A DNA stretch of 64,000 bases, taken from the NCBI RefSeq assembly GCF_017308985.1, contig NZ_JADWPE010000002.1:620001-684000 (forward strand), written 5' to 3'. The notes under the pieces were generated by a model. That model was not told the DNA's origin. It worked only from the letters and a program-made list of their open reading frames with translations, and searched no databases. The translations under genes and the position numbers were made by a program. This document shows positions 1-64,000 of the stretch, in pieces. The stretch comes from Lysobacter changpingensis. Its GTDB lineage: Bacteria; Pseudomonadota; Gammaproteobacteria; Xanthomonadales; Xanthomonadaceae. Numbering within the stretch: the first letter of the stretch is position 1; each line of letters begins with the position of its first letter.

Positions 1-44
1 GTGATGAACGCGAGTTTGATCCTGCGCGGTAGTCCGTGCGCCAT
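1..44 (-). CDS. Sensor histidine kinase, N-terminal fragment (runs off the window)
   Basis: Only the first 14 codons are visible on the minus strand, reading MAHGLPRRIKLAFI, from an ATG at 44. The stretch has the basic-then-hydrophobic look of a cytoplasmic start leading into a first membrane helix. It begins nine bases after the stop of a response-regulator gene on the same strand, so a cognate sensor kinase is the natural expectation. No catalytic domain is in view, so the kinase identity is inference from context. Confidence 0.5.
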   Translation of the reverse strand, partial: MAHGLPRRIKLAFI

Positions 45-53
45 GAGTCGCGA

Positions 54-770
54 CTATTCAGGCGGCTGGGATATGTCCGCCACGCGATAGCCCGCGCTCT
101 GCACGGTATGCAGCAGCTGCTTGTCGAACGGCTTGTCGATGGTCTTGCGCAGGTTGTAGAGATGGCTGCGCAAGGTATCCGAATCCGGCAGGCCGTTACC
201 CCAGATCTCGCGTTCGATCTCCTGGCGGCTCACCACGCGCGGCGATTCGCGCATGAGGATGGTCAGCAGGCGAAGCCCGATCGGCGAAAGCTGCAGCTCG
301 CTTCCGCCGCGCGTCACGCGCAGGCTGGCGGGATCGAGGACCAGGTCGGCGACCTTCAGCACCTCGCCCCCGACCTGCCGGCGTTCGCGGCGGATCAACG
401 CGCGCAGGCGCGCTTCCAGCTCCTGGATCGCGAAGGGCTTGGTCAGGTAGTCGTCGGCCCCGGCGCCCAGGCCGGTGAGCTTCTCGTCCAGCGTGTCGCG
501 CGCGGTGAGCATGAGCACCGGCGTCGACTTGCGCGCTTCCTCGCGTAGTTTCTTGCAAAGCTCCACGCCGTCCATGCGCGGGAGCATCAGGTCCAGCACG
601 ATGACGTCGTAATTGTTTTCCGTCGCCAGGCGATAACCGTCGAGGCCGTCGCTGGCATAGTCCACCTCGAAGCCGCGACCTTCGAGATACTCGCCTACCA
701 TCTCCGAGATGTTGCGGTTGTCCTCGACAATGAGGACCAGGCCGCCATCCCTTGTTCCGGTACCCTGCAT
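54..770 (-). CDS. OmpR-family two-component response regulator
   Basis: A 238-residue DNA-binding response regulator. The receiver domain fills residues 10-125, with the acidic pair at E16/D17, the phosphoacceptor D60 in VLDLMLPRMDG, the switch Thr in MLTARD and the invariant Lys in YLTKPF. A winged-helix DNA-binding domain of the OmpR/PhoB type fills about 135-235 (SPIGLRLLTILM, TVQSAGYRV). The ATG at 770 is chosen because the receiver fold starts ten residues later; the 24 codons upstream look non-coding. The cognate kinase appears to start just downstream, so the two form an operon. The protein resembles the ColR/VgrR group of xanthomonads, but I cannot fix the signal or regulon. Confidence 0.9.
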   Translation of the reverse strand: MQGTGTRDGGLVLIVEDNRNISEMVGEYLEGRGFEVDYASDGLDGYRLATENNYDVIVLDLMLPRMDGVELCKKLREEARKSTPVLMLTARDTLDEKLTGLGAGADDYLTKPFAIQELEARLRALIRRERRQVGGEVLKVADLVLDPASLRVTRGGSELQLSPIGLRLLTILMRESPRVVSRQEIEREIWGNGLPDSDTLRSHLYNLRKTIDKPFDKQLLHTVQSAGYRVADISQPPE

Positions 771-874
771 GCAAACCTCCCGACGCTTCAGCTTTGTGAA
801 GGCTGCCGGGGCGCGGGTGGAGGGACCGTGAAGGCCCACCACGAAAACTGAACCAGCCCCAGCGAATCCTGCCC

Positions 875-1216
875 ATGCCCCTGGAACGCATCCTCCCCAT
901 CGCCCTGCTGCTGGGCTCGAACGTCTTCATGACCTTCGCCTGGTACGGCCACCTGAAGTACAAGTCCGCGCCGCTCATGATGGCGATCCTCGCCAGCTGG
1001 GGCATCGCGTTCTTCGAATACTGCCTGATGGTCCCGGCCAACCGGATGGGCAGCGCAGTCTACTCCGCGCCGCAGCTCAAGGGCCTTCAGGAAGTCATCA
1101 CGCTGCTGGTCTTCGCCGCGTTCTCGGCGTGGTACCTGGACCAGCCGCTGAAGTGGAACCACTGGGCGGGATTCGCGCTGATCGCGGTAGCCGCCTGGTT
1201 GATCTTCCTGGAGTGA
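875..1216 (+). CDS. DMT-family (DUF486) small inner-membrane protein
   Basis: A 113-residue protein made almost entirely of four hydrophobic helices (about residues 5-22, 33-52, 66-85 and 93-112) separated by short polar turns. The pattern GSNVFMTFAWYGHLK and the ending WAGFALIAVAAWLIFLE match the DUF486 branch of the drug/metabolite transporter superfamily. These are half-size DMT proteins thought to work as dimers; the substrate is unknown. It stands alone on the plus strand, diverging from the response-regulator gene with 104 bases between starts, and converging on the Mpo1-like gene. Confidence 0.85.
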   Translation: MPLERILPIALLLGSNVFMTFAWYGHLKYKSAPLMMAILASWGIAFFEYCLMVPANRMGSAVYSAPQLKGLQEVITLLVFAAFSAWYLDQPLKWNHWAGFALIAVAAWLIFLE

Positions 1217-1234
1217 GGGGTTTGGAGCAGGAGC

Positions 1235-1260
1235 GGGAAGCGGGCAAAGCCGCGCTTCCC
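1235..1260. repeat. Intergenic hairpin between convergent genes
   Basis: GGGAAGCG at 1235-1242 pairs with CGCTTCCC at 1253-1260, with an inner GGC/GCC pairing around an AAA loop. It sits 19 bases after the DMT stop and 30 bases before the 3' end of the convergent Mpo1-like gene. It could work as a bidirectional terminator structure, but there is no run of T on either side. Confidence 0.4.
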
Positions 1261-1290
1261 ACTTCTCGTTCCTGGTTCCTCGTCCCTCCC

Positions 1291-1593
1291 CTAGAACCGG
1301 ATCTTCCCCGTCACGATGTCCTTGAACATCACCCAGTCGCCGAGGAACGAATAGAACGGGTGCTTGAACGTCGCCGGCCGGTTCTTCTCGAAGAAGAAAT
1401 GCCCGACCCACGCGAAGCCGTAGCCGCACACCAGCGCCGCGAGCAACCACCACGCATTGGCACGCACGATCGCCAGCGCGACCAGCGCCAGCACGCCGCA
1501 GCTGCCGATGAAATGCAGCCGTCGGCTGGTGCGGTGGCGGTGTTCGCTCAGGTAGAACGGATAGAACTCGCGGAAGCTGGCGAAGCGCGACAT
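1291..1593 (-). CDS. Mpo1-like (DUF962) membrane protein
   Basis: A 100-residue protein with the DUF962/Mpo1 signature: an N-terminal FREFYPFYLSEH segment, then R-x-x-H (RRLHFIG), two membrane helices at about 30-45 and 48-65, and the second histidine in WVGHFFFEKNRPATF. In yeast Mpo1 these histidines bind iron for alpha-oxidation of 2-hydroxy fatty acids; the bacterial role is not established. The ATG at 1593 is used because the family's conserved N-terminus begins there. The stop codon of mazG lies 23 bases upstream of this start, so the two are probably cotranscribed. Confidence 0.85.
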   Translation of the reverse strand: MSRFASFREFYPFYLSEHRHRTSRRLHFIGSCGVLALVALAIVRANAWWLLAALVCGYGFAWVGHFFFEKNRPATFKHPFYSFLGDWVMFKDIVTGKIRF

Positions 1594-1615
1594 GTCGTCC
1601 TCCGATGCCGGGCGC

Positions 1616-2437
1616 TCAGGCCTTCTCGGCGGCCTTCGCGCGATCCCAGAGGCGATCCTGCGCTTCCAGCGGAAGGCCGGCAAGCGATGTGCCGTCGGCC
1701 TGCGCCAGCGCCTCCATCGCACGGAAGCGGCGTTCGAACTTGAGGTTGGCGCGCCGCATCGCCGCGCCCACGTCGACCTGCGCATGCCGCGCGAGGTTGG
1801 CGCAGACGAACAGCACGTCGCCGATCTCGTCCTCCAGCCGGTCGCGCGCCGCGGCATCGTCCGGATTGGCGTCGAGCGCGGCGAATTCGGCGCGCACCTC
1901 GTCGATTTCCTCGTGCAGCTTGGCGAACACCGGCGTCACGTCCGGCCAGTCGAAGCCCACGCGCGCGGCGCGCTTCTGCAGCTTCACGGCGCGCTGCCAT
2001 TCGGGCAGGCCGCGCGCGATGCCGGCCAGCGCGGAGGTGTCCGCGTGCCCGCTCGCTTCGCGTTCGCGACGCTTGGTCTCTTCCCACGCGACGGTCTGCG
2101 CCTGTGCATCGTCCACCGATGCATCGCCGAACACGTGAGGATGCCGGCGCACCATCTTGTCGCAGATCGCCGCGACGACATCGCCGAACGCGAACGCCCC
2201 CTGCTCCGACGCCATCTGTGCATGGAAGACGACCTGCAGCAGCAGATCGCCGAGTTCGTCCTTCAGGTCCGCCAGATCGCCGCGATCGATCGCATCGGCG
2301 ACTTCGTACGCTTCCTCGATCGTGTACGGCGCGATGGTCGCGAAGTCCTGTTCCAGATCCCACGGGCAACCGCCCTTCGGATCGCGCAGGCGGGCCATGA
2401 TGTCGAGCAGGCGGTGGATGTCACTGGACTTGCGCAT
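1616..2437 (-). CDS. mazG: Nucleoside triphosphate pyrophosphohydrolase MazG
   Basis: A 273-residue all-alpha enzyme that hydrolyses (d)NTPs to monophosphate and pyrophosphate as a house-cleaning activity. Both repeats of the MazG fold are present. The first has CPWDLEQ, the metal-binding EEAYEVADAI and KDELGDLLLQ motifs at about residues 25-80. The second has EEIDEVRAE and EDEIGDVLFV at about 180-220. Length matches the usual double-domain form. The ATG at 2437 is preceded by GGAACGAG and fits the family start (MRKSSDIHRLL). It heads a small minus-strand unit with the Mpo1-like gene. Confidence 0.93.
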   Translation of the reverse strand: MRKSSDIHRLLDIMARLRDPKGGCPWDLEQDFATIAPYTIEEAYEVADAIDRGDLADLKDELGDLLLQVVFHAQMASEQGAFAFGDVVAAICDKMVRRHPHVFGDASVDDAQAQTVAWEETKRREREASGHADTSALAGIARGLPEWQRAVKLQKRAARVGFDWPDVTPVFAKLHEEIDEVRAEFAALDANPDDAAARDRLEDEIGDVLFVCANLARHAQVDVGAAMRRANLKFERRFRAMEALAQADGTSLAGLPLEAQDRLWDRAKAAEKA

Positions 2438-2468
2438 GTTCTCGTTCCAAAGACGATTCCTGATGATC

Positions 2469-2570
2469 GTCATCCCGGAAGGCCGGAATCCAGGCGGTCA
2501 CGTTCCCGAAAGAAAGGCCCGCAAGAACCTGCCGCCCGTGCGTGGATCCCGGCCTTCGCCGGGATGACGG
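2469..2570. repeat. Inverted pair of REP-like repeats between cysQ and mazG
   Basis: The left arm at 2469-2494 starts GTCATCCCGGAAGGCCGG. The right arm at 2541-2570 is its near reverse complement and itself forms an 8-bp hairpin, ATCCCGGC-CTTC-GCCGGGAT (2546-2565). The TCATCCCGGCGAAGGCCGGGAT motif is a familiar dispersed proteobacterial repeat. A third copy lies at 22115-22137. The pair fills most of the spacer between the cysQ stop and the mazG start and could fold into a large mRNA hairpin. Confidence 0.7.
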
Positions 2571-2585
2571 CTCTGTAGCTGCGCG

Positions 2586-3407
2586 CTACGCGCGATCGCC
2601 CATCCATTCCCGCCACGGCAATTCCACATCGCCGAGCGCGATGAAATCGCCGTTGAGGATGCGTTCGCGCTGGTTGTAACGGAACGGCCGTCCCTGCGGA
2701 TCGAGCACCGCGCCGCCCGCGCCTTCCAGCACGCACTGGCCCGCGGCGGTGTCCCATTCGCTGGTCGGGCCGAAGCGCGGATACACATCGAGCGTGCCCT
2801 CGGCGAGCTTGCAGAACTTCAGCGACGAACCGAGTCCGACCGGTTCGGTCTCGCCCATGCGATCGATGAACGCCTGCGTGCGGCCGTCGCGATGCGAACG
2901 GCTCGCCGCCACGCGCAGCGGCGCCGTCGCCGGCCTGCGCACGTGCAGCGGCAGGTCGCGCGAGCCTTCGCGGCGGAACGCGCCCAGCGCCGCACCGCCG
3001 TGCCACAGCTCGCCGGTCACCGGCGCCTGCACGATGCCCCACACGGCAACGCCGTCCTCGATCAGCGCGATGTTCACGGTGAATTCGCCGTTGCGCTTGA
3101 CGAACTCGCGCGTGCCGTCGAGTGGGTCGACGATCCACAACCGCGTCCATTGGCGACGCATCGCCGTCGGCACTTCGTGCGCGGATTCCTCCGAAAGCAC
3201 CGGAATATCGGGCGTGATCCGCGCCAGTGCATCGACGATGCAGCGATGCGCGGCAAGGTCGGCGGCGGTGAGCGGCGAATCGTCGTCCTTGTGCTGCACG
3301 GCGAATTCGCTGTCGTAGATGCCCAGGATCGCGCTGGCGGCATCGAAAGCCACGGCGATCACCGCCTCGCGCATCGCGGCATTGGGAAGTGCGGACGGGT
3401 TCGTCAT
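2586..3407 (-). CDS. cysQ: 3'(2'),5'-bisphosphate nucleotidase CysQ
   Basis: A 273-residue inositol-monophosphatase-fold enzyme that removes the 3'-phosphate of PAP/PAPS, a by-product of sulfate assimilation. The three lithium-sensitive phosphatase metal motifs are present: SEES for the first glutamates, WIVDPLDGTREF for the DPxDGT core, and TSEWDTAAGQ near the C-terminus. Length fits CysQ rather than SuhB. Its ATG overlaps the TGA of the upstream nudE by four bases (ATGA at 3404-3407), which indicates translational coupling; a nudE-cysQ pair is a known arrangement. Confidence 0.92.
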   Translation of the reverse strand: MTNPSALPNAAMREAVIAVAFDAASAILGIYDSEFAVQHKDDDSPLTAADLAAHRCIVDALARITPDIPVLSEESAHEVPTAMRRQWTRLWIVDPLDGTREFVKRNGEFTVNIALIEDGVAVWGIVQAPVTGELWHGGAALGAFRREGSRDLPLHVRRPATAPLRVAASRSHRDGRTQAFIDRMGETEPVGLGSSLKFCKLAEGTLDVYPRFGPTSEWDTAAGQCVLEGAGGAVLDPQGRPFRYNQRERILNGDFIALGDVELPWREWMGDRA

Positions 3408-3955
3408 CGGGAGTGCGTCCTCAGCCATTCGCGGGCGATGAACAGTGCGGCGATGCTGCGGCCTTCGGAGAAATCCTCGCGCAGGATCAGTTCGTGCAGC
3501 GCGTCGAGCTTCCACGGCACCACTTCCAGTTCCTCCGGCTCGTCGCCGGGCAGGCGCTCGGGATACAGGTCGCGCGCGATCACCAGGTGCGCCTGGTGGC
3601 TCATGTAGGTCGGCGCGAGCGTGAGCGCGCGCAGCACCTGCACGTCGCGCGCGCCGTAGCCGGCTTCTTCCTTCAGTTCGCGATCGGCCGCCTGCTCCGG
3701 CGTCTCGCCCGCGTCGATGCGGCCCTTCACCAGCCCGAGTTCGTACCGGTGCACGCCCGCCGCGTACTCGCGCACGAGCAGCACGGTGTCCTGGTCGATC
3801 ATCGGCACCACCACGACCGCGCCGTGCCCGCGCCCGTGCAGGCGCTCGTAGTGGCGGCGCTCGCCGTTGGCGAACTCCAGGTCCAGGCGCTCGAGCCGGT
3901 ACGGGCCGGCGTCGTGTTCGGTGATGCGGTGGATGGTGGGCAGGCGACGCGACAT
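3404..3955 (-). CDS. nudE: ADP-compounds hydrolase NudE (Nudix family)
   Basis: A 183-residue Nudix hydrolase expected to cleave ADP-ribose, NADH and Ap3A-type substrates. The Nudix box is clear at about residues 84-106 (GRIDAGETPEQAADRELKEE followed by AGY), and the C-terminal part DEPEELEVVPW...SIAALFIAREWL is typical of NudE. The ATG at 3955 follows CTGGAG with a spacing of six and is preferred to an ATG five codons upstream. It is transcribed divergently from bioA across 83 bases and is coupled to cysQ. Confidence 0.9.
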   Translation of the reverse strand: MSRRLPTIHRITEHDAGPYRLERLDLEFANGERRHYERLHGRGHGAVVVVPMIDQDTVLLVREYAAGVHRYELGLVKGRIDAGETPEQAADRELKEEAGYGARDVQVLRALTLAPTYMSHQAHLVIARDLYPERLPGDEPEELEVVPWKLDALHELILREDFSEGRSIAALFIAREWLRTHSR

Positions 3956-4026
3956 GCGGGCTCCAGACATGCGCCATCCGGAATGGCGCGAACGCGGGCG
4001 TGGAAGGTCCCGGCCCGGCGCGCGGC

Positions 4027-4038
4027 TAGAATGGCGGG
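4027..4038 (+). promoter_or_regulatory. Putative -10 element giving a leaderless bioA mRNA
   Basis: TAGAAT at 4027-4032 matches TATAAT at five of six positions and ends exactly six bases (GGCGGG) before the bioA ATG. Transcription starting six to seven bases downstream would begin at the ATG itself. No good -35 hexamer is seen 16-19 bases upstream and there is no ribosome-binding site between the -10 and the ATG. The same layout recurs before recQ and queE. Confidence 0.45.
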
Positions 4039-5457
4039 ATGCAGCGAATGGACGACATGATAGCGCGCGGCGACGCGACGGCCGCGTGGCGCGAGCGCGA
4101 CCTGGCGGTGCTGTGGCACCCGTGCACGCAGATGCGCGAACACCTCGATCCGGGGGGCACCCTGCCTCTGCTGCCGGTCGAACGCGGCGAAGGCGCGTGG
4201 CTGATCGGCCGCGACGGCCGCCGCTACCTCGACGCCATCAGCAGCTGGTGGACCAACCTCTTCGGCCACGCCGAGCCGCGCATCGCCGCCGCCATCGCGC
4301 GCCAGGCGGGCACGCTGGAGCACGTGATCCTCGCCGGCGTGTCGCACGCGCCGGCGGTCGAACTGGCGGAGAAGCTGCTCGCCATCGCGCCGCGCGAGGC
4401 CGGGCGCGAACCGCTGGCGAAGGTGTTCTATGCCGACAACGGTTCGGCCGGTGTCGAAGTCGCACTGAAGATGGCCTTCCACTGGTTCCGCAACCGCGGC
4501 ATCGAGGGACGCACGAAGTTCATCGCGCTCGACAACGGATACCACGGCGAAACGCTCGGCGCGCTCGCCGTCGGCGACATCCCGCTGTACCGCCGCGTGT
4601 ACGCGCCGCTGCTGGCCGAGGCGATGTTCGCTCCCTCGCCGGACGCGTACCTGTGCGACGACGGCGAAACGCCCGCGCAGCGTGCGCAACGCGCCGCCGA
4701 CGCGCTCGCCGCGCTGCTCGAACGCCACGCGGGCGAAGTCTGCGCGCTGATCCTGGAACCGCGCGTGCAATGCGCCGGCGGCATGCGCATGCACGATCCG
4801 CTGTACCTCCGGCGCGCGCGCGAGCTGTGCGACGCGCACGGCGTGTTCCTGGTCTGCGACGAGATCGCCGTGGGGTTCGGCCGCACCGGCACGCTGTTCG
4901 CTTCCGAACAATCCGGCGTGCAGCCCGACCTGCTGTGCCTGTCGAAGGGACTCACCGGCGGCGCGCTGCCGCTCGCGGCGGTGCTGGCGACGCAGTCCAT
5001 CTACGAGGGATTCCTCGACGATTCGCGCGAGAAGGCCTTCCTGCATTCGCACAGTTACACCGGAAATCCGCTCGCCTGCGCCGCGGCGCTGGCGTCGTTG
5101 GCGATCTTCGAGCAGGACGACGTCATCGCGCGCAACAGCGCCACTTCGAAGCGAATGGCGCAGCTCGCCGCCGCGTTCGCCGGACATCCGCACGTGGCCG
5201 ATGTGCGGCAGGCGGGGATGATCGTCGCGTTCGAACTCACGCGCGGCGGCGACAAGCGCACGCCGTTCGACGCGTCCGCGCGCATCGGGCTTCGCGCGTA
5301 CCGCGAAGCGCTGCGTCGCGGCGTGCTGCTGCGTCCGCTGGGCGACGTGCTGTACTGGATGCCGCCCTACTGCGTCGACGACGACGCCCTGCAACTGCTC
5401 GCCGACACCACGCGTGCGGCGATCGACCACGCCATCGAGGAAGCCGCATGCGCCTGA
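4039..5457 (+). CDS. bioA: Adenosylmethionine-8-amino-7-oxononanoate aminotransferase BioA
   Basis: A 472-residue PLP-dependent class III aminotransferase that converts KAPA to DAPA in biotin synthesis with S-adenosylmethionine as amino donor. The diagnostic N-terminus LWHPCTQM, the cofactor-site pattern DNGSAGVEVALKMAF, the catalytic region CDEIAVGFGRTGT and the PLP lysine in LCLSKGLTGG are all visible. Length is somewhat above the usual 430. The chosen ATG lacks a Shine-Dalgarno sequence but lies six bases after a TAGAAT box. The 3' end overlaps rsmE by ten bases, so the two are coupled. Confidence 0.93.
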   Translation: MQRMDDMIARGDATAAWRERDLAVLWHPCTQMREHLDPGGTLPLLPVERGEGAWLIGRDGRRYLDAISSWWTNLFGHAEPRIAAAIARQAGTLEHVILAGVSHAPAVELAEKLLAIAPREAGREPLAKVFYADNGSAGVEVALKMAFHWFRNRGIEGRTKFIALDNGYHGETLGALAVGDIPLYRRVYAPLLAEAMFAPSPDAYLCDDGETPAQRAQRAADALAALLERHAGEVCALILEPRVQCAGGMRMHDPLYLRRARELCDAHGVFLVCDEIAVGFGRTGTLFASEQSGVQPDLLCLSKGLTGGALPLAAVLATQSIYEGFLDDSREKAFLHSHSYTGNPLACAAALASLAIFEQDDVIARNSATSKRMAQLAAAFAGHPHVADVRQAGMIVAFELTRGGDKRTPFDASARIGLRAYREALRRGVLLRPLGDVLYWMPPYCVDDDALQLLADTTRAAIDHAIEEAACA

Positions 5458-6185
5458 CCCGCGTCCACGTCGACGAACCGCTGGCCGTCGGCCGCGAGAT
5501 CGCGTTGCCCGACAGCGCCGCCGCGCACCTGGGCCGCGTGCTGCGGCTGGGCGTGGGCGATGCGTGCGTGCTGTTCAACGGCGACGGCCACGATTACGCG
5601 GCGCGCATCGTCGCGATGAACAAGCGCGAGCTGCGCGTGGCGATCGATTCGATGGAACCGGTGACGCGCGAGTCGCCGCTGAAACTCGTGCTGCTGCAGG
5701 GCGTCGCGCGCGGCGAGAAGATGGACCTGATCCTGCAGAAGGCGACCGAGCTCGGCGCGCACGCGTTCCATCCGCTGTGGTCGCAGCGCAGCGAGGTGAA
5801 GCTCGACGAAGCGCGCGCGGAGAAGCGCCTGGCACACTGGCGCAGCGTCGTGTCGTCGGCGTGCGAGCAGAGCGGACGTGCGTTCGTGCCGGAGGTCGCC
5901 GCACCGGTGTCGCTGGCGGCGGCATTGACGGCGCTGCCTTCGGGCGGGTTGCGGTTGATCCTCGACCCGGAAGGCGAGCTGTCGTTCGGCACGCTCGAGG
6001 TCGATATCGCGCAACCGGTCCATCTCGCCATCGGACCGGAAGGCGGCTGGTCCGACCTCGATCGCACCCAACTGCGTGCCGCCGGCTTCCGTGGTCTCAG
6101 GCTCGGCCCGCGCATCCTGCGCACCGAAACGGCGGGACTGGCTGCGGTGGCGGCGTTGCAGGCGAAGCTCGGCGATTTCGCGTGA
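5448..6185 (+). CDS. rsmE: 16S rRNA m3U1498 methyltransferase RsmE
   Basis: A 245-residue SPOUT methyltransferase that methylates U1498 of 16S rRNA. An N-terminal PUA-like domain (about 1-70, HLGRVLRLGVGD) precedes the SPOUT trefoil-knot domain. Family landmarks are KMDLILQKATELG, SACEQSGR, LAIGPEGGWS and LGPRILRTETA, the last two lining the SAM pocket. The gene begins within the last ten bases of bioA in another frame. This start gives the typical MRLTRV N-terminus. Confidence 0.95.
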   Translation: MRLTRVHVDEPLAVGREIALPDSAAAHLGRVLRLGVGDACVLFNGDGHDYAARIVAMNKRELRVAIDSMEPVTRESPLKLVLLQGVARGEKMDLILQKATELGAHAFHPLWSQRSEVKLDEARAEKRLAHWRSVVSSACEQSGRAFVPEVAAPVSLAAALTALPSGGLRLILDPEGELSFGTLEVDIAQPVHLAIGPEGGWSDLDRTQLRAAGFRGLRLGPRILRTETAGLAAVAALQAKLGDFA

Positions 6186-6215
6186 GGCCCCGCGGCCTTG
6201 GCCCCAATCGTCCGC

Positions 6216-6554
6216 TCACGCGTAACGCATCATCAGCCACATGAGCAACGCAAACAGGACGAACACCGTCATCGCGATGACGGTTGCATAGCGCGTCAGC
6301 AATGAGGTGTCGGGATGTTCAAGCATGGCCTCGAACGCCTGCGCATCCACGCTGAGCGCGGGCTGGTGCGTGGGATCGCGCAGCAACTTGCGGACGTCGT
6401 CCGCCTGCTCGTTGATGCAGGCGAACAGGGCCCATTGTTCGCCCATTCTGGGCCGCTCGACCAATGGCGCGAACGTCGGAATGCCCTTTGAAGCGAGCAG
6501 GTGGCGAACGCGTTTCAGTTCGTCGCCATCGTGGAAGCGGCAGATGAATTCCAT
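6216..6554 (-). CDS. DUF2007-like small protein with C-terminal membrane anchor
   Basis: A 112-residue protein. Residues 1-70 (MEFICRFHDGDELKRVRHLL...) have the beta-alpha-beta pattern of DUF2007 putative signal-transducing proteins, in which a short domain with a helix after the first strand is followed by GIP. Residues 85-109 form one strongly hydrophobic helix (VIAMTVFVLFALLMWLMMRYA). The domain would face the cytoplasm if this is a tail anchor. It lies 20 bases downstream of the NagX-like gene on the same strand and could end the Chp operon transcript. Function is unknown and the DUF2007 match is tentative. Confidence 0.65.
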   Translation of the reverse strand: MEFICRFHDGDELKRVRHLLASKGIPTFAPLVERPRMGEQWALFACINEQADDVRKLLRDPTHQPALSVDAQAFEAMLEHPDTSLLTRYATVIAMTVFVLFALLMWLMMRYA

Positions 6555-6574
6555 TCAGGCCGGTCGGTAGAGGA

Positions 6575-7669
6575 TCAGATCTTGAAGTACACCTTCCGCG
6601 CATCCAGCACCCGCACCACGCCCCACCACACCAGCACGAACGCGATCGCATACGAGAGCGACGCCACGTACGGCCCGGAGTGCGGCGTGATCCATCCGGC
6701 GAATGCGTGCTGGTACAGCGGATCGAGCCAGCCGAGCGCGACCAGCGCGTAGAGCATGAAGGCCGAACCGGCGTACGCGGCGATCGCGTTCACGCCGAAG
6801 GCGCGGCCCAGCGGCGGCCAGCCACGCAGGTCGATGAGCGAATGGAAGATCGCGAGGACCCAGCACGCGATGCCGCCAGTCCACAGCACGTAGGACGGCG
6901 TCCACAGGTTTTTGTTGAGCGGCTGCCACGACGACCACGCGAGGCCGGCAGCCATCGCGACCGCACCCGCGATCCACAGCGCGCGACGGTTCCCGCGCCT
7001 GAGCCATTCGCCCGCGCGCAGGCCGAGCAGCGTCGTGGCGAGCGCGCCCAGCGTGCTGACCAGGCCTTCCGGATCGTGGCCGCGGCCGGTGGCCGCATCG
7101 AGCTGGTAAACGTGCGCGCCGAGTAGCGCATGGTCGATGCGGCTGGCGATGTTCACGAACGGCTCCAGCGAGCCGCCGGTCGCGAGCAGCGCGCCGTAGC
7201 CGGCGAGCAGCGCGCCGATGAGGACCCACTGCGCGCGCGCCCGCGTGTGCAGCGCGAGCACGCCCGCGGCGGCGAAGCACAGGCCGATGCGTTGCAGCAC
7301 GCCCATCACGCGGTAGTGCGGCAGGTCGAACGCCCACAGCGCGCACAGGTGCAGCAGCAGCCCGAGCCCGACGATGCGCGCGGCGCGCACGAGCACGGTC
7401 TTTGTCAGCGCGCGCACGTCGTCGCCGCGTTCGACGCGCGGCAGCAGCGCCAGCGCGATCGACACGCCGACGATGAACAGGAACATCGGGAAGATCAGGT
7501 CGGTCGGCGTGCAGCCGTGCCACGCCGCGTGTTCGAGCGGCGCGAACACGTGGCCCCAGTCGCCCGGGTTGTTGACCAGCAGCATCGCCGCGACGGTGAG
7601 CCCGCGCAGCGCATCGACCGAGGCGTAGCGCGGTGCGGACGGACCGCCAGCGCGGTCGCCGCGGCTCAA
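6575..7669 (-). CDS. NagX-like / HGSNAT-family membrane acyltransferase (DUF5009)
   Basis: A 364-residue polytopic protein with about ten membrane helices. It opens with RYASVDALRGLTVAAMLLVNN, the signature of heparan-alpha-glucosaminide N-acetyltransferase homologues, and continues with FPMFLFIVGVSIALAL, RVMGVLQRIGLC and HDPEGLVSTLGALATTLLG, all typical of the DUF5009/NagX family linked with N-acetylglucosamine use in proteobacteria. No ATG precedes the conserved DALRG segment. A TTG at 7669 overlaps the chpC stop by four bases (TTGA) with a weak AGGCGG upstream, so a coupled TTG start is proposed. Its link to the Chp system is positional only. Confidence 0.75.
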   Translation of the reverse strand: MSRGDRAGGPSAPRYASVDALRGLTVAAMLLVNNPGDWGHVFAPLEHAAWHGCTPTDLIFPMFLFIVGVSIALALLPRVERGDDVRALTKTVLVRAARIVGLGLLLHLCALWAFDLPHYRVMGVLQRIGLCFAAAGVLALHTRARAQWVLIGALLAGYGALLATGGSLEPFVNIASRIDHALLGAHVYQLDAATGRGHDPEGLVSTLGALATTLLGLRAGEWLRRGNRRALWIAGAVAMAAGLAWSSWQPLNKNLWTPSYVLWTGGIACWVLAIFHSLIDLRGWPPLGRAFGVNAIAAYAGSAFMLYALVALGWLDPLYQHAFAGWITPHSGPYVASLSYAIAFVLVWWGVVRVLDARKVYFKI

Positions 7670-8163
7670 GCCGCCTGCGCCAGCGCGAGGCCGATCTGGG
7701 TTTCGATCGCGCCGAGGTCCGGCAGGAACGCCGCGTCCTCGTTGAGCAGCACGCGCGCCTGCACGCCGTTGGGGAGCGGGTTGTGGTCGTCGACCACCAC
7801 CAGTGCATCGCGCGACACGGTGACCAGTCGCGGGAAGCCCTGCGTCAGCAGCGCGAAATATGGTGCGCGCGGATTGCCGCCCAGCGCGCGCAGCACGATC
7901 ACCTTGCTGCCCAGGCCACCGCGTTCGTTCGCCAGACCCGAGAACCGGCCGAACGCGAGCAGCGGCAGCTGCCAGCCGCGCCAGCGGATGCGGCCCAGCA
8001 GCCAGTCCGGTGCGTCGGCGACGGCGTCCGGTTCGGCGTAGGAGAGCACTTCGGCGATGGTCGCGTTGGGCAGCAGCAGCCGTCCGCCCGCGACCTGGAT
8101 GAGCACGCCGCGGATGTCGTTTTCGGGTGCGCCGCTGGATTGGGCTGCGTGTTCGGTGGCCAT
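7666..8163 (-). CDS. chpC: CheW-like adaptor ChpC
   Basis: A 165-residue single CheW-domain protein. The fold starts at about residue 18 (RGVLIQVAGGRLLLPNATIAEVL) and has the CheW hallmarks WLLGRIRWRGWQLPLLAF and a C-terminal NGVQARVLLNEDAAFLP. CheW proteins link receptors to the CheA kinase; in Pseudomonas, ChpC follows ChpB and is the second adaptor of the Chp pathway beside PilI. Gene order here is the same, with 32 bases after chpB. Its stop overlaps the TTG start of the acyltransferase gene. Confidence 0.82.
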   Translation of the reverse strand: MATEHAAQSSGAPENDIRGVLIQVAGGRLLLPNATIAEVLSYAEPDAVADAPDWLLGRIRWRGWQLPLLAFGRFSGLANERGGLGSKVIVLRALGGNPRAPYFALLTQGFPRLVTVSRDALVVVDDHNPLPNGVQARVLLNEDAAFLPDLGAIETQIGLALAQAA

Positions 8164-8195
8164 GTCCTGTGCTCCTGGGTCGTGCACCTGCTCGC

Positions 8196-9809
8196 TCAGC
8201 GCCAGCGTTCGGCCAGACGCGCCGCCAGTTCGGCCGGCTGGCCCGACTGCGCGCCGCGCGAGACGAGCGCCGACGCGGCGACCGCATCGTAGCAGCCGTC
8301 CGCCGCCTGTCCGGCGACCAGCGCGCCCGACCACGACAACTTCATCGCCGCATCGACCTGCGCCGGATCCGCGCCGCTCAGCATCAGCACGGCGGAATCG
8401 CTGGCCGGCAACGTGGCGAGCACGTCGTCGCCGCCTTCGACGAAGCGCATGCCCGACTCGCTCACCGCGATGGAGACGTCCGCCGGGAGGATGTAGATCG
8501 TGCCGGCCATCGCGATCAGGCCGGGCTCGGCCAGGCGCACCTGCAGGGGCGTGGCGCGCTGCATCTGCGCGACGAGGCGGTCGTAGCGTCCACCGTCCAG
8601 ACGCTGCTGGACGATCACCGGACGCGGGAATTGTTCCGGCAGGCCGCCGAGCAGCTGGCGCACCGCATCCGGTCCGCCGATGCCGGCGAGCACGAGGATC
8701 GCGCCGCCCAGCTGCACCGCCGGCTTGTCCTCGACGAGTTCGAGCGCGGAGATGCGGCGCTCGATGTCGCCGAGGTCGCGCTGGAATTTGTGGTTCGGAT
8801 CGGCCTCGCGCGCGGCAGGCGCCGAGGCGGGCGCATCGTCGGTGAAGGACCAGTCCGGCGCGGCCGGTGCGGCGGCCTTTGGCGCGTCCACCGCCGGCGC
8901 GCCGTCGCGGCTGACGTCGAACATCAGCACCGGTGCGGACGCGGCGGGCGCTGCCGCCGGAATCGACGTGGACAGCTCGACCACGTCCGGCATCGTCGAT
9001 TCGAACACCGGCGTTGGCGTGTCGGCGACTTCGTAGTCGAAGCTCGATTCGAACGGTTCGATCACCAGTTCCGCGGACGCATCGATGGCATCGGCCGGGA
9101 CCAGCGACGTGTCGGCGGCGAAGCTCAGTTCGATGTCGGCCAGCGCCGGCGGCAGTTCGACGGCCTCGGAAACATCGAAGCCGGCTTCCGCGGCGACGGG
9201 GTCGAACGGGCTGAGCGTGGTTTCGTGCGTGTACTGGACCTGCGTTTCGGCGATTTCCAGCGCCGGCGGGGCGGTGTTCGCCACGGCAACCGGCGCGGGC
9301 GTTTCGATCACCGGCCCACGCGCCGCGATCGTGGCGACCGGCGCCGCTTCACTGGTCTGCGCCCGCGATGGCGCGTCGAACGTCGCGACCGGCGCGGCGG
9401 CTTCGACCGCACGTGGCGCGGCGACCGGTTCCGGCGGCTCCATGCCTTCGGGTTCGTGGCCCGGCGGCAGGACGTCGCCGTGGCCGTGCAGCTTCGCGGC
9501 GAGATGGCGCACCCAGCGCGCCAGGTCCCAGCCCTCGCGCGTGGCGGCCAGCGCGGCTTCTTCGTAGATCACTTCGACCGACGGATCGGCCAGCACCGGA
9601 TCGAACTTCTCGATCACGTCCTCGGTGACCGGATCCAGCGCGACCACGATCACCTGCGGCGCGGCCTGGCCGAGTGCTTCGGGTTGAAGCGTGGTCGGGT
9701 CGGCTTCCAGCACCAGGTGCGCGCCCGCGTCGGCCAGGGCCGAGCGCAGGCGTTCGCAGGCTGCGCCCGGTCGCGCCAGAAGGACCGCGCGACGGGAGGA
9801 CTCACTCAT
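8196..9809 (-). CDS. chpB: ChpB-like protein, CheB methylesterase fold without catalytic residues
   Basis: A 537-residue protein in the chpB position. Residues 5-115 look like a degenerate receiver ([25 protein letters not shown]). Residues 120-350 are a low-complexity acidic, Ala/Pro/Val-rich linker. Residues 355-535 align with the CheB methylesterase domain, but the nucleophile motif GASTGGP is replaced by LAGIGGP, the histidine of QHM is replaced by Arg (VQQRL), and the catalytic GMGxDG loop reads SGADPAQ. All three members of the Ser-His-Asp triad therefore seem lost. It overlaps chpA by eight bases. Likely a structural or regulatory remnant rather than an esterase. Confidence 0.75.
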
Positions 9810-12800
9810 TCCGTGCAGCCCCCAGCAGCTCGTACACGTTGCGCATCAGTTCCGGCTCCTGGTACGGCTTGCCCAGGTAGCGCTCCACGCCGATCTCGAA
9901 CGCGCGCTGGCGATGCTTGTCGCCGGTACGCGAGGTGATCATCACGATCGGCACGCTCCGCAGGCGCGGATCGCCCTTCATCGCGGTGGCGAGCTCGTAG
10001 CCGTCCATGCGCGGCATTTCGATGTCGAGCAGCATCAGGTCGGGCACGCGCTCGACCATGCGCTCCAGCGCGTCGACGCCGTCCTTCGCGGTGAGCACCT
10101 CGAAGTTGTGGCGTTCGAGCACGCGGCCGGTGACCTTGCGCATGGTGACCGAGTCGTCGACCACCATGACCAGCGGAACGCGGCGCGTTTCGGCCGGCGC
10201 GACCGGCGCGGCGACGTGTTCGCGCGGCAGCATCGACTGGCGGCGCACCAGCGGCGCGACGTCGAGGATCACCACCACGCGGCCGTCGCCCATGATGGTC
10301 GCGCCGAAGATGCCCGGCACCGACGCCACCTGCGGACCGACCGGCTTCACCACGATTTCGCGGTTGCCGACGACCTGGTCGACGCACACCGCCGCGCGCA
10401 GGTCACCCGAGCGGATCAGCAGCAGCGGCATCTGCAGCGCGCCTTCGGCCTTGGCGGTGCCATGGCCGACCAGCGTGCCCAGATCGTGCACCGCGTAGTC
10501 CTCGCCGCCGTAGCGGTAGGTCGCGTCGACCATGTCCAGGCGGTCGCGGGCGATGCGGCCCACGCCGCGCACCGAGGCGATCGGCACGGCGAAGGTGGTC
10601 TCGCCGATGCGCACGAACACCGCCTGCGTGACGGCGAGCGTCTGCGGCAGGCGCAGGGTGAAGGTGACGCCCTTGCCCGGCGTGGACGCGATGTCGAGCG
10701 TGCCGCCGAGCTGGCGCACTTCGCTGGCGACCACGTCCATGCCCACGCCGCGACCGGCCAGGCGGCTGACCGATTCGGCGGTGGAGAAGCCCGGTTCCAG
10801 GATCAGCGCGTCGATGGCGGCATCGGACAGCGTGGCGCCTTCCGGCACCAGGCCGCGCTCGCGGCCACGGCGCAGGATCGCCTCGCGGTTCAGGCCGGCG
10901 CCGTCGTCGGCCACGATCAGCACGACTTCCGAACCTTCGCGGCGCACCGCGATGCGGATCGTGCCTTCGTCCGTCTTGCCGGCCTTCCTGCGCTTGTCCG
11001 GCGTTTCCAGGCCGTGCGCGACGGCGTTGCGGAGCATGTGCTCCAGCGGCGCGGTCATGCGCTCGAGCACGTTGCGGTCGAGTTCGCCCTGGGTGCCGTC
11101 GAGCTTGAGCGCGACGTGCTTGCCCAGCTCGTTCGAGGCCTGGCGTACGACGCGGCGCAGGCGCGGCAGCAGGCCATCGAAGGGCACCATGCGCGTGCGC
11201 ATGAGGCCTTCCTGCAGGTCCGAGCTCACGCGCGACTGCTGCAGCAGCAGCGTTTCGTACTGGCGCGTCAGGTCGTCCAGCGTGGTCTGCAGGCTGACCT
11301 GGTCGGCCGCCGATTCGGCGAGCGCGCGCGAGAGCTGCTGCAACGTGGAGAAGCGGTCGAGTTCCAGCGGATCGAACGCCTGCTCGCCGTCGTCGCCCTC
11401 GCGCTGGTAGCGGGCGACGATCTGCGCTTCGGTTTCGATTTCCAGGCGACGCAGCTGGTCGCGCATACGCGTGTTCGTCGCCGCCATTTCGGCGATGGCG
11501 CCACGGAACGCACCGAGCTGCTGTTCCAGGCGGGCGCGGTAGATCGCGACCTCACCGGCGTAGTTGACGAGGCGGTCCAGCAGGTCGGCGCGGATGCGCA
11601 CCTGTTCCTGTGGGGCGCGCACGCCGATGTCGTCCTCGTCGGTCAGCGGCTGGTCGCTGATCGGTGCGGACAGCGGCTTCAGGTCGACGTGCGGTTCGTG
11701 CGTCGCGTCGTCGACAACCTGCGGAGTCGGCTTCGGCGCGGGCGCGGGCGCCGGCTTTGCAGCGGGCTTCGCGACATGGGCGGCAGCCAGGTCGCCCAGC
11801 GTCGTCTCGCCGCGCGAACGCGCGTCGAACTCGGCGATGAGCGCTTCGGGCATGGCGATCGCGCGGCGGTCGCCGACCCGGGTGACCATCGCATGCAGGC
11901 GGTCGAAACCGCGCTCGAGCAGTGGCACGCCGTCGCGGCCGAGTTCGCAGCGGTTCTCGACCACGGCTTCGAGCAGCGATTCCATCGCGTGGCCGAGTTC
12001 GCCCACGGCCATGATGCCGGCCATGCGCGCGCCACCCTTGATGGTGTGCAGGTCGCGCTGCAGGCCGACCAGCGATTCGCGCTCGGTCGGGGCTTCGCGC
12101 AGTTGCGCGAGCAGACCGTCGGAATGGTCGAGCAGGTCGCTGGCTTCCTCGACGAAAATGTCGACCAGCTCCGGATCGAGCTCGCTCAGGTCCAGCGCTT
12201 CGTCCGGATCGTCGGCCCCGGCCAGCGCGTGCGCGATGAGCGCGGCCACGGCCGGCTCCTGCGCTTCGATGGACGGAGCGGGCGCTTCGTGCGATGCCTG
12301 CGAAGGCTCGTGCGCGGGCGCTTCGGCGAACGCGTCCTGCGCGATCTCCTCCACGTCCGGCAATTCGTCGCGCACGTCGCCGATCGCCGGCGCATCCACG
12401 AAGCCCTGGCCGATGGACGCCGCTTCCAGCGACGCGGCTTCGACCGTCGCCTGCTGTTCGCGGGCGACGCGCTCGGCCTCGGCGTATTCGGCTTCCAGGC
12501 GCGCGTACTCGGCTTCCTCGTCGGCGATGCGCGCCGCTTCGAGGCGTTCGGCTTCCAGGCGCTCGGTGGCGAGGCGCTCGGCTTCCAGCAGTTGCGCTTC
12601 GATGCGCTGCTGTTCGGCGAGTGCGGCGGCCTGGCGCTCGGCCATCGCCGCTTCGACGGCGGCCTGGTGCGCGGTTTCCGCAGCGAGCCGCTCGGCGTGT
12701 TCCGCGGCAAGGCGTTCGGCTTCGGCGCGTTCGGCCGCGGCGCGTTCGGCTTCCGCGTGTTCGGCGGCGAGACGCTCCGCTTCGGCGCGTTCGGCGGCTT

Positions 12801-15800
12801 GTTCGGCGGCGCGGCGCTCGGCCTCGGCACGTTCGGCAGCGAGGCGTTCGGCTTGCGCCTGCTCGGCCGCGATGCGCTCGGCTTCCAGGCGCTCGGCTTC
12901 GGCGGCTTCGGCGGCGAGGCGTTCGGCTTCGCGTCGTTCCGCGTCCGCGCGCGCGTCTTCCTCGCGCTTGAGCAGCGCCAGGCGTTCGGCTTCGCGCTGC
13001 TGTTCTTCCAGCGCGAAACGCTCCGCTTCCAGGCGTTCGACTTCGATGCGCTCGGCGTTGGCGCGCTCGATCGCCTCGCGTTCGGCCTCGATGCGGCGCG
13101 CTTCGGCCAGCTCGGCCTCGATGCGCGCGGCGTGCGCGGGATCGGAGAGGTAGTCCGGGCCGACGTCGGCGGCCAGGTCGGTGAACTCGCTGAGGTCGAT
13201 CGCGGTGAACGCGGGCTCGGCCGGCTCGTGCTGCATCGGCTGGCGCGCGTCCGGCAGGCTGTCGCGCAGCGCGCGCATGCGCTCGGCGAGGCCGTCGAAG
13301 GTCGGGATGCGCGGTGCCGGCGACTTCAGCGTCGCCAGCGTGCGGCGGATCGCGTCGGCGACCTCGCCCATCGCAGCCACGCCCTCGGTGCTGGCGGGCT
13401 GGGCGGAGGCCAGCAGGCGCTTGACGTAGACCTCGGTGGGACCGGTGATCTCGGTGATCACCGGCACTTCGGTCATCGCGAAGGCGCCGTTGAGCGTGTG
13501 GAACGCGCGCTGCAGACCGTCGTCGGCCGGGCGCGGCTGCGCCTGGGCGGCGGCCAGCCACTGTTCGATCGTGGCCAGATGGCCGCTGACTTCGGCGTCG
13601 AGGATTTCCAGCAGCACCGAATCGACCGAGGCCGGCACGCCGGACTCGGGTTCCAGCACCGGGGCGGCGTCGAGGACGGGCACGTCGTCGAAGCTGATTT
13701 CCTCGACGTCCACGCCGTCCAGGCCGTCGAAGCTGACGGCTTCCAGCGTGATCTCCTCGATCGCCGGCTCGGCGACCGGTTCGACCACCGGCTCGACCGC
13801 CTGGACAACCACTTCCACCTTCGGCGGCGCGGGCGTGTACAGCGTTTCGTCGCCCTCGGCGAGGCGATCGGCGTGGGCTTCCATCGCCGGCAGGTCGGCG
13901 GTGATGGCGCCTTCGTTGCGCAGCGCGGCGTGCAACTGCGGCAGCGCCGTGTACGCGTGGCCGACCAGGCCGATCACCGCCGGGCTCGCCGGACGGGTGC
14001 CGTCGAGCACGCGATTGAGCAGGTTCTCGATCTTCCAGCTGAACTCGCCCAGCGTCTTCGCGCCGACGAGGCGGCCCGAACCCTTGAGCGTGTGGAATAC
14101 GCGGCGGATCGGACGCAGGCGCTCGCTGTCTTCCGGCCGCGCGTGCCATTCGGGCAGCAGGTCGCCCAGATGGCGGATTTCCTCGTCGAGTTCCTCGAGG
14201 AACACCTCGCGGATCTCGTCGTCGATGTCGTCGCTGTGTTCGAAGCCGCCGGCGGCGATCTGCTGCGGCGTGCTCGCGACCGGCGCGGGCGCCGGCGCCG
14301 GAGCGGCCGGCGCGGAAGCGGCGACCTGCGCGACCGGCACTTCGGCGGCCAGCGTCGGCGATGGCGTCAACGCATTCGCGTCGAAGGCCGGCGCGGCCGG
14401 CGTGCCAAGCGTGATCTCGTCGGTCAGTTCGAAGTCCGGAACGCGCGCCAGGTCCTCGCGGCTGATCGGCGAGGACGGCGCCATCGTCGCGGCGATGTCG
14501 AACTCCGGCAGCGGCCAGTAGCGCAGCGCTTCCAGGCTCTGGCGGGTGATGTCGAGGATGTGGTTGCGGTTCGGGCGCTGCTCGCGCAGCGCTTCGAGGT
14601 AGTACTCAAGACTCGCGAGCGCGTCGGCGAGCGTGTCCAGCTGCTGGCCGTTGGGCACGCGCTTGCGGCCGATCAGCTCGACCTCGGTGTAGCGCTTCAC
14701 GCCGGTGAGGTAGTCGGCCGGCTGCGGCAGCTCCAGCATGCGCAAGGCGCCGGCGACTTCGTCCAGCACGCGCGGGACTTCGGCCAGTTCGGCGTGGTCC
14801 CAGTTGGTTTCCACGAACGCGACGAACGCCTGGCGCGCATCGCCGAAGTTGGCGATGGCTTCGCGCACGAGCACGTCGAGCACCTTGCGCGCCTCGCCGG
14901 CGAGCAGGTCGTCCTCGGCGCCGGCGTCGGGCAGGCCCAGGCGCGAGACCTGGTCGTCCAGCGAGGCGTCGACGTAGAGCAAGGCGCCTGCGACATCGAG
15001 CAGCGCGCCTTCGTCGGCCGGACGCTTGCCGGAAACGATGTCGTGCATCGCATCGCGCTGCTGCAGCACGACGGTGCGGGCGACGCCCAGTCCCATCATG
15101 CCGAGCGTGTCGCTGACGCGGCCGAGCGCTTCCACCTGCGGCTTGAGCTCGGCGACGTCGGTCTGGCCGGTGCGCAGGTGCAGGTCGAGCGCGTCCTTGA
15201 CGCGCAACAGGTCTTCCTTGATCGCCGCGGCGACGGTGTCCAGCAGCGCGCGGTTGCGGCCCGACAACGAGCCGCGTGCGTGTTCGAGTTCGGACTCGCT
15301 GGGCAGGTGCGACGCCAGTTCGAAGGTGTGGCGCAGATCGTCCAGCGCCGGATGGCGGCCGTCGCTGTGGGCGACGTGGTAGAGCAGCTGGCGGGTCGGC
15401 TCGGCCGCCGGCTCGGAGCGGTGCGCACCGAAACCGTCGTCGGCGAGCATCAGGCGCGCTTCGCGCTCGACGCCGCCGAAGGCCTGGCGCAGCGCGCGCG
15501 TGGCCGGCAGCGCGCCGTCGCGCAGGGCGCCGGCAACGGACGATGCGACCCACAGCATGCGGCGCACGGGTTCGAGCACGACCTCGCCGAGCAGGCCGTC
15601 GATGGCGCCGGCGAGCTTCTCGGGCTGGGTCGGGTTGCCGTCTTCCGGCCAGTTCGCCAGCGCATCGCGCAGGGCGGCCAGGTGCGGCGACGTCGCGCCG
15701 CGCGTCGGCGCAGCCGCCGGCAGGGCGCTGGGCAGGTTGGCCGGGAGCGGGCGGTCGAGATCCGGCGCGAACAGCACGCTTTCGTTGAGGCCCGCCTCGC

Positions 15801-16194
15801 CGCGCGTGGCGCGCAGTTCGTTGAGCAGCGGCAGCAACACGATCGGAATGTCGCGATGGCCGCCCTGCAGGCGTTCCAGGTAATCGGGCAGCAGGACGAC
15901 GCCGCGCATCAGCGCCGCGCAGGCTTCGTCGCGGTCGGCGACCTTGCCCTGCTGCAATGCCAGCGCCAGGCGCTCCATCTCCTCGGCGACCATCGCCGGC
16001 GCGTACAGCTCGACCATGCGCAGCGTGCCGTGCACCTGGTGCAGCTGGTCGGCGCAGTGGCGCATGCGGGTGGCGTCGGCGGGATTCTCGGCGTACGCCT
16101 CGATCTCCTGCTGGGCCAGGCGCAGGGTCTCGTCCAGCTCGGGCTTGATCCAACCCAGCGTGGTCGTGTCGATGGCCTCGCGCATCACGGTCAT
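9802..16194 (-). CDS. chpA: ChpA, giant hybrid CheA-type histidine kinase of the type IV pilus Chp system
   Basis: A 2130-residue kinase. At least four Hpt-like modules can be seen: a weak one at about 20-120 ([11 protein letters not shown]), a good one near 697 ([12 protein letters not shown]), a degenerate one near 896 ([10 protein letters not shown]), and a canonical one near 1383 ([12 protein letters not shown]). Residues about 1020-1250 are a charged Ala/Glu/Arg coiled-coil linker built from AERLEAER-type units. The CheA core follows: dimerisation segment about 1530-1660, HATPase N box [12 protein letters not shown] near 1717 and DDGAGL near 1764, CheW domain about 1845-1990, and a C-terminal receiver with phosphoacceptor Asp near 2058 ([11 protein letters not shown]). 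SD GAGG precedes the ATG. It should phosphorylate PilG and PilH. Confidence 0.95.
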
Positions 16195-16273
16195 CGTCCA
16201 CCTCGCATGTGGCCGAGGCGGCCCCGCTTACGGTGGCCGGTGGTCAACATTTTCATGGACCTCGCGTCCCTGC

Positions 16274-18295
16274 TCAGGCCGGCAGCTTGAAGTCGGCGAC
16301 CGAGCGGCGCAGGTCGGCGGCCAGTTGCGCCAGGTTTCCAATCGACGCGGCGGTCTGGTTCGCACCCTGCGACGTCTGCGCCGTGATCGACTGGATGGTG
16401 TTCATCGTGGCGGTGATGTTCGATGCCGCGCTGGACTGCTGCTGCGCCGCGCTCGAAATGCCCTGAATGAGGTTGGACAGATCGCTGGACACCTTTTCGA
16501 TCTCGCCCAGCGCGGTACCCGCGTCCTCGGCCAGTCGCGCACCGGCGACCACTTCGGAGGTCGTCTGTTCCATCGAGGACACCGCTTCGTTGGTGTCGGA
16601 CTGAATCGTCTGCACCAGCGTTTCGATTCGCTTGGTCGCGTTCGATGCGCGTTCTGCGAGTCGCTGCACTTCGTCCGCCACGACCGCGAAGCCGCGGCCC
16701 GCTTCACCCGCCGAGGCCGCCTGGATTGCGGCGTTCAGCGCGAGGATGTTCGTCTGTTCCGAGATGTCGTTGATCAGTTCCACGATCGAGCCGATTTCCT
16801 GCGACGACTCACCCAGTCGCTTGATTCGCTTCGAGGTTTCCTGGATCTGGTCGCGAATGCTGTCCATGCCCGCGATTGTCTGGCGCACCACGCCCGCGCC
16901 CTTGGTCGCGATCTGCACCGAGCGCTGCGCCACGTCCGCCGATTCGGCCGAGTTGCGCGACACCTGGTTGATCGACGCCGCGATTTCGCTGATACGGCTG
17001 GAGGCGGAGTTGATTTCCTGCGCCTGGTGTTCGGCGGCCTCGGCGAGGTGCATGGCGGTGGCCTGCGTTTCCTGCGCGCTGGCCGCGACCTGCACCGAGG
17101 TGTCGGTAATCGTCTGCACCAGGCTGCGCAGCTGTTCGACGGCGAAGTTGATCGAGTCCGCGATCGCGCCGGTCATGTCCTCGGTCACGGTCGCCTTCAC
17201 GGTCAGGTCGCCTTCTGCGAGCGAACCCATTTCGTCCAGCAGGCGCATGATCGCCTCCTGGTTGCGGTCGTTGAGTTCCTTCGTCGTCAGGTAGCGCTTC
17301 TTCTGCTGGCTGTTCAGCGAGACCACCAGGAAGACGATGGCGAGCAGCGCGACCAGGCCCGAGATGATCGACACCAGGATGTGGCCGATCGGGTTGGTCG
17401 AACGCACCGAGCCGAACGAGGTGAAGGCGCGGAACAGCGCCTGGCTGTCGGTCAGCAGCTTGTTGGAGCCACCGGTGATCGACTCGGCGGCGGCCTGCGC
17501 GGCGAACAGGTTCTGCGAGGAGGACAGGATCGCGTCCAGGTCCTTCTTCATTTCCAGCCACAGCGTTTCGGCCTGGCCGAGCGCGGCGATCGCGTTGGCG
17601 TTGCCCAGCGGGGTCACGCCGAATGCGGCGTCGCCCTTGCGCAGGCCGGTCAGCACGTTGCCGAACACCGCCGCGTCGCGGCCCAGCGCCTCACCGGCGA
17701 GTGCGGCGCCACTGCCGCCGGCGCGGATCTGCGTGATGCGCTCGGCCATCTTGCCCGACAGCACCACCTGGCGCAGCGCGATGTAGACCTGCGAGGATGG
17801 CGAACCCGACGCCGACATCGCGCGAACCAGTTCGTCCAGGCGCGCCTGCAACTGCGGCACGCGGCTGGCGAAGCTGTCGGCATTGCCGGCCAGCGCCAGC
17901 ACGGCCTTTTCGGAGGCGACCACCTGTTCGGCGCTCTTGCCGAGCGGACCCCAGGTGTCGGTCACGGTGTTGATCGGCCCGGCCACGCCGGCGGTCTGGC
18001 CGAAGTTGGCGTTGAGCTGCTCGACGTCCTTCACGATCTGCGCGCGCGTTTCCTTGAACGCGGAGAACGCGGCGGCGTCGCCGCTCACCGCTTCCTGGCC
18101 CTGCACCGCGAGCTTCTGCGAATTCACCTGCAGGTCCGAGGCGGAGGAGCTCGCGCCGCCGAGGCGTGCGGCCTTCCATGTCGCGTAGCCTGTGTTCAAA
18201 CCGAAGATGAGCACCGATACGCCCAGCACGACCAGCCAGGTGTTGACGCCAAGATTGCGGCCCTTGCCGGCAGCGCTATCCATAACAGTGCTCAT
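16274..18295 (-). CDS. pilJ: PilJ, methyl-accepting receptor for twitching motility
   Basis: A 673-residue chemoreceptor. One membrane helix lies at about 19-37 ([19 protein letters not shown]) and a second at about 305-327 ([20 protein letters not shown]), so residues 38-304 are periplasmic and carry two PilJ-type helical modules. HAMP-like sequence follows, then the cytoplasmic signalling domain whose hairpin tip reads [20 protein letters not shown]. This is the only receptor in the operon. Its start overlaps the pilI stop by four bases. Expected to sense pilus or surface state and feed ChpA through PilI/ChpC. Confidence 0.95.
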
Positions 18296-18894
18296 GGTTG
18301 AACCTCAACGTTGCTGATGCGATGCGGCATGTCGGATGCCGCCTGGCGGAATTCGGGAGTGCGGGCCAGCCTGTCCAGGCTGAAGATGCCCCACGTGTGC
18401 GCGTCGAGGCGATAGCCGCGTTCGACGAAATGCGCGTAACGACCCTGGGTCAGCGCGACGATGTCTTCGTCGTCGTCCTGCCCGGGCGTGAGTTCGATGC
18501 GGTGCTGCTCGTGGAAGCTGCGCTGGCCGTAGAGCTCGTCGATCAGCACGGCCACGTCGCCGCCGGGCTGGCGGACGAGCAGGATGCGCTGGCTTTCGTG
18601 CAGGACGGTGCGCTCGCCTTCGAGGAACTGCTTCAGGTCGACGATGGGGAGCAGGTTGCCGCGCACGTTGGCCAGGCCGAGCAGCCAGGGCTGCGCGCCC
18701 GGGACCTGCGTGACCTGCGGAAGCGGCAGGATTTCCAGCACTTCGCCGAAGCCCGAGGCCAGCCGGCGGGCGCCGATGCGGTAGCCCACGCCGCGCCACA
18801 GGCCGGGCGCGTCGAGCTGTTCGGGCAGGCCGACCACGTGCGCCAGGCTGCGGCGCTCGTAATCCACCAGCACGTCGAAGGGCGAATGGAGCAT
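18292..18894 (-). CDS. pilI: PilI, CheW-like adaptor
   Basis: A 200-residue CheW-domain protein of the Chp pathway. The N-terminal [19 protein letters not shown] is typical of PilI, followed by the CheW core [21 protein letters not shown] and [20 protein letters not shown] at about 90-150. It should bridge PilJ and ChpA. It lies between pilH (13 bases) and pilJ (4-base overlap), so it belongs to the same transcript. Confidence 0.93.
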
Positions 18895-18907
18895 CGGCGG
18901 GTCCGGC

Positions 18908-19273
18908 TCAGGCGCCCAGCAGGGCGTTGATGCGGGCGATCAGTTCGTCCTCGCGCGGCGGCTTGACGATGTAGTCGCGCGCGCCCTGGCGCATGCCCCA
19001 GGCCTTGTCGGTGTCCATGCCCTTGGTGCTGACGATCAGCACCGGGATGGCGCTGGTGTCGGCGTCGCGCGACAGCGCGCGCGTGGCCTGGAAGCCGTTC
19101 ATGCCCGGAAGCACGACGTCCATCATCACCAGGTCCGGCTTCTCGCGCTTGCAGGTCTCGATGCCGTCCTCGGCATTGCCCGAGGCCAGGACCTGGTGTC
19201 CGTTGCGCTCCAGGAGCTGGGTCAGGACCGCCGTGTCGGTCGGCGAGTCCTCGATCAGAAGAATACGTGCCAT
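18908..19273 (-). CDS. pilH: PilH, single-domain response regulator
   Basis: A 121-residue CheY-like protein with no output domain. Acidic pair E8/D9, phosphoacceptor D52 in MMDVVLPGMNG, switch Ser in VLIVSTKG and Lys in DYIVKPPRE are all in place. In the Pseudomonas Chp system PilH favours pilus retraction and acts as a phosphate sink. The sequence GMDTDKAWGMRQGARDYIVKPP distinguishes it from PilG. It is 18 bases after pilG. Confidence 0.93.
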   Translation of the reverse strand: MARILLIEDSPTDTAVLTQLLERNGHQVLASGNAEDGIETCKREKPDLVMMDVVLPGMNGFQATRALSRDADTSAIPVLIVSTKGMDTDKAWGMRQGARDYIVKPPREDELIARINALLGA

Positions 19274-19291
19274 TGGTGCCCTACCCCCCGG

Positions 19292-19690
19292 TCAGGCGTT
19301 TACGTGCGTGCGGATCGCGTCGAGCAGTTCTTCGCGTGTGAATGGTTTGGTGAGGTACTGCTCGGAGCCGACGATGCGTCCGCGCGCCTTGTCGAACAGG
19401 CCATCCTTGGAGGACAGCATGATGACCGGCGTGCCCTTGAACAGATGGTTGTTCTTGATCAACGCGCAGGTCTGGTAGCCATCCAGCCGCGGCATCATGA
19501 TGTCCACGAAGATGATCTGCGGCTGTTGATCGGCGATCTTCGCCAGCGCCTCGAAGCCGTCGGTGGCGGTGACCACCTCGCACCCCTCGCGCTTGAGCAA
19601 CGTCTCGGCGGTTCGGCGGATCGTCTTCGAGTCATCGATGACCATGACTTTCAGACCGCCGAGGCTGCCGTTGCGGACCTCGTCTAGCAT
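19292..19690 (-). CDS. pilG: PilG, single-domain response regulator
   Basis: A 132-residue CheY-like regulator, the first gene of the Chp operon. D19/D20 form the acidic pocket, D63 in IFVDIMMPRLDG is the phosphoacceptor, and the Lys is in QYLTKPFTREEL. Residues 1-13 precede the receiver fold as in other PilG proteins. In Pseudomonas PilG promotes pilus extension, polar localisation and cAMP signalling. The upstream neighbour across 389 bases is gshB, matching the arrangement known from P. aeruginosa. Confidence 0.94.
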   Translation of the reverse strand: MLDEVRNGSLGGLKVMVIDDSKTIRRTAETLLKREGCEVVTATDGFEALAKIADQQPQIIFVDIMMPRLDGYQTCALIKNNHLFKGTPVIMLSSKDGLFDKARGRIVGSEQYLTKPFTREELLDAIRTHVNA

Positions 19691-20079
19691 TTTCGAATTC
19701 CCCCATGCGAATGCCGCCGTGTGCAGGCACTTCGCCAGTCGCCTTTATTCCAAGCCGCGCGGAAGCTGTCAAGCAGCCGTTCCGGCAGGCAAGCTGAATG
19801 CGCCACGGAGCCGGCCCGGCCGGTTCCGCATCCGGATCGTGCTTGAGGTGCCGCGGGGCGGTCAGGCGACGATGGTGGGCACGCCCATTGCATATACCGT
19901 AACGAAGTGACAATTCCGAGCACTTCGGGGCCGAGCCGGGACGGCGGTCTCATTAGCCCGGAACCAGCGGAAAGGAACGAGAAACGAGTGATGGGTGGGG
20001 TGGCACCCCCTCGTTTCCCGTTCCTCTCTGCGCGTTTCTCGCCTGCTACCATCCCCCGACCCTCCCCCAGCAGCCCGCC
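19691..20079. other. Divergent intergenic region pilG / gshB
   Basis: This 389-base spacer should hold the promoter of the Chp operon (minus) and of gshB (plus). An AT-richer patch lies at 19885-19915 (GCATATACCGTAACG), but no hexamer pair at acceptable spacing convinced me for pilG, and no sigma-54 TGGC-N7-TTGC element was found. TACCAT at 20047-20052 is a possible -10 for gshB, 27 bases before its ATG. A long inverted repeat lies at 19973-20025. Confidence 0.5.
19973..20025. repeat. Long inverted repeat upstream of gshB
   Basis: AGGAACGAGAAACGAG at 19973-19988 is the reverse complement of 20010-20025 at 15 of 16 positions. Between them, GGGGTGGCACCCC gives a second inner hairpin. The whole 53 bases can therefore fold into one long stem-loop whose 3' end is 54 bases before the gshB ATG. 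There is no T-run behind it, so it is not a standard terminator. Confidence 0.65.
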
Positions 20080-21030
20080 ATGCCGCTCGACATCGTCGTC
20101 GTGATGGACCCGATCGGGTCGATCAAGATCGCCAAGGATTCCACCTTCGCCATGCTGCTGGAGGCGCAACGCCGCGGGCATCGGCTGCATTACGTGCGAC
20201 CCGGCGGGCTGTCGGTCCGCGACGGCGCGGCGGAGGCGATCGTCGCCCCGCTGCGCGTGCGCGACGACAAGAACGGCTGGTTCGAACTGGGCGAATTCGC
20301 GACGCTGCGCTTCGGGCCGGGACAGGTCGTGCTGATGCGCAAGGACCCGCCGGTCGACAGCGAATACATCCACGACACGCAGATCCTCGGCCTGGCGCAG
20401 AACGCCGGCGCGCTGATCGTCAACGACCCGCAGGGCCTGCGCGACTACAACGAGAAGCTCGCCGCGCTGCTGTTCCCGCAGTGCTGCCCGCCGACGCTGG
20501 TGAGCCGCGATCCGGCCGCGCTGAAAGCCTTCGTCAACGAACACACCGACGCCGTGCTCAAGCCGCTGGACGGCATGGGCGGGCGTTCGATCTTCCGCGC
20601 GCGCGCCGGCGAAGCGAACCTCAACGTCATCCTCGAAACGCTCACGCAGGGCGGCCACAGCCTCGCGATGGCGCAGCGTTATCTCCCCGAAATCACCGAC
20701 GGCGACAAGCGCATCCTTCTGGTCGACGGCGAGCCGGTGGACTACTGCCTGGCGCGCATTCCACAGGGCGACGAATTCCGCGGCAACCTCGCCGCCGGTG
20801 GGCGCGGCGAAGGCCGTCCGCTGAGCGAGCGCGACCGCTGGATCGCCGCACAGGTCGGCCCGGAAATGAAGCGCCGCGGCATGCTGTTCGTCGGCCTGGA
20901 TGCGATCGGCGATTACCTCACCGAGGTGAACGTCACCAGCCCGACGTGCATCCGCGAACTCGATGCGCAGTTCGGGATCAACATCGCCGGCCTGCTGTTC
21001 GACGCGATCGAACGCCGGATCGGCGCGTGA
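20080..21030 (+). CDS. gshB: Glutathione synthetase GshB
   Basis: A 316-residue ATP-grasp ligase that joins gamma-glutamylcysteine and glycine. The start MPLDIVVVMDPIGSIKIAKDS is diagnostic, and the ATP-binding and magnesium segments KPLDGMGGRSIFR, VDGEPVDYCLARIP and GDYLTEVNVTSPT are intact. Length is normal. gshB lies between pilG (divergent) and a TonB gene 55 bases downstream, an order seen in other gammaproteobacteria with Chp systems. Confidence 0.96.
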   Translation: MPLDIVVVMDPIGSIKIAKDSTFAMLLEAQRRGHRLHYVRPGGLSVRDGAAEAIVAPLRVRDDKNGWFELGEFATLRFGPGQVVLMRKDPPVDSEYIHDTQILGLAQNAGALIVNDPQGLRDYNEKLAALLFPQCCPPTLVSRDPAALKAFVNEHTDAVLKPLDGMGGRSIFRARAGEANLNVILETLTQGGHSLAMAQRYLPEITDGDKRILLVDGEPVDYCLARIPQGDEFRGNLAAGGRGEGRPLSERDRWIAAQVGPEMKRRGMLFVGLDAIGDYLTEVNVTSPTCIRELDAQFGINIAGLLFDAIERRIGA

Positions 21031-21071
21031 AATCCCGACGCAATTCCGCTCCGGCAGCCACGATCGACGCG

Positions 21072-21085
21072 TACGCTAGGCACGC
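21072..21085 (+). promoter_or_regulatory. Possible -10 element close to the tonB start
   Basis: TACGCT at 21072-21077 ends eight bases before the tonB ATG with no Shine-Dalgarno sequence in between, resembling the near-leaderless layout of bioA, recQ and queE but with a weaker hexamer and a longer gap. The gene could equally be read from the gshB transcript. Confidence 0.25.
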
Positions 21086-21961
21086 ATGAACGCAGCAGTC
21101 GCCACTCCCTACGAACCGGCCGGCAATGGCCGCGTCAGCGCGACCTTCGTGCTGTCGCTGATCGTGCACGGCATCGTGCTGCTGGGCGTGGGCTGGACGC
21201 TGGAAACCGCCGCGCCGGTGATGCCGACGCTGGACGTGATCCTCACCCAGACGACGAGCGCGTTGACGCCGAAACAGGCCGATTTCCTCGCCCAGGCCAA
21301 CAACCAGGGCGGCGGCGAACACGACAAGAGCACGCGTCCGCGCGATGCGCAGTCCGGCCCGCTGCCCCAGGCGGCCACCGGCATCGCGCCGCGTACGCTG
21401 CGCGCGCAGTCGCCCGCGCCGCAGCCGGCGCCGCAGGCGCGCGTGGTCGCCAGCACGCGCGGCGAAACCGCCACGCCGACGCCGCGCAGCACGCCGTCGC
21501 CGAGCGAACGTGCACTGCCGCGCGGCGAGGAGAAGATCGAGCGTGACATGCAGATGGCGCGACTGGCGGCCGAAATCCACATGCGTTCGGAACGCTACGC
21601 GAAGCGCCCGTCGCGCAAGTTCGTTTCGGCCAGCACGCAGGAGTACGTGTGGGCCGGTTACCTGCGCGACTGGGTCGATCGCGTCGAGCGTGTGGGCAAT
21701 CTCAACTACCCCGATGAAGCGCGTCGCCGCCGGCTCGCGGGACAGGTGGTGATCAGCGTGGCGATCCGTCGCGACGGTTCGGTCGAGCGCGCCGACATCG
21801 TGCGCACCAGCGGCATTCCGTTGCTGGATGCCTCCGCGCTGCGCATCGCGAAACTCGCCGAACCGTATGCGCCGCTGCCGCGCACGGACGAGAACCCGGA
21901 CATCCTGCACGTCACGCGGACGTGGAACTTCCTGCCGGGCGGGACGCTGGTGGACGACTGA
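21086..21961 (+). CDS. TonB-family energy transducer (TonB3-like)
   Basis: A 291-residue TonB protein. A single membrane helix at about 20-38 (SATFVLSLIVHGIVLLGVGW) keeps the histidine typical of TonB anchors. A Pro/Ala/Arg-rich periplasmic spacer covers about 90-150. The C-terminal TonB domain (about 205-285: NYPDEARRRRLAGQVVISV, VRTSGIPLLDASALRIAKL) ends in DILHVTRTWNF. No exbB/exbD is nearby. Downstream of gshB and next to the Chp operon, it matches the position of P. aeruginosa TonB3, which is needed for twitching; that role here is inference. Confidence 0.85.
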   Translation: MNAAVATPYEPAGNGRVSATFVLSLIVHGIVLLGVGWTLETAAPVMPTLDVILTQTTSALTPKQADFLAQANNQGGGEHDKSTRPRDAQSGPLPQAATGIAPRTLRAQSPAPQPAPQARVVASTRGETATPTPRSTPSPSERALPRGEEKIERDMQMARLAAEIHMRSERYAKRPSRKFVSASTQEYVWAGYLRDWVDRVERVGNLNYPDEARRRRLAGQVVISVAIRRDGSVERADIVRTSGIPLLDASALRIAKLAEPYAPLPRTDENPDILHVTRTWNFLPGGTLVDD

Positions 21962-21980
21962 GGCGTTGACTACGCCGCGG

Positions 21981-22137
21981 TTGTAGCCCGGGCAAGCGAA
22001 GCGCATCCGTGGCGCTTGATGGTCTGAGGTCGAGGCGACGTGGCGATCCCGGGTGCGGCCTTCGGCCTTACCCGGGCGACAAAAGCCATCGCCCGCGGCT
22101 GCCCTGACGCCCTGCCCCGGCCTTCGCCGGGATGACA
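21981..22137. repeat. Cluster of three REP-like intergenic repeats
   Basis: Three elements lie after the convergent tonB and tsaB genes. 21981-22010 begins TTGTAGCCCGGGCAAGCGAA. 22048-22079 runs CCCGGGT...ACCCGGG, a related element in the opposite orientation. 22115-22137 is a hairpin, CCCGGC-CTTC-GCCGGG followed by ATGACA. The first recurs at 63581-63613 with 27 of 29 bases conserved, and the third matches 2541-2570. Confidence 0.7.
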
Positions 22138-22176
22138 GGATGAGTGGAGTGAAAGCGCTAACGCCACACGCGTGGC

Positions 22177-22890
22177 TTACCGCTTCGACTCGCGCAACGC
22201 CTGTTGCTCCTTCAACGTCAACGCGACGTTGTTGCGCAGGTAGGCCGGCTCGATGCGTTCGGCCGCGACCGCATCGCCACGTGCGAAGGCCATCGCCGCG
22301 AGCCGCGCGACGTCCGCCGCATGCGGCAATTGCGTTGCGTCGATCGAAACGAAGCGTGACGCCAGCCGTTCCGACAACGCATGCTCCGTCGCAGCAAAGC
22401 CGGTTCCCACGCCGATCCAGCCGCCGGCTTCTCCCGGCACGACCACATCGCCGGGCGCGCTGACACGCTCATCGCTGAGTGCGCGGGCGTCGCCGTCGCG
22501 CAGTTCGAACGCTGCCGAATACACCTCGCCCATGCGCGCGTCGATCGCGGCGAACACGCGCGACGCGCCGGTAGCGTGCGCATCGGCGCGCATCGCAAGC
22601 GCGGCCAGGGTCGAAATCGCCACGACGGGCCGATCCAGCGCAAGCGCGATCCCCTGCGCCAGCGCGATCCCAAGACGCACACCGGTGAACGCACCGGGCC
22701 CACGACCGACGGCGATCGCGTCGAGCTGCGCGCGCTTCAGGCCCGCATCCGCGAGCAGTTCTTCCGCCCACGGCAGCGCGAGTTCCGCATGCCGGCGCGG
22801 GGCGATCTCGAACCGCTCGCGCACCTCGCCGTCGATGGACAACGCGACGGAAAGGGCTTCGGTGGAGGTCTCAAAGGCGAGCAGGTTCAT
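22177..22890 (-). CDS. tsaB: tRNA threonylcarbamoyladenosine biosynthesis protein TsaB
   Basis: A 237-residue ASKHA-fold partner of TsaD in making t6A37 on ANN-decoding tRNAs. The N-terminal MNLLAFETSTEALSVAL, the RHAELALPWAEELL segment and the GRGPGAFTGVRLGIALAQG motif are characteristic; the metal/ATP site of TsaD is absent, as in all TsaB. SD GGAAC lies five bases upstream of the ATG. It is 18 bases downstream of the small unknown gene and probably cotranscribed with it and dinG. Confidence 0.93.
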   Translation of the reverse strand: MNLLAFETSTEALSVALSIDGEVRERFEIAPRRHAELALPWAEELLADAGLKRAQLDAIAVGRGPGAFTGVRLGIALAQGIALALDRPVVAISTLAALAMRADAHATGASRVFAAIDARMGEVYSAAFELRDGDARALSDERVSAPGDVVVPGEAGGWIGVGTGFAATEHALSERLASRFVSIDATQLPHAADVARLAAMAFARGDAVAAERIEPAYLRNNVALTLKEQQALRESKR

Positions 22891-22908
22891 TGGGTTCCGC
22901 CGCGTGGA

Positions 22909-23259
22909 TCAATGTGAGGTGGCCGGTGTCGCGGTGTTCGAAACGGCCCATCCAAACGCCTGGGCTGCCTGGATGATGTCGGGGTACCGCGTGCTTTCGC
23001 GAAGCATGCCATCCTCGTCCAGGAAACCTACGCCGCATTGCTCGAATTCCAGCGAGATGAAGAGTGCGGCCTCGCGTTCGCGGGCCACCACCCAGGCTTC
23101 GCCCTCATCGCATTGCACACAAAATGGCGCGACGACCCGGGCTTCCAGTTCCGGGCAATACATCAATATCGCCTCGCGAATCTCCGCCTCGAGCGAGGCC
23201 ACGATCGCCGCGGCCTCCTCGGGCGCCAGGTCGTCGTCCTGCCTGTCGTTCCCGTGCAT
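22909..23259 (-). CDS. Hypothetical protein coupled to dinG/yoaA
   Basis: A 116-residue acidic cytoplasmic protein that I do not recognise. Residues 5-35 form a helix rich in Glu/Ala (DDLAPEEAAAIVASLEAEIR). CPELEARVVAPFCVQC carries three cysteines, and the rest looks like an alpha/beta domain (WVVAREREAALFISLEFEQC). The ATG at 23259 shares its A with the TGA of the helicase gene (TGATG), so it is translated by coupling; a GTG one codon earlier is possible. The gene sits between a helicase and tsaB. Confidence 0.7.
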   Translation of the reverse strand: MHGNDRQDDDLAPEEAAAIVASLEAEIREAILMYCPELEARVVAPFCVQCDEGEAWVVAREREAALFISLEFEQCGVGFLDEDGMLRESTRYPDIIQAAQAFGWAVSNTATPATSH

Positions 23260-25388
23260 CACGCGCCGCCTCCTTCCCGCCTATCGAAGAACGCCGCCAC
23301 ATCCTCCACCCGCCGCGTCTTCGGCAGCGGCGGCAGCGAATTGAGGAACACGCTGCCGTAGGTCTTGCTGGTCAGGCGCGGGTCGCACAGGACGAGCACG
23401 CCGCGATCGTTCTCGTTGCGGATCAGGCGGCCGGCGCCCTGCTTCAGCGCGATCACCGCCTGCGGCAGTTGCTCGTCGCGGAACGGGTTGCCGCCGTTGC
23501 GGCGGATCGCATCCAGGCGCGCCTCGAACACCGGGTCGTCGGGCGCAGCGAACGGCAGCTTGTCGATCACCACCACGCTGAGCGCATCGCCGGCCACGTC
23601 GACGCCTTCGCGGAAACTCGCCGCGCCCAGCAGCACGCCGTTGCCCGATGCACGGAAGCGTTCCAGCAGCACCGGGCGCGGCGCCTCGCCCTGAACGAAC
23701 AGCGGCCACGGCCCGTCCTTCAGCAACTCGGCGGCTTCGCGCAGCGCGCGATGCGAGGCGAACAGCACGAACGCGCGGCCGTTGGACGCTTCGAGCACGG
23801 GCCTGATCTTCTCGATCATGCTCTCGTTGTAGTGACGCACGATCGGCTCGGGCAGGCCGCGCGGCAGGTAGCACAGCGCCTGCGTTTCCCAATCGAACGG
23901 ACTGGGCACCAGCAGCGTGTGCGGCGGATCCTCGCCCTTGAGGTACAGGCCGAGCTTGATCGCGAAATGTTCGAAACGCCCGCCGACCGCGAGCGTCGCG
24001 GACGTGAAGATCCATGCCGCCTGCGAGCGCGCGCGATGCTGCGCCAACGGCCCCGCGACATCGAGCGGCGTGCGGCTCAGGCGGAAACCGCGTGCGGTGA
24101 GTTCGTACCAGAGCACGCTGTCGTCGGCGCGCTTGCGTGACGACTCCGCCTCGCTCTCACCCGCGACGCTTTCGTCATCCGGCGTTTCCGCGGCTTCGTC
24201 GACGGGCACGTCCTCGCCATCGCGCCAGCGCTTCAAACGTCCTTCGAATTCCACCGCGCGCGCCGCGCACGCATCGAATCCGGGCGACGCGGACGCGAAC
24301 GGCACGACCGCCGAATGGAACGCACGCAGCGCGTGTTCCAGCGCGTCGAACGCCTGTTCGACGCCGGCATCCTCCGCGGCGCGACGTCGCGTGCCGCGCA
24401 CGGGCAGTTCGTCCATCGCGGCACGCAGCGCGCGCACGCCCTGCTCCAGCGCGCGTGCCGGATCCTGCACGGCGGCGAGCGCGGACGGGACCTGCCTGCA
24501 TTCGGTGAGCGCGTCGCGCGCAAGCTCCACCAGGGGTCGCGCGCTCAGCGCTTCGCCGAAGAACTGCGCGGCGAGTTCGGGCAGCTGGTGCGCCTCGTCG
24601 ACGACGAAGGTCTGCGCGCCCGGCAGGATTTCGCCGAAACCTTCCTGTTTCAGCGCCAGATCGGCGAGCAGCAGGTGATGGTTCACCACGACCAGGTCCG
24701 CGGCCTGCGCGCGCTGGCGCGCCTGCACGACGAAGCAGTCGTTGAAGAACGGGCACTCGCTGCCGAGGCAGTTTTCCGCGGTACTGGTGACCATCGGCAG
24801 CAGCGGCGAGTCTTCGGGCAGCGCGTCGAGTTCGGCGAGGTCGCCCATGCGCGTGCGGCCCGACCACGCGACGATGCGCTGGAACTGCGCGGCCATCTCG
24901 CGCGAGCTGAACGCGCCCTTGAAAAGATGCGGTTCGCCCTGCGCCTGCCGCATGCGGTAATGGCACAGGTAATTCGCGCGTCCCTTCAGGAGCGCCGTCT
25001 TGAGCCCCACGCCGAGCGCGTCGCGCACGCGCGGCAGGTCGCGATGGTAGAGCTGGTCCTGCAGCGCGCGCGTGCCGGTGGAAACGATGGTCTTCTTGCC
25101 CGACAGCAGCGCCGGCACGAGGTAGGCGAAGGTCTTGCCCGTTCCGGTGCCGGCTTCGGCGAGCAGCGTGCCGCGGCGATCGACGGCATCGGCGACGGCG
25201 GCGGCGAGGTCCTGCTGCGCCGGACGGGACGCGAAGGACGGGATGTTGCGCGCCAGTTCACCGCCTTCGGACAGCGCGTCGCGGCTCGCCTGCGCGAGGC
25301 GGCTCAAGGCGCGCGCATCGGCCGTCGCACCTTCGATGGAGGCGTCGTCGAAGCTCGTTTCGATGGGCGATGGCGGCGCGGCCTGCAT
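23259..25388 (-). CDS. ATP-dependent DNA helicase, DinG/YoaA family
   Basis: A 709-residue XPD-like superfamily 2 helicase. Walker A AEAGTGTGKTFAYLVP is near residue 80 and the DEAH-type box is VVDEAHQLPE. The iron-sulfur cluster cysteines are LCHY followed by NCLGSECPFFNDCF. Motifs V/VI are ASFREGVDVAG and LKQGAGRLIRNENDRG. The short N-terminus and the compact sequence fit YoaA better than DinG proper. YoaA unwinds forked DNA with the Pol III chi subunit in E. coli. The ATG at 25388 is preferred over codons up to 75 bases upstream. A TAGAAT box on this strand at 25512-25517 may be its promoter. Confidence 0.9.
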   Translation of the reverse strand: MQAAPPSPIETSFDDASIEGATADARALSRLAQASRDALSEGGELARNIPSFASRPAQQDLAAAVADAVDRRGTLLAEAGTGTGKTFAYLVPALLSGKKTIVSTGTRALQDQLYHRDLPRVRDALGVGLKTALLKGRANYLCHYRMRQAQGEPHLFKGAFSSREMAAQFQRIVAWSGRTRMGDLAELDALPEDSPLLPMVTSTAENCLGSECPFFNDCFVVQARQRAQAADLVVVNHHLLLADLALKQEGFGEILPGAQTFVVDEAHQLPELAAQFFGEALSARPLVELARDALTECRQVPSALAAVQDPARALEQGVRALRAAMDELPVRGTRRRAAEDAGVEQAFDALEHALRAFHSAVVPFASASPGFDACAARAVEFEGRLKRWRDGEDVPVDEAAETPDDESVAGESEAESSRKRADDSVLWYELTARGFRLSRTPLDVAGPLAQHRARSQAAWIFTSATLAVGGRFEHFAIKLGLYLKGEDPPHTLLVPSPFDWETQALCYLPRGLPEPIVRHYNESMIEKIRPVLEASNGRAFVLFASHRALREAAELLKDGPWPLFVQGEAPRPVLLERFRASGNGVLLGAASFREGVDVAGDALSVVVIDKLPFAAPDDPVFEARLDAIRRNGGNPFRDEQLPQAVIALKQGAGRLIRNENDRGVLVLCDPRLTSKTYGSVFLNSLPPLPKTRRVEDVAAFFDRREGGGA

Positions 25389-25618
25389 GGTCTCGACGGT
25401 TCCTGTGAATGGCGCGGCGCGAGCTTCGCGCCTCCGGCCATCCCACGTGGCCGCCCCACTCACGACACCTGCCGATCACGGGAATCCGCGGCGACGCCGC
25501 GTGCACCGGGCCATTCTAGCCTGCGCGATGGGAGGAGCCGGTCAGAAGCGCATTCGAGATGAATGCGACGAGCGCCGATGCGGCGTCGCGATCCGGTGTG
25601 TCGGAACGCCGCTGCCGC

Positions 25619-26152
25619 TCAGTAGCGCGGCGGGGCGGCGACGGTGCACGCGTCGCGCTCGCGGCGCGCGTCGGCGACGGTTTCGCCTGGCACTTCCAGC
25701 GGAACCGGTCGCGCCTGGCGCACCTGGGCGATGGTTTCCCAGTGGCGGCGACACAGCGGGCCGACTTTCGAACCGCGCTCGACGCCGAGCTTCGCGAAGC
25801 GCTCGGCAGCGGCGAGGTCCTTCACCAGCAACGCGGCCTCGGCGCGTTCCTGCAGCAGCGCGGGATCGTCGGGGTTCAGCTGCAGCGCCTGGTCCAGCGC
25901 GGCGACGGCCTGCGCGTACTGGCCGCTCTGTTCGAGCCGTTCGGCGTCCTCGCGCAGGTCTTCGACCTGGGGATCGCGGATCGGCTGCACGTCCAGCTCG
26001 GTGCTGGCGGCGCCACCGGCGGCACGGATCGCGGCGACCGCCGCGACGGCGTCGATGCTCGGGGCCGGCGGCGCCGGCGGAGTGCTGCTGCAGGCCGCCA
26101 GGACGGACAGCGCCAGCGCGTGGAGGACGATGCGGGGGATGCGGGGGTTCAT
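25619..26152 (-). CDS. TPR-type outer-membrane lipoprotein, candidate PBP1B activator (LpoP-like)
   Basis: A 177-residue lipoprotein. The signal peptide MNPRIPRIVLHALALSVLAAC ends in a lipobox (LAAC, Cys21), followed by Ser-Ser, which avoids the inner-membrane-retention Asp. A Pro/Ala spacer runs to about 60, then tetratricopeptide-like helices at about 60-125 (LEQSGQYAQAVAALDQALQL, LLQERAEAALLVKDLAAAER). Its ATG overlaps the mrcB stop by one base. In Pseudomonas the TPR lipoprotein LpoP is encoded next to ponB and activates PBP1b, so the same role is proposed from domain type and coupling. Confidence 0.8.
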   Translation of the reverse strand: MNPRIPRIVLHALALSVLAACSSTPPAPPAPSIDAVAAVAAIRAAGGAASTELDVQPIRDPQVEDLREDAERLEQSGQYAQAVAALDQALQLNPDDPALLQERAEAALLVKDLAAAERFAKLGVERGSKVGPLCRRHWETIAQVRQARPVPLEVPGETVADARRERDACTVAAPPRY

Positions 26153-28533
26153 CACGGGGTCTCTTGCGGCGGGGCCTCCTCGCGCGGGGCCTCCTCTTCC
26201 TTCCGGCCGAAGCCGAACCACTCGCGCCAGCCGCCGCTCTCTTCCTCGACGGGTTCGGGCTGCGGGCACGGCGCGTACTGCGGCGCGAAGCCGGCGACAT
26301 AGGCGAAACGGCGGGCGCCGGGGCAATCGGCGTCGGTGGAGTTGGAGCCGATCGTCCACTGCCAGTCGATGCCCTTGTTGCCCACTTCCAGCGGCGCGGT
26401 GGGCAGGCGCGAGAAGATCGACGACCACACGCGCATCGCACCGGTCGCGCCGTACAGGCCGGTTTCCTTGTTCTGGTCGTTGCCGACCCAGATCACCGCG
26501 AGATGGTCGCCCGTCCAGCCGGCGAACCAGCTGTCGCGGCCGTCGTTCGACGTACCGGTCTTGCCGGCCGGCGACAGCCGGCCCAGGCCGTCGCGCACGA
26601 GCTGCGTGCCGGTGCCGTTGGACACCGCCTGTTGCAGCGCGATGGTGATCAGCCGCGCGGCGATCGCGTCGCCTTCCTGCGCCGGCGCCGGCTCCTTGTC
26701 GTAGCGGTTGAGCGCCTTTCCGTTCGCGTCGAGCACGCCGCGCACGGCGTGCAGCGGCTGGATTTCGCCGCCGGATGCGAGGAACTGGTACAGCTGCGCC
26801 ATCGCGTACGGGCTCTGGTCCACCGCGCCGAGGATCAGCGCCGGATGCGGCGGAGCTTCGATGCCGGCAAGCGTGCGGATCAGGCTGGCGATGCGTTCGG
26901 GCTCGACCTGCATGCCCACGCGCACCGTGGCCTGGTTGTAGGACATCGCCAGCGCATCGACCAGGCGCACCGTGCCGTGGCTGCGGCCATCGGAATTGCC
27001 GGGATTCCAGTTCTTGTTCTTGCCCAGCGCGACGGTGACCGGCGAATCGTCGACCCAGCTGGCCAGCGAATACCTGCCCGGCTGCGCCAGCGCGAGCAGG
27101 TAGACGAAGGGCTTGAGCAGCGAACCGACCGGACGCTGCGCTTCGATCGCGCGATTGAAACCGTGTTCGGCGACGCTGCGGCTGCCGACGACGGCCACCA
27201 CGTTGCCGTTGTGCACGTCGGTGACCACCAGGCCGGTCTGCAACGGCGGACGACGCTTGCTGTCCAGGCCCTTGAGCGTGCGCGCGACCGCGCCTTCGGC
27301 CATCGCCTGCGCGGAGGGAGACATGCCGCTCATCACGCTCAGGCCCGCACCGGCGAGCGCGTCGGCGGGATAGTCGCGCGCCAGCTGGCGACGGATCAGG
27401 TCGACATAGGCCGGGAAACGGTTGGCCGCGATGCTGCCCGGATCGGTGGTCACGCCGAGCGGCGCCTTCAGCGCGCGCTGGTACTCGGCGTCGTCGATGA
27501 GGTGGGTTTCGTGCATCTCGCCGAGCACGAAATTGCGGCGTTCCAGCGCACGCCCGGGATTGCGGCGCGGGTCGTAGTACGACGGGCCGCGCACGATGCC
27601 GATGAGCAGCGCGATCTGTTCGGTGCTCAGGTCCGACAAGTCGCGCCCGAACCAGAACTCCGAACCCGCCGCGACGCCGTGGATCGCCTGCGCGCCGCGC
27701 TGGCCGAGGTAGACCTGGTTGAAGTACGCCTCCAGGATCGTGCCCTTGTCGTAGCGCGCTTCGATCAGCAGGGCGTAGAGGATTTCCTTGCCCTTGCGGC
27801 TGAGCGTGCGCTCCCGGCCGATGCCGAGCAGGCCGCTGCGCGCGAGCTGCTGGGTCAGCGTGCTCGCGCCCTGCGTGCTGCCGGTGGCGGTCTTGAAGGC
27901 GGCGCGAACCATGCCGCTGACGTCGATGCCGTGGTGACTGTTGAAATCGCGGTCTTCCACCGCCTGCAGGCCGGTGACCAGCAATTCGGGCACCTCGCGC
28001 AGGCGCACGAGGCGGCGTTCCTCGTTCTTCTGGCCGTAGAGCGTGGCGATGCGCGCCGGGTCCAGGCGCACGGATTTCAGCGCGCGCTTCGCCGACGCAT
28101 CGCGCACCGAGGCGACCTTGCTGCCGGACAGCACCACTTCGATGCGCCGCGCCGGCACCGGGCCGTCGACGTCCTGGAAGCCGCGGCTGGACACCAGCCA
28201 TCGCCCGCCCTTGCGCGCGTAGGTGCCCGGGCGCGTCCCGTCGCCTTCGTGGTAGGCCGCCGCATCGAGTTCGGTCTTGAGCGTCGCCGAATCCAGGGTC
28301 AGGCCCGGCGCCAGTTCCAGCGGTCGCGCGTAGACACGCGTGGGGATCTGCCACTTCAGCTGGCCGAAGCGCTCGCCGACTTCATGGTTCAGGTAGAGGG
28401 TGTACGGGACCAGGAAGCCCAGCCCCAGGCCGATCGCCGCGAGTACCCAGATGACCAGCCGCCGGCGCCATTGCGGGGCGTCGCGCTGCTCGGTGTCGTC
28501 GTTGTCGTCTTCGTCGTACTGGATTCGGGCCAC
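26152..28533 (-). CDS. mrcB: Bifunctional penicillin-binding protein 1B
   Basis: A 793-residue class A PBP that polymerises and crosslinks peptidoglycan. It has one membrane helix at about 27-48 (WVLAAIGLGLGFLVPYTLY) and a UvrB-like UB2H domain at about 60-155. The GT51 glycosyltransferase has the catalytic Glu in AVEDRDFNSHHG (near 190), GASTLTQQLAR and YFNQVYLGQ. The transpeptidase has SxxK GSLLKPF near 468, SYN, and KTGTSND near 656. A GTG at 28533 (MARIQYDEDD) is chosen; a TTG four codons upstream is the alternative and neither has a clear ribosome site. TAGACT on this strand near 28574-28579 could be the -10. Confidence 0.94.
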   Translation of the reverse strand: MARIQYDEDDNDDTEQRDAPQWRRRLVIWVLAAIGLGLGFLVPYTLYLNHEVGERFGQLKWQIPTRVYARPLELAPGLTLDSATLKTELDAAAYHEGDGTRPGTYARKGGRWLVSSRGFQDVDGPVPARRIEVVLSGSKVASVRDASAKRALKSVRLDPARIATLYGQKNEERRLVRLREVPELLVTGLQAVEDRDFNSHHGIDVSGMVRAAFKTATGSTQGASTLTQQLARSGLLGIGRERTLSRKGKEILYALLIEARYDKGTILEAYFNQVYLGQRGAQAIHGVAAGSEFWFGRDLSDLSTEQIALLIGIVRGPSYYDPRRNPGRALERRNFVLGEMHETHLIDDAEYQRALKAPLGVTTDPGSIAANRFPAYVDLIRRQLARDYPADALAGAGLSVMSGMSPSAQAMAEGAVARTLKGLDSKRRPPLQTGLVVTDVHNGNVVAVVGSRSVAEHGFNRAIEAQRPVGSLLKPFVYLLALAQPGRYSLASWVDDSPVTVALGKNKNWNPGNSDGRSHGTVRLVDALAMSYNQATVRVGMQVEPERIASLIRTLAGIEAPPHPALILGAVDQSPYAMAQLYQFLASGGEIQPLHAVRGVLDANGKALNRYDKEPAPAQEGDAIAARLITIALQQAVSNGTGTQLVRDGLGRLSPAGKTGTSNDGRDSWFAGWTGDHLAVIWVGNDQNKETGLYGATGAMRVWSSIFSRLPTAPLEVGNKGIDWQWTIGSNSTDADCPGARRFAYVAGFAPQYAPCPQPEPVEEESGGWREWFGFGRKEEEAPREEAPPQETP

Positions 28534-28660
28534 GGCATGGGACAATGGCGGGGCTGCGCCCTCGTGCCCGCGAGTCTAGCGCAGCCGGCCGGCGGCCCCG
28601 CGAACGGGGTGCGGGACCGCCGTTCGCGTTAGGGAGTTCCTTCAGCATGACGATGATCCG

Positions 28661-30763
28661 ATGGGCCTGAGCTGGACCGAGTTGCGATTCTTCTACGACC
28701 GGGGAACCGGTCTTGTCCGCCGGGGGCTCGCCAGCGTGCGCACGCGCGGCGTGCGCGCCTCGTGGGAGCGGGTGCTCAAGCAGTTCCACACCGTGCCGAT
28801 GGAGCAGCGTCTGGCACTGTACCTGCCTCAGGCGGAGCCGTTCGCACCGTTCGCGGTGCCGCATGCGCAGCGGCCGAAGGCGAGCATCGTCATTCCCGTC
28901 TACAACCAGTTCGCGCACACGCTGGCGTGCCTGCGGGCGATCGCAGCGCATCCGCCGTCAGCCCCGATCGAAATCATCGTCTCCGACGATGGTTCCTCGG
29001 ACGAAACAGCGGATGCGCTCGCGCAGGTCGAAGGCGTGCGTTACCACCGCCGTGCGCGCAACGGCGGTTTCATCGCCGCCTGCAACGATGGCGCGATGCA
29101 GGCACGCGGCGAGTTCCTGGTTTTCCTCAACAACGACACGATTCCGCAACCGGGCTGGCTCGATACGTTGCTGGCGACGTTCGACAGCGGCCCGGACATC
29201 GGACTGGCCGGCGCGCAACTGGTGTATCCCGACGGGAGATTGCAGGAAGCCGGCGGCCTCGTGTTCTCCGACGGCTCCGCGCACAACTACGGCCGTTTCG
29301 AAAGCCCCAACGATCCGCGTTATGGGTTCGTGCGCGACGCCGATTACTGCTCCGGCGCGGCGCTGGCCATGCCGCGTGCGCTCTTCGAAAGCGTGGGCGG
29401 CTTCGATCGACGCTATGAGCCGGCGTACTTCGAAGATACCGATATGGCCTTCGCGGTCCGCGCGAAGGGATTGCGCGTCGTCTACCAGCCGCACGCCCAC
29501 GTCGTGCACATGGAAGGCACCACGGCCGGCGTGGACGACACCAAAGGCGTGAAGGCCTACCAGGCGCGAAATCGCCATGTTTTCGCCGAAAAATGGCATG
29601 AAGCGCTGCAGCATCAGCCGCCACCGCAAACAACCCCGTACCTCGCAGCCGGTGCCGGCGCTGCGCGGCGGGTGCTCATCGTAGACGGCGCGACGCCGCA
29701 ACCCGATCGCGATTCGGCTTCGTTGCGGCTGGTGAATCTGATGCGGCTGCTGCGCGAGGAGCAGGCGCAGGTGGCGTTCTTCCCTGGCGACCTGAGCCAT
29801 GCGGGCGACAACACGCGCAGGCTCCAGTCGCTTGGCGTCGAAGCCTGGTACGCGCCGTTCGCGACGACGCCCGCACAATGGATGCGCACGCACGGCCGGG
29901 CCTTCGACACGATCGTGATCTGCCGCCACTACGTCCTGCGCGAATGGCTGCCGCTGGTGCGCCGGTTCGCGCCGCAGGCCAAGCTGGTCTTCGACACGGT
30001 CGACCTGCACTACCTGCGCGAACGCCGCGGCGCCGAGCTCGCGGGCGATGTCGCGCGCAAGCGCGCGTCCGAGCGTACCCGCACGCTGGAACTGGAGATG
30101 ATCGCCCGCAGCGACGCGACGCTGGTCGTGAGCGAGGTCGAACGCACGCTGCTCGCGCAGGACGCACCCGGCGCCCGTGTGGAAATCGTGTCGAACCTGC
30201 ACCACGTGCGCGGCCGCGGCCTGCCATTCGAGCAACGCCACGACCTGGTCTTCGTCGGTGGTTTCCGCCATCCGCCGAACGTCGACGCGGTGCAGTGGTT
30301 CGTAGGTGACGTGTTCCCGATCGTCCGCGCGCAATTGCCCGAAGTGCGATTCCACTGCATAGGCAGCGACACGCCGCCGGAGATCGCGGCATTGGCCGCA
30401 CGCCCCGGCGTGGTCGTGCACGGGTATGTGCCCGACATCGACCCGTACATGGATGGCGCACGCATCGCCGTGGCGCCGCTGCGTTACGGCGCCGGCGTGA
30501 AGGGCAAGGTAAACCTGAGCATGGCGCACGGCCAGCCGGTGGTGGCGACGGCCTGCGCGGTCGAAGGCATGCACCTGCGCGACGGCGAGGACGTGCTGGT
30601 CGGCAACGACCCGGAGGCGTTCGCCCAGGCCGTGGTACGGCTCTACACCGATGCGGCGCTGTGGAATCGCCTGTCCCGCAGCGGCCTCGCGAACGTCGAG
30701 CGCCACTTCTCGCTGGACGCCGCGCGCGACGTCGTACGTCGCGTATTGCTGGAACGCGACTGA
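28661..30763 (+). CDS. Two-domain glycosyltransferase (GT2 joined to GT4-type)
   Basis: A 700-residue cytoplasmic protein. Residues 70-300 are a GT2 (GT-A) domain: ASIVIPVYNQF, EIIVSDDGSSDET, FLNNDTIPQPGWLD with the metal-binding region, and GGFDRRYEPAYFEDTDMAF. Residues 340-700 are a GT-B, GT4-like domain: RVLIVDGATPQPDRDSAS, LVFVGGFRHPPNVDAVQWF, VVHGYVPDIDPYM, VAPLRYGAGVKGKV, then HFSLDAARDVV. Such fusions occur in O-antigen and exopolysaccharide synthesis. It stands alone, not in a polysaccharide cluster. An ATG 15 bases upstream closes after seven codons, so the start at 28661 is firm. Confidence 0.88.
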   Translation: MGLSWTELRFFYDRGTGLVRRGLASVRTRGVRASWERVLKQFHTVPMEQRLALYLPQAEPFAPFAVPHAQRPKASIVIPVYNQFAHTLACLRAIAAHPPSAPIEIIVSDDGSSDETADALAQVEGVRYHRRARNGGFIAACNDGAMQARGEFLVFLNNDTIPQPGWLDTLLATFDSGPDIGLAGAQLVYPDGRLQEAGGLVFSDGSAHNYGRFESPNDPRYGFVRDADYCSGAALAMPRALFESVGGFDRRYEPAYFEDTDMAFAVRAKGLRVVYQPHAHVVHMEGTTAGVDDTKGVKAYQARNRHVFAEKWHEALQHQPPPQTTPYLAAGAGAARRVLIVDGATPQPDRDSASLRLVNLMRLLREEQAQVAFFPGDLSHAGDNTRRLQSLGVEAWYAPFATTPAQWMRTHGRAFDTIVICRHYVLREWLPLVRRFAPQAKLVFDTVDLHYLRERRGAELAGDVARKRASERTRTLELEMIARSDATLVVSEVERTLLAQDAPGARVEIVSNLHHVRGRGLPFEQRHDLVFVGGFRHPPNVDAVQWFVGDVFPIVRAQLPEVRFHCIGSDTPPEIAALAARPGVVVHGYVPDIDPYMDGARIAVAPLRYGAGVKGKVNLSMAHGQPVVATACAVEGMHLRDGEDVLVGNDPEAFAQAVVRLYTDAALWNRLSRSGLANVERHFSLDAARDVVRRVLLERD

Positions 30764-30766
30764 CCG

Positions 30767-32440
30767 CTAGTTCGCCGCCGACGCCGCCCGCAGCCGGTCG
30801 GCGAATTCCCCGAGTCCCGTCGCCTGCGGATCCAGTTCGCGGGCGGCGGTCAGGGCGGCCTGGGCGGCGCCGATCTCGCCCGCGCCCAGGCGCTCGTCGC
30901 CCACCGCGATCCAGCGCTGCGCAAGACGCCGGCGCGCGTCGCGCAGGGCGGCGCTTTCGCCTTCCAGCACGGCGCGTGCGTCCAGGCATTCGCGCGCGCG
31001 ACGCAGGCGGTTGCCGCGCAGTTCGTTCTCGAAGCACCGCTGCGCGGCCGGCAACAATCGCGCCATCGCGCCGCGCACGCGCGGATCCTGCGGCGCCAGC
31101 GCCTGCGCGGCGCGCAGCTTGTCGTACGCGCTGTCGCCGGGCGGCGTGAGCAGGTCGCCGTTCGCTTCGGCCCGCGAGGCATCGGTGAGCAACTGGTCGA
31201 TGCGGCGCGCACGCTGCCCGGACGATTCGCGTTGCCCGTAGCGCTGCTGCGTCTGCCGGGCCTGCGTCAGCCGCTGCTGGGCCTGGTCGATGCCCGGCGC
31301 CTGCAGCGAGATCGCGCGCGCGTCGCGCAACGCGGCTTCGGCTTCATCGAAACGGAAATCCGCGGCGTAGCGTTCGCTGCGCTGGGCGTAGGTGTTGGCG
31401 ATCTGGATCAGCCCGCGCTCGGCGGCGGCATCGTCGGGCATCGCGGCGAGCGCGGCGAGGTATTCGTCGAGCGCATCGTCCAGGTGGCCCCGGCGCAGCG
31501 CCTGGTCGCCGCGGCTGCGGTGCTGTTCGCCGGCGCGCGCGAGCTGCGCCAGCGCGTCGGGCAGGTCGACGTGGCCCGGATCGGCCGACTGCACGCGGCG
31601 GATGCGCGCGGAGGCCTCGGCCAGTTCGCCGCGCGAGAGCGAGGTGCGCGCGAGCTGGAGCAGATCGGCGAGCGTGTCCTCGCGGCCCTCGAGCGCTTCG
31701 ATGCGCGCCGGCTGCAACGCGAGGACGCGCTGGTAGAGCGGCAATGCTGCGTGCTCGTTGCCGTCGAGCTGGCCCGCCAGGCGTGCAGCCGCGGCCTGCG
31801 CCAGCAGCGTGTCGATGCCCGCTTCGGCGGCTTCGCGGGCGCGCAGGCGTTTTTCGAGCGCGTCGACCTGCGCACGCGGCACGGACAGTTCGCGGGCGAG
31901 CGCCAGCATCGAATGCGCTTCCTTGTGGCGCCGGGCGTTCATCGCCTTGCCGGCGCGCGCCAGCGCTGCCTGGCCGACCTTCGCCAGGCCTGCGCGCGCT
32001 TCGCTGCGGTCCGGATCGCGCGCGAGCGCCGCGGCATACAGCTCGCGGGCGCCACGACCGTCGGGCGAGGTCAGGCGGCCCTGCGCCAGCGCGCGTGCGG
32101 CGTCGGCCTGCAACTGCTGGGCGCGCGTTTCCGGCCAGAGCATGTCCGACAGCGGCTGGCGCAGCACGAACAGGCCGGCACCGAGCGCGGCGAGGGCGAG
32201 CATCGCCACGAGCCACGCCCAAGGACGCGACGGCTGCGCCGGCTCGGCGATGGGGCTGCGACGGCGATGCCGCTTCTTCGGCCCGGCACGGAAGTCGTCG
32301 ACCTCCCAGCCGACCATTTCCTCGCGCGGCTCGGCGCCCAGCGTCGGCTCGATGCGACCACGCGGCGAGGCCGCATCGTCGCCGAGCGGGCCGTGCCAGG
32401 GGTCCGGGTTGGGATCGCGGGGCGTCTTTGAACTCACCAC
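30767..32440 (-). CDS. Membrane-anchored TPR-like protein of unknown function
   Basis: A 557-residue protein. Residues 1-70 are polar with a basic cluster (KKRHRRR), then one membrane helix at about 75-92 (WLVAMLALAALGAGLFVL). Residues 105-555 consist of Ala/Arg/Leu-rich helical pairs resembling tetratricopeptide repeats (GRGARELYAAALARDPDR, NEHAALPLYQRVLALQPAR, HLDDALDEYLAALAAMPDD). The N-in topology puts the repeats in the periplasm. It starts at a GTG without an obvious ribosome site, 66 bases after relA, and ends convergently three bases from the glycosyltransferase stop. I do not recognise a specific family. Confidence 0.75.
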   Translation of the reverse strand: MVSSKTPRDPNPDPWHGPLGDDAASPRGRIEPTLGAEPREEMVGWEVDDFRAGPKKRHRRRSPIAEPAQPSRPWAWLVAMLALAALGAGLFVLRQPLSDMLWPETRAQQLQADAARALAQGRLTSPDGRGARELYAAALARDPDRSEARAGLAKVGQAALARAGKAMNARRHKEAHSMLALARELSVPRAQVDALEKRLRAREAAEAGIDTLLAQAAAARLAGQLDGNEHAALPLYQRVLALQPARIEALEGREDTLADLLQLARTSLSRGELAEASARIRRVQSADPGHVDLPDALAQLARAGEQHRSRGDQALRRGHLDDALDEYLAALAAMPDDAAAERGLIQIANTYAQRSERYAADFRFDEAEAALRDARAISLQAPGIDQAQQRLTQARQTQQRYGQRESSGQRARRIDQLLTDASRAEANGDLLTPPGDSAYDKLRAAQALAPQDPRVRGAMARLLPAAQRCFENELRGNRLRRARECLDARAVLEGESAALRDARRRLAQRWIAVGDERLGAGEIGAAQAALTAARELDPQATGLGEFADRLRAASAAN

Positions 32441-32506
32441 GCAAGGATAACGCCGGGAAAGTGGTGGGTCCGTCGCAACTTTCGGCGTGCGTTCAGCGGC
32501 GCGCGT

Positions 32507-34678
32507 TCAGCGGCGCTGCGCGTGCTCGACGCCCGGCAGCGCGGACAGCTTGCCCAGCAGCGTGGACAGCTGGCCGTAGTCGCCCACGCGCAGGCGCAGG
32601 CGCAACCGAACGCGCGCACCGTTGCGCTCGCTTTCGCTTCGGATGCTGACCATGTGCGCGTTGCCCTGCGCGATCAGGTTGGTGACTTCCTTCAGCAGCC
32701 ACTTGCGGTCCAGCGCCAGCACTTCGACGTCGACCTCGTAGCCGCTGCCCGCGCGGCCCCACTCGACCGGCAGCACGCGCTGCGGCTGCGCGGCCGCCAG
32801 GCGCTGGAACGCGGCGCATCCAGGGCGGTGCACGCTCACCCCACGCCCACGCGTGAGATAGCCGACGATCGCCTCGCCCGGCAGCGGCTGGCAGCAGCGC
32901 GCGAGCTGCACCAGCAGGTTGCCCACGCCTTCCACGGTGAAGTCGTTGCTCCGTCGAGGCGCGCGGCGCGGGGTCGGCGGCGTGACGGTGGTGGTCGTCG
33001 CGGGCGCGGCGGCGACGGCCTGCGCGGCTTCGCGGGCGCGTTCGTGCTCGAGCAGCGCGCGACCCACCTGGTGCGGGCCGATGTCGCCCAGCGCCACCTG
33101 CACGTACACCTCCGCATCGCTGGCGAGGTTGAACTTCTCCCGCGCCGGCGCGAGGTCGGCACCGAGCAGGCCGAGGCGGCGCAGTTCCTTGTCGAGCAGC
33201 TCCTTGCCGGCCGCTTCGTTGCGCGCGCGGTCGAGCTTGTGGAACCACGCGCGCACCTTGTCGCGCGAACGCCCGCTGGCGAGAAAACCATTCGCCGCGA
33301 CCAGCCAGTCGCGGCGCGGCTCGCCGGTCTTCGCGGTCATGATCTCCACGCGATCGCCGCTGCGCAGCTTGTGGTCGAGCGGGACGATGCGTCCGTCCAC
33401 CTTGGCACCGCGGCAGCGATGGCCCACTTCGGTATGCACGTGGTACGCGAAATCCAGCGGCGTCGCGCCGGTGGGCAGGTCGATCACCTCGCCCTTCGGC
33501 GTGAGCACGTAGATGCGGTCCTCCACCAGTTCGGTGTCGAACTCGCCCGCGAGCGACACCTCCTCGCGTCCGCCCTCGCCGCCGGCTTCCAGCAGCCGGC
33601 GCATCCACGCGATCTTGCGGTCGAACGCGGCATCGGCGCTGTGGCTGCCGACTTCCTTGTATTTCCAGTGCGCGGCGACGCCGAGCTCGGCCTGGCGGTG
33701 CATCTCGTGCGTGCGGATCTGCACTTCCAGCGTCTTGCCTTCCGGGCCGATCACCGCCGTATGCAGCGAGCGGTAATCGTTGCGCTTGGGTCGCGCGATG
33801 TAATCGTCGAATTCGCTGGGCACCGGCGTCCACGTCGCGTGCACGACGCCGAGCGCGGCATAGCAGTCGGCGAGGCTGTCGACCATCACGCGCACCGCGC
33901 GCAGGTCGTACAACTCGCCGATCGGCACGTTCTTGCGCTGCATCTTCTTCCAGATGCTGTAGATATGCTTGGGACGGCCGGCGATGTCCGCCGTCAGCCC
34001 CTGCGCGGCCATCGCCTCGCGCAGCGTGCGCTTCACCTGCTCGATGTAGCGTTCGCGATCGGTGCGCTTCTCGTCGAGCAGGCGCGCGATCTGCTGGTAG
34101 GTCGCCGGTTCCAGGTAACGGAACGCGAGGTCTTCCAGTTCCCACTTCAACTGCCAGATGCCAAGCCGGTTCGCGAGCGGCGCGTGGATGTCGCGCGTGA
34201 GCGTCGCCAGTTCGCGGCGCTCGGCTTCGGGCAGACGCTCGGCGTGGCGCATGCGCGCCAGCTGCCGCGCGAGCAGGATCGGCACCACGCGCAGGTCGCG
34301 CACGATCGCCAGCAGCAGCCGGCGCAGGCCCTCGTTGCCGGCCTGGCCGTGGCGCTGGGCATGCAGTTCCCACACCTGCCCGGCGGCGCGCTGGCCTTCC
34401 AGCAGCGGCGCGATGCCGGGGAAATCGCGTTCGATGCGGGGGCGCAGCGCTTCCTCCCACGCCGGATGCGCGTGGAGGATCGCCGCCGCCGCGGTGTCGC
34501 CGTCGGCGCCGAGCAGCGCCAGCGCATCGAGCATGCTGGCCACCAGTTCGGGAGGATCGCCGCCTTCCGCATCGGCGGTCGCCGCCGCCTGCTGCATCGC
34601 CCGCTGCAGCGGCGCGGGGATGCCCGCGCTGGCCGGATGCGCCAGTGCCGGATGCGACGAGGGGGACGGTGTTGCCAT
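32507..34678 (-). CDS. relA: GTP pyrophosphokinase RelA
   Basis: A 723-residue long RSH protein. The N-terminal hydrolase-like region (about 40-210) lacks the HD and ED metal-binding residues of SpoT (compare IVRDLRVVPILLARQLARMR), as in monofunctional RelA. The synthetase has YDLRAVRVMV and RNDYRSLHTAV with EVQIRT. TGS (DRIYVLTPKGEVIDLP), the zinc-finger/CC region (LARCCQPLPGEAIVGYLTRG) and a C-terminal ACT domain complete the protein. It makes (p)ppGpp on stalled ribosomes. The start at 34678 gives the MATPSPS N-terminus. It diverges from the secreted paralogue pair. Confidence 0.95.
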   Translation of the reverse strand: MATPSPSSHPALAHPASAGIPAPLQRAMQQAAATADAEGGDPPELVASMLDALALLGADGDTAAAAILHAHPAWEEALRPRIERDFPGIAPLLEGQRAAGQVWELHAQRHGQAGNEGLRRLLLAIVRDLRVVPILLARQLARMRHAERLPEAERRELATLTRDIHAPLANRLGIWQLKWELEDLAFRYLEPATYQQIARLLDEKRTDRERYIEQVKRTLREAMAAQGLTADIAGRPKHIYSIWKKMQRKNVPIGELYDLRAVRVMVDSLADCYAALGVVHATWTPVPSEFDDYIARPKRNDYRSLHTAVIGPEGKTLEVQIRTHEMHRQAELGVAAHWKYKEVGSHSADAAFDRKIAWMRRLLEAGGEGGREEVSLAGEFDTELVEDRIYVLTPKGEVIDLPTGATPLDFAYHVHTEVGHRCRGAKVDGRIVPLDHKLRSGDRVEIMTAKTGEPRRDWLVAANGFLASGRSRDKVRAWFHKLDRARNEAAGKELLDKELRRLGLLGADLAPAREKFNLASDAEVYVQVALGDIGPHQVGRALLEHERAREAAQAVAAAPATTTTVTPPTPRRAPRRSNDFTVEGVGNLLVQLARCCQPLPGEAIVGYLTRGRGVSVHRPGCAAFQRLAAAQPQRVLPVEWGRAGSGYEVDVEVLALDRKWLLKEVTNLIAQGNAHMVSIRSESERNGARVRLRLRLRVGDYGQLSTLLGKLSALPGVEHAQRR

Positions 34679-34757
34679 GGCGCTGAACGGATGTGCCTTG
34701 GAGTCGGCGACGCGGGGACGGTCTACACTAGCCCGCATCCGACTGGAGGAACAGCGC

Positions 34758-35249
34758 ATGACCCGCATCGCCCCGCCTGCCCGCCTTCTCGCGCTCGCCG
34801 CGCTGCTGCCCTTCGCCCTGGCGGCGATGGCGCAGGAGAAGATCGAACAGCAGATGACCTACGAGCAGTTCAAGGCCTCGGGCCTGGACAAGCTGTCGGC
34901 GGCGGAGCTGGCGAACCTCAACGCGTGGTTGTCGGGCAAGCTGGAAGTCGAGACCGCGAAGGCCGCCGACGAGGTCCGCCAGCAATCGGGCGAGGACCGC
35001 CGCGGTATCGCCCAGCGCGAATCGCGCGAGCCGGTCGCCGGCGCCATCACCGGCGCGTTCACCGGCTTCGGCAAGGGGCGCCAGTTCACGCTCGACAACG
35101 GCCAGGTGTGGCAGCAGATCGACGATGTCTCGCTCAGCGCCAAGCTCGACAACCCCAAGGTGCGCATCACCCCGAGCCTGCTCGGCGGCGCGTGGTACCT
35201 GGCGGTCGACGGCTACAACACCCGCGCGAAGGTGCAGCGCGTGAAGTGA
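34758..35249 (+). CDS. Secreted protein of unknown function, paralogue 1
   Basis: A 163-residue exported protein with a signal peptide to about residue 25 (LLALAALLPFALAAMAQ). A motif EQFKASGLDKLSAAELANLN follows, then a charged helix to about 75. The C-terminal beta-rich domain has FTLDNGQVWQQIDD, NPKVRITPSLLGGAWYL and ends AKVQRVK. GGAGG lies eight bases before the ATG. The gene directly downstream encodes a paralogue with the same architecture. TACACT at 34724-34729 may be its -10. Function unknown; likely periplasmic. Confidence 0.85.
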   Translation: MTRIAPPARLLALAALLPFALAAMAQEKIEQQMTYEQFKASGLDKLSAAELANLNAWLSGKLEVETAKAADEVRQQSGEDRRGIAQRESREPVAGAITGAFTGFGKGRQFTLDNGQVWQQIDDVSLSAKLDNPKVRITPSLLGGAWYLAVDGYNTRAKVQRVK

Positions 35250-35308
35250 CGACGGCCTCGGCCGTTCCCGGGATGTCCGTTCGCGATTGAGTCCGACGAG
35301 GTGATCCG

Positions 35309-35812
35309 ATGCGCTGGTCGTTGCCGTTCGCCGTTGTGATGTCGCTGTATGCGTTCCTTCCGTCTCCGTCGGCGCATGCCGCGGAGAAGACCTACGTTCC
35401 CATCGAACAGCGCCTGAGCGCCGAGCAGATGCGCGCCACGGGCCTGGACACGCTGTCGCAGGAGCAGCTGTCGCTGCTCAACCGCCTGCTCAGCGAGGAC
35501 CGCGCCGAAGTGGCGCGCGCGGTGGAGGCCGAAGTGGTCGCGAAACACACGCAGGACAGCGCCGGCAAGCGTGCCGAGCGCGTCGAACGCCAGCCGGTGT
35601 CCGGCACGGTGGCCGGCGAACTGCGCAAATGGTCCACCGGCCAGACCGTGCAGCTGGACAACGGCCAGCGCTGGCGCATCGTGCAGGGCGACGTGTATTT
35701 CTCGAGGCCGGTGAGCAACCCGAAGGTCACCATCGCGCCGGGCTTCCTGGGCGCGTGGTGGATGCGCATGGAAGACGACACGCCGGCGGTGAAGGTGCAG
35801 CGCGTCGACTGA
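35309..35812 (+). CDS. Secreted protein of unknown function, paralogue 2
   Basis: A 167-residue exported protein with a signal peptide to about residue 24 (ending SAHAAEK). It repeats the plan of its upstream neighbour: EQMRATGLDTLSQEQLSLLN, a charged helix, VQLDNGQRWRIVQGDV, NPKVTIAPGFLGAWWM and the ending VKVQRVD. Identity with the neighbour is concentrated in these blocks, suggesting an old tandem duplication. The 59-base spacer suggests cotranscription. It ends convergently 12 bases before the hrpA stop. Confidence 0.85.
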   Translation: MRWSLPFAVVMSLYAFLPSPSAHAAEKTYVPIEQRLSAEQMRATGLDTLSQEQLSLLNRLLSEDRAEVARAVEAEVVAKHTQDSAGKRAERVERQPVSGTVAGELRKWSTGQTVQLDNGQRWRIVQGDVYFSRPVSNPKVTIAPGFLGAWWMRMEDDTPAVKVQRVD

Positions 35813-35824
35813 CGCGCGCCTGCG

Positions 35825-38800
35825 TCAACGGCGCAGCTGCGAAAGCCGCTGCGCCAGTTTCTTCGGCGACACGCCGCCGCGCGTGCCCAGTTCCTGCGCG
35901 AACAGCGACACCCGCAGTTCCTCCAGGTCCCATCGCAGCGCCTGCCATTCCGGCGCGTCCGCCTCGTCGTTCTCCACCGCTTCGGCCAGCGCGTCGGCGA
36001 AGGGCTTGAGTTCGAGCATGCGCGCCTGGTCGCGCATCGGATCGCGCAACGCACGCTCGCCACGCAACGCGAGCGCCTTCAGATAGCGTGGATATTCGCG
36101 CAGCGCATCGGCCGGCACGTTGCGCAGGAATCCCGGCGGGGTCAGCGTCGACAGGTGCGCGCGCATGTCGTCGAGGTTGCCGCTCGCCCAGCCCATCAGC
36201 GGCGATTCGAGCTTGGCACGCGCTTCCGCGACGGCAGCGAGGATCGCCTCCGCCTGCTTCAACCGCTCCATCGCATCGCCGAACACCTGTCTGCCGATCG
36301 CATCGCGACGCGCGGCGAAGGTGTCGGCGTCGCGGATGTCGCCGATCGCGTCCTCGGCGGTGAGCGAAGCGAACGCGCCGTCGACGAGATCCGCGCGCAG
36401 CCGGTCGCCTTCCTTCAGGCCGTCCGTGCGTGGCGCCGCCGCTTCGATCGAGGCGTACAGCAGCCCCATCTTCGGCGTCACCGGCAGTTGCTTGCGCGCC
36501 TGCCGGAGCTTGTCGGCCAGCGCGATGGCCATCAGCCGCCGCACGCCGCGCGGATGTTCGCGCAGCGCGACGTCGCGCTCGGCGTGCACGCGCAGCGAGA
36601 CGCTGTCGCCATCGTCGTGCAGCGCCGGATACGCCGGCACGCCGCCGGCACCCGGCACGGACGCCGGAATCGGCGCATCCGGGAACGCCACCAGCCCGCG
36701 TTGCGCGAGGCCATCTGCGGCCTTCGCCGCGAACGCCGCCGCCGCACGTTCGCCGAACCGCTGGCGCAGGTCGTCCAGATCGCGCGATTCGGCCAGTACG
36801 GATTTGCCGTCGCGGTCGAACAGGCGCAGGTTCATGCGCAGGTGCGGCTCCAGCGCGGATTCGTCGAAGTCCGCCTGTGCGACGGGCACGCCGCCGAGCT
36901 TGTGCAGGAAGCGCGCGAGCTCGCCGGTGATGCTGTCCGCCGACGGCTGCGGATGCGCCTCGTGGAACGCACGCGCGAAATCCGGCGCAGGCACGAAGTT
37001 GCGGCGAATGGTCTTGGGCAGCGTCTTGATCAGCGCGGCGGCCTTGTCCTGCACGAAGCCCGGCGCAAGCCAGGTCAGGCGCACCGGATCGATCGCGTTG
37101 AGCAGGTGCAGCGGCACCGCGAGCGTCATGCCGTCGTCGCTCGCGCCGGGCTCGAAGCGGTACTTCACCGCGAGCCGCACGTTGCCCAGCGCGAGGTACG
37201 GCGGGAAGCGCACGGCATCGCTCTCGTCGCCGATCATCAAATCCGACAGCGACCATTCCAGCGCGGCCTTCCCGTGCTGCGGCAGCTTGCCGTACCACGC
37301 ATCGAGCGCCTGCGTGTTGTGCACGTTCGCGGGGAGGCGATCGAGGTACCACTGCGCCATCCAGTCCTCGTCGACGACCAGGCCGCTGCGGCGCTGCTTG
37401 GCTTCCTCCTCGCGCGCTTTCGCCAATGTCGCCAGATTGCGCTGCAGGAACGCGCTGCGCGTGTTGATCTCGCCCGTCACCAGCGCGTCGCGCGCGAAGA
37501 TCGCGCGGCTCTCCTCGGGGAACAGCGCGCCGTAATGCACCGGGCGCTTGGGCGCGAGCACCAGTCCGAACAGGCTGATCTGTTCGCTGCCGATCACGCG
37601 CCCCTGCGAGCGCGACCAGCGCGGATCGTGCTGCCGGCGCGAAAGCAGGTGCGCCAGTTCGGAGATGGCCCAGTCCGGTTCGATCGCCGCGTTGGTCAGC
37701 GCCCAAACGCGTTCGGTGTCGAGCAAGGTCGCCGACAACACCCACGGCGGCGGTTTCTTCGCCAGCGGCGAGCCGGGAAACAGCTGGAATTTGCGACCGC
37801 GCGGGCCGTCGAAACCCTTGTCGCCGCGCGTGCCGATCTGCGTCGGCAGGCCGGCGAGCAGCGCCTTGTGCAGCGTGGCGTAGGCGGATTGATCGAGCGC
37901 GCCGTGTTCGTTGAGCGCGGCGCGCGATTCCTTCCAGCTCAACTCCTCCGCCATCAGTTTCAGCTGGCGATGCAGTTCGCGCCATTCGCGCATGCGCAGG
38001 AAGCCGAGGAAGTTCTTCTCGCACCACGCGCGCAGTTTCGACTGCGTGAGGTCCTCGTGCGCGGTGTAGTAGGCATTCCACAACTTCAGGATGCCGACGA
38101 ACTCCGACTTGTGGTCGGCGAACTGCGCATGCGCGTTGTCCGCCGCGGCGCGCTGGTCGGCCGGGCGTTCGCGCGGATCCTGGATGCCGAGGAACGACGC
38201 GATGACGAGCATCTCGCGCAGCACGCCGTGTTCGTTCGCGGCCACGAGCATGCGCGCGAGCTTCACGTCCACCGGCAGGCGCGACATCAGCCTGCCGGTC
38301 GGCGTGAGGCGCCGCTGTTCGTCCACCGCGCCGAGTTCGGCCAGCTGCTGCCAGCCGTCGGCGACGGCGCGCGGATCGGGCGGTTCCAGGAACGGGAATT
38401 CCTCGATGCGGCCCAACCCCAGCGACAGCATGCGCAGGATCACGCCGGCCAGCGCGGCGCGGCGGATTTCCGGATCGGTGTAGCGCGGACGCGATTCGAA
38501 ATCGGCTACCGAGTACAGGCGATAGCAGGTGCCTTCGCTGATGCGTCCGCAGCGGCCCTTACGCTGGTCGGCGCTGGCCTGGCTGACGGGCTCGATGTGC
38601 AGGCGATCGAGCTTGCCGCGCGGGCTGTAGCGCTTCACGCGCGCCAGGCCCGGATCGACGACGTAGCGGATGCGCGGCACGGTCAGCGAGGTTTCGGCGA
38701 CGTTGGTCGCCAGCACGATGCGGCGCTTCGGGCCGGGATTGAACACGCGGTCCTGGTCGCGCACGGACAATCGCGCGTACAGCGGCAGCACCTCGGTTTC

Positions 38801-39772
38801 GCGATACTTGCGACGTTCGAGCGACAGATGCGCGTCGCGGATCTCGCGTTCGCCGGGCAGGAAGATCAGCACGTCGCCGCGCGGGTCCTCGCGCGTGATC
38901 TCGTCGCATGCGGCGACGATGCCGTCGTTGGTGGTGCGATCGCCGTCGTCCTCGCCCTCGCCTTCCAGCGGGCGATAACGCACCGACACCGGATAGCTGC
39001 GCCCTTCCACGTTCACCACCGGTGCGTCGCCGAAGTGCGCGGCGAAGCGCTCGGTGTCGATCGTCGCCGAGGTGACGATGACCTTCAGGTCCTTGCGTTT
39101 CTGCAGCAGTTGCTTGAGGTAGCCGAGCAGGAAGTCGATGTTGAGGCTGCGTTCGTGCGCCTCGTCGATGAGGATGGTGTCGTACTGCGACAGCCAGCGG
39201 TCGGACTGGATCTCGGCCAGCAGGATGCCGTCGGTCATGAACTTCACCGCGGTCTGCTCGCCGACGTTCTCGGTGAAGCGCACCTGGTAGCCGACCGCAC
39301 CGCCGAGCTGCGTCTGCAGTTCCTCCGCCACGCGGCGCGCCACCGCGCGGGCGGCGATGCGGCGCGGCTGCGTGCAGCCGATCATGCCGGCGGCGCCGCG
39401 TCCGGCGGCCAGGCACAGTTTGGGCAGCTGGGTGGTCTTGCCCGAGCCGGTTTCGCCGGCGATCACCACCACCGGATGCGCGCGGATCAGTTCGACGATC
39501 TCGTCGGCCTTCGCCGCGATCGGCAGGGTGGGATCGACCGGCGCGGTGGGCAGCGCGGCGGTGCGGGCTTCGCGTTGCGCGACCGATGCCGCCAGCGCCT
39601 GCGCGAAGGCATCGCGGGCGCGGGCGTCGGCGGGTTTGCCGCTCCAGCGCGACCACAGGCCGTGCAGGCGGCCACGATCGCGACTCAGCGCGCCGTCGAT
39701 CGCGCGCCGGGCCTGGCGTAACGTATTGCTGACGTTGCCCTGACTAGACTCCGCCGGGTCCATAGACTTCAT
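35825..39772 (-). CDS. hrpA: ATP-dependent RNA helicase HrpA
   Basis: A 1315-residue DEAH-box helicase of the long bacterial HrpA type. Walker A is GETGSGKTTQLPK, followed by TQPRRIAARAVA, DEAHERSLNIDFLLGY (motif II), TSATIDTERFA (III), LATNVAETSLTVP (V) and QRKGRCGR (VI). The helicase-associated HA2/OB region and the large C-terminal DUF3418 region follow, ending at about 1315. Two nearby ATGs (39772 and 39763) are both possible starts. HrpA acts in mRNA processing and ribosome rescue. It diverges from dps. Confidence 0.94.
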   Translation of the reverse strand: MKSMDPAESSQGNVSNTLRQARRAIDGALSRDRGRLHGLWSRWSGKPADARARDAFAQALAASVAQREARTAALPTAPVDPTLPIAAKADEIVELIRAHPVVVIAGETGSGKTTQLPKLCLAAGRGAAGMIGCTQPRRIAARAVARRVAEELQTQLGGAVGYQVRFTENVGEQTAVKFMTDGILLAEIQSDRWLSQYDTILIDEAHERSLNIDFLLGYLKQLLQKRKDLKVIVTSATIDTERFAAHFGDAPVVNVEGRSYPVSVRYRPLEGEGEDDGDRTTNDGIVAACDEITREDPRGDVLIFLPGEREIRDAHLSLERRKYRETEVLPLYARLSVRDQDRVFNPGPKRRIVLATNVAETSLTVPRIRYVVDPGLARVKRYSPRGKLDRLHIEPVSQASADQRKGRCGRISEGTCYRLYSVADFESRPRYTDPEIRRAALAGVILRMLSLGLGRIEEFPFLEPPDPRAVADGWQQLAELGAVDEQRRLTPTGRLMSRLPVDVKLARMLVAANEHGVLREMLVIASFLGIQDPRERPADQRAAADNAHAQFADHKSEFVGILKLWNAYYTAHEDLTQSKLRAWCEKNFLGFLRMREWRELHRQLKLMAEELSWKESRAALNEHGALDQSAYATLHKALLAGLPTQIGTRGDKGFDGPRGRKFQLFPGSPLAKKPPPWVLSATLLDTERVWALTNAAIEPDWAISELAHLLSRRQHDPRWSRSQGRVIGSEQISLFGLVLAPKRPVHYGALFPEESRAIFARDALVTGEINTRSAFLQRNLATLAKAREEEAKQRRSGLVVDEDWMAQWYLDRLPANVHNTQALDAWYGKLPQHGKAALEWSLSDLMIGDESDAVRFPPYLALGNVRLAVKYRFEPGASDDGMTLAVPLHLLNAIDPVRLTWLAPGFVQDKAAALIKTLPKTIRRNFVPAPDFARAFHEAHPQPSADSITGELARFLHKLGGVPVAQADFDESALEPHLRMNLRLFDRDGKSVLAESRDLDDLRQRFGERAAAAFAAKAADGLAQRGLVAFPDAPIPASVPGAGGVPAYPALHDDGDSVSLRVHAERDVALREHPRGVRRLMAIALADKLRQARKQLPVTPKMGLLYASIEAAAPRTDGLKEGDRLRADLVDGAFASLTAEDAIGDIRDADTFAARRDAIGRQVFGDAMERLKQAEAILAAVAEARAKLESPLMGWASGNLDDMRAHLSTLTPPGFLRNVPADALREYPRYLKALALRGERALRDPMRDQARMLELKPFADALAEAVENDEADAPEWQALRWDLEELRVSLFAQELGTRGGVSPKKLAQRLSQLRR

Positions 39773-39859
39773 CGATTGCACTGCCTGGAAGAAACCACCC
39801 ACATCGCGGACGGCATGGCCTATTGTCGCCGCAATGCCATGATCGAAGGGAGAACCGCA

Positions 39860-40414
39860 ATGGCCAAAGCCAAGAACGACAAGACCGCCAAGCCGCAGAA
39901 ATCCGCAAAGTCGCAGCTCACCCCCACCGCCAGCAGCCAGGCCATCGATATCGGCATCAGCGGCGGCGACCGCCAGAAGATCGCCGAGGGGCTGTCGCGC
40001 TTCCTGTCGGACAGCTTCACGCTGTACCTGAAGACCCACAACTTCCACTGGAACATCACCGGGCCGATGTTCAACAGCCTGCACGTGATGTTCGAAACCC
40101 AGTACACCGAACAGTGGACCGCCCTGGACGAAACCGCCGAACGCATTCGCGCGCTGGGCTTCAACGCACCGGGTTCGTACGCCGAATTCATCCGCCTGAG
40201 CTCGATCCCCGAGGAGCCCGGCCTGACCGAGGCGCCCGACTGGAAGGAGATGGTCCGCCAACTGGTCGCCGGCAACGAGGCCGTGGCCCGCACCGCGCGC
40301 AAGGTCCTCAAGACCGCCGACGATGCCGGCGACGACCCGACGGTCGACCTGATGACCCAGCGCCTGCAGACCCACGAGAAGTACGCGTGGATGCTGCGCT
40401 CGCTGCTGGAGTGA
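39860..40414 (+). CDS. dps: Dps-family DNA-binding ferritin-like protein
   Basis: A 184-residue Dps protein that stores iron and protects DNA under stress. The lysine-rich tail (MAKAKNDKTAKPQKSAKSQ) should bind DNA. The ferroxidase-site motif LKTHNFHWNITGPMF with the following histidine/aspartate/glutamate cluster (FETQYTEQWTALDETAERIR) and the C-terminal HEKYAWMLRSLL are typical. GAAGGGAGAA stands before the ATG at 39860; an in-frame ATG seven codons upstream is less likely. It is monocistronic. Confidence 0.93.
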   Translation: MAKAKNDKTAKPQKSAKSQLTPTASSQAIDIGISGGDRQKIAEGLSRFLSDSFTLYLKTHNFHWNITGPMFNSLHVMFETQYTEQWTALDETAERIRALGFNAPGSYAEFIRLSSIPEEPGLTEAPDWKEMVRQLVAGNEAVARTARKVLKTADDAGDDPTVDLMTQRLQTHEKYAWMLRSLLE

Positions 40415-40447
40415 TGGCGCCGCGCGCCTGAGGTTTCAAGGTTCCGC

Positions 40448-40471
40448 CCCTCTCCCGTCCGCGGGAGAGGG
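40448..40471. repeat. Perfect 10-bp hairpin between dps and recQ
   Basis: CCCTCTCCCG (40448-40457) pairs perfectly with CGGGAGAGGG (40462-40471) around a TCCG tetraloop. It follows the dps stop by 33 bases. No T-tract follows, so termination would not be classical. A sibling hairpin with the same stem sequence lies at 63511-63533. Confidence 0.6.
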
Positions 40472-40553
40472 ATCCTGGCGGCAGGACGCAGGACGAGGCG
40501 CCTTCCGACCGTTCTTCCCGCAGTTTCCTGACAGCTCTGCCCGCGTCGCCCGG

Positions 40554-40565
40554 TAAACTGGCGGC
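40554..40565 (+). promoter_or_regulatory. Putative -10 element giving a leaderless recQ mRNA
   Basis: TAAACT at 40554-40559 (four or five matches to TATAAT depending on weighting) ends six bases (GGCGGC) before the recQ ATG. CTGACA at 40528-40533 matches the -35 consensus at five of six, but at a long 20-base spacing. There is no ribosome-binding site, so a leaderless message is proposed. Confidence 0.4.
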
Positions 40566-42383
40566 ATGTCAGACCCCGCACTCGATCTGCTCCGCCGCGT
40601 GTTCGGCCACCCCGGCTTCCGCGGCGAACAACGGCAGATCGTCGAACACGTCACCGGCGGTGGCGATGCCCTCGTCCTCATGCCCACCGGCGGCGGCAAG
40701 TCGCTGTGCTACCAGCTGCCCGCGTTGCTGCGCGAAGGCTGCGCGCTGGTCGTCTCGCCGCTGATCGCGCTGATGCAGGACCAGGTCGAGGCGCTGCGCC
40801 AGCTCGGCGTGCGCGCCGCGTACCTCAACTCCACGCTCGATGCGGAGGAATCCGCGCGGATCGAGCGCGAGCTCCTGTCCGGCGAACTGGACCTGCTCTA
40901 CGTCGCACCCGAGCGGCTGCTGACCCAGCGCTTCCTTTCGCTGCTGGACCGCGCGCGACTGGCGCTGTTCGCCATCGACGAGGCGCACTGCGTCTCGCAA
41001 TGGGGCCACGATTTCCGCCCGGAATACCGCCAGCTCACCGTCCTGCACGAGCGCTGGCCGGACATCCCGCGCATCGCGCTGACCGCCACGGCCGACGCGC
41101 CGACGCGGCGCGAAATCGCCGAACGCCTGAACCTGGAAGACGCGCGCCAGTTCGTCAGCTCGTTCGACCGTCCGAACCTGCGCTACCGCATCGTGCACAA
41201 GGACGGCGGCGGCGTGCGCCAGCTGCTGGATTTCCTCGACGGTCATCGCGGCGAAAGCGGCATCGTCTACGCCTTCTCGCGCAAGCGCGTGGAAACCGTC
41301 GCCGAGCAGCTCCAGGCCGCCGGCCTCAACGCCCTGCCCTACCACGCCGGCATGGACGCATCGCTGCGCGCGCAGAACCAGCGGCGTTTCCTGCAGCAGG
41401 ACGGCATCGTGATGGTGGCGACGATCGCCTTCGGCATGGGCATCGACAAGCCGGACGTACGATTCGTGGCGCACGTCGACCTGCCCAAATCCATCGAGGG
41501 CTACTACCAGGAAACCGGCCGCGCCGGCCGCGACGGCGAGGCAGCCGAAGCCTGGCTGAGCTACGGCCTGGGCGACGTGGTCAACCTGCGGCAACTGATC
41601 CAGCAGGGCGAAGCCGGCGAGGAACGCAAGCGCCTGGAACTTCGCAAGCTCGACGCGTTGCTGGGCTACTGCGAATCCACGCAATGCCGGCGGCAGGCGC
41701 TGCTGGGCTGGTTCGGCGAAGCGCACGGCGGCGCCTGCGGCAATTGCGACAACTGCCTGGACCCGCCGCGCAGCTGGGACGGCACGCAGGCCGCGCGCAA
41801 GGGGCTGTCGTGCGTGTACCGCACCGGGCAGCGCTTCGGCGCCGGGCATGTCATCGACGTGCTTCGCGGCGTGGCGACCGACAAGGTGAAGCAGTGGGGC
41901 CATGAACGCCTGAGCACCTGGTCGATCGGCAGCGATCTCGACGAGCGCCAGTGGCGCGGCGTGTTTCGCCAGCTCGTCGCCGGCGGACTGCTCGAAGCCG
42001 ACGTCGAGCACCACGGCGCGCTGCGCCTCACCACGCTGAGCGGGCCGGTCCTGCGCGGCGAAGTCGAACTGCGCTTCCGCCATGAACCCGAGAAGCCCGC
42101 GCGCGGTCGCCGCACGCGTGGCGGCTCGGCCGGCACGGCAATGGTGGTGGACCTGGATCCGGAATCGCAGGTGCGTTTCGACGCGCTGCGCGAGTGGCGC
42201 TCCAGCACCGCGCGCGAACAGAACGTGCCGGCGTATGTGATCTTCCACGACAGCACATTGCGTGCCATCGCGCAGGCCGCGCCGGAAGACCTCGACGAGC
42301 TCTCGCGCGTGCCGGGCATCGGGGCGAGCAAGCTCGATCGCTACGGCGAGGCGGTGCTGCAGCAGTTGTTCGATGCCGCCTGA
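40566..42383 (+). CDS. recQ: ATP-dependent DNA helicase RecQ
   Basis: A 605-residue 3'-5' helicase for recombinational repair. Motif I is MPTGGGKSLCYQLPA, motif II IDEAHCVSQWGHDF, motif VI QETGRAGRDG. The RQC domain binds zinc through CESTQC and CGNCDNC. The HRDC domain at the C-terminus (about 525-600) reads VPAYVIFHDSTLRAIA and VPGIGASKLDRYGEAVL. All canonical domains are intact. The ATG lacks an upstream Shine-Dalgarno sequence. Confidence 0.96.
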   Translation: MSDPALDLLRRVFGHPGFRGEQRQIVEHVTGGGDALVLMPTGGGKSLCYQLPALLREGCALVVSPLIALMQDQVEALRQLGVRAAYLNSTLDAEESARIERELLSGELDLLYVAPERLLTQRFLSLLDRARLALFAIDEAHCVSQWGHDFRPEYRQLTVLHERWPDIPRIALTATADAPTRREIAERLNLEDARQFVSSFDRPNLRYRIVHKDGGGVRQLLDFLDGHRGESGIVYAFSRKRVETVAEQLQAAGLNALPYHAGMDASLRAQNQRRFLQQDGIVMVATIAFGMGIDKPDVRFVAHVDLPKSIEGYYQETGRAGRDGEAAEAWLSYGLGDVVNLRQLIQQGEAGEERKRLELRKLDALLGYCESTQCRRQALLGWFGEAHGGACGNCDNCLDPPRSWDGTQAARKGLSCVYRTGQRFGAGHVIDVLRGVATDKVKQWGHERLSTWSIGSDLDERQWRGVFRQLVAGGLLEADVEHHGALRLTTLSGPVLRGEVELRFRHEPEKPARGRRTRGGSAGTAMVVDLDPESQVRFDALREWRSSTAREQNVPAYVIFHDSTLRAIAQAAPEDLDELSRVPGIGASKLDRYGEAVLQQLFDAA

Positions 42384-42401
42384 GCGAGCGGCCGGCGGCG
42401 A

Positions 42402-42803
42402 TCAGCCCGGGGTCCGGCTGGAGCGCCTGAACACCCACCACTTCGCGCTGGCGAAATTGAGGCACATGCCCAAACCCGACCCCACTGCGACCGCCAGCAG
42501 CGGCACCCACGCGGCCCTCGGCAGCAGCAGGACGGTCACGGTGTAGGCGGCCAGGTTCGCCACGCCCCCGGCCGACATCGCCAGCAGATAGCGCCACCAC
42601 TCCGCCCAGGCCGACCCGCGACGCCCGCCGGCGAAGGTGAAGCGGCGATTGATCCGCCAGGTCGTCCACACCGCCAGCAGGAACGAGCACGCGCGACCGG
42701 CGAAATAACCGGCCCCGAGCGCAAGCGCGGCGTACAGAGCCGTGGCGTCGACCACGAACCCGATCGCGCCTGCGACGGCGAAGCGGACGATTTCCCGTTT
42801 CAT
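42402..42803 (-). CDS. GtrA-family small membrane protein
   Basis: A 133-residue protein with four membrane helices. It opens with MKREIVRFAVAGAIGFVVD, the usual GtrA start, has the basic loop WRINRRFTF typical of the family, and ends SAKWWVFRR. GtrA proteins are flippase-type or accessory membrane proteins for polyprenyl-linked sugars in O-antigen and arabinogalactan modification. No partner glycosyltransferase (GtrB-like) lies next to it. It converges on recQ and diverges from the GFA genes. Confidence 0.88.
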   Translation of the reverse strand: MKREIVRFAVAGAIGFVVDATALYAALALGAGYFAGRACSFLLAVWTTWRINRRFTFAGGRRGSAWAEWWRYLLAMSAGGVANLAAYTVTVLLLPRAAWVPLLAVAVGSGLGMCLNFASAKWWVFRRSSRTPG

Positions 42804-42904
42804 CCGTGCAATTGCAGGCGCGCGCTCCGGGCTCCCTCGCGCGGCCCACACACCCGCCCCGCTAGCCTCAAAACCTCCGCCACGTCAGGGTCGTGGAGGC
42901 CGGC

Positions 42905-43309
42905 ATGGGAATGTCCATCGAAGGCGGTTGCCTGTGCGGAGCGGTCCGGTATCGCGCCACGGCGCCGCCGGTGTCGCGAAGCATCTGCCATTGCCGCAGC
43001 TGCCGGAAGGCGAGCGGCGCGCCTTCCGTCGCCTGGTCGACCTTCCACGTCAACAGTTTCGTCTTCACCCGCGGCCTGCCGGTGCGTTACCGCTCATCGA
43101 AGGAAGTGATGCGCACGTTCTGCGGCATCTGCGGCACGCAACTGAGCTACCGGCACGACGACGACGTGGACAGCATCGACATCACCACCGCGACGCTCGA
43201 CGCACCCGAACAGTTCCCGCCGACCAAGGAAATCTGGATCGAGCACAAACTGCCGTGGGAACGCGCCAACGAAGCAATGCGGCATTACCCGCGCACGAGC
43301 GCGGGCTGA
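42905..43309 (+). CDS. GFA-family (glutathione-dependent formaldehyde-activating-like) enzyme 1
   Basis: A 134-residue zinc protein of the GFA/CENP-V fold. Conserved zinc ligands are GGCLCGAVRY, SICHCRSCRKASG and FCGICGTQL. Sequence SVAWSTFHVNSF leads into the beta-tent core. Spontaneous glutathione-formaldehyde adduct formation is the classical proposed role, though many members act on other substrates. GGAGG lies five bases before the ATG at 42905. The next gene, 15 bases downstream, is a second GFA protein. Confidence 0.88.
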   Translation: MGMSIEGGCLCGAVRYRATAPPVSRSICHCRSCRKASGAPSVAWSTFHVNSFVFTRGLPVRYRSSKEVMRTFCGICGTQLSYRHDDDVDSIDITTATLDAPEQFPPTKEIWIEHKLPWERANEAMRHYPRTSAG

Positions 43310-43324
43310 CACGGGAGCGACAGG

Positions 43325-43786
43325 ATGCCGGAGCTCGGCAGTTTCGAAGGCGGCTGCCTGTGCGGCGCGATCCGCTATCGCGCTACGGCCGAACCGCTGC
43401 GGGGGGTGATCTGTCATTGCGAGCCCTGCCGCCGCCACTCCGGCGCGCCGGCGCTGGCGTTCGTGCACTTCCCCGGTACTGCCTTCGAATGGATCGGCGC
43501 GGCGCCGGCGTGGTTCCAGTCTTCCGCGCACGCGCAGCGCGCCTTCTGCCCGCGATGCGGGAGCACGCTGGGGATGCGCGAGGACGTACTCGCCGATCGC
43601 GTGCAGGTCTGCGTGGGCAGCCTCGACGACCCCTCCCGCGTACGCATCGACGACCACGTGTGGACGCGCTCGCGCGTGCCATGGTTCGACACGACCGACC
43701 GGCTGCCGCGTTTCGAACGCAGCAGCGCGGCGGTGGCGAGCCTGGCGGAGGATGGAAATCCGCCCGGAATCAGCGGCAGTTCGTGA
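43325..43786 (+). CDS. GFA-family enzyme 2
   Basis: A 153-residue GFA/CENP-V fold protein with all zinc cysteines (GGCLCGAIRY, ICHCEPCRRHSG, FCPRCGSTLG). It shares the N-terminal third with the upstream GFA gene but diverges in the second half (DDHVWTRSRVPWFDTTDRLPRF), which in GFA proteins shapes the substrate pocket. The two form a tandem, probably duplicated, operon. Its last 17 bases overlap the 3' end of the convergent membrane-protein gene. Confidence 0.88.
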   Translation: MPELGSFEGGCLCGAIRYRATAEPLRGVICHCEPCRRHSGAPALAFVHFPGTAFEWIGAAPAWFQSSAHAQRAFCPRCGSTLGMREDVLADRVQVCVGSLDDPSRVRIDDHVWTRSRVPWFDTTDRLPRFERSSAAVASLAEDGNPPGISGSS

Positions 43787-45347
43787 CGACCGGGCCGGTC
43801 CTGGCGACCGGGCAAAGCTCCAGCGGCGTCAGGCTGTCGGCAACGGGCGCGCACGTGCCGCGTCGCTCCAGTCCGTATCGCGCCAGATGCCCCGTGGCCG
43901 GATCGGTCCCTGCCGGTTGCAGGAGGAACATCGGCCCGGCATGGGACTGGACGGTCGAGACGACCTTCGACTGGAACTTCGTGCATGCATCGGGCTGGAT
44001 GAATCCGTTGCCGATCGCCACCGCGGGAACCGATGCAGGCAGGAACGCCGCGGCATGGCCGATGGGTTCGTTGGTGTCGAGCAGCACCAGCGCATCGGCC
44101 GGCATCGCCGGGAATTCGACCGAGACCATCGGCGAAGCGAACTTCTGCCGCCACCAGCTCGGACGATTGGTCGCGGCGATCATCACCAGCGAGCACGCCA
44201 CCAGCGCGACGATCCAGCGCTTCCGCGTGAGCGGAATTTCCGAAAGGAACCCGACGATGAGCAGCGAGAAGAGCAGTTCGAGCGGAAGCGCATAGCGGTA
44301 GATGCCGTAACCGCACACCCACAGCGCATACGAGACTGCGCAGAACGCGAGGATCGGAGCGAGCGGGCCTCGCTTTCCGCCGCCCGGATCGATCGCACCG
44401 CGCCGGCCGCGCCAGGTCGCCACGGCGATGGCGATGAGCGCGAGCCATCCCAGGAAAAGGCGCGGATCGGCGAGATTCACTTCGGAAAAGTGCTTGCTGT
44501 TGCGCAGGAGCCTGAGCGGCGCAAGCAGCGCATCGCCCGCGCCCTGCGGCAGGAAGCGCGTGTCGTTCCATGCCTGCGGCAGCGCGTAGGGCGAATGGAA
44601 CCAGTGGTTGAAGTACGGGAACAGCGGGTTCTCGTAGAGCGACCACATCGTCCACATCCACGGCCCGGCGAATAGTAGGGTCGCGGCGACGCCGCCGATC
44701 CCGAGCGCCACGATCCGCATGGGCAACTGACGCACGGGCCCCGCGAAGCAGGCCGCGGCAATGAAGCCGAGCGCATAGATCGCCGCCGTCAGCTTGAGGC
44801 CCACCGCGGCGCCAACGACCAGCCCGATCGGCAGCCACGTGGCGAACACGCCGCGACGGCCGTCCGATGAAACCATCCACCACAGCGAGCCGATCACGGC
44901 GGCGGCCACCGGCGCATCGTTCAACGTGGTTCCAGTGACGCTCCAGAAGCCCGCGCCCGAGATCGCGACGATGCCGGCGGCCAGCGTCCGCTGCCAACTG
45001 GTGCGGGCGGGCCACAGCGTATCCAGCAGGCGCAGGCCGAAGAAGAGCGCGATCGCGCTGAACGCCGCCAACCAGATCGACACCAGCCAGCCCGGCGCAC
45101 CGGCGCGAACGGCCAGCGCCATCGGCAGGTCCAGCGTCGGGTTGTGCCAGGACTGGAGCTGCGCCGGCGCCACGTCGACGAGCATGCGTCCGTCGATCCA
45201 GGCGATGGCGTTGTAGAGGTGATAGTTGCGCAGGTCCCAGTTCGCGTCCTGCCCCTGGAAAATCACGGCGAACGCGACAAGCGCGATGCTGACGAGCGCC
45301 GCCGTACGGGTGGAAGCGTTCGCGTCTGAAGGAAATGGGCGATCCAT
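43770..45347 (-). CDS. Polytopic membrane protein, GT-C glycosyltransferase-like
   Basis: A 525-residue protein with about ten membrane helices. The first helix (about 14-32) is followed by an acidic loop, ANWDLRNYHLYNAIAWIDGR, whose Asp resembles the first-loop catalytic acid of GT-C glycosyltransferases. Helices alternate with short loops to about 400, and a soluble periplasmic C-terminal part of about 120 residues (SVEFPAMPADALVLLD, four cysteines) follows. The family could not be named more precisely. The start at 45347 gives MDRPFPSD before the first helix. It converges on the GFA operon. Confidence 0.65.
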   Translation of the reverse strand: MDRPFPSDANASTRTAALVSIALVAFAVIFQGQDANWDLRNYHLYNAIAWIDGRMLVDVAPAQLQSWHNPTLDLPMALAVRAGAPGWLVSIWLAAFSAIALFFGLRLLDTLWPARTSWQRTLAAGIVAISGAGFWSVTGTTLNDAPVAAAVIGSLWWMVSSDGRRGVFATWLPIGLVVGAAVGLKLTAAIYALGFIAAACFAGPVRQLPMRIVALGIGGVAATLLFAGPWMWTMWSLYENPLFPYFNHWFHSPYALPQAWNDTRFLPQGAGDALLAPLRLLRNSKHFSEVNLADPRLFLGWLALIAIAVATWRGRRGAIDPGGGKRGPLAPILAFCAVSYALWVCGYGIYRYALPLELLFSLLIVGFLSEIPLTRKRWIVALVACSLVMIAATNRPSWWRQKFASPMVSVEFPAMPADALVLLDTNEPIGHAAAFLPASVPAVAIGNGFIQPDACTKFQSKVVSTVQSHAGPMFLLQPAGTDPATGHLARYGLERRGTCAPVADSLTPLELCPVARTGPVVTNCR

Positions 45348-46083
45348 TGCGGTCGAATCCGGTGGGCGTTGGCAGTGCTTGTCCCACGGGAACGCGCGCA
45401 TTCCGTGGGACGAACGAGGGGGAAGTGCCGGTGCGTCCCGGCGGTCACAGGATATCGCCTTCGGTTGCGGTCCCGTCATGTCGGGCCACTTCGCTTGCGC
45501 GTGGCCGGCAGCCTCAGGCGTCGTCAGCGCCTGGCAGCGGCACCGCGATCTACCACCGCCAACAATCGCAGGAATCAATGCGGAATTTTCAGCCCGTTCC
45601 CTGCTGGCGGGGAGCCGACATGCTCAGGATCAACTGAGCGCATTGGACATGCCGCACGAACGATGTGCGGACCTTGTTATCTCCTAGTACGCGAGATGTC
45701 ATTGCAGGAATTTTCTGAGTGAGCGCATCGCGTCCGGTCGCCGTGGAAGGCATCCATTCCTCCCGCCAGATCACCGCCGCAAGGGCCTTTTTCCCGCCAC
45801 CGCGCGTACGAAACCGGGAGTTGCGGGCCGCTCCTCACGCGCAGCCCTGATGAGAAAACTTCGCGTTGCCGATCTTCACGATGGCGAAAAATGCTTAGAC
45901 CCGTCGCAACACACGGGAATCGAGATGGAAAGCCGCCTGGAACGGAATCGATCGGGAAGCTGCGCGCACGGAGAACGAGCGCTGCGCCGATGCTTCACGG
46001 TGTCACTGCCGCACGTATCGAATCGCGCGGGACCGAATGGCGTCCGGCGCGACATGCGCACCTTGCGGAAGGACGCCTGACCG
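45348..46083. other. Long gap without a supportable gene
   Basis: These 736 bases hold only short reading frames with arginine-rich, low-complexity translations and no recognisable protein. The composition is a little less GC-rich than the flanks around 45560-45720 and 45850-45910. A hairpin CCGCAC-GAACGAT-GTGCGG (45652-45670) followed by ACCTTGTTAT could be a weak terminator or regulatory element. The stretch must contain the promoters of the membrane-protein gene (minus) and of the 46084 gene (plus), but I could not define them. Confidence 0.5.
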
Positions 46084-46473
46084 ATGCCCACGCCCATCAA
46101 CCGTGGCGCAGGCTGGATCATCTACGAAGACGACGTTTCCTTCGGCGGACCGTGCCGGCTGATGTCGTTGTTGCCGGCGCATCGCAGCGTGGCGTCGGTG
46201 GCGCGGTACGCCGAGCAGGTCTACGTCGATCGCCATGCGACGCTGGAGGAGCGTTTCCAGTACCGGCGCAAGCCGCAGGATTCGCGCTATTCGGCCAAGA
46301 CCGATCCGCGCCACGGCGGCATCTACGTCGGGCACTCGCCGCGGTTCGTCGGCGTGTATGCGCAGAGGATCGTGTCGCATGCGAGCGTGCTCGAGTTCTG
46401 GTACCGCATCGCCACCGACCGCGGAACGCCCGGGCCGATCTTCGAGTGCCGGATGTTGCGGCTCCCCGTCTGA
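46084..46473 (+). CDS. Hypothetical protein, tandem paralogue A
   Basis: A 129-residue soluble protein of unknown function. Landmarks shared with the next gene are GWIIYED near the N-terminus, LLPAHRS, a basic middle, GGIYVGHSP, VGVYAQRI, SVLEFWYRIAT and PIFECR. Predicted strands alternate with short loops and there is no signal peptide or membrane helix. The second copy lies 178 bases downstream in the same orientation. I do not recognise the family. Confidence 0.75.
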   Translation: MPTPINRGAGWIIYEDDVSFGGPCRLMSLLPAHRSVASVARYAEQVYVDRHATLEERFQYRRKPQDSRYSAKTDPRHGGIYVGHSPRFVGVYAQRIVSHASVLEFWYRIATDRGTPGPIFECRMLRLPV

Positions 46474-46651
46474 ACGCACGACATGCGTGACACCGGGGGC
46501 AATGGCGCGGCGACTGCTCTTCGTCGGCGAACGCGTCGTCCGGTGCGCGCGCGGTGCGTGCGCGGATCAAGAATGCGTCTCGAAAGGTGGCGCCGCGCAC
46601 GTTCGTTGGACAGAACGTGCCAACGGCTTGATCGAACAGAGAGTCGACGCC

Positions 46652-47047
46652 ATGGACCAGAGCGCGGGCTGGGTGATCTACGAAGACTATGGTGGCCACG
46701 ATGCGCCGCGCCGGCTGCTGTCGGTGCTGCCGGCGCACAAGAGCTACGCCGCCGTCGCGCGCGTCATGGAGCAGATGTACGCCGAGCGGTTCGCGTTGAT
46801 GGACGAGCCCGTCCCGACCGGCCGGCGCCCTCGCCGCCCGCGTTTCATGGCGCAGAAGGACGCGCTATACGGGGCGATCTACGTCGGCCACCTGCCGGTG
46901 TACATCGGCACCTACGCGCACCGGATGCGGGTGAACGGGGCGACGCTGGAGTTCTGGTACCGCATTTCGACCCGCGGCGACCCGTGCCGGCCCGTCTTCG
47001 AGGACCGCCACCAGCTGCTCTCGATCGTCTGGAACACCACGCCCTGA
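46652..47047 (+). CDS. Hypothetical protein, tandem paralogue B
   Basis: A 131-residue protein clearly paralogous to its upstream neighbour: GWVIYEDYGG, RLLSVLPAHKSYAAVARVM, AIYVGHLPVYIGTYAHRM, TLEFWYRIST and PVFEDR. It lacks a signal peptide and has no catalytic motif that I know. GAGAG eight bases upstream is a possible ribosome site. The pair precedes the HU gene. The reading frame extends far upstream without a stop, but homology with paralogue A begins at this ATG. Confidence 0.75.
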   Translation: MDQSAGWVIYEDYGGHDAPRRLLSVLPAHKSYAAVARVMEQMYAERFALMDEPVPTGRRPRRPRFMAQKDALYGAIYVGHLPVYIGTYAHRMRVNGATLEFWYRISTRGDPCRPVFEDRHQLLSIVWNTTP

Positions 47048-47093
47048 TCCGGGGTCTGATCCGGTCCGGCGCCCCGGCCGACGGGCCGCGGAC

Positions 47094-47122
47094 ATGAGAC
47101 ATCCCCGGCTTGCCTGTATGCT
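47094..47122 (+). promoter_or_regulatory. Candidate sigma-70 promoter of the HU gene
   Basis: ATGAGA at 47094-47099 (four of six to TTGACA) and TATGCT at 47117-47122 (four of six to TATAAT) are separated by exactly 17 bases. The -10 ends 27 bases before the HU ATG, leaving room for a leader with AGCAGGAA as ribosome site. Confidence 0.35.
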
Positions 47123-47149
47123 ACGCGGCCCTTCCAAGCAGGAATCCGC

Positions 47150-47422
47150 ATGAACAAGGCACAGCTGGTCGAATCGATCGCCGAGCGCTCGCAGCTCACC
47201 AAGTCCCAGGCCGAGGCGGCGCTCAACGCGCTGGTCGAATCCGTGACCGAGACCCTGAAGAACGGCGAAGCGGTCACGCTGGTCGGCTTCGGCACCTTCG
47301 AGGCGCGCAACCGCGCCGGCCGCACCGGCCGCAATCCGAAGACGGGCGAGGACATCGTGATCCCGGCGACGATCGTGCCGGCCTTCAAGCCGGGCAAGGC
47401 CCTGAAGGACGCGCTGAAGTAA
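47150..47422 (+). CDS. HU-family nucleoid protein
   Basis: A 90-residue histone-like DNA-binding protein of the HU-beta type: [20 protein letters not shown], the conserved [20 protein letters not shown] with the DNA-contacting arm, and [20 protein letters not shown]. Length and sequence are standard. It bends and compacts DNA as a dimer. AGCAGGAA seven bases upstream is the ribosome site. It is monocistronic. Confidence 0.96.
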
Positions 47423-47435
47423 GCGCTTCGACGGT

Positions 47436-47463
47436 GCGCGTGGCTGCCTGGGCGGTCACGCGC
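47436..47463. terminator. Hairpin downstream of HU
   Basis: GCGCGTG (47436-47442) pairs with CACGCGC (47457-47463), starting 14 bases after the HU stop. The T-rich tail of an intrinsic terminator is nearly missing (GGGTTTCACC follows), so terminator activity is uncertain. Confidence 0.3.
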
Positions 47464-47584
47464 GCCGGGTTTCACCCGACGCGCCGATGCGCGTCGATGC
47501 AGGCGGCCATACCGCCTTGAGGACGTCGGGGCGCGAACCGCGCCACGATGCCCTGAGCCCGCTCGTTGGCGGGCACGCTCGCAG

Positions 47585-48274
47585 TCATCCCTCGATGCCG
47601 ACGAGGCCTAGATCCTTCGCGACCTGACCCGCGCACTCCGCGCCGATGGCGGTCGCCGCTTCCACGACTTTCGCGTATTCGTCCGCCTGCCATTCGGGCA
47701 GCGGGCGCACCTGCTGAAACTGGCCCGTGCAGGTCGTCCTGCCGGCCTTCTTGCCTTCCGGCGTCTTCATCGACACGTCGATCGCGTACGCCAGGTGGTA
47801 GTCGTCCTTGAACATGCCCTCGTACTCCAGCGTCCACACCTTCTGCTGGACCTGCACGCGATAGCCCACCGCGGCGTCGGCGGCGTGCACGGGCACGCCG
47901 ATCTCGGCCAGGCGCTGCTGCAACGCGTCCTGCATGACCGGCGCCGGACCAAGCAGGCCGACGCGCTGGTGACCGTAGTCGTCGATGGCCTGCTGGGTCA
48001 GGTTTCCGGCCTGCTGCGCGATCTCCAGCGCATCCTGCGGATTGCTCGCGCCGCTGCCCATGGCATTGCCTACCAGCATGCCGATGCCGAAGGCCGCCAT
48101 GCGCTGGCCCTTGGTCTTCACGGCCACGTTCTTGGCGCCCTTGACGGGCTCGAACGTGATGCCGCCGGCGCGCAGCGCATCGATGGATACCGCCTCGGCA
48201 GCCGCGGCCTGCGTGCTGCAGACGGCGAGTGCGAGCGAGAGGAGGCAGGCGGTGGTTTTCTTGTTCATTTGCAT
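47585..48274 (-). CDS. Secreted protein of unknown function
   Basis: A 229-residue exported protein with a signal peptide to about 26 (KKTTACLLSLALAVCSTQAAAA). A small Gly-rich hydrophobic stretch at about 58-75 (MAAFGIGMLVGNAMGSG) resembles a glycine zipper. The remainder is a mixed domain with YRVQVQQKVWTLEYEGMF and VSMKTPEGKKAGRTTCTGQF, with two cysteines that may pair. No family recognised. Start at 48274 or two codons later. It faces HU in convergent orientation. Confidence 0.75.
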   Translation of the reverse strand: MQMNKKTTACLLSLALAVCSTQAAAAEAVSIDALRAGGITFEPVKGAKNVAVKTKGQRMAAFGIGMLVGNAMGSGASNPQDALEIAQQAGNLTQQAIDDYGHQRVGLLGPAPVMQDALQQRLAEIGVPVHAADAAVGYRVQVQQKVWTLEYEGMFKDDYHLAYAIDVSMKTPEGKKAGRTTCTGQFQQVRPLPEWQADEYAKVVEAATAIGAECAGQVAKDLGLVGIEG

Positions 48275-48890
48275 GGGTCGATCAGGTTGGTTGGAAAGGA
48301 CACAGCGTTCGGCTGTCGGGATGGATGGATATGTTTGAGGGGCATCAGCGCAGACGCGCCCGCAATCCGCGTCGGGCGATGCAGCACGGGTGGCGGGTTC
48401 GTGGGTACGTCGCGGTCGCGCGCTTCGGTTCGCATGCGTCGCTCTTGCGCTGACGTCAGCGTTCGCATCAGTGTCGGGGGCGCGGGCAATCCACACGCCA
48501 TTGGGACCCAGCTGTGCAAACCACATCCCTGTCGATCGAGCCACGTAGATCCTTCTCCTGCATCGGACGCGCAGGGTATTCCTGGCGCCACACAGCACGA
48601 GTGATCGGGTCACCGGCTGTCGGATACTCCTGAGATCGGCCGCAGATCGGGATACTTGAGGTCTTCAAGTGCGGGCGCGCTCTGAGGCCGCTGCGTCGCG
48701 TGCGAGCAAGCGATCACATGCAAGCGCATGTCGCCATGAGCAACGCTGCTTGAAACCAACTGAAGAAAGATGCGGCGCGCCGAAGCTTCATCTGATCGCC
48801 TCATTATGTGACGCGACGCGCAATTTGTTGACAGCTGTTCGCTCCGGCACTGATGATCAGCGCAGGGAGTCAGGACGCGACGGGGGCTGC
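48275..48890. other. Gap without a supportable gene
   Basis: These 616 bases separate the divergent secreted-protein gene and the YHYH/Excalibur gene. Reading frames here translate into Arg/Ser/Cys-rich sequence without family features. A frame continuous with the next gene extends upstream to 48669, but a signal peptide starts only at 48891. The only regulatory candidate is the promoter at 48828-48857. Confidence 0.5.
48828..48857 (+). promoter_or_regulatory. Candidate sigma-70 promoter
   Basis: TTGACA at 48828-48833 is a perfect -35 hexamer in an AT-rich context. GATGAT at 48852-48857, 18 bases further, matches TATAAT at four of six positions. The pair lies 33 bases before the ATG of the YHYH/Excalibur gene. 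Confidence 0.4.
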
Positions 48891-49235
48891 ATGCGCGCGA
48901 CTTGTCGTTTTGCCGTGATCGTCTATTTGATCGCATCCAGCAGCGCGTTCGCGCACGGAGGCGGCCTTGATAAGGACGGTTGCCACACCAATCGCAAGAC
49001 CGGCGACTATCACTGTCATCGCGGTGGCGGTAGTTCATCAAACCATTCGCCCAACATTCCGACGAACAACCTGCAGCCAACTCGCAGGGCGCCGGCGCGA
49101 ACAAACGCATTTGCCAACTGCCCGGAAGCGCGAGCAGCTGGAGCAGCGCCTGTATACCGGGGCGAGCCTGGCTATGGGCCACATCTGGACCGCGACGGCG
49201 ACGGCGTTGGCTGCGAACCCTATCGCGGCCGATAG
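48891..49235 (+). CDS. Secreted YHYH / Excalibur calcium-binding mini-protein
   Basis: A 114-residue exported protein. The signal peptide (CRFAVIVYLIASSSAFA) ends near residue 20. The mature N-terminus is a His/Cys-rich motif, HGGGLDKDGCHTNRKTGDYH followed by CHRGG, of the YHYH type. A Ser/Asn/Pro linker then leads to an Excalibur motif at the C-terminus, NCPEARAAGAAPVYRG...DRDGDGVGCE, with the Asp-x-Asp-x-Asp-Gly calcium loop and two paired cysteines. Usually linked to extracellular nucleases or cell-surface proteins; here both motifs stand without an enzyme domain. Confidence 0.82.
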   Translation: MRATCRFAVIVYLIASSSAFAHGGGLDKDGCHTNRKTGDYHCHRGGGSSSNHSPNIPTNNLQPTRRAPARTNAFANCPEARAAGAAPVYRGEPGYGPHLDRDGDGVGCEPYRGR

Positions 49236-49488
49236 GGCACGAGAAAGTAGTCCAACTGCACTACGACCCTTAGGGGCAAGGGAAGTGCGAAGGTTCATCC
49301 TTGACCAGAACGCCCAGAACAACGTCGTCCACGACACCGGCACTGGCTGCGCGTATATGCCAGCGCCCGCAAATCAAATCGATCGCATGGCGTCGCACGC
49401 GTGAATGTCTCGCTTGAACCGTTTGACGCTCGACGCACCGGCCTGGGCCGGCTCAAAATTGGACCTCTATAGCGTCTGAGATTCGTCC

Positions 49489-50235
49489 ATGGCCCGATTC
49501 CCGGCTGCATGCGCCCTTCTGGTTTTCATGCCGATGGCCGGGCTCGCGGCGGCCAAAGCCGGTACTGCCACGGCTGTCAGTATCGAGATTTCCCAGGGCA
49601 CATTCGACGGCACCGGATTCGACGCTACGACTCGGAATCCTGACCTTGGCAAGCGCTATCACGCGGCTCTCGCCGAAGCGGTTCGTCGGATATGGCCCGA
49701 CATGGGGCAAGAAGAATCCACTTCATGTGAGATGCATTTGCGGCAGCTCCCAGGTGGCACAGTGCTAGGTGTCGACTTTGGCCCTGCTTGCGGTTTCAGC
49801 AGTCAGCTCAAGGCGGAGATCTACAAGGCCATTCAACGGACCTCGCCGCTGCCCTACCCGGGTTACGAGGCCGTGTTCAATCGTCTATTGACCGTGCGCA
49901 TCACGGTTGGCAGGGATGCACATTCGACGGAGAGCCACACGTCTCCTGGGCAGAATGGCTATTTCGATCCTGTCATTGTCTATCGGGTTACGCCGGTGTA
50001 TCCGGACCGCGCCGCAGCCCAAGGCATCGGCGGAACCGTCAGGGTTGAACTGACGGTGGGCGAAGATGGCAAGGTAAAGGCGGTGCAGATCCTGAAATCG
50101 TCTCGCCAGGAATCCCTGGACGCCGCGGCGCGCGAAGCCTGTCTGCAGTGGATGTTCCAGCCGGCGATGCTGGACGGAAAGGCCGTTGAGTCGCGCTGGA
50201 CTGACGAACTCGTGTTCGCACCTTCGTCCTTGTGA
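49489..50235 (+). CDS. Exported protein joining a TolA C-terminal-like domain to a TonB C-terminal domain
   Basis: A 248-residue protein with one N-terminal hydrophobic segment (about 5-22, ACALLVFMPMAGLAAAKA). Residues about 53-140 match the C-terminal domain of the TolA encoded at 54875-55846: RYHAALAEAVRRIW against RYAAALQEAILAKW, LRQLPGGTVLGVDFGPACGF against IRQLPGGQVMSAEVSSPCAY, and PLPYPGYEAVFNRLLTV against PLPYAGFESVFARNLTL. Residues about 165-245 are a TonB_C domain (VTPVYPDRAAAQGIGGTVRV, AREACLQWMFQPAMLDG). There is no long spacer. Function unknown; it could bind Tol and TonB partners. Confidence 0.8.
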   Translation: MARFPAACALLVFMPMAGLAAAKAGTATAVSIEISQGTFDGTGFDATTRNPDLGKRYHAALAEAVRRIWPDMGQEESTSCEMHLRQLPGGTVLGVDFGPACGFSSQLKAEIYKAIQRTSPLPYPGYEAVFNRLLTVRITVGRDAHSTESHTSPGQNGYFDPVIVYRVTPVYPDRAAAQGIGGTVRVELTVGEDGKVKAVQILKSSRQESLDAAAREACLQWMFQPAMLDGKAVESRWTDELVFAPSSL

Positions 50236-50376
50236 TCAGTGGCTGATGGTGTCGACGCCGGAGCGCCGACTGGCGGCCCCCGATGACGAATTACGGAGTC
50301 AATTACGGACGTGACGGAGTTAACTACGGCCGTGGCAGTTTCTCGCCAGATGAGCTGCTTAACTGCCTGATCGATA

Positions 50377-50452
50377 TGGTGGGCCGTGATGGATTCGAAC
50401 CATCGACCAGCGGATTAAAAGTCCGATGCTCTACCGACTGAGCTAACGGCCC
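50377..50452 (-). tRNA. tRNA-Lys (anticodon TTT)
   Basis: A 76-nt tRNA on the minus strand. Read 5' to 3' it starts GGGCCGTTAGCTCAG at 50452, has the D arm, an anticodon stem GGACT-TTTAATCC with anticodon TTT, the T arm GGTTCGAATCC, and a matching acceptor strand ACGGCCC with encoded A-CCA at 50377-50380. It lies downstream of the queC-queE genes, whose product queuosine modifies other tRNAs (GUN anticodons), not this one. Confidence 0.97.
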
Positions 50453-50574
50453 ACTTTGACGTTCGGCGCGGGCGATGCCCGGGCGCGAACCCGGCGTCGC
50501 GCCGGGGCGTGCATTCTAACGCAGGGCGCCGTGACGGTGCAGGCGGCGTGCGTCGCACGCGGGGCGAATGCGGT

Positions 50575-51273
50575 TCAGACGTAGCGCGTGGGATCGGCGA
50601 CGCCCGCGGCGGCGAAACCCTCGGCGCGCAGGCGGCACGCGTCGCAGTGGCCGCAGGCGCGGCCATCGTCGTCGGCCTGGTAGCACGAGACGGTCTGCGC
50701 GAAATCCACGCCCAGGCGCACGCCTTCGCGCACGATGTCGGCCTTGCTCATGAACTGCAGCGGCGCGTGCACGCGGATGCCCGCGCCTTCCACGCCGGCT
50801 TTCGTGGCGAGATTGGCGAGTTTCTCGAAGGCTTCGACGAACTCGGGCCGGCAATCGGGATATCCCGAATAGTCCACCGCGTTGACGCCACAGAAGAGGT
50901 CGTTCGCGCCCAGCACTTCGGCCCAGCCCAGCGCGACCGACAACATGATCGTGTTCCGAGCGGGCACGTAGGTGACGGGAATCGCATCTTTCGGCGCGTC
51001 CTGCCCGACGGCGTGGCCGTCGGCGTCGGTCGGCACGGTGATCGCCTCGTCCGTCAGCGCCGAGCCGCCGATGCTGCGCAGGTCGACATTGACGGTCTTG
51101 TGCGCGACGGCACCGAGTGAGTCGGCGACGCGCTGCGCGGCATCGAGTTCGGACGTATGGCGCTGGCCGTAGCGCACGCTCAGCGCATGCACGGCGAAGC
51201 CCTGCGCGCGGGCGATGGCGACGACGACGGCGGAATCCATCCCGCCCGAAACCAGGACGACGGCTTTCTTCAT
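50575..51273 (-). CDS. queC: 7-cyano-7-deazaguanine synthase QueC
   Basis: A 232-residue enzyme converting 7-carboxy-7-deazaguanine to preQ0 with ATP and ammonia in queuosine synthesis. The PP-loop SGGMDS is at residues 9-14, family motifs YGQRHTSEL and [12 protein letters not shown] follow, and the C-terminal zinc site is [20 protein letters not shown]. Normal length. It follows queE by 25 bases, so the two form the end of the Tol-Pal transcript or a short unit of their own. Confidence 0.95.
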
Positions 51274-51298
51274 GGCGTTTCCTCAAGGACGAGCGGGC

Positions 51299-51976
51299 TC
51301 AGCGGCCGGGCTCGTCGTTCCACAGGATCTTGTGCAGTTGCAGCTGGAAGCGGACCGGCAGGCGATCGGCGACGATCCAGTCGGCCAGGTCGCTCGGCTT
51401 GATCTGCGCGAAGCTCGGCGAGAACAGCACGTCGCAGACCTCGGTCAGGCGGTGCTGCGCGACGATGTCCTTCGCCCAGTCGTAATCCTCGCGCGAGCAG
51501 ACGACGAACTTCACCTGGTCGTGCGGCGTCAGCAGCGGCAGGTTCGACCACAGGTTGCGATGCACCTCCATCGAACCCGGCGTCTTGATGTCGAGCACGC
51601 GCGAGACGCGCGGATCGACCTCGGCGATGTCGATCGCGCCGGAGGTTTCCAGCGACACCTCCAGGCCTGCGTCGCACAGCCGTTTCAGCAGACCGATGCA
51701 GCGCTTCTGCGACAGCGGCTCGCCGCCGGTCACGCAGACGTGGCGCGCGCCGAGGCGAGCGACCTCGGCCAGGATGTCGTCGATCTGCCACCACTCCCCG
51801 CCGTGGAAGGCGTAGGCGGTGTCGCAGTATTGGCAGCGCAGCGGACAGCCAGTCAGGCGGACGAATACGGTGGGCCAGCCGATCGAGCGGGCCTCGCCCT
51901 GCAGGGACAGGAAGATTTCGGTGATGCGCAGCCGGTCGGGCGATGCGACGGCCGCATCGAGGGGGACGGCGTTCAT
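51299..51976 (-). CDS. queE: 7-carboxy-7-deazaguanine synthase QueE
   Basis: A 225-residue radical SAM enzyme making CDG from carboxytetrahydropterin. The N-terminal IFLSLQGEARSIGWPTVFVR leads to the cluster motif GCPLRCQYCDTAY, then VCVTGGEPLSQK and LETSGAIDI. The start at 51976 is only 17 bases after the cpoB stop, and a TAAAAT box six bases before the ATG suggests its own leaderless start. Confidence 0.94.
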   Translation of the reverse strand: MNAVPLDAAVASPDRLRITEIFLSLQGEARSIGWPTVFVRLTGCPLRCQYCDTAYAFHGGEWWQIDDILAEVARLGARHVCVTGGEPLSQKRCIGLLKRLCDAGLEVSLETSGAIDIAEVDPRVSRVLDIKTPGSMEVHRNLWSNLPLLTPHDQVKFVVCSREDYDWAKDIVAQHRLTEVCDVLFSPSFAQIKPSDLADWIVADRLPVRFQLQLHKILWNDEPGR

Positions 51977-51988
51977 CCCGCTATTTTA
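51977..51988 (-). promoter_or_regulatory. Putative -10 element giving a leaderless queE mRNA
   Basis: Read on the minus strand, TAAAAT (51988-51983) matches TATAAT at five of six and is followed by AGCGGG and then the queE ATG, the same six-base spacing as at bioA and recQ. The -35 region would lie inside the end of cpoB and is poor. There is no ribosome-binding site between. Confidence 0.42.
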
Positions 51989-51993
51989 GCGGA

Positions 51994-52800
51994 TCAGCGC
52001 AGGCGTCCGAGCTGGATCGCGTTGAGGCGGTCGCTCGCGGTTCGGGCGGCGTCGGTGCCGGGGTACTTGTTCGACACGTCGGCCAGGGTGCGCTCGGCGG
52101 CCTCGACCTGCTTCTGGTTGAACTGCGACAGGCCGATCTTGAGCATCGCGCCCGGGGCCTTGTCGTGGGTCGGGTAGCGGTCCAGCAGCGACTGGAACTG
52201 CACCTGGGCCATCTGGTAGTTCTGGGTGACGTAGTAGCTCTCGCCCAGCCAGTACAGCGCGTTGGGCGTGTAGGCGCCTTCGGGGTGGGTCTCGATGAAG
52301 CTCTGGAACAGGCGGGCGGACTCGACGTAATCGCCGGTCTTCAGGGCGTTGAAGGCGGCGTCGTAAGCGACGCGCTCGTCGGCGCTCTTCGCCAGGGCGC
52401 CCTTGTCGCCGTAGACCGCCGGTGGGCGGTCCTTGGCCGAAGCCGACGGCGCGGCGGGCTTGGTGCCCGCCGGCGCCGGCGTACCTTCGGGAGCGGGCGG
52501 AAGGACCGCGCCGCTCTCGAGCCGGTTGATGCGACCGTCCAGGTCCAGGTACTGGGCCTTGGAACTCTGCAGCAGCTGCTGGTTCTGCTGCTGCAGTTCC
52601 TCGACCTGCGAACGCAGGGACTGGATCTCGTTGCGCAGCTGGGTGACCTGGTTGAGCAGGTCGACGTTGCCCTGGTTGTTGGCCGCCTGCTGTTCGAGAA
52701 CAGTCACGCGGTCGGCCAGGCTGGCGCGCTGTGCGGCGGCAGGCGCGGCGACCCCGAGGGCCGCCGCGAATGCCATGGCGAGTACGGTCGTGCGGATCAT
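51994..52800 (-). CDS. cpoB: Cell division coordinator CpoB (YbgF)
   Basis: A 268-residue periplasmic protein of the Tol-Pal system. Signal peptide to about 23 (LAMAFAAALGVAAPAAAQ). A trimerising coiled coil spans about 28-85 (LLNQVTQLRNEIQSLRSQVE). A Pro/Ala linker follows, then the C-terminal TPR domain at about 145-265 (AYDAAFNALKTGDYVESARL, YWLGESYYVTQNY). CpoB links PBP1B activity to outer-membrane constriction; mrcB is also in this window. It lies six bases after pal. Confidence 0.94.
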   Translation of the reverse strand: MIRTTVLAMAFAAALGVAAPAAAQRASLADRVTVLEQQAANNQGNVDLLNQVTQLRNEIQSLRSQVEELQQQNQQLLQSSKAQYLDLDGRINRLESGAVLPPAPEGTPAPAGTKPAAPSASAKDRPPAVYGDKGALAKSADERVAYDAAFNALKTGDYVESARLFQSFIETHPEGAYTPNALYWLGESYYVTQNYQMAQVQFQSLLDRYPTHDKAPGAMLKIGLSQFNQKQVEAAERTLADVSNKYPGTDAARTASDRLNAIQLGRLR

Positions 52801-52806
52801 CGACGC

Positions 52807-53316
52807 TTACTTCGCGGTGTAGACGATCTCGACGCGGCGGTTCTTGGCCCAGCAGTCCTCGTTCGAGTCCGTGCAGACCGGGCGCTCTTCGCCGTAGGAG
52901 GTCACGGTGATCTGGCTGGCCGAACCGCCATTGGCCTGGATGGCCGACGACACGGCGTTGCCGCGGCGCTCGCCGAGGCCCAGGTTGTACTCGCGGCTGC
53001 CGCGCTCGTCGGCATGGCCTTCCAGCGTCATGCGCGAGGACGGACGGTCGCGCAGGTACTTGGCGTGGCAGCCGACGATGGCCTGGAACTCCGGACGCAG
53101 GGTGTCCTGGTCGAAGTCGAAGTAGACCACGCGCTGACGCAGGCAGGCGTCGGTGTCGAGGTCTTCGGGGCCGTAGACGCCCGAAGTGGCCGGCTGTTCG
53201 GTCTGGGCCGGCGGCGGGGTGGTTTCGGCCGGCGGGGTTTCCTTGACCTTCTTGGAGCAGGCCACGGCCGCGGTGCAGAGCACGGCAGCCAGCAGGATAC
53301 GAGTGGTGTTATTCAT
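52807..53316 (-). CDS. pal: Peptidoglycan-associated lipoprotein Pal
   Basis: A 169-residue outer-membrane lipoprotein. The lipobox VACSKK places the acylated Cys at residue 20. The OmpA-like domain (about 62-169) has VVYFDFDQDTLRPEF and the peptidoglycan-binding LEGHADERGSREYNLGLGER plus NRRVEIVY. Cysteines in the domain (ACLRQ, VGCHA, CTDSNEDCW) may form disulfides, a common xanthomonad trait. GAGGAAC before the ATG at 53316 is a good ribosome site. Confidence 0.96.
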   Translation of the reverse strand: MNNTTRILLAAVLCTAAVACSKKVKETPPAETTPPPAQTEQPATSGVYGPEDLDTDACLRQRVVYFDFDQDTLRPEFQAIVGCHAKYLRDRPSSRMTLEGHADERGSREYNLGLGERRGNAVSSAIQANGGSASQITVTSYGEERPVCTDSNEDCWAKNRRVEIVYTAK

Positions 53317-53391
53317 GGTTGTTCCTCGTCGAAATCGGGCGTGTGACAGATCGGGGCAAACAGCTCTCAGCAATACACCGCTTTGTTTGTA

Positions 53392-54708
53392 TCAACGCGG
53401 CAAACGGAACGGCCCCCAGGCCGGCTCACGCACGTCCCCATCCGCCAGCACCAGGCGCTGGCGCACCCGGCCGTCGGACGAAACTGCGTAGAGCACGCCC
53501 CGGCGGCCCTCGCGCGCAGCATAAAGGATCATTGCCCCATTGGGTGCAAAGCTCGGCGACTCATCGAGGGATCCGGGCGAAAGTGTGCTCCATCGCGCAC
53601 CCCCGAGGCTGCTGTCCATCAGTGCGATGCGGTAGTTGTTGCCGCTGCCCTGGGCCGTGGCGATCTTCTTGCCGTCGAAGGACACGCTGGCGCTGGCGTT
53701 GTAGCTGCCCTGGAAGGTCACGCGCGTGGCGCTGCCGCCGCTCGACGGGACCGAGTAGATCTGCGGACGCCCGCCGCGGTCGGAGGTGAAGTAGATCGTG
53801 CTGCCGTCCGCGCTCCACGTCGGCTCGGTGTCGATCGCGAAGTGGTTGGTCAGCTGGGTCAGGTTCTTGCTGCCCAGGTCCATCACGTAGATCTCCGGAT
53901 TACCCGTGCGCGACAGCGTCAGCGCGAGGCGACGACCGTCCGGCGAGAACGACGGCGCGCCATTGATGCCGCGGTACTTGGCGATCAGCTCGCGCGCGCC
54001 GGTGGAGATGTTCTGGATGTAGATCGACGAATTGCCGCCTTCGAAGCTGACGTAGGCCAGGCGGTTGCCGTCCGGGCTCCACGACGGCGACAGCAGCGGT
54101 TCGGGCGAACGCACCACCGTCTGCGGATTGAAGCCGTCCGAATCGGCGACCATCAGCGCGTACTGCGCACCGCGGCCGGAGCCGGTGGCGGTGACGTAGG
54201 CGATGCGGGTGAAGAACGCGCCGCGCACGCCGGTGATTTTCTCGTACACGGCGTCGGCGATCTGGTGCGCGACGTCGCGCATCGCGTTGGCGCGGGCGGT
54301 CAGCGCGAAGCCGAGCAGGCGCTGCTGCTTGGCAACGTCGAACAGTTCGTACTCGACGCGGAAGCTGCCGGCGCCTGCATCGAGCACGCGGCCCACGACG
54401 ATGTAGTCCTGGTTGAGCGCGCGCCACGTCGGGTAGTTGATCTCGCCGCCGCGGGTCGGCTTCTCGACGATGTCGTTGACCGGCAACGGACGGAACTGGC
54501 CCGAACGCGCCAGGTCGGCGGTGACCACCTGGGCGACATCGGTCTGCGGGGCCGTCGCGCTGCCTTGGTAGGGCATCGGCACGACGACGATCGGCATGGC
54601 CGCGGCGTTGCCGCCGACGATGTCGATCTCCAGCCCTTGCTGGGCCAGGGCGGACAGGGGCAGCAGGAGGGCGAGCAGCGAGGCCAGCCAGGCGAGGGAT
54701 CGTTTCAT
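53392..54708 (-). CDS. tolB: Tol-Pal system periplasmic protein TolB
   Basis: A 438-residue protein with a signal peptide to about 22 ([16 protein letters not shown]). The N-terminal TolB domain (about 23-165) is followed by a six-bladed propeller built from [50 protein letters not shown] and [12 protein letters not shown] repeats. It shuttles between Pal and TolA. The ATG at 54708 (MKRSLAW) follows an ACTGGAG site. It lies 166 bases after tolA. Confidence 0.96.
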
Positions 54709-54874
54709 CGGCACTCCAGTCATCAATCCAGTCGGTCGTCGGATCGGCGCAGGTCAATCCGTTCAGCTTTGTAATTGTTAACGCCGGGAGGTGAACGCCG
54801 CCTCAAGCTGAACCCCGCCGCGCCGCGAACCGTCGCGGCCGGGCCCGCTTGGCGCCGGGCCACCGTCGGCGGCC

Positions 54875-55846
54875 TCAGCGATCCTGGGCCGTGAAGTTCA
54901 GCGTCAGGTTGCGGGCGAACACGGATTCGAAGCCGGCGTACGGCAAGGGCTGGGCCTTCAGGACCGCCGCCTCGATCGAACGCCGGCCCTGCTCGTCGTA
55001 AGCGCAGGGCGAGGACACTTCGGCGCTCATCACCTGTCCGCCCGGCAACTGGCGGATCAGCAGCGTGCAGCGCGCGCCGACCGGCACCGTCTCCGGGCGC
55101 GTCCACTTGGCGAGGATGGCTTCCTGCAACGCCGCGGCATAGCGGGCCTTGAGGCCGGTGTCCGTGCCGTTGTTGCCCGGCGGCGGGCTGGCGGCATCGC
55201 TGCCGCTGCTCGGCTCGGTCTCGGACGACTGGCGCGCGCGCACGTCGGCGATCTGGCGCAGGCGCTGCTCGGCGAGATTGGCCTCACGCGCGGCCTGCTC
55301 GCGCTTCTTGCGGATCTCGGCGAGCTTGCGTTCCCGCTCCTGCGCCTGTTGTTCGGCCAGGCGGCGCTGCTGCTCGACTTCCTGCTGGCGCTTCTGTTCG
55401 GTCAGGTCGACCTGTTCCTGCTTGCGCTTGAGCTCCTGCGCCTTCTTCTCTTCGGCCGGAGTCGGGGTCGGCGTTTCGACGACCGCTTCCTGGTTCTCGG
55501 TGTCGGGCACCGGGATGAAGTCCTGCGCTTCCTGCTGCGGCGGCGCGACGGCGTCCTGCGGCGCGGGTTCGGGCAGCGGCTGCGGCAGCGGCGCGACGTC
55601 TTCGGGTTCGGGCGGCGGCGGGATCTCCTCCTCGACCGGCTTCGGGCGATCGCGCAGCGTGCGCTGCATCGCCGGCGACAGCGCGTTGGCGTCGATAAGC
55701 TCGGCCGCCACGGGCGATCCAGCCACCGACACCGGCGCCGTGGAACGGGTCCACAGCAGGCCGATGAACATCAGGCCGAACAGCAGCGCGTGCAGCAGCA
55801 GCGCCGCGATGACCGCCTGCGTGGTGTCTGCGCGCGATTCCCGCAT
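54875..55846 (-). CDS. tolA: Cell envelope integrity protein TolA
   Basis: A 323-residue inner-membrane protein spanning the periplasm. Membrane helix at about 10-32 (AVIAALLLHALLFGLMFIGL), Pro/Glu-rich stretch at about 60-120, a long charged helical domain at about 120-215 (KRQQEVEQQRRLAEQQAQER), and the C-terminal TolA domain at about 235-323 (RYAAALQEAILAKW, IRQLPGGQV, PYAGFESVFARNLTLNF) that contacts TolB/Pal. It overlaps tolR by one base. Confidence 0.95.
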   Translation of the reverse strand: MRESRADTTQAVIAALLLHALLFGLMFIGLLWTRSTAPVSVAGSPVAAELIDANALSPAMQRTLRDRPKPVEEEIPPPPEPEDVAPLPQPLPEPAPQDAVAPPQQEAQDFIPVPDTENQEAVVETPTPTPAEEKKAQELKRKQEQVDLTEQKRQQEVEQQRRLAEQQAQERERKLAEIRKKREQAAREANLAEQRLRQIADVRARQSSETEPSSGSDAASPPPGNNGTDTGLKARYAAALQEAILAKWTRPETVPVGARCTLLIRQLPGGQVMSAEVSSPCAYDEQGRRSIEAAVLKAQPLPYAGFESVFARNLTLNFTAQDR

Positions 55847-56307
55847 CAGCGGCGTCCCTGGGCGGCCTTCTGCGCGGCCTGGTCCGGCTGGCTCATCAGG
55901 CCGACCTTCTTGACGTTGGCGCCCTGCAGCAGCACCAGCGCGTCCATGACCTTCTGGTAATTGGCCTTGGCGTCGCCGGCGACGAAGACGGCCACGTCGG
56001 GATTCTGCGACACGATGCCGCGCACCTTCGCCTCGAGCGTCTGCGCCGACACGGCCTCGTTGCTGCCGGCCTTCACCGTCAGGAAGTAGTTGCCGGCGGC
56101 GTCGACGCTGACGATCACCGGATCCTTCTTCTCCTGGATCGACTTGGCGTTGGACTGCGGCAGGTCGATGTCCACGCCCAGGTTCAACAGGGGGGCGGTG
56201 ACCATGAAGATGATGAGCAGCACGAGCATCACGTCGATGTACGGCACGACGTTGATCTCGGCCTTGAGCTTGCGCTTGCGATGGCGGCGCGCGGTGATTC
56301 CGGCCAT
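55846..56307 (-). CDS. tolR: Tol-Pal proton-channel subunit TolR
   Basis: A 153-residue ExbD/TolR protein. The single membrane helix INVVPYIDVMLVLLIIFMV at about 18-38 contains the proton-carrying Asp. The periplasmic domain has VDIDLPQS and YQKVMDALVLLQGANVKKVG, which binds peptidoglycan. The start at 56307 is 92 bases after the tolQ stop, and the 3' end is coupled to tolA. Confidence 0.95.
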   Translation of the reverse strand: MAGITARRHRKRKLKAEINVVPYIDVMLVLLIIFMVTAPLLNLGVDIDLPQSNAKSIQEKKDPVIVSVDAAGNYFLTVKAGSNEAVSAQTLEAKVRGIVSQNPDVAVFVAGDAKANYQKVMDALVLLQGANVKKVGLMSQPDQAAQKAAQGRR

Positions 56308-56399
56308 GGGCTACCTCGGTTGGCCCGGCGCGTCAGCGACCAGGGCAAGAAGATTGAAGCGTCCGCACGCCCAGGTGCGGGTTCCTGCGGGGGCCCGCA

Positions 56400-57185
56400 T
56401 CACGCCTCGTCGACCTGCCGTTGCAGGATCGAGGAGAACTCCTCGGAGAACGCGTCGTAACGCACCGCGATGCGCTCGACCTTGGTCGCGAAGCGGTTGT
56501 AGGCCCACACCGCCGGGATGGCCGCGAACAGGCCCATCGCGGTGGCGACCAGCGCCTCGGAGATGCCCGGCGCGACCGTGGCGATCGTCGCTTCCTTCAT
56601 GTTCGCCAGGCCCTGGAACGAAATCATGATGCCCCACACCGTGCCGAACAGGCCGACGTACGGGCTGATCGAACCGACATTGGCGAGGAATTCGAGGTTG
56701 TGTTCCAGCCCGTCGATCTCGCGCGAACCGGTGGCGCGCATCGCACGCTGGGCGCCTTCCAGCTGCATGCGGCTGTCGGCGCCGCGACGCTGGCGCAGGC
56801 GGCTGAACTCGCGGAAGCCGGCTTCGAAGATCGCCTCCAGGCCGGAGATGTCGCGATTGCGCTCGGTGGCGCCGGCATAGAGCTTGGACAGCTCGGCGCC
56901 GGACCAGAAGCGCTCCTCGAAGTGGTCGGCCTCGCGCGCCGCGCGATCGAGCACGCGCTTCTTGCGGAAGATGATCACCCACGAGGCGATCGAACCGAAC
57001 AGCAGCAGCAGCATCACCAGCTGCACCGGGATGCTCGCGTGCAGCACCAGGGTCAGCAGGTTGAGGCTGTTGTCGCCGGCGGCGCCGGCGGTCACGGCCT
57101 GCGCGGCGTTGGCCGCGGCGTTGGCGGCGTCTTCCGGAAGGGCCTCGACTGTCGTGGCCTGCAGCGCGGTCAGCAGTGGCGTCAT
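56400..57185 (-). CDS. tolQ: Tol-Pal proton-channel subunit TolQ
   Basis: A 261-residue MotA/TolQ/ExbB protein. Three membrane helices are visible: about 50-70 (IPVQLVMLLLLFGSIASWVI), about 165-188 (SPYVGLFGTVWGIMISFQGL) and about 200-222 (PGISEALVATAMGLFAAIPA). It has a slightly long Ala-rich N-terminus (about 40 residues) before helix 1. The cytoplasmic loop carries the usual charged helix. CGGAGAA before the ATG is a good ribosome site. It follows ybgC by 88 bases. Confidence 0.95.
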   Translation of the reverse strand: MTPLLTALQATTVEALPEDAANAAANAAQAVTAGAAGDNSLNLLTLVLHASIPVQLVMLLLLFGSIASWVIIFRKKRVLDRAAREADHFEERFWSGAELSKLYAGATERNRDISGLEAIFEAGFREFSRLRQRRGADSRMQLEGAQRAMRATGSREIDGLEHNLEFLANVGSISPYVGLFGTVWGIMISFQGLANMKEATIATVAPGISEALVATAMGLFAAIPAVWAYNRFATKVERIAVRYDAFSEEFSSILQRQVDEA

Positions 57186-57273
57186 GCTTGGTTCTCCGTG
57201 CCCGTCGAGCGGGACTGTCTGAACGTGTGTCTTTAACGTACGTATGTCGTTGCGGGGTCGATCCGGGACGCTC

Positions 57274-57710
57274 TCAGCGCGGCCGTTCGAGCGCCTTGAG
57301 CTCGTCCAGCAGCGGCGAGGGAATCCCGCGCGGGCGGAAGCCGCCGGCATCGAGCGCCGCCACGCGCACCTGCGCGGTCAGCAGCACCTCATCGCCACGG
57401 CGGACGGTCTGCGCGAACACCGCGCTCGCGCGGCGGCATTCGGTCAGTTCGACTTCCACCGCCAGCGCGTCGTCCAGGCGCGCCGGCTTGAGGAAATCGA
57501 TCTGCATCGCGCGCACCGCGAACACCAGATCGTGCTCGCGCCGCAGCAGTTCCTGGCCGTAGCCGTGGGCGCGCATCCATTCGGTCCGGGCGCGCTCCAT
57601 GAAAGCCAGGTACTGCGCGTGATAGACCACCCCACCCGCGTCGGTATCTTCCCAATAGACGCGTGTCGGCCAACTGAACGTCACCCCAACCGTCGGATCG
57701 ATCGCCACGC

Positions 57711-57714
<4 letters not shown>
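57274..57714 (-). CDS. ybgC: Tol-Pal-associated acyl-CoA thioesterase YbgC
   Basis: A 146-residue hot-dog fold thioesterase. The catalytic signature is [20 protein letters not shown], with the nucleophilic Asp in DTDAGG, followed by [11 protein letters not shown]. It usually heads the tol operon, as here. No ATG precedes the domain; the GTG at 57714 overlaps the ruvB stop by four bases (GTGA), with GAGGGG just upstream. A second GTG two codons later (57708) has better ribosome-site spacing. Confidence 0.9.
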
Positions 57715-58739
<1,025 letters not shown>

Positions 58740-58743
58740 TGAA

Positions 58744-58889
58744 GGCCGGGATTCGGGACTCGGAATTGGAGATTCGACGCGAGGATCATCAGGCGATTGT
58801 AAGCAACCCGCCGCGGCAGTGCCGGTCGAATCCTTGCATCCCAACGAGCCGGCGATCCCGAATCCCGAATCCCGGATCTCCAATCCCGG
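58744..58889. repeat. GATTCGGGA-type inverted repeats between kup and ruvB
   Basis: 58744-58775 contains GGCCGGGATTCGGGACTCGG and then AATTGGAGATTC. 58854-58889 carries the opposite strand of the same motif (GATCCCGAATCCCGAATCCC, then GGATCTCCAATCCCGG). The two arms are imperfect reverse complements and are internally made of short GGGATTC units. They fill most of the 153-base spacer. Confidence 0.65.
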
Positions 58890-58892
58890 TGC

Positions 58893-60812
58893 TCAGATCT
58901 CCACCTGCGCCCCCAGCTCCACCAGCCGGTTGCCCGGAATCCGGAAGAAGCCCGTCGCCGGCGCGGCGTTTCGGTGCATGAAGGCGAACAGGCGGTCGCG
59001 CCAGATCGGCATGCCGCGATGGCGGCTGGCGACGACCGTCTCGCGGCTGGCGAAGTAGGTCGTGTCCATCGGGTCGAAATAGGTGCCGCCGGCGTCGCAC
59101 GAGCGCATCAGCGCAAGCGGCACGTCGGGCACTTCCATGAAGCCGAAGCGGATCAGCACGCGGTAGAAGTCCTCGCCCGCGATCGACTCGATCTTCAGCC
59201 GTTTCTCGCGCGGCGCGTACGGGATGTTGAGCGTCTCCACCGTCAGGAACACGTTGCGCTCGTGCAGCACCTTGTTGTGCTTGAGGTTGTGCAGCAGCGC
59301 GTGCGGCACCACGCCCTTGTCGGCGGTCATGAAGATCGCCGTGCCCGGCACGCGCACCGGCGGCGCCAGCATCAGGCCGGGAATGAAGGTATCCAGGCCG
59401 ATGCCTTCCTTGCGCACCTCGTCGTGCAGCAGCTCGCGGCCCCGGCGCCAGGTGCGCAGCAGGGTGAACACGACCACGCCCAGCAGCAGCGGGAACCACG
59501 CGCCGTCCAGGAACTTCGCGCCGTTGGCGACCACGAAGCCCACGTCGACGATGAAGAACACCAGGCACAGCGGCAGCACCCAGGTGCGCCAGCGCGGCCA
59601 CAGCGCGCGCGCGACCAGCGCCAGCAGCAGCGTGTCGATCAGCATCGTCGCCGACACGGAGATGCCGTAGGCCGTCGCCAGCGCCGTGGAACTGCGGAAG
59701 GCCAGCACCACCACCAGCACCGCCACCATCAGCAGCCAGTTGATGCCGGGGACGTAGATCTGGCCGATGGTCTCGCGCGAGGTGTGCTTGATCTGCATGC
59801 GCGGCAGGAAACCCAGTTGCATCGCCTGTCTCGCCACGGAGAACGCGCCGGTGATCACCGCCTGCGACGCGATCACCGCCGCCATCGTCGCCAGCACGAT
59901 CATCGGATACAGCGCCCATGGCGGCACCGCCTCGAAGAACGGGTTCTTCACCGCCTCCGGATGCGCCAGCACGAACGCACCCTGCCCCAGGTAGTTCAAG
60001 GTCAGGCACGGCAGCACGAGGAAATACCACCCATGGCGGATCGGGCGTGCGCCGAAGTGGCCCATGTCGGCGTACAGCGCCTCGCCGCCGGTCACGGCCA
60101 GCACCACCACGCCGAGGATCATCACCGACAGGCCGCCGTGCTCCATGAAGAAGCGCATGCCCCACATCGGGTTCAGCGCGGCCACCACGGCCGGCGCCTT
60201 GACGATGTTGTAGATGCCGATCGCCGCCAGCGACAAGAACCACAGCAGCATCACCGGACCGAACACGCGGCCGACCTTCTCGGTGCCGAAGCGCTGCGCC
60301 AGGAACACCAGCACCAGGATCACCACCGACAGCGGCACGATGAAGCGGTGCAGCCCGGGCGCGGCGACTTCCAGGCCTTCGACCGCGCCCAGCACGGTGA
60401 TCGCCGGCGTGATCACACTGTCGCCGAAGAACAGCGACGCGCCGAAGATGCCGAGGATGCCGACCACGTACGCCGACCGCGAGCCCTTCGCCAGCGTGCG
60501 CTGGGCCAGCGCCATCAGCGCCATGATGCCGCCTTCGCCCTGGTTGTCGGCGCGCATGATGATGGTCACGTACTTCGCGGTGACCACGATCATCAGCGCC
60601 CAGAACACCAGCGAAAGCATGCCCAGCACCGTCGCTTCGTCCACGACCATGCCCAGTTGCTGCGCGAAGTGCGGCGAGAACGCTTCCTTCAGCGTGTACA
60701 GCGGGCTGGTGCCGATGTCGCCGAAGACGACGCCGACTGCGCCGACGATCAGGCTGGCAAGTCCCTGCTTGCCATGGCCATGGCTGCGCGGATCGGATGC
60801 GGAATGGGACAT
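58893..60812 (-). CDS. kup: Low-affinity potassium transporter Kup
   Basis: A 639-residue K+/H+ symporter. The N-terminal [20 protein letters not shown] is the KUP signature. Twelve membrane helices fill about 20-440 ([37 protein letters not shown]), and a soluble C-terminal part follows (about 450-639). The gene lies between ruvA and ruvB on the same strand. There is no K+-sensing riboswitch visible in the 52 bases before its start. Confidence 0.95.
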
Positions 60813-60864
60813 GATGGGGATCGGCAGGAAGATGGCACCGGAGCGCGTGGCCCCGGTGCGTGCG

Positions 60865-61455
60865 TCAACGAAGCGCGGACTTTAGCGCTTTGCGGATGAT
60901 GGCGGCAGCGTCGTCGCCGGCTTCGGTCGCCTCGCGCGCCATGCGCGCGGCCTCGGCGGGCTTGTAGCCCAGTTGTTGCAGGGCGATGACCGCTTCGCTC
61001 TGCGGATCGGCCGCCGCGCCCGGCGTGCCCAGCGTCGCGCCGACGCCGGCGAGGTCGGCCGCGCGATCGCGCAGTTCCACGACCATGCGCTCGGCGGTCT
61101 TCTTGCCGATGCCCGGAATGCGCGTCAGCGCGGTGATGTCGCCGGCCTGCACCAGGCGGGCGAACTCGTCGACCGACACGCCCGACAGCACCGCCAGCGC
61201 GATCTTCGCGCCGATGCCGGACACCTTCTGCACGTCGCGGAACAGCCGGCGCTCGCCCTCGCGCAGGAAGCCGTACAGCGACACGCTGTCCTCCTTCTGC
61301 GCGTAGTGCGTGAACAGCGAGACTTCGCGGCCGAGGTCCGGCAGGTCGTAGAAGGTGCTCATCGGCGCCTCCAGCTCGTAGCCGACGCCGTTGACGTCGA
61401 CCACCAGCCAGGGCGGCTGCTTCATGACGAGCATGCCTCTCAGGCGTCCAATCAT
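60865..61455 (-). CDS. ruvA: Holliday junction-binding protein RuvA
   Basis: A 196-residue tetrameric protein that binds four-way junctions and loads RuvB. The start [12 protein letters not shown], the acidic-pin region, the helix-hairpin-helix motifs [15 protein letters not shown] and [18 protein letters not shown], and the C-terminal RuvB-binding domain ([19 protein letters not shown]) are present. It overlaps the ruvC stop by four bases. Confidence 0.96.
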
Positions 61456-61979
61456 GCTCCACGTCTCCGCAACAATGCCGTCGAAAGCCCCGTGCGCGCG
61501 GCCGTGGCGCTCATGTGGGCATGGGTAAGCGCGATCGCCAGCGCATCGGCGGCGTCGGCCTGCAGTTTCATGCCGGGAAGATTCAGCAGCAGCCGCACCA
61601 TGTGCTGGACCTGCTCCTTGTCGGCGGCGCCGCGCCCGACCAGCGACTGCTTGATCACGCGCGGCGCGTACTCGTTGACCGGCAGGCGCCGGCGCACGAC
61701 GGTCGCCAGCGCCGCGCCGCGCGCGTGGCCGAGCTTCAGCGCCGAGGTCGCCGACTTCGCCATGAACACCGTCTCGATGGCGACCTGCTGCGGCTGCCAC
61801 TGGTCCAGCAGCGCTTCCAGTCCGTCGCACAGCAGACCCAGGCGCGAGGGGAAATCCTCGGCCTCCAGCAGCACCAGCGCCTGCGCGTGCACGAAGGTGC
61901 AGCGCCCGTCCGGGGCGACGTCGATGACGCCCACGCCGGTGCGCTGCGAGCCGGGATCGATGCCCAGGATGCGGATCAC
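61452..61979 (-). CDS. ruvC: Holliday junction resolvase RuvC
   Basis: A 175-residue RNase H-fold endonuclease. Catalytic acids are in [12 protein letters not shown] (first Asp), [13 protein letters not shown] (Glu), and [16 protein letters not shown] (C-terminal Asp pair). The start is a GTG at 61979 that gives the canonical [10 protein letters not shown]. It is 28 bases after yebC and coupled to ruvA. Confidence 0.96.
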
Positions 61980-62007
61980 GGGGTGGTTGGCCTGCGCCGA
62001 CGCAAGG

Positions 62008-62736
62008 TCAGGCGTAGGCGCCCTCGTCGAGATCGGCGTTGGAATAGACGTTCTGCACGTCGTCCATGTCTTCCAGCCAGCGCAGCAGCTTCACGACCTG
62101 CTGCGCGGTTTCGCCGGCCACGGCGATGTCGTTGTCGGCGCGCATCGTCACTTCGGCGATGTCGGCGGTCAGGCCGGCGGCCTCCATGGCCGACTTCACG
62201 CCGGCGAAGGCGTCCGGGGCGGTGATCACGTCGATGGCACCGTCGTCGTAGACGACGACGTCGTCGGCGCCGGCGTCGATGGCGATCTCGGTGATCTTCT
62301 CCTCGTTCGCGCCGGCGGCGAAGGACAGCACGCCGAGCTTCCGGAACATGAAGGACACCGAGCCGTCGGTGCCGAGGTTGCCGCCGAACTTGCCGAACGC
62401 GTGGCGCACGTCGGCCACGGTGCGGACCTTGTTGTCGGTCAGGCAGTCGACGATCACGGCGACCCCGCCCGGGGCGTAGCCCTCGTAGCGGATCTCCTCG
62501 TACTCGACGCCTTCCAGCTCGCCGGTGGCCTTCTTGATGGCGCGCTCGATCACGTCCTTGGACATGTTGACCGCCAGCCCCTTGTCGATGGCGGCCCGCA
62601 GGCGCGGGTTGCCCGACGGATCGCCGCCGCCGCTGCGCGCGGCCACGCCGATCTCGCGGATCACCTTGGTGAAGATCTTGCCGCGCTGCGCGTCCACCGC
62701 GTTCTTGCGCGCTTCGATGGAGGGACCTCTGCCCAT
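62008..62736 (-). CDS. yebC: YebC/PmpR-family regulator
   Basis: A 242-residue TACO1-like protein. The start [20 protein letters not shown] with FTKVIREI is characteristic (many family members begin MAGHSKW; this is the shorter variant). [39 protein letters not shown] and [15 protein letters not shown] follow. Members are reported as transcription regulators or as translation factors for proline-rich stretches. It heads the yebC-ruvC-ruvA unit. Confidence 0.92.
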
Positions 62737-62774
62737 GGAATCGTCCGGCTCAAAACGTGTCGAAGCGCGGAATT

Positions 62775-63425
62775 TTACCTGATCGGGCCCGACGTGCCGC
62801 GCGCCTCGAAGCGGCCCTCGCGGAAGAAGCCGACGGCGAGCCGGACGGCCTCGGGCGAGAACAGCAGGCCGGTGTGGCTGGTCGGGATCACGACGTGGTC
62901 GGCGAGCCCGGGCAGGCGGGTTTCGTCGACCGCGACGGTGCCGTCGTTCTCGCCGTCGAAACGGCCGAAATAGCGGCCCAGCCCCAGCGGAGTGCGGCCG
63001 GCGACCACGCCGACCTCGGTCCGGCCGCGCCATGGCTGGCAGCCGGTCCGCAGCAGCCGGGCGCTGCGGCCCAGGTATGGCGCGCTCCACGAGTGCCCGG
63101 CGAGCCGGTCCGCCGCCGCGCTGCCGCGCAGGGGCGAGCCCAGGCAGACCACGCGGGCGACCGGCAGGCCGGAGTCGCGCTCCAGCGCGGTCAGGGTCAC
63201 CAGCCCCCCGAGGCTGTGGGCGAGCACGTGCGCCGGCCGCTGCCGCAAGCGTTGCGCCAGGCGCGGGACGGCGGCTTCGGGGCCGCCCGCGATCGTGGGG
63301 TAGCCGAAGACCTCGGGCGTGAAACCGCTGGCGCGGAGGTGACGGGCGAGCCACTGCATCGACAGCCTCGGCATCCAGAGGCCGTGGATGAGGACGACGT
63401 GGCGGATGTGGCTGGGGTCGGTCAT
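62775..63425 (-). CDS. Alpha/beta-hydrolase (esterase/lipase-like)
   Basis: A 216-residue single-domain hydrolase without signal peptide. [10 protein letters not shown] gives the oxyanion strand, [14 protein letters not shown] the nucleophile elbow with Ser in [13 protein letters not shown] a candidate acid and SHTGLLFS the catalytic His. The ATG at 63425 gives [11 protein letters not shown]; the upstream frame runs through a repeat and is rejected. It is 38 bases upstream of yebC on the same strand. Substrate unknown. Confidence 0.85.
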
Positions 63426-63828
63426 GGGGGCATGGTGCCCGATGGGGTGTTGCTTTGGCTTTCCTGTCGCTTGGGCGTCTCCGCGCGCTCGAGGCTCTCC
63501 CGCGTTTGAGCCCCTCTCCCTCCGGGAGAGGGGTTGGGGTGAGGGTCGGGACAAGCGATGCAACGATGCAGCTGCCGCCCTTGTAGCCCGGGTAAGCGAA
63601 GCGCACCCGGGCCAACGTCTCCGATGGTGCTGCTCCCGGTGCGTCCTAGGCCTTAACTGGCCAGAAAGGTTAGGTAGCCAGAAAGGCTGAGGTGCTCCAC
63701 TTCACCCTCCCCAACCCTCCCCTGCATTCGCAGAGGAGGGAGCTTCAAGCCCTTTTCCCTACGGAAGGCATTCGAGTGGGGAGCGGACAAGCGGTGCAAC
63801 GACGCTGCCGATGCCCGCTTCCGAGCAG
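63426..63828. other. Repeat-rich intergenic region at the right edge
   Basis: No gene is supported in these 403 bases. They contain a perfect hairpin CCCCTCTCCC-TCC-GGGAGAGGGG (63511-63533), a TTGTAGCCCGGGTAAGCGAA element (63581-63613) shared with 21981-22010, a second hairpin built on CCCTCC...GGAGGG (63715-63739), and a near-identical 20-base direct repeat (63549-63568 and 63785-63804, 18 of 20 bases). Confidence 0.65.
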
Positions 63829-64000
63829 CTACCCTAAACGCCGCAGAATGAACTCATGGTCGCGCGTGTTTCCGACCACGAAGTCGTAAGCTCCCACCCG
63901 CTCGAACCCATGCCGCGCATAGAACCGCTGCGCGCCGAAGTTTTCGCTCCACACGCCGATCCACAGCGTGCGCGGCCCGTCGCGCAGCAGCCACGCCAGC
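63829..64000 (-). CDS. GNAT-family N-acetyltransferase, C-terminal fragment
   Basis: The last 56 codons are visible before the window ends. The translation contains LWIGVWSENFGAQRFYARHG, the acetyl-CoA-binding helix and the N-x-x-A-x-x-F-Y signature of GNAT enzymes, then FERVGAYDFVVG and the ending DHEFILRRLG. Substrate cannot be inferred; the N-terminal two thirds lie outside the window. Confidence 0.85.
   Translation of the reverse strand, partial: LAWLLRDGPRTLWIGVWSENFGAQRFYARHGFERVGAYDFVVGNTRDHEFILRRLG

Follow-up and report, generated by a model that had tools for sequence, protein, structure and literature searches.

A putatively exported protein joining a TolA-type and a TonB-type C-terminal domain, and its possible role as an unenergised decoy

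Introduction

The C-terminal domains of TolA and TonB are the grabbing domains at the far ends of envelope motors, and both proteins are regarded as anchored force transducers. What, then, might a small protein do that joins the two domains and seems to have neither anchor nor motor? The question is raised by a gene in the window—i.e. the whole 64,000-nucleotide stretch of DNA analysed here—whose product, P0001, was predicted to carry a TolA-type and then a TonB-type domain behind one short hydrophobic segment, and was proposed as a protein that could bridge or titrate the partners of both systems.

Domain identity

P0001 is encoded on the + strand by an open reading frame of the length first reported (49489..50235; ATG at 49489, stop codon ending at 50235; 248 aa), and consists of an export segment, a TolA-type domain (residues 56–138; 49654..49902), and a TonB-type domain (residues 165–243; 49981..50217). 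The second half is a clear member of the TonB C-terminal domain: PF03544 (TonB_C) matches residues 169–237 above its cut-off (E 9.8e-21), TIGR01352 matches the same half (E 2.5e-19), and the PDB chains closest to it in sequence are those of TonB (2k9k, 6i97, and 6fip). PF13103 (TonB_2) has its best match in the first half (residues 56–131, 42.7 bits, above cut-off), where neither of the TolA-named library models passes its own cut-off: PF06519 reaches 16.5 bits on residues 54–139 (E 0.01; cut-off 25), and the C-terminal part of TIGR02794 (275–360) reaches 32.4 bits on residues 41–140 (E 5.5e-8; cut-off 59.45). PF06519 finds zero matches across the whole source genome, hence misses the window's own TolA as well, and is a poor yardstick for TolA here.

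Because PF06519 misses the genome's real TolA, control profiles were built instead without P0001, from 26 TolA rows and 8 TonB rows. The first half of P0001 scores 64.9 bits with the TolA profile and −1.9 with the TonB profile, the second half 91.9 bits with the TonB profile and 1.8 with the TolA profile, with no cross-reactivity between the halves; among 200 shuffled copies the best scores were 2.7 and 7.1 bits (a score being returned for 109 and 125 of them). An alignment that placed TonB domains on the TolA half (A3) was left out of use. As the separate profiles split the two halves, a tandem divergent TonB_C repeat is ruled out, and the TolA-then-TonB order of the original prediction is borne out. 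The concern that only one of the two domains would score holds for the TolA-named library models, which stay under their cut-offs, and falls away with the family TolA profile.

Pairwise comparisons agree with this assignment. BLASTP of P0001 against the window's TolA gives 33% over 134 aa (E 2e-16 in a single comparison), and the sequence blocks said to be common to the two proteins are present as named. In a search of the source genome with E up to 1, TolA alone matches the first half, and the second half has matches at 10 further sites (E 4e-13 to 0.125). Both cysteines of the TolA-type domain are conserved among the aligned rows, and its PLPY block is kept.

N-terminus and linker

Residues 1 to about 24 (49489..49560, + strand) run from a short positive start through a hydrophobic core to small residues, a putative signal peptide by hydropathy and small-residue pattern; on this heuristic of N-terminal composition, P0001 is probably exported. 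Only some 30 residues lie between the export segment and the TolA-type domain; the short hydrophobic segment and the missing spanning linker of the original prediction are as described. Compared with TolA, which the first half resembles by profile (domain III of TIGR02794) and by fold, P0001 has no His-bearing transmembrane helix and no periplasm-spanning domain II, and its gene stands outside the tol-pal operon. Compared with TonB (PF03544/TIGR01352), it lacks both the membrane anchor and the proline-rich spacer, residues 1–164 comprising the His-free, export-like start and the TolA-type domain.

All 26 TolA proteins read at the fetched loci, several of which are near-identical, carry the membrane-helix His, and the hydrophobic core of P0001 has none; among 47 export-like relatives with a TolA domain, 8 have a His within the hydrophobic window or close to it. 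In TolA, His22 is reported to be essential for coupling (PMC7066135). Lacking both the membrane-helix His and a spanning linker, P0001 is not expected to be powered by TolQR or ExbBD. Upstream and around the gene, no promoter-like site was found in 49150–50480, and no clear Shine-Dalgarno sequence is visible by eye before the start codon.

Genomic setting

The P0001 gene lies on the opposite strand to the window's tolA (54875..55846, − strand; recognised by its open reading frame, TIGR02794, and BLASTP; C-terminal domain at about 54887–55144), with tRNA-Lys, queC, queE, cpoB, pal, and tolB (53392..54726, − strand; open reading frame and congener comparison) in between. The tRNA-Lys gene (TTT; 50377..50452, − strand) adjoins the P0001 gene and is found beside queC in 11/11 congeneric stretches, all of which keep the order tRNA-Lys-queC-queE-cpoB-pal-tolB-tolA-tolR-tolQ-ybgC. 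P0001 itself is located in a variable stretch that extends from an HU-type gene (start 47150) to tRNA-Lys, as is a gene for an Excalibur-domain protein (48669..49235, + strand; Pfam) with an export-like start by eye. P0001, the Excalibur gene, and the open reading frame at 47585–48613 were not found in the 11 congeneric stretches (tblastn at 1e-5, 19.9 kb each), the sole P0001 match there being its TolA half against tolA. Nor do the 11 whole congener genomes hold a relative of P0001 at E 1e-20, and each of them has a single TolA-type match at 1e-8.

GC3 is 0.675 for P0001, 0.608 for the Excalibur gene, and 0.796 for 47585–48613, compared with 0.842–0.955 in 13 other genes of the region. Taken together, the low G+C at third codon positions and the lack of a counterpart in 11 congeners point to recent acquisition of the P0001 gene. 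The nearness to tol-pal looks positional: opposite strand, a variable stretch without counterpart in 11 congeners, and foreign-looking codons argue against membership of the operon by position. The tRNA-Lys gene was also considered as an integration site and rejected; no second copy of 12–25 bases of its 3′ end occurs in the window, and consequently we claim no island boundary. Elsewhere in the region, two adjoining paralogous small proteins (smA and smB, 46084–47047) occur in 2/11 congeneric stretches and have no Pfam match at E 0.01.

Distribution of the domain order

No other protein with a TolA-type and then a TonB-type domain was found with P0001 as the query in 395 family, 398 order, and 369 class genomes (E 1e-15, 1e-18, and 1e-14, respectively), in overlapping samples in which many genomes were scored for their best 6 or 7 candidates only and a diverged relative could escape. 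The remaining listed matches in these samples cover one half each, some with part of the linker. The arrangement is therefore unusual, i.e. known domains in an order not met elsewhere in the samples.

A scan of named genomes confirmed three loci, all TonB-type only. In one genome, Bryocella elongata (L009:7674-9364), two adjoining open frames with export-like starts hold two and three matched TonB-type domains, and the second frame has a fourth by eye; P0001 shares with them the export-like start, and no TolA-type domain was matched in them. An origin from mobile elements found no support: P0001 has no match among phages at E 1e-5, and of 40 matching plasmid records none covers over 80% of the query, the best 20 of the 40 all falling within residues 151–244. 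Likewise, the TolA-domain alignment gave 78 pattern stretches in viral contigs, none of which was confirmed.

TolA-type domains across the family

A six-row profile of the TolA domain that includes the P0001 half (A1) matches 386/395 genomes of the sampled family, which we take to be the Xanthomonadaceae/Lysobacteraceae, and gives two or more matches in 59/395. All 59 genomes with several matches were searched again and 63 stretches fetched (excluding three hits of G018, a fragmented assembly), yielding 89 matching open reading frames, i.e. 26 TolA and 63 second copies. Outside the family, two or more matches occur in 6/308 genomes of a 312-genome class sample, where the profile is less sensitive.

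The second copies were sorted by a home-made hydropathy rule, by which a cleaved signal and an anchor are not separable, so that "exported" is used for them in a putative sense. In 25/395 family genomes a second TolA-type gene is located between tolA and tolB, and 24 of these genes have an export-like start and a short linker; the other (L094:1999-2373) has no readable export start. A further 17 export-like copies lie elsewhere, four more have an extension of ~120 aa and two one of ~480 aa, one (L113) has a lipobox-like start, one (L092:2384-2683) has no readable start, and 13 resemble anchored TolA/TonB-type paralogues, having either a long linker (at least 77 residues) or no recognisable export start. 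Exported-looking, unanchored TolA domains are thus a repeated feature of the family, frequently encoded within the tol-pal operon, and P0001 fits such a proposed class in its export-like start, short linker, and TolA-type domain.

In genus g16, presumably Lysobacter, at least two TolA-type matches occur in 19/20 genomes, and 15/20 carry the extra gene between tolA and tolB. These 15 genes (L076, L079-L083, L085, L087-L089, L091, L093, and L095-L097) form one clade with support 99/96 (bootstrap unsettled, few columns) in a tree built without 12 open reading frames below 60 bits. All 15 encode a basic, Trp-containing C-terminal tail, 13/15 have a Cys pair before the domain, and dN/dS is 0.18–0.52 for 11 chosen of 105 possible pairs (Nei-Gojobori, no significance test). 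Across the family, the start chosen for the extra gene lies at a distance of −4 to 209 from the stop of tolA, with a one-base overlap (−1) in 8/24. In another genome (L054) the extra copy clusters with the TolA of the same genome (97/79), a hint of more than one origin for the class. The branch of the TolA half of P0001 is long (1.64); this half does not join the window's TolA, and the tree fixes no place for it among the second copies.

In L072, L086, L090, and L100, the ~120 aa that follow the export-like TolA domain have a common C...G...C...P pattern; by eye they resemble a second TolA/TonB-type domain, a reading that was rejected (profile-comparison probability 3.4%, no Pfam match). In L075:1544-4243 and L078:1087-3231, the export-like TolA domain is followed by ~480 residues that look TPR-like by eye. 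One genome has two very similar, strongly diverged TolA-domain genes ~13 kb apart (L110:1751-2206 and L110:15399-15803).

Predicted structure

The AlphaFold2 model of P0001 shows a predicted TolA-type fold, matching 1tol, 2x9a, and 1lr0, together with an extra N-terminal beta-strand at residues 30–36 (49576..49596, + strand). The block mean pLDDT is 78 for residues 31–40, and the structural alignment with 1tol begins at residue 30. Tentatively, and from this one model, the strand may lie at the ligand edge of the TolA-type domain, which makes it a candidate self-capping strand. The TonB-type half is modelled with low confidence (block means 38–64 from residue 161). Residues 30–37 are also the best window of P0001 for likeness to the TolB N-terminus over 8 columns, a likeness that is suggestive at most, given that 322/5000 shuffles of residues 23–55 and 656/2000 shuffles of the whole protein reach its score.

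Discussion

Tol and Ton docking domains are hooks for group A and group B colicins, and TolA also for filamentous phages. Against this background, the reading of P0001 that we favour, as plausible if short of probable, is that of an unenergised competitor or decoy for TolA and TonB ligands, acting to intercept foreign ligands more than to control the cell's own Tol and Ton systems. P0001 would be exported to the periplasm, where it would display ligand-binding domains of both types; with neither a motor-contacting transmembrane helix nor a spanning domain, it would not be energised, and each domain could take up peptide strands by beta-strand addition without pulling on them. Candidate strands would be the TolB N-terminus, TonB boxes, and the tails by which Tol- or Ton-dependent bacteriocins and filamentous phages gain entry. 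Of the two roles originally proposed, bridging is thus less likely than titration, since nothing seems to anchor P0001 or to couple it to a motor.

Contacts between TolA and TolB and between TonB and its receptors are described as low-affinity strand additions (PMC7066135, PMC7391070), with a Kd of about 40–200 uM for TolA-TolB (PMC7391070), and colicins and filamentous phages are reported to exploit Tol (PMC7391070, PMC4339652). With 37 plug-domain matches in the source genome on the one hand and this use of Tol by invaders on the other, titration of endogenous partners and interception of invaders are both possible. We favour interception for P0001 because native TolA-TolB affinity is low and because P0001 stands alone as a two-headed protein whose gene was probably acquired recently. 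A decoy role supposes abundance—to compete with a low-affinity complex, a soluble protein would need to be plentiful. Moreover, strand 30–36, if it really fills the groove, may block the TolA-type domain of P0001 itself and so prevent competition. A variant in which a TolB-like strand of the protein itself keeps this two-headed decoy closed, and yields to a stronger ligand, appears quite unlikely to us.

Alternatively, P0001 might titrate the cell's own TolB and TonB-dependent receptors and thereby tune Pal release or vesiculation, as the genes inserted between tolA and tolB may do. Those insert genes speak for such a role, being found in 25/395 family genomes, export-like in 24, overlapping the tolA stop by one base in 8/24, and forming in g16 one clade of 15 genes with dN/dS of 0.18–0.52 in the chosen pairs; we lean to endogenous tuning for these operonic relatives. 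For P0001, however, this role is rather doubtful: the gene lies outside the operon, turned up in no other member of the genus, and looks foreign, and its TolA-type domain has a long branch. Occurrence in one species only, the variable site, the long branch, and the lack of a promoter-like match would suit a chance fusion that arrived with foreign DNA and is under no selection, yet the frame is intact over 248 codons and conserved residues are kept in both domains, including the two cysteines and PLPY block of the first, and we regard such a non-functional newcomer as improbable.

Two further explanations concern the domains themselves. The N-terminal strand may cap the TolA-type groove permanently, so that only the TonB-type domain would still function; the predicted strand and the 1tol alignment starting at residue 30 are consistent with this, but they come from a single prediction, and shuffled sequences reach the TolB likeness often enough (322/5000) that we give permanent capping a slim chance. 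P0001 could also be a signalling adaptor that relays a signal to an inner-membrane regulator, on the model of VreA (PA0674) of the P. aeruginosa PUMA3 system, the closest exported protein with a lobe of TolA/TonB fold that we found described. VreA is described as mostly soluble and two-lobed, with a signal sequence and one lobe of TolA/TonB fold (PMC2729926). The second lobe of VreA consists of an STN signalling domain, and its partners are VreI and VreR; by contrast, P0001 has no STN domain (Pfam, E up to 1), and no sigma/anti-sigma pair was seen among the neighbouring reading frames, which were mostly named by eye and in five cases scanned with Pfam, making an adaptor role very unlikely.

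Returning to the decoy, a two-headed P0001 would be the extreme of a larger class of exported TolA-domain proteins, some of them encoded inside the tol-pal operon. The stand-alone TolA domains of L052, L053, and the 15 g16 loci share with P0001 an export-like start, a short linker, and a TolA-type domain, and differ from it in having no TonB-type second domain and in being sited between tolA and tolB. A 2025 survey reports that a single tolA is typical per species and that operon order is largely conserved, and in the portions consulted makes no mention of an exported TolA domain (PMC12204202). In a literature search mostly at the level of titles and abstract openings, we recognised no stand-alone exported TolA domain and no TolA_C-TonB_C protein. 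What is new in P0001 is that known domains occur in an order unseen elsewhere in our samples, with the defining motor and linker parts absent.

If purifying selection maintains motor-free, exported TolA domains in this family, sometimes from a start codon that overlaps the tolA stop, the Tol system has a soluble partner that has gone unrecognised. If that is true, the tuning of TolB recruitment and vesicle release becomes directly testable through one small gene. The TolA-TonB fusion adds a naturally occurring tool that might act on both systems simultaneously.
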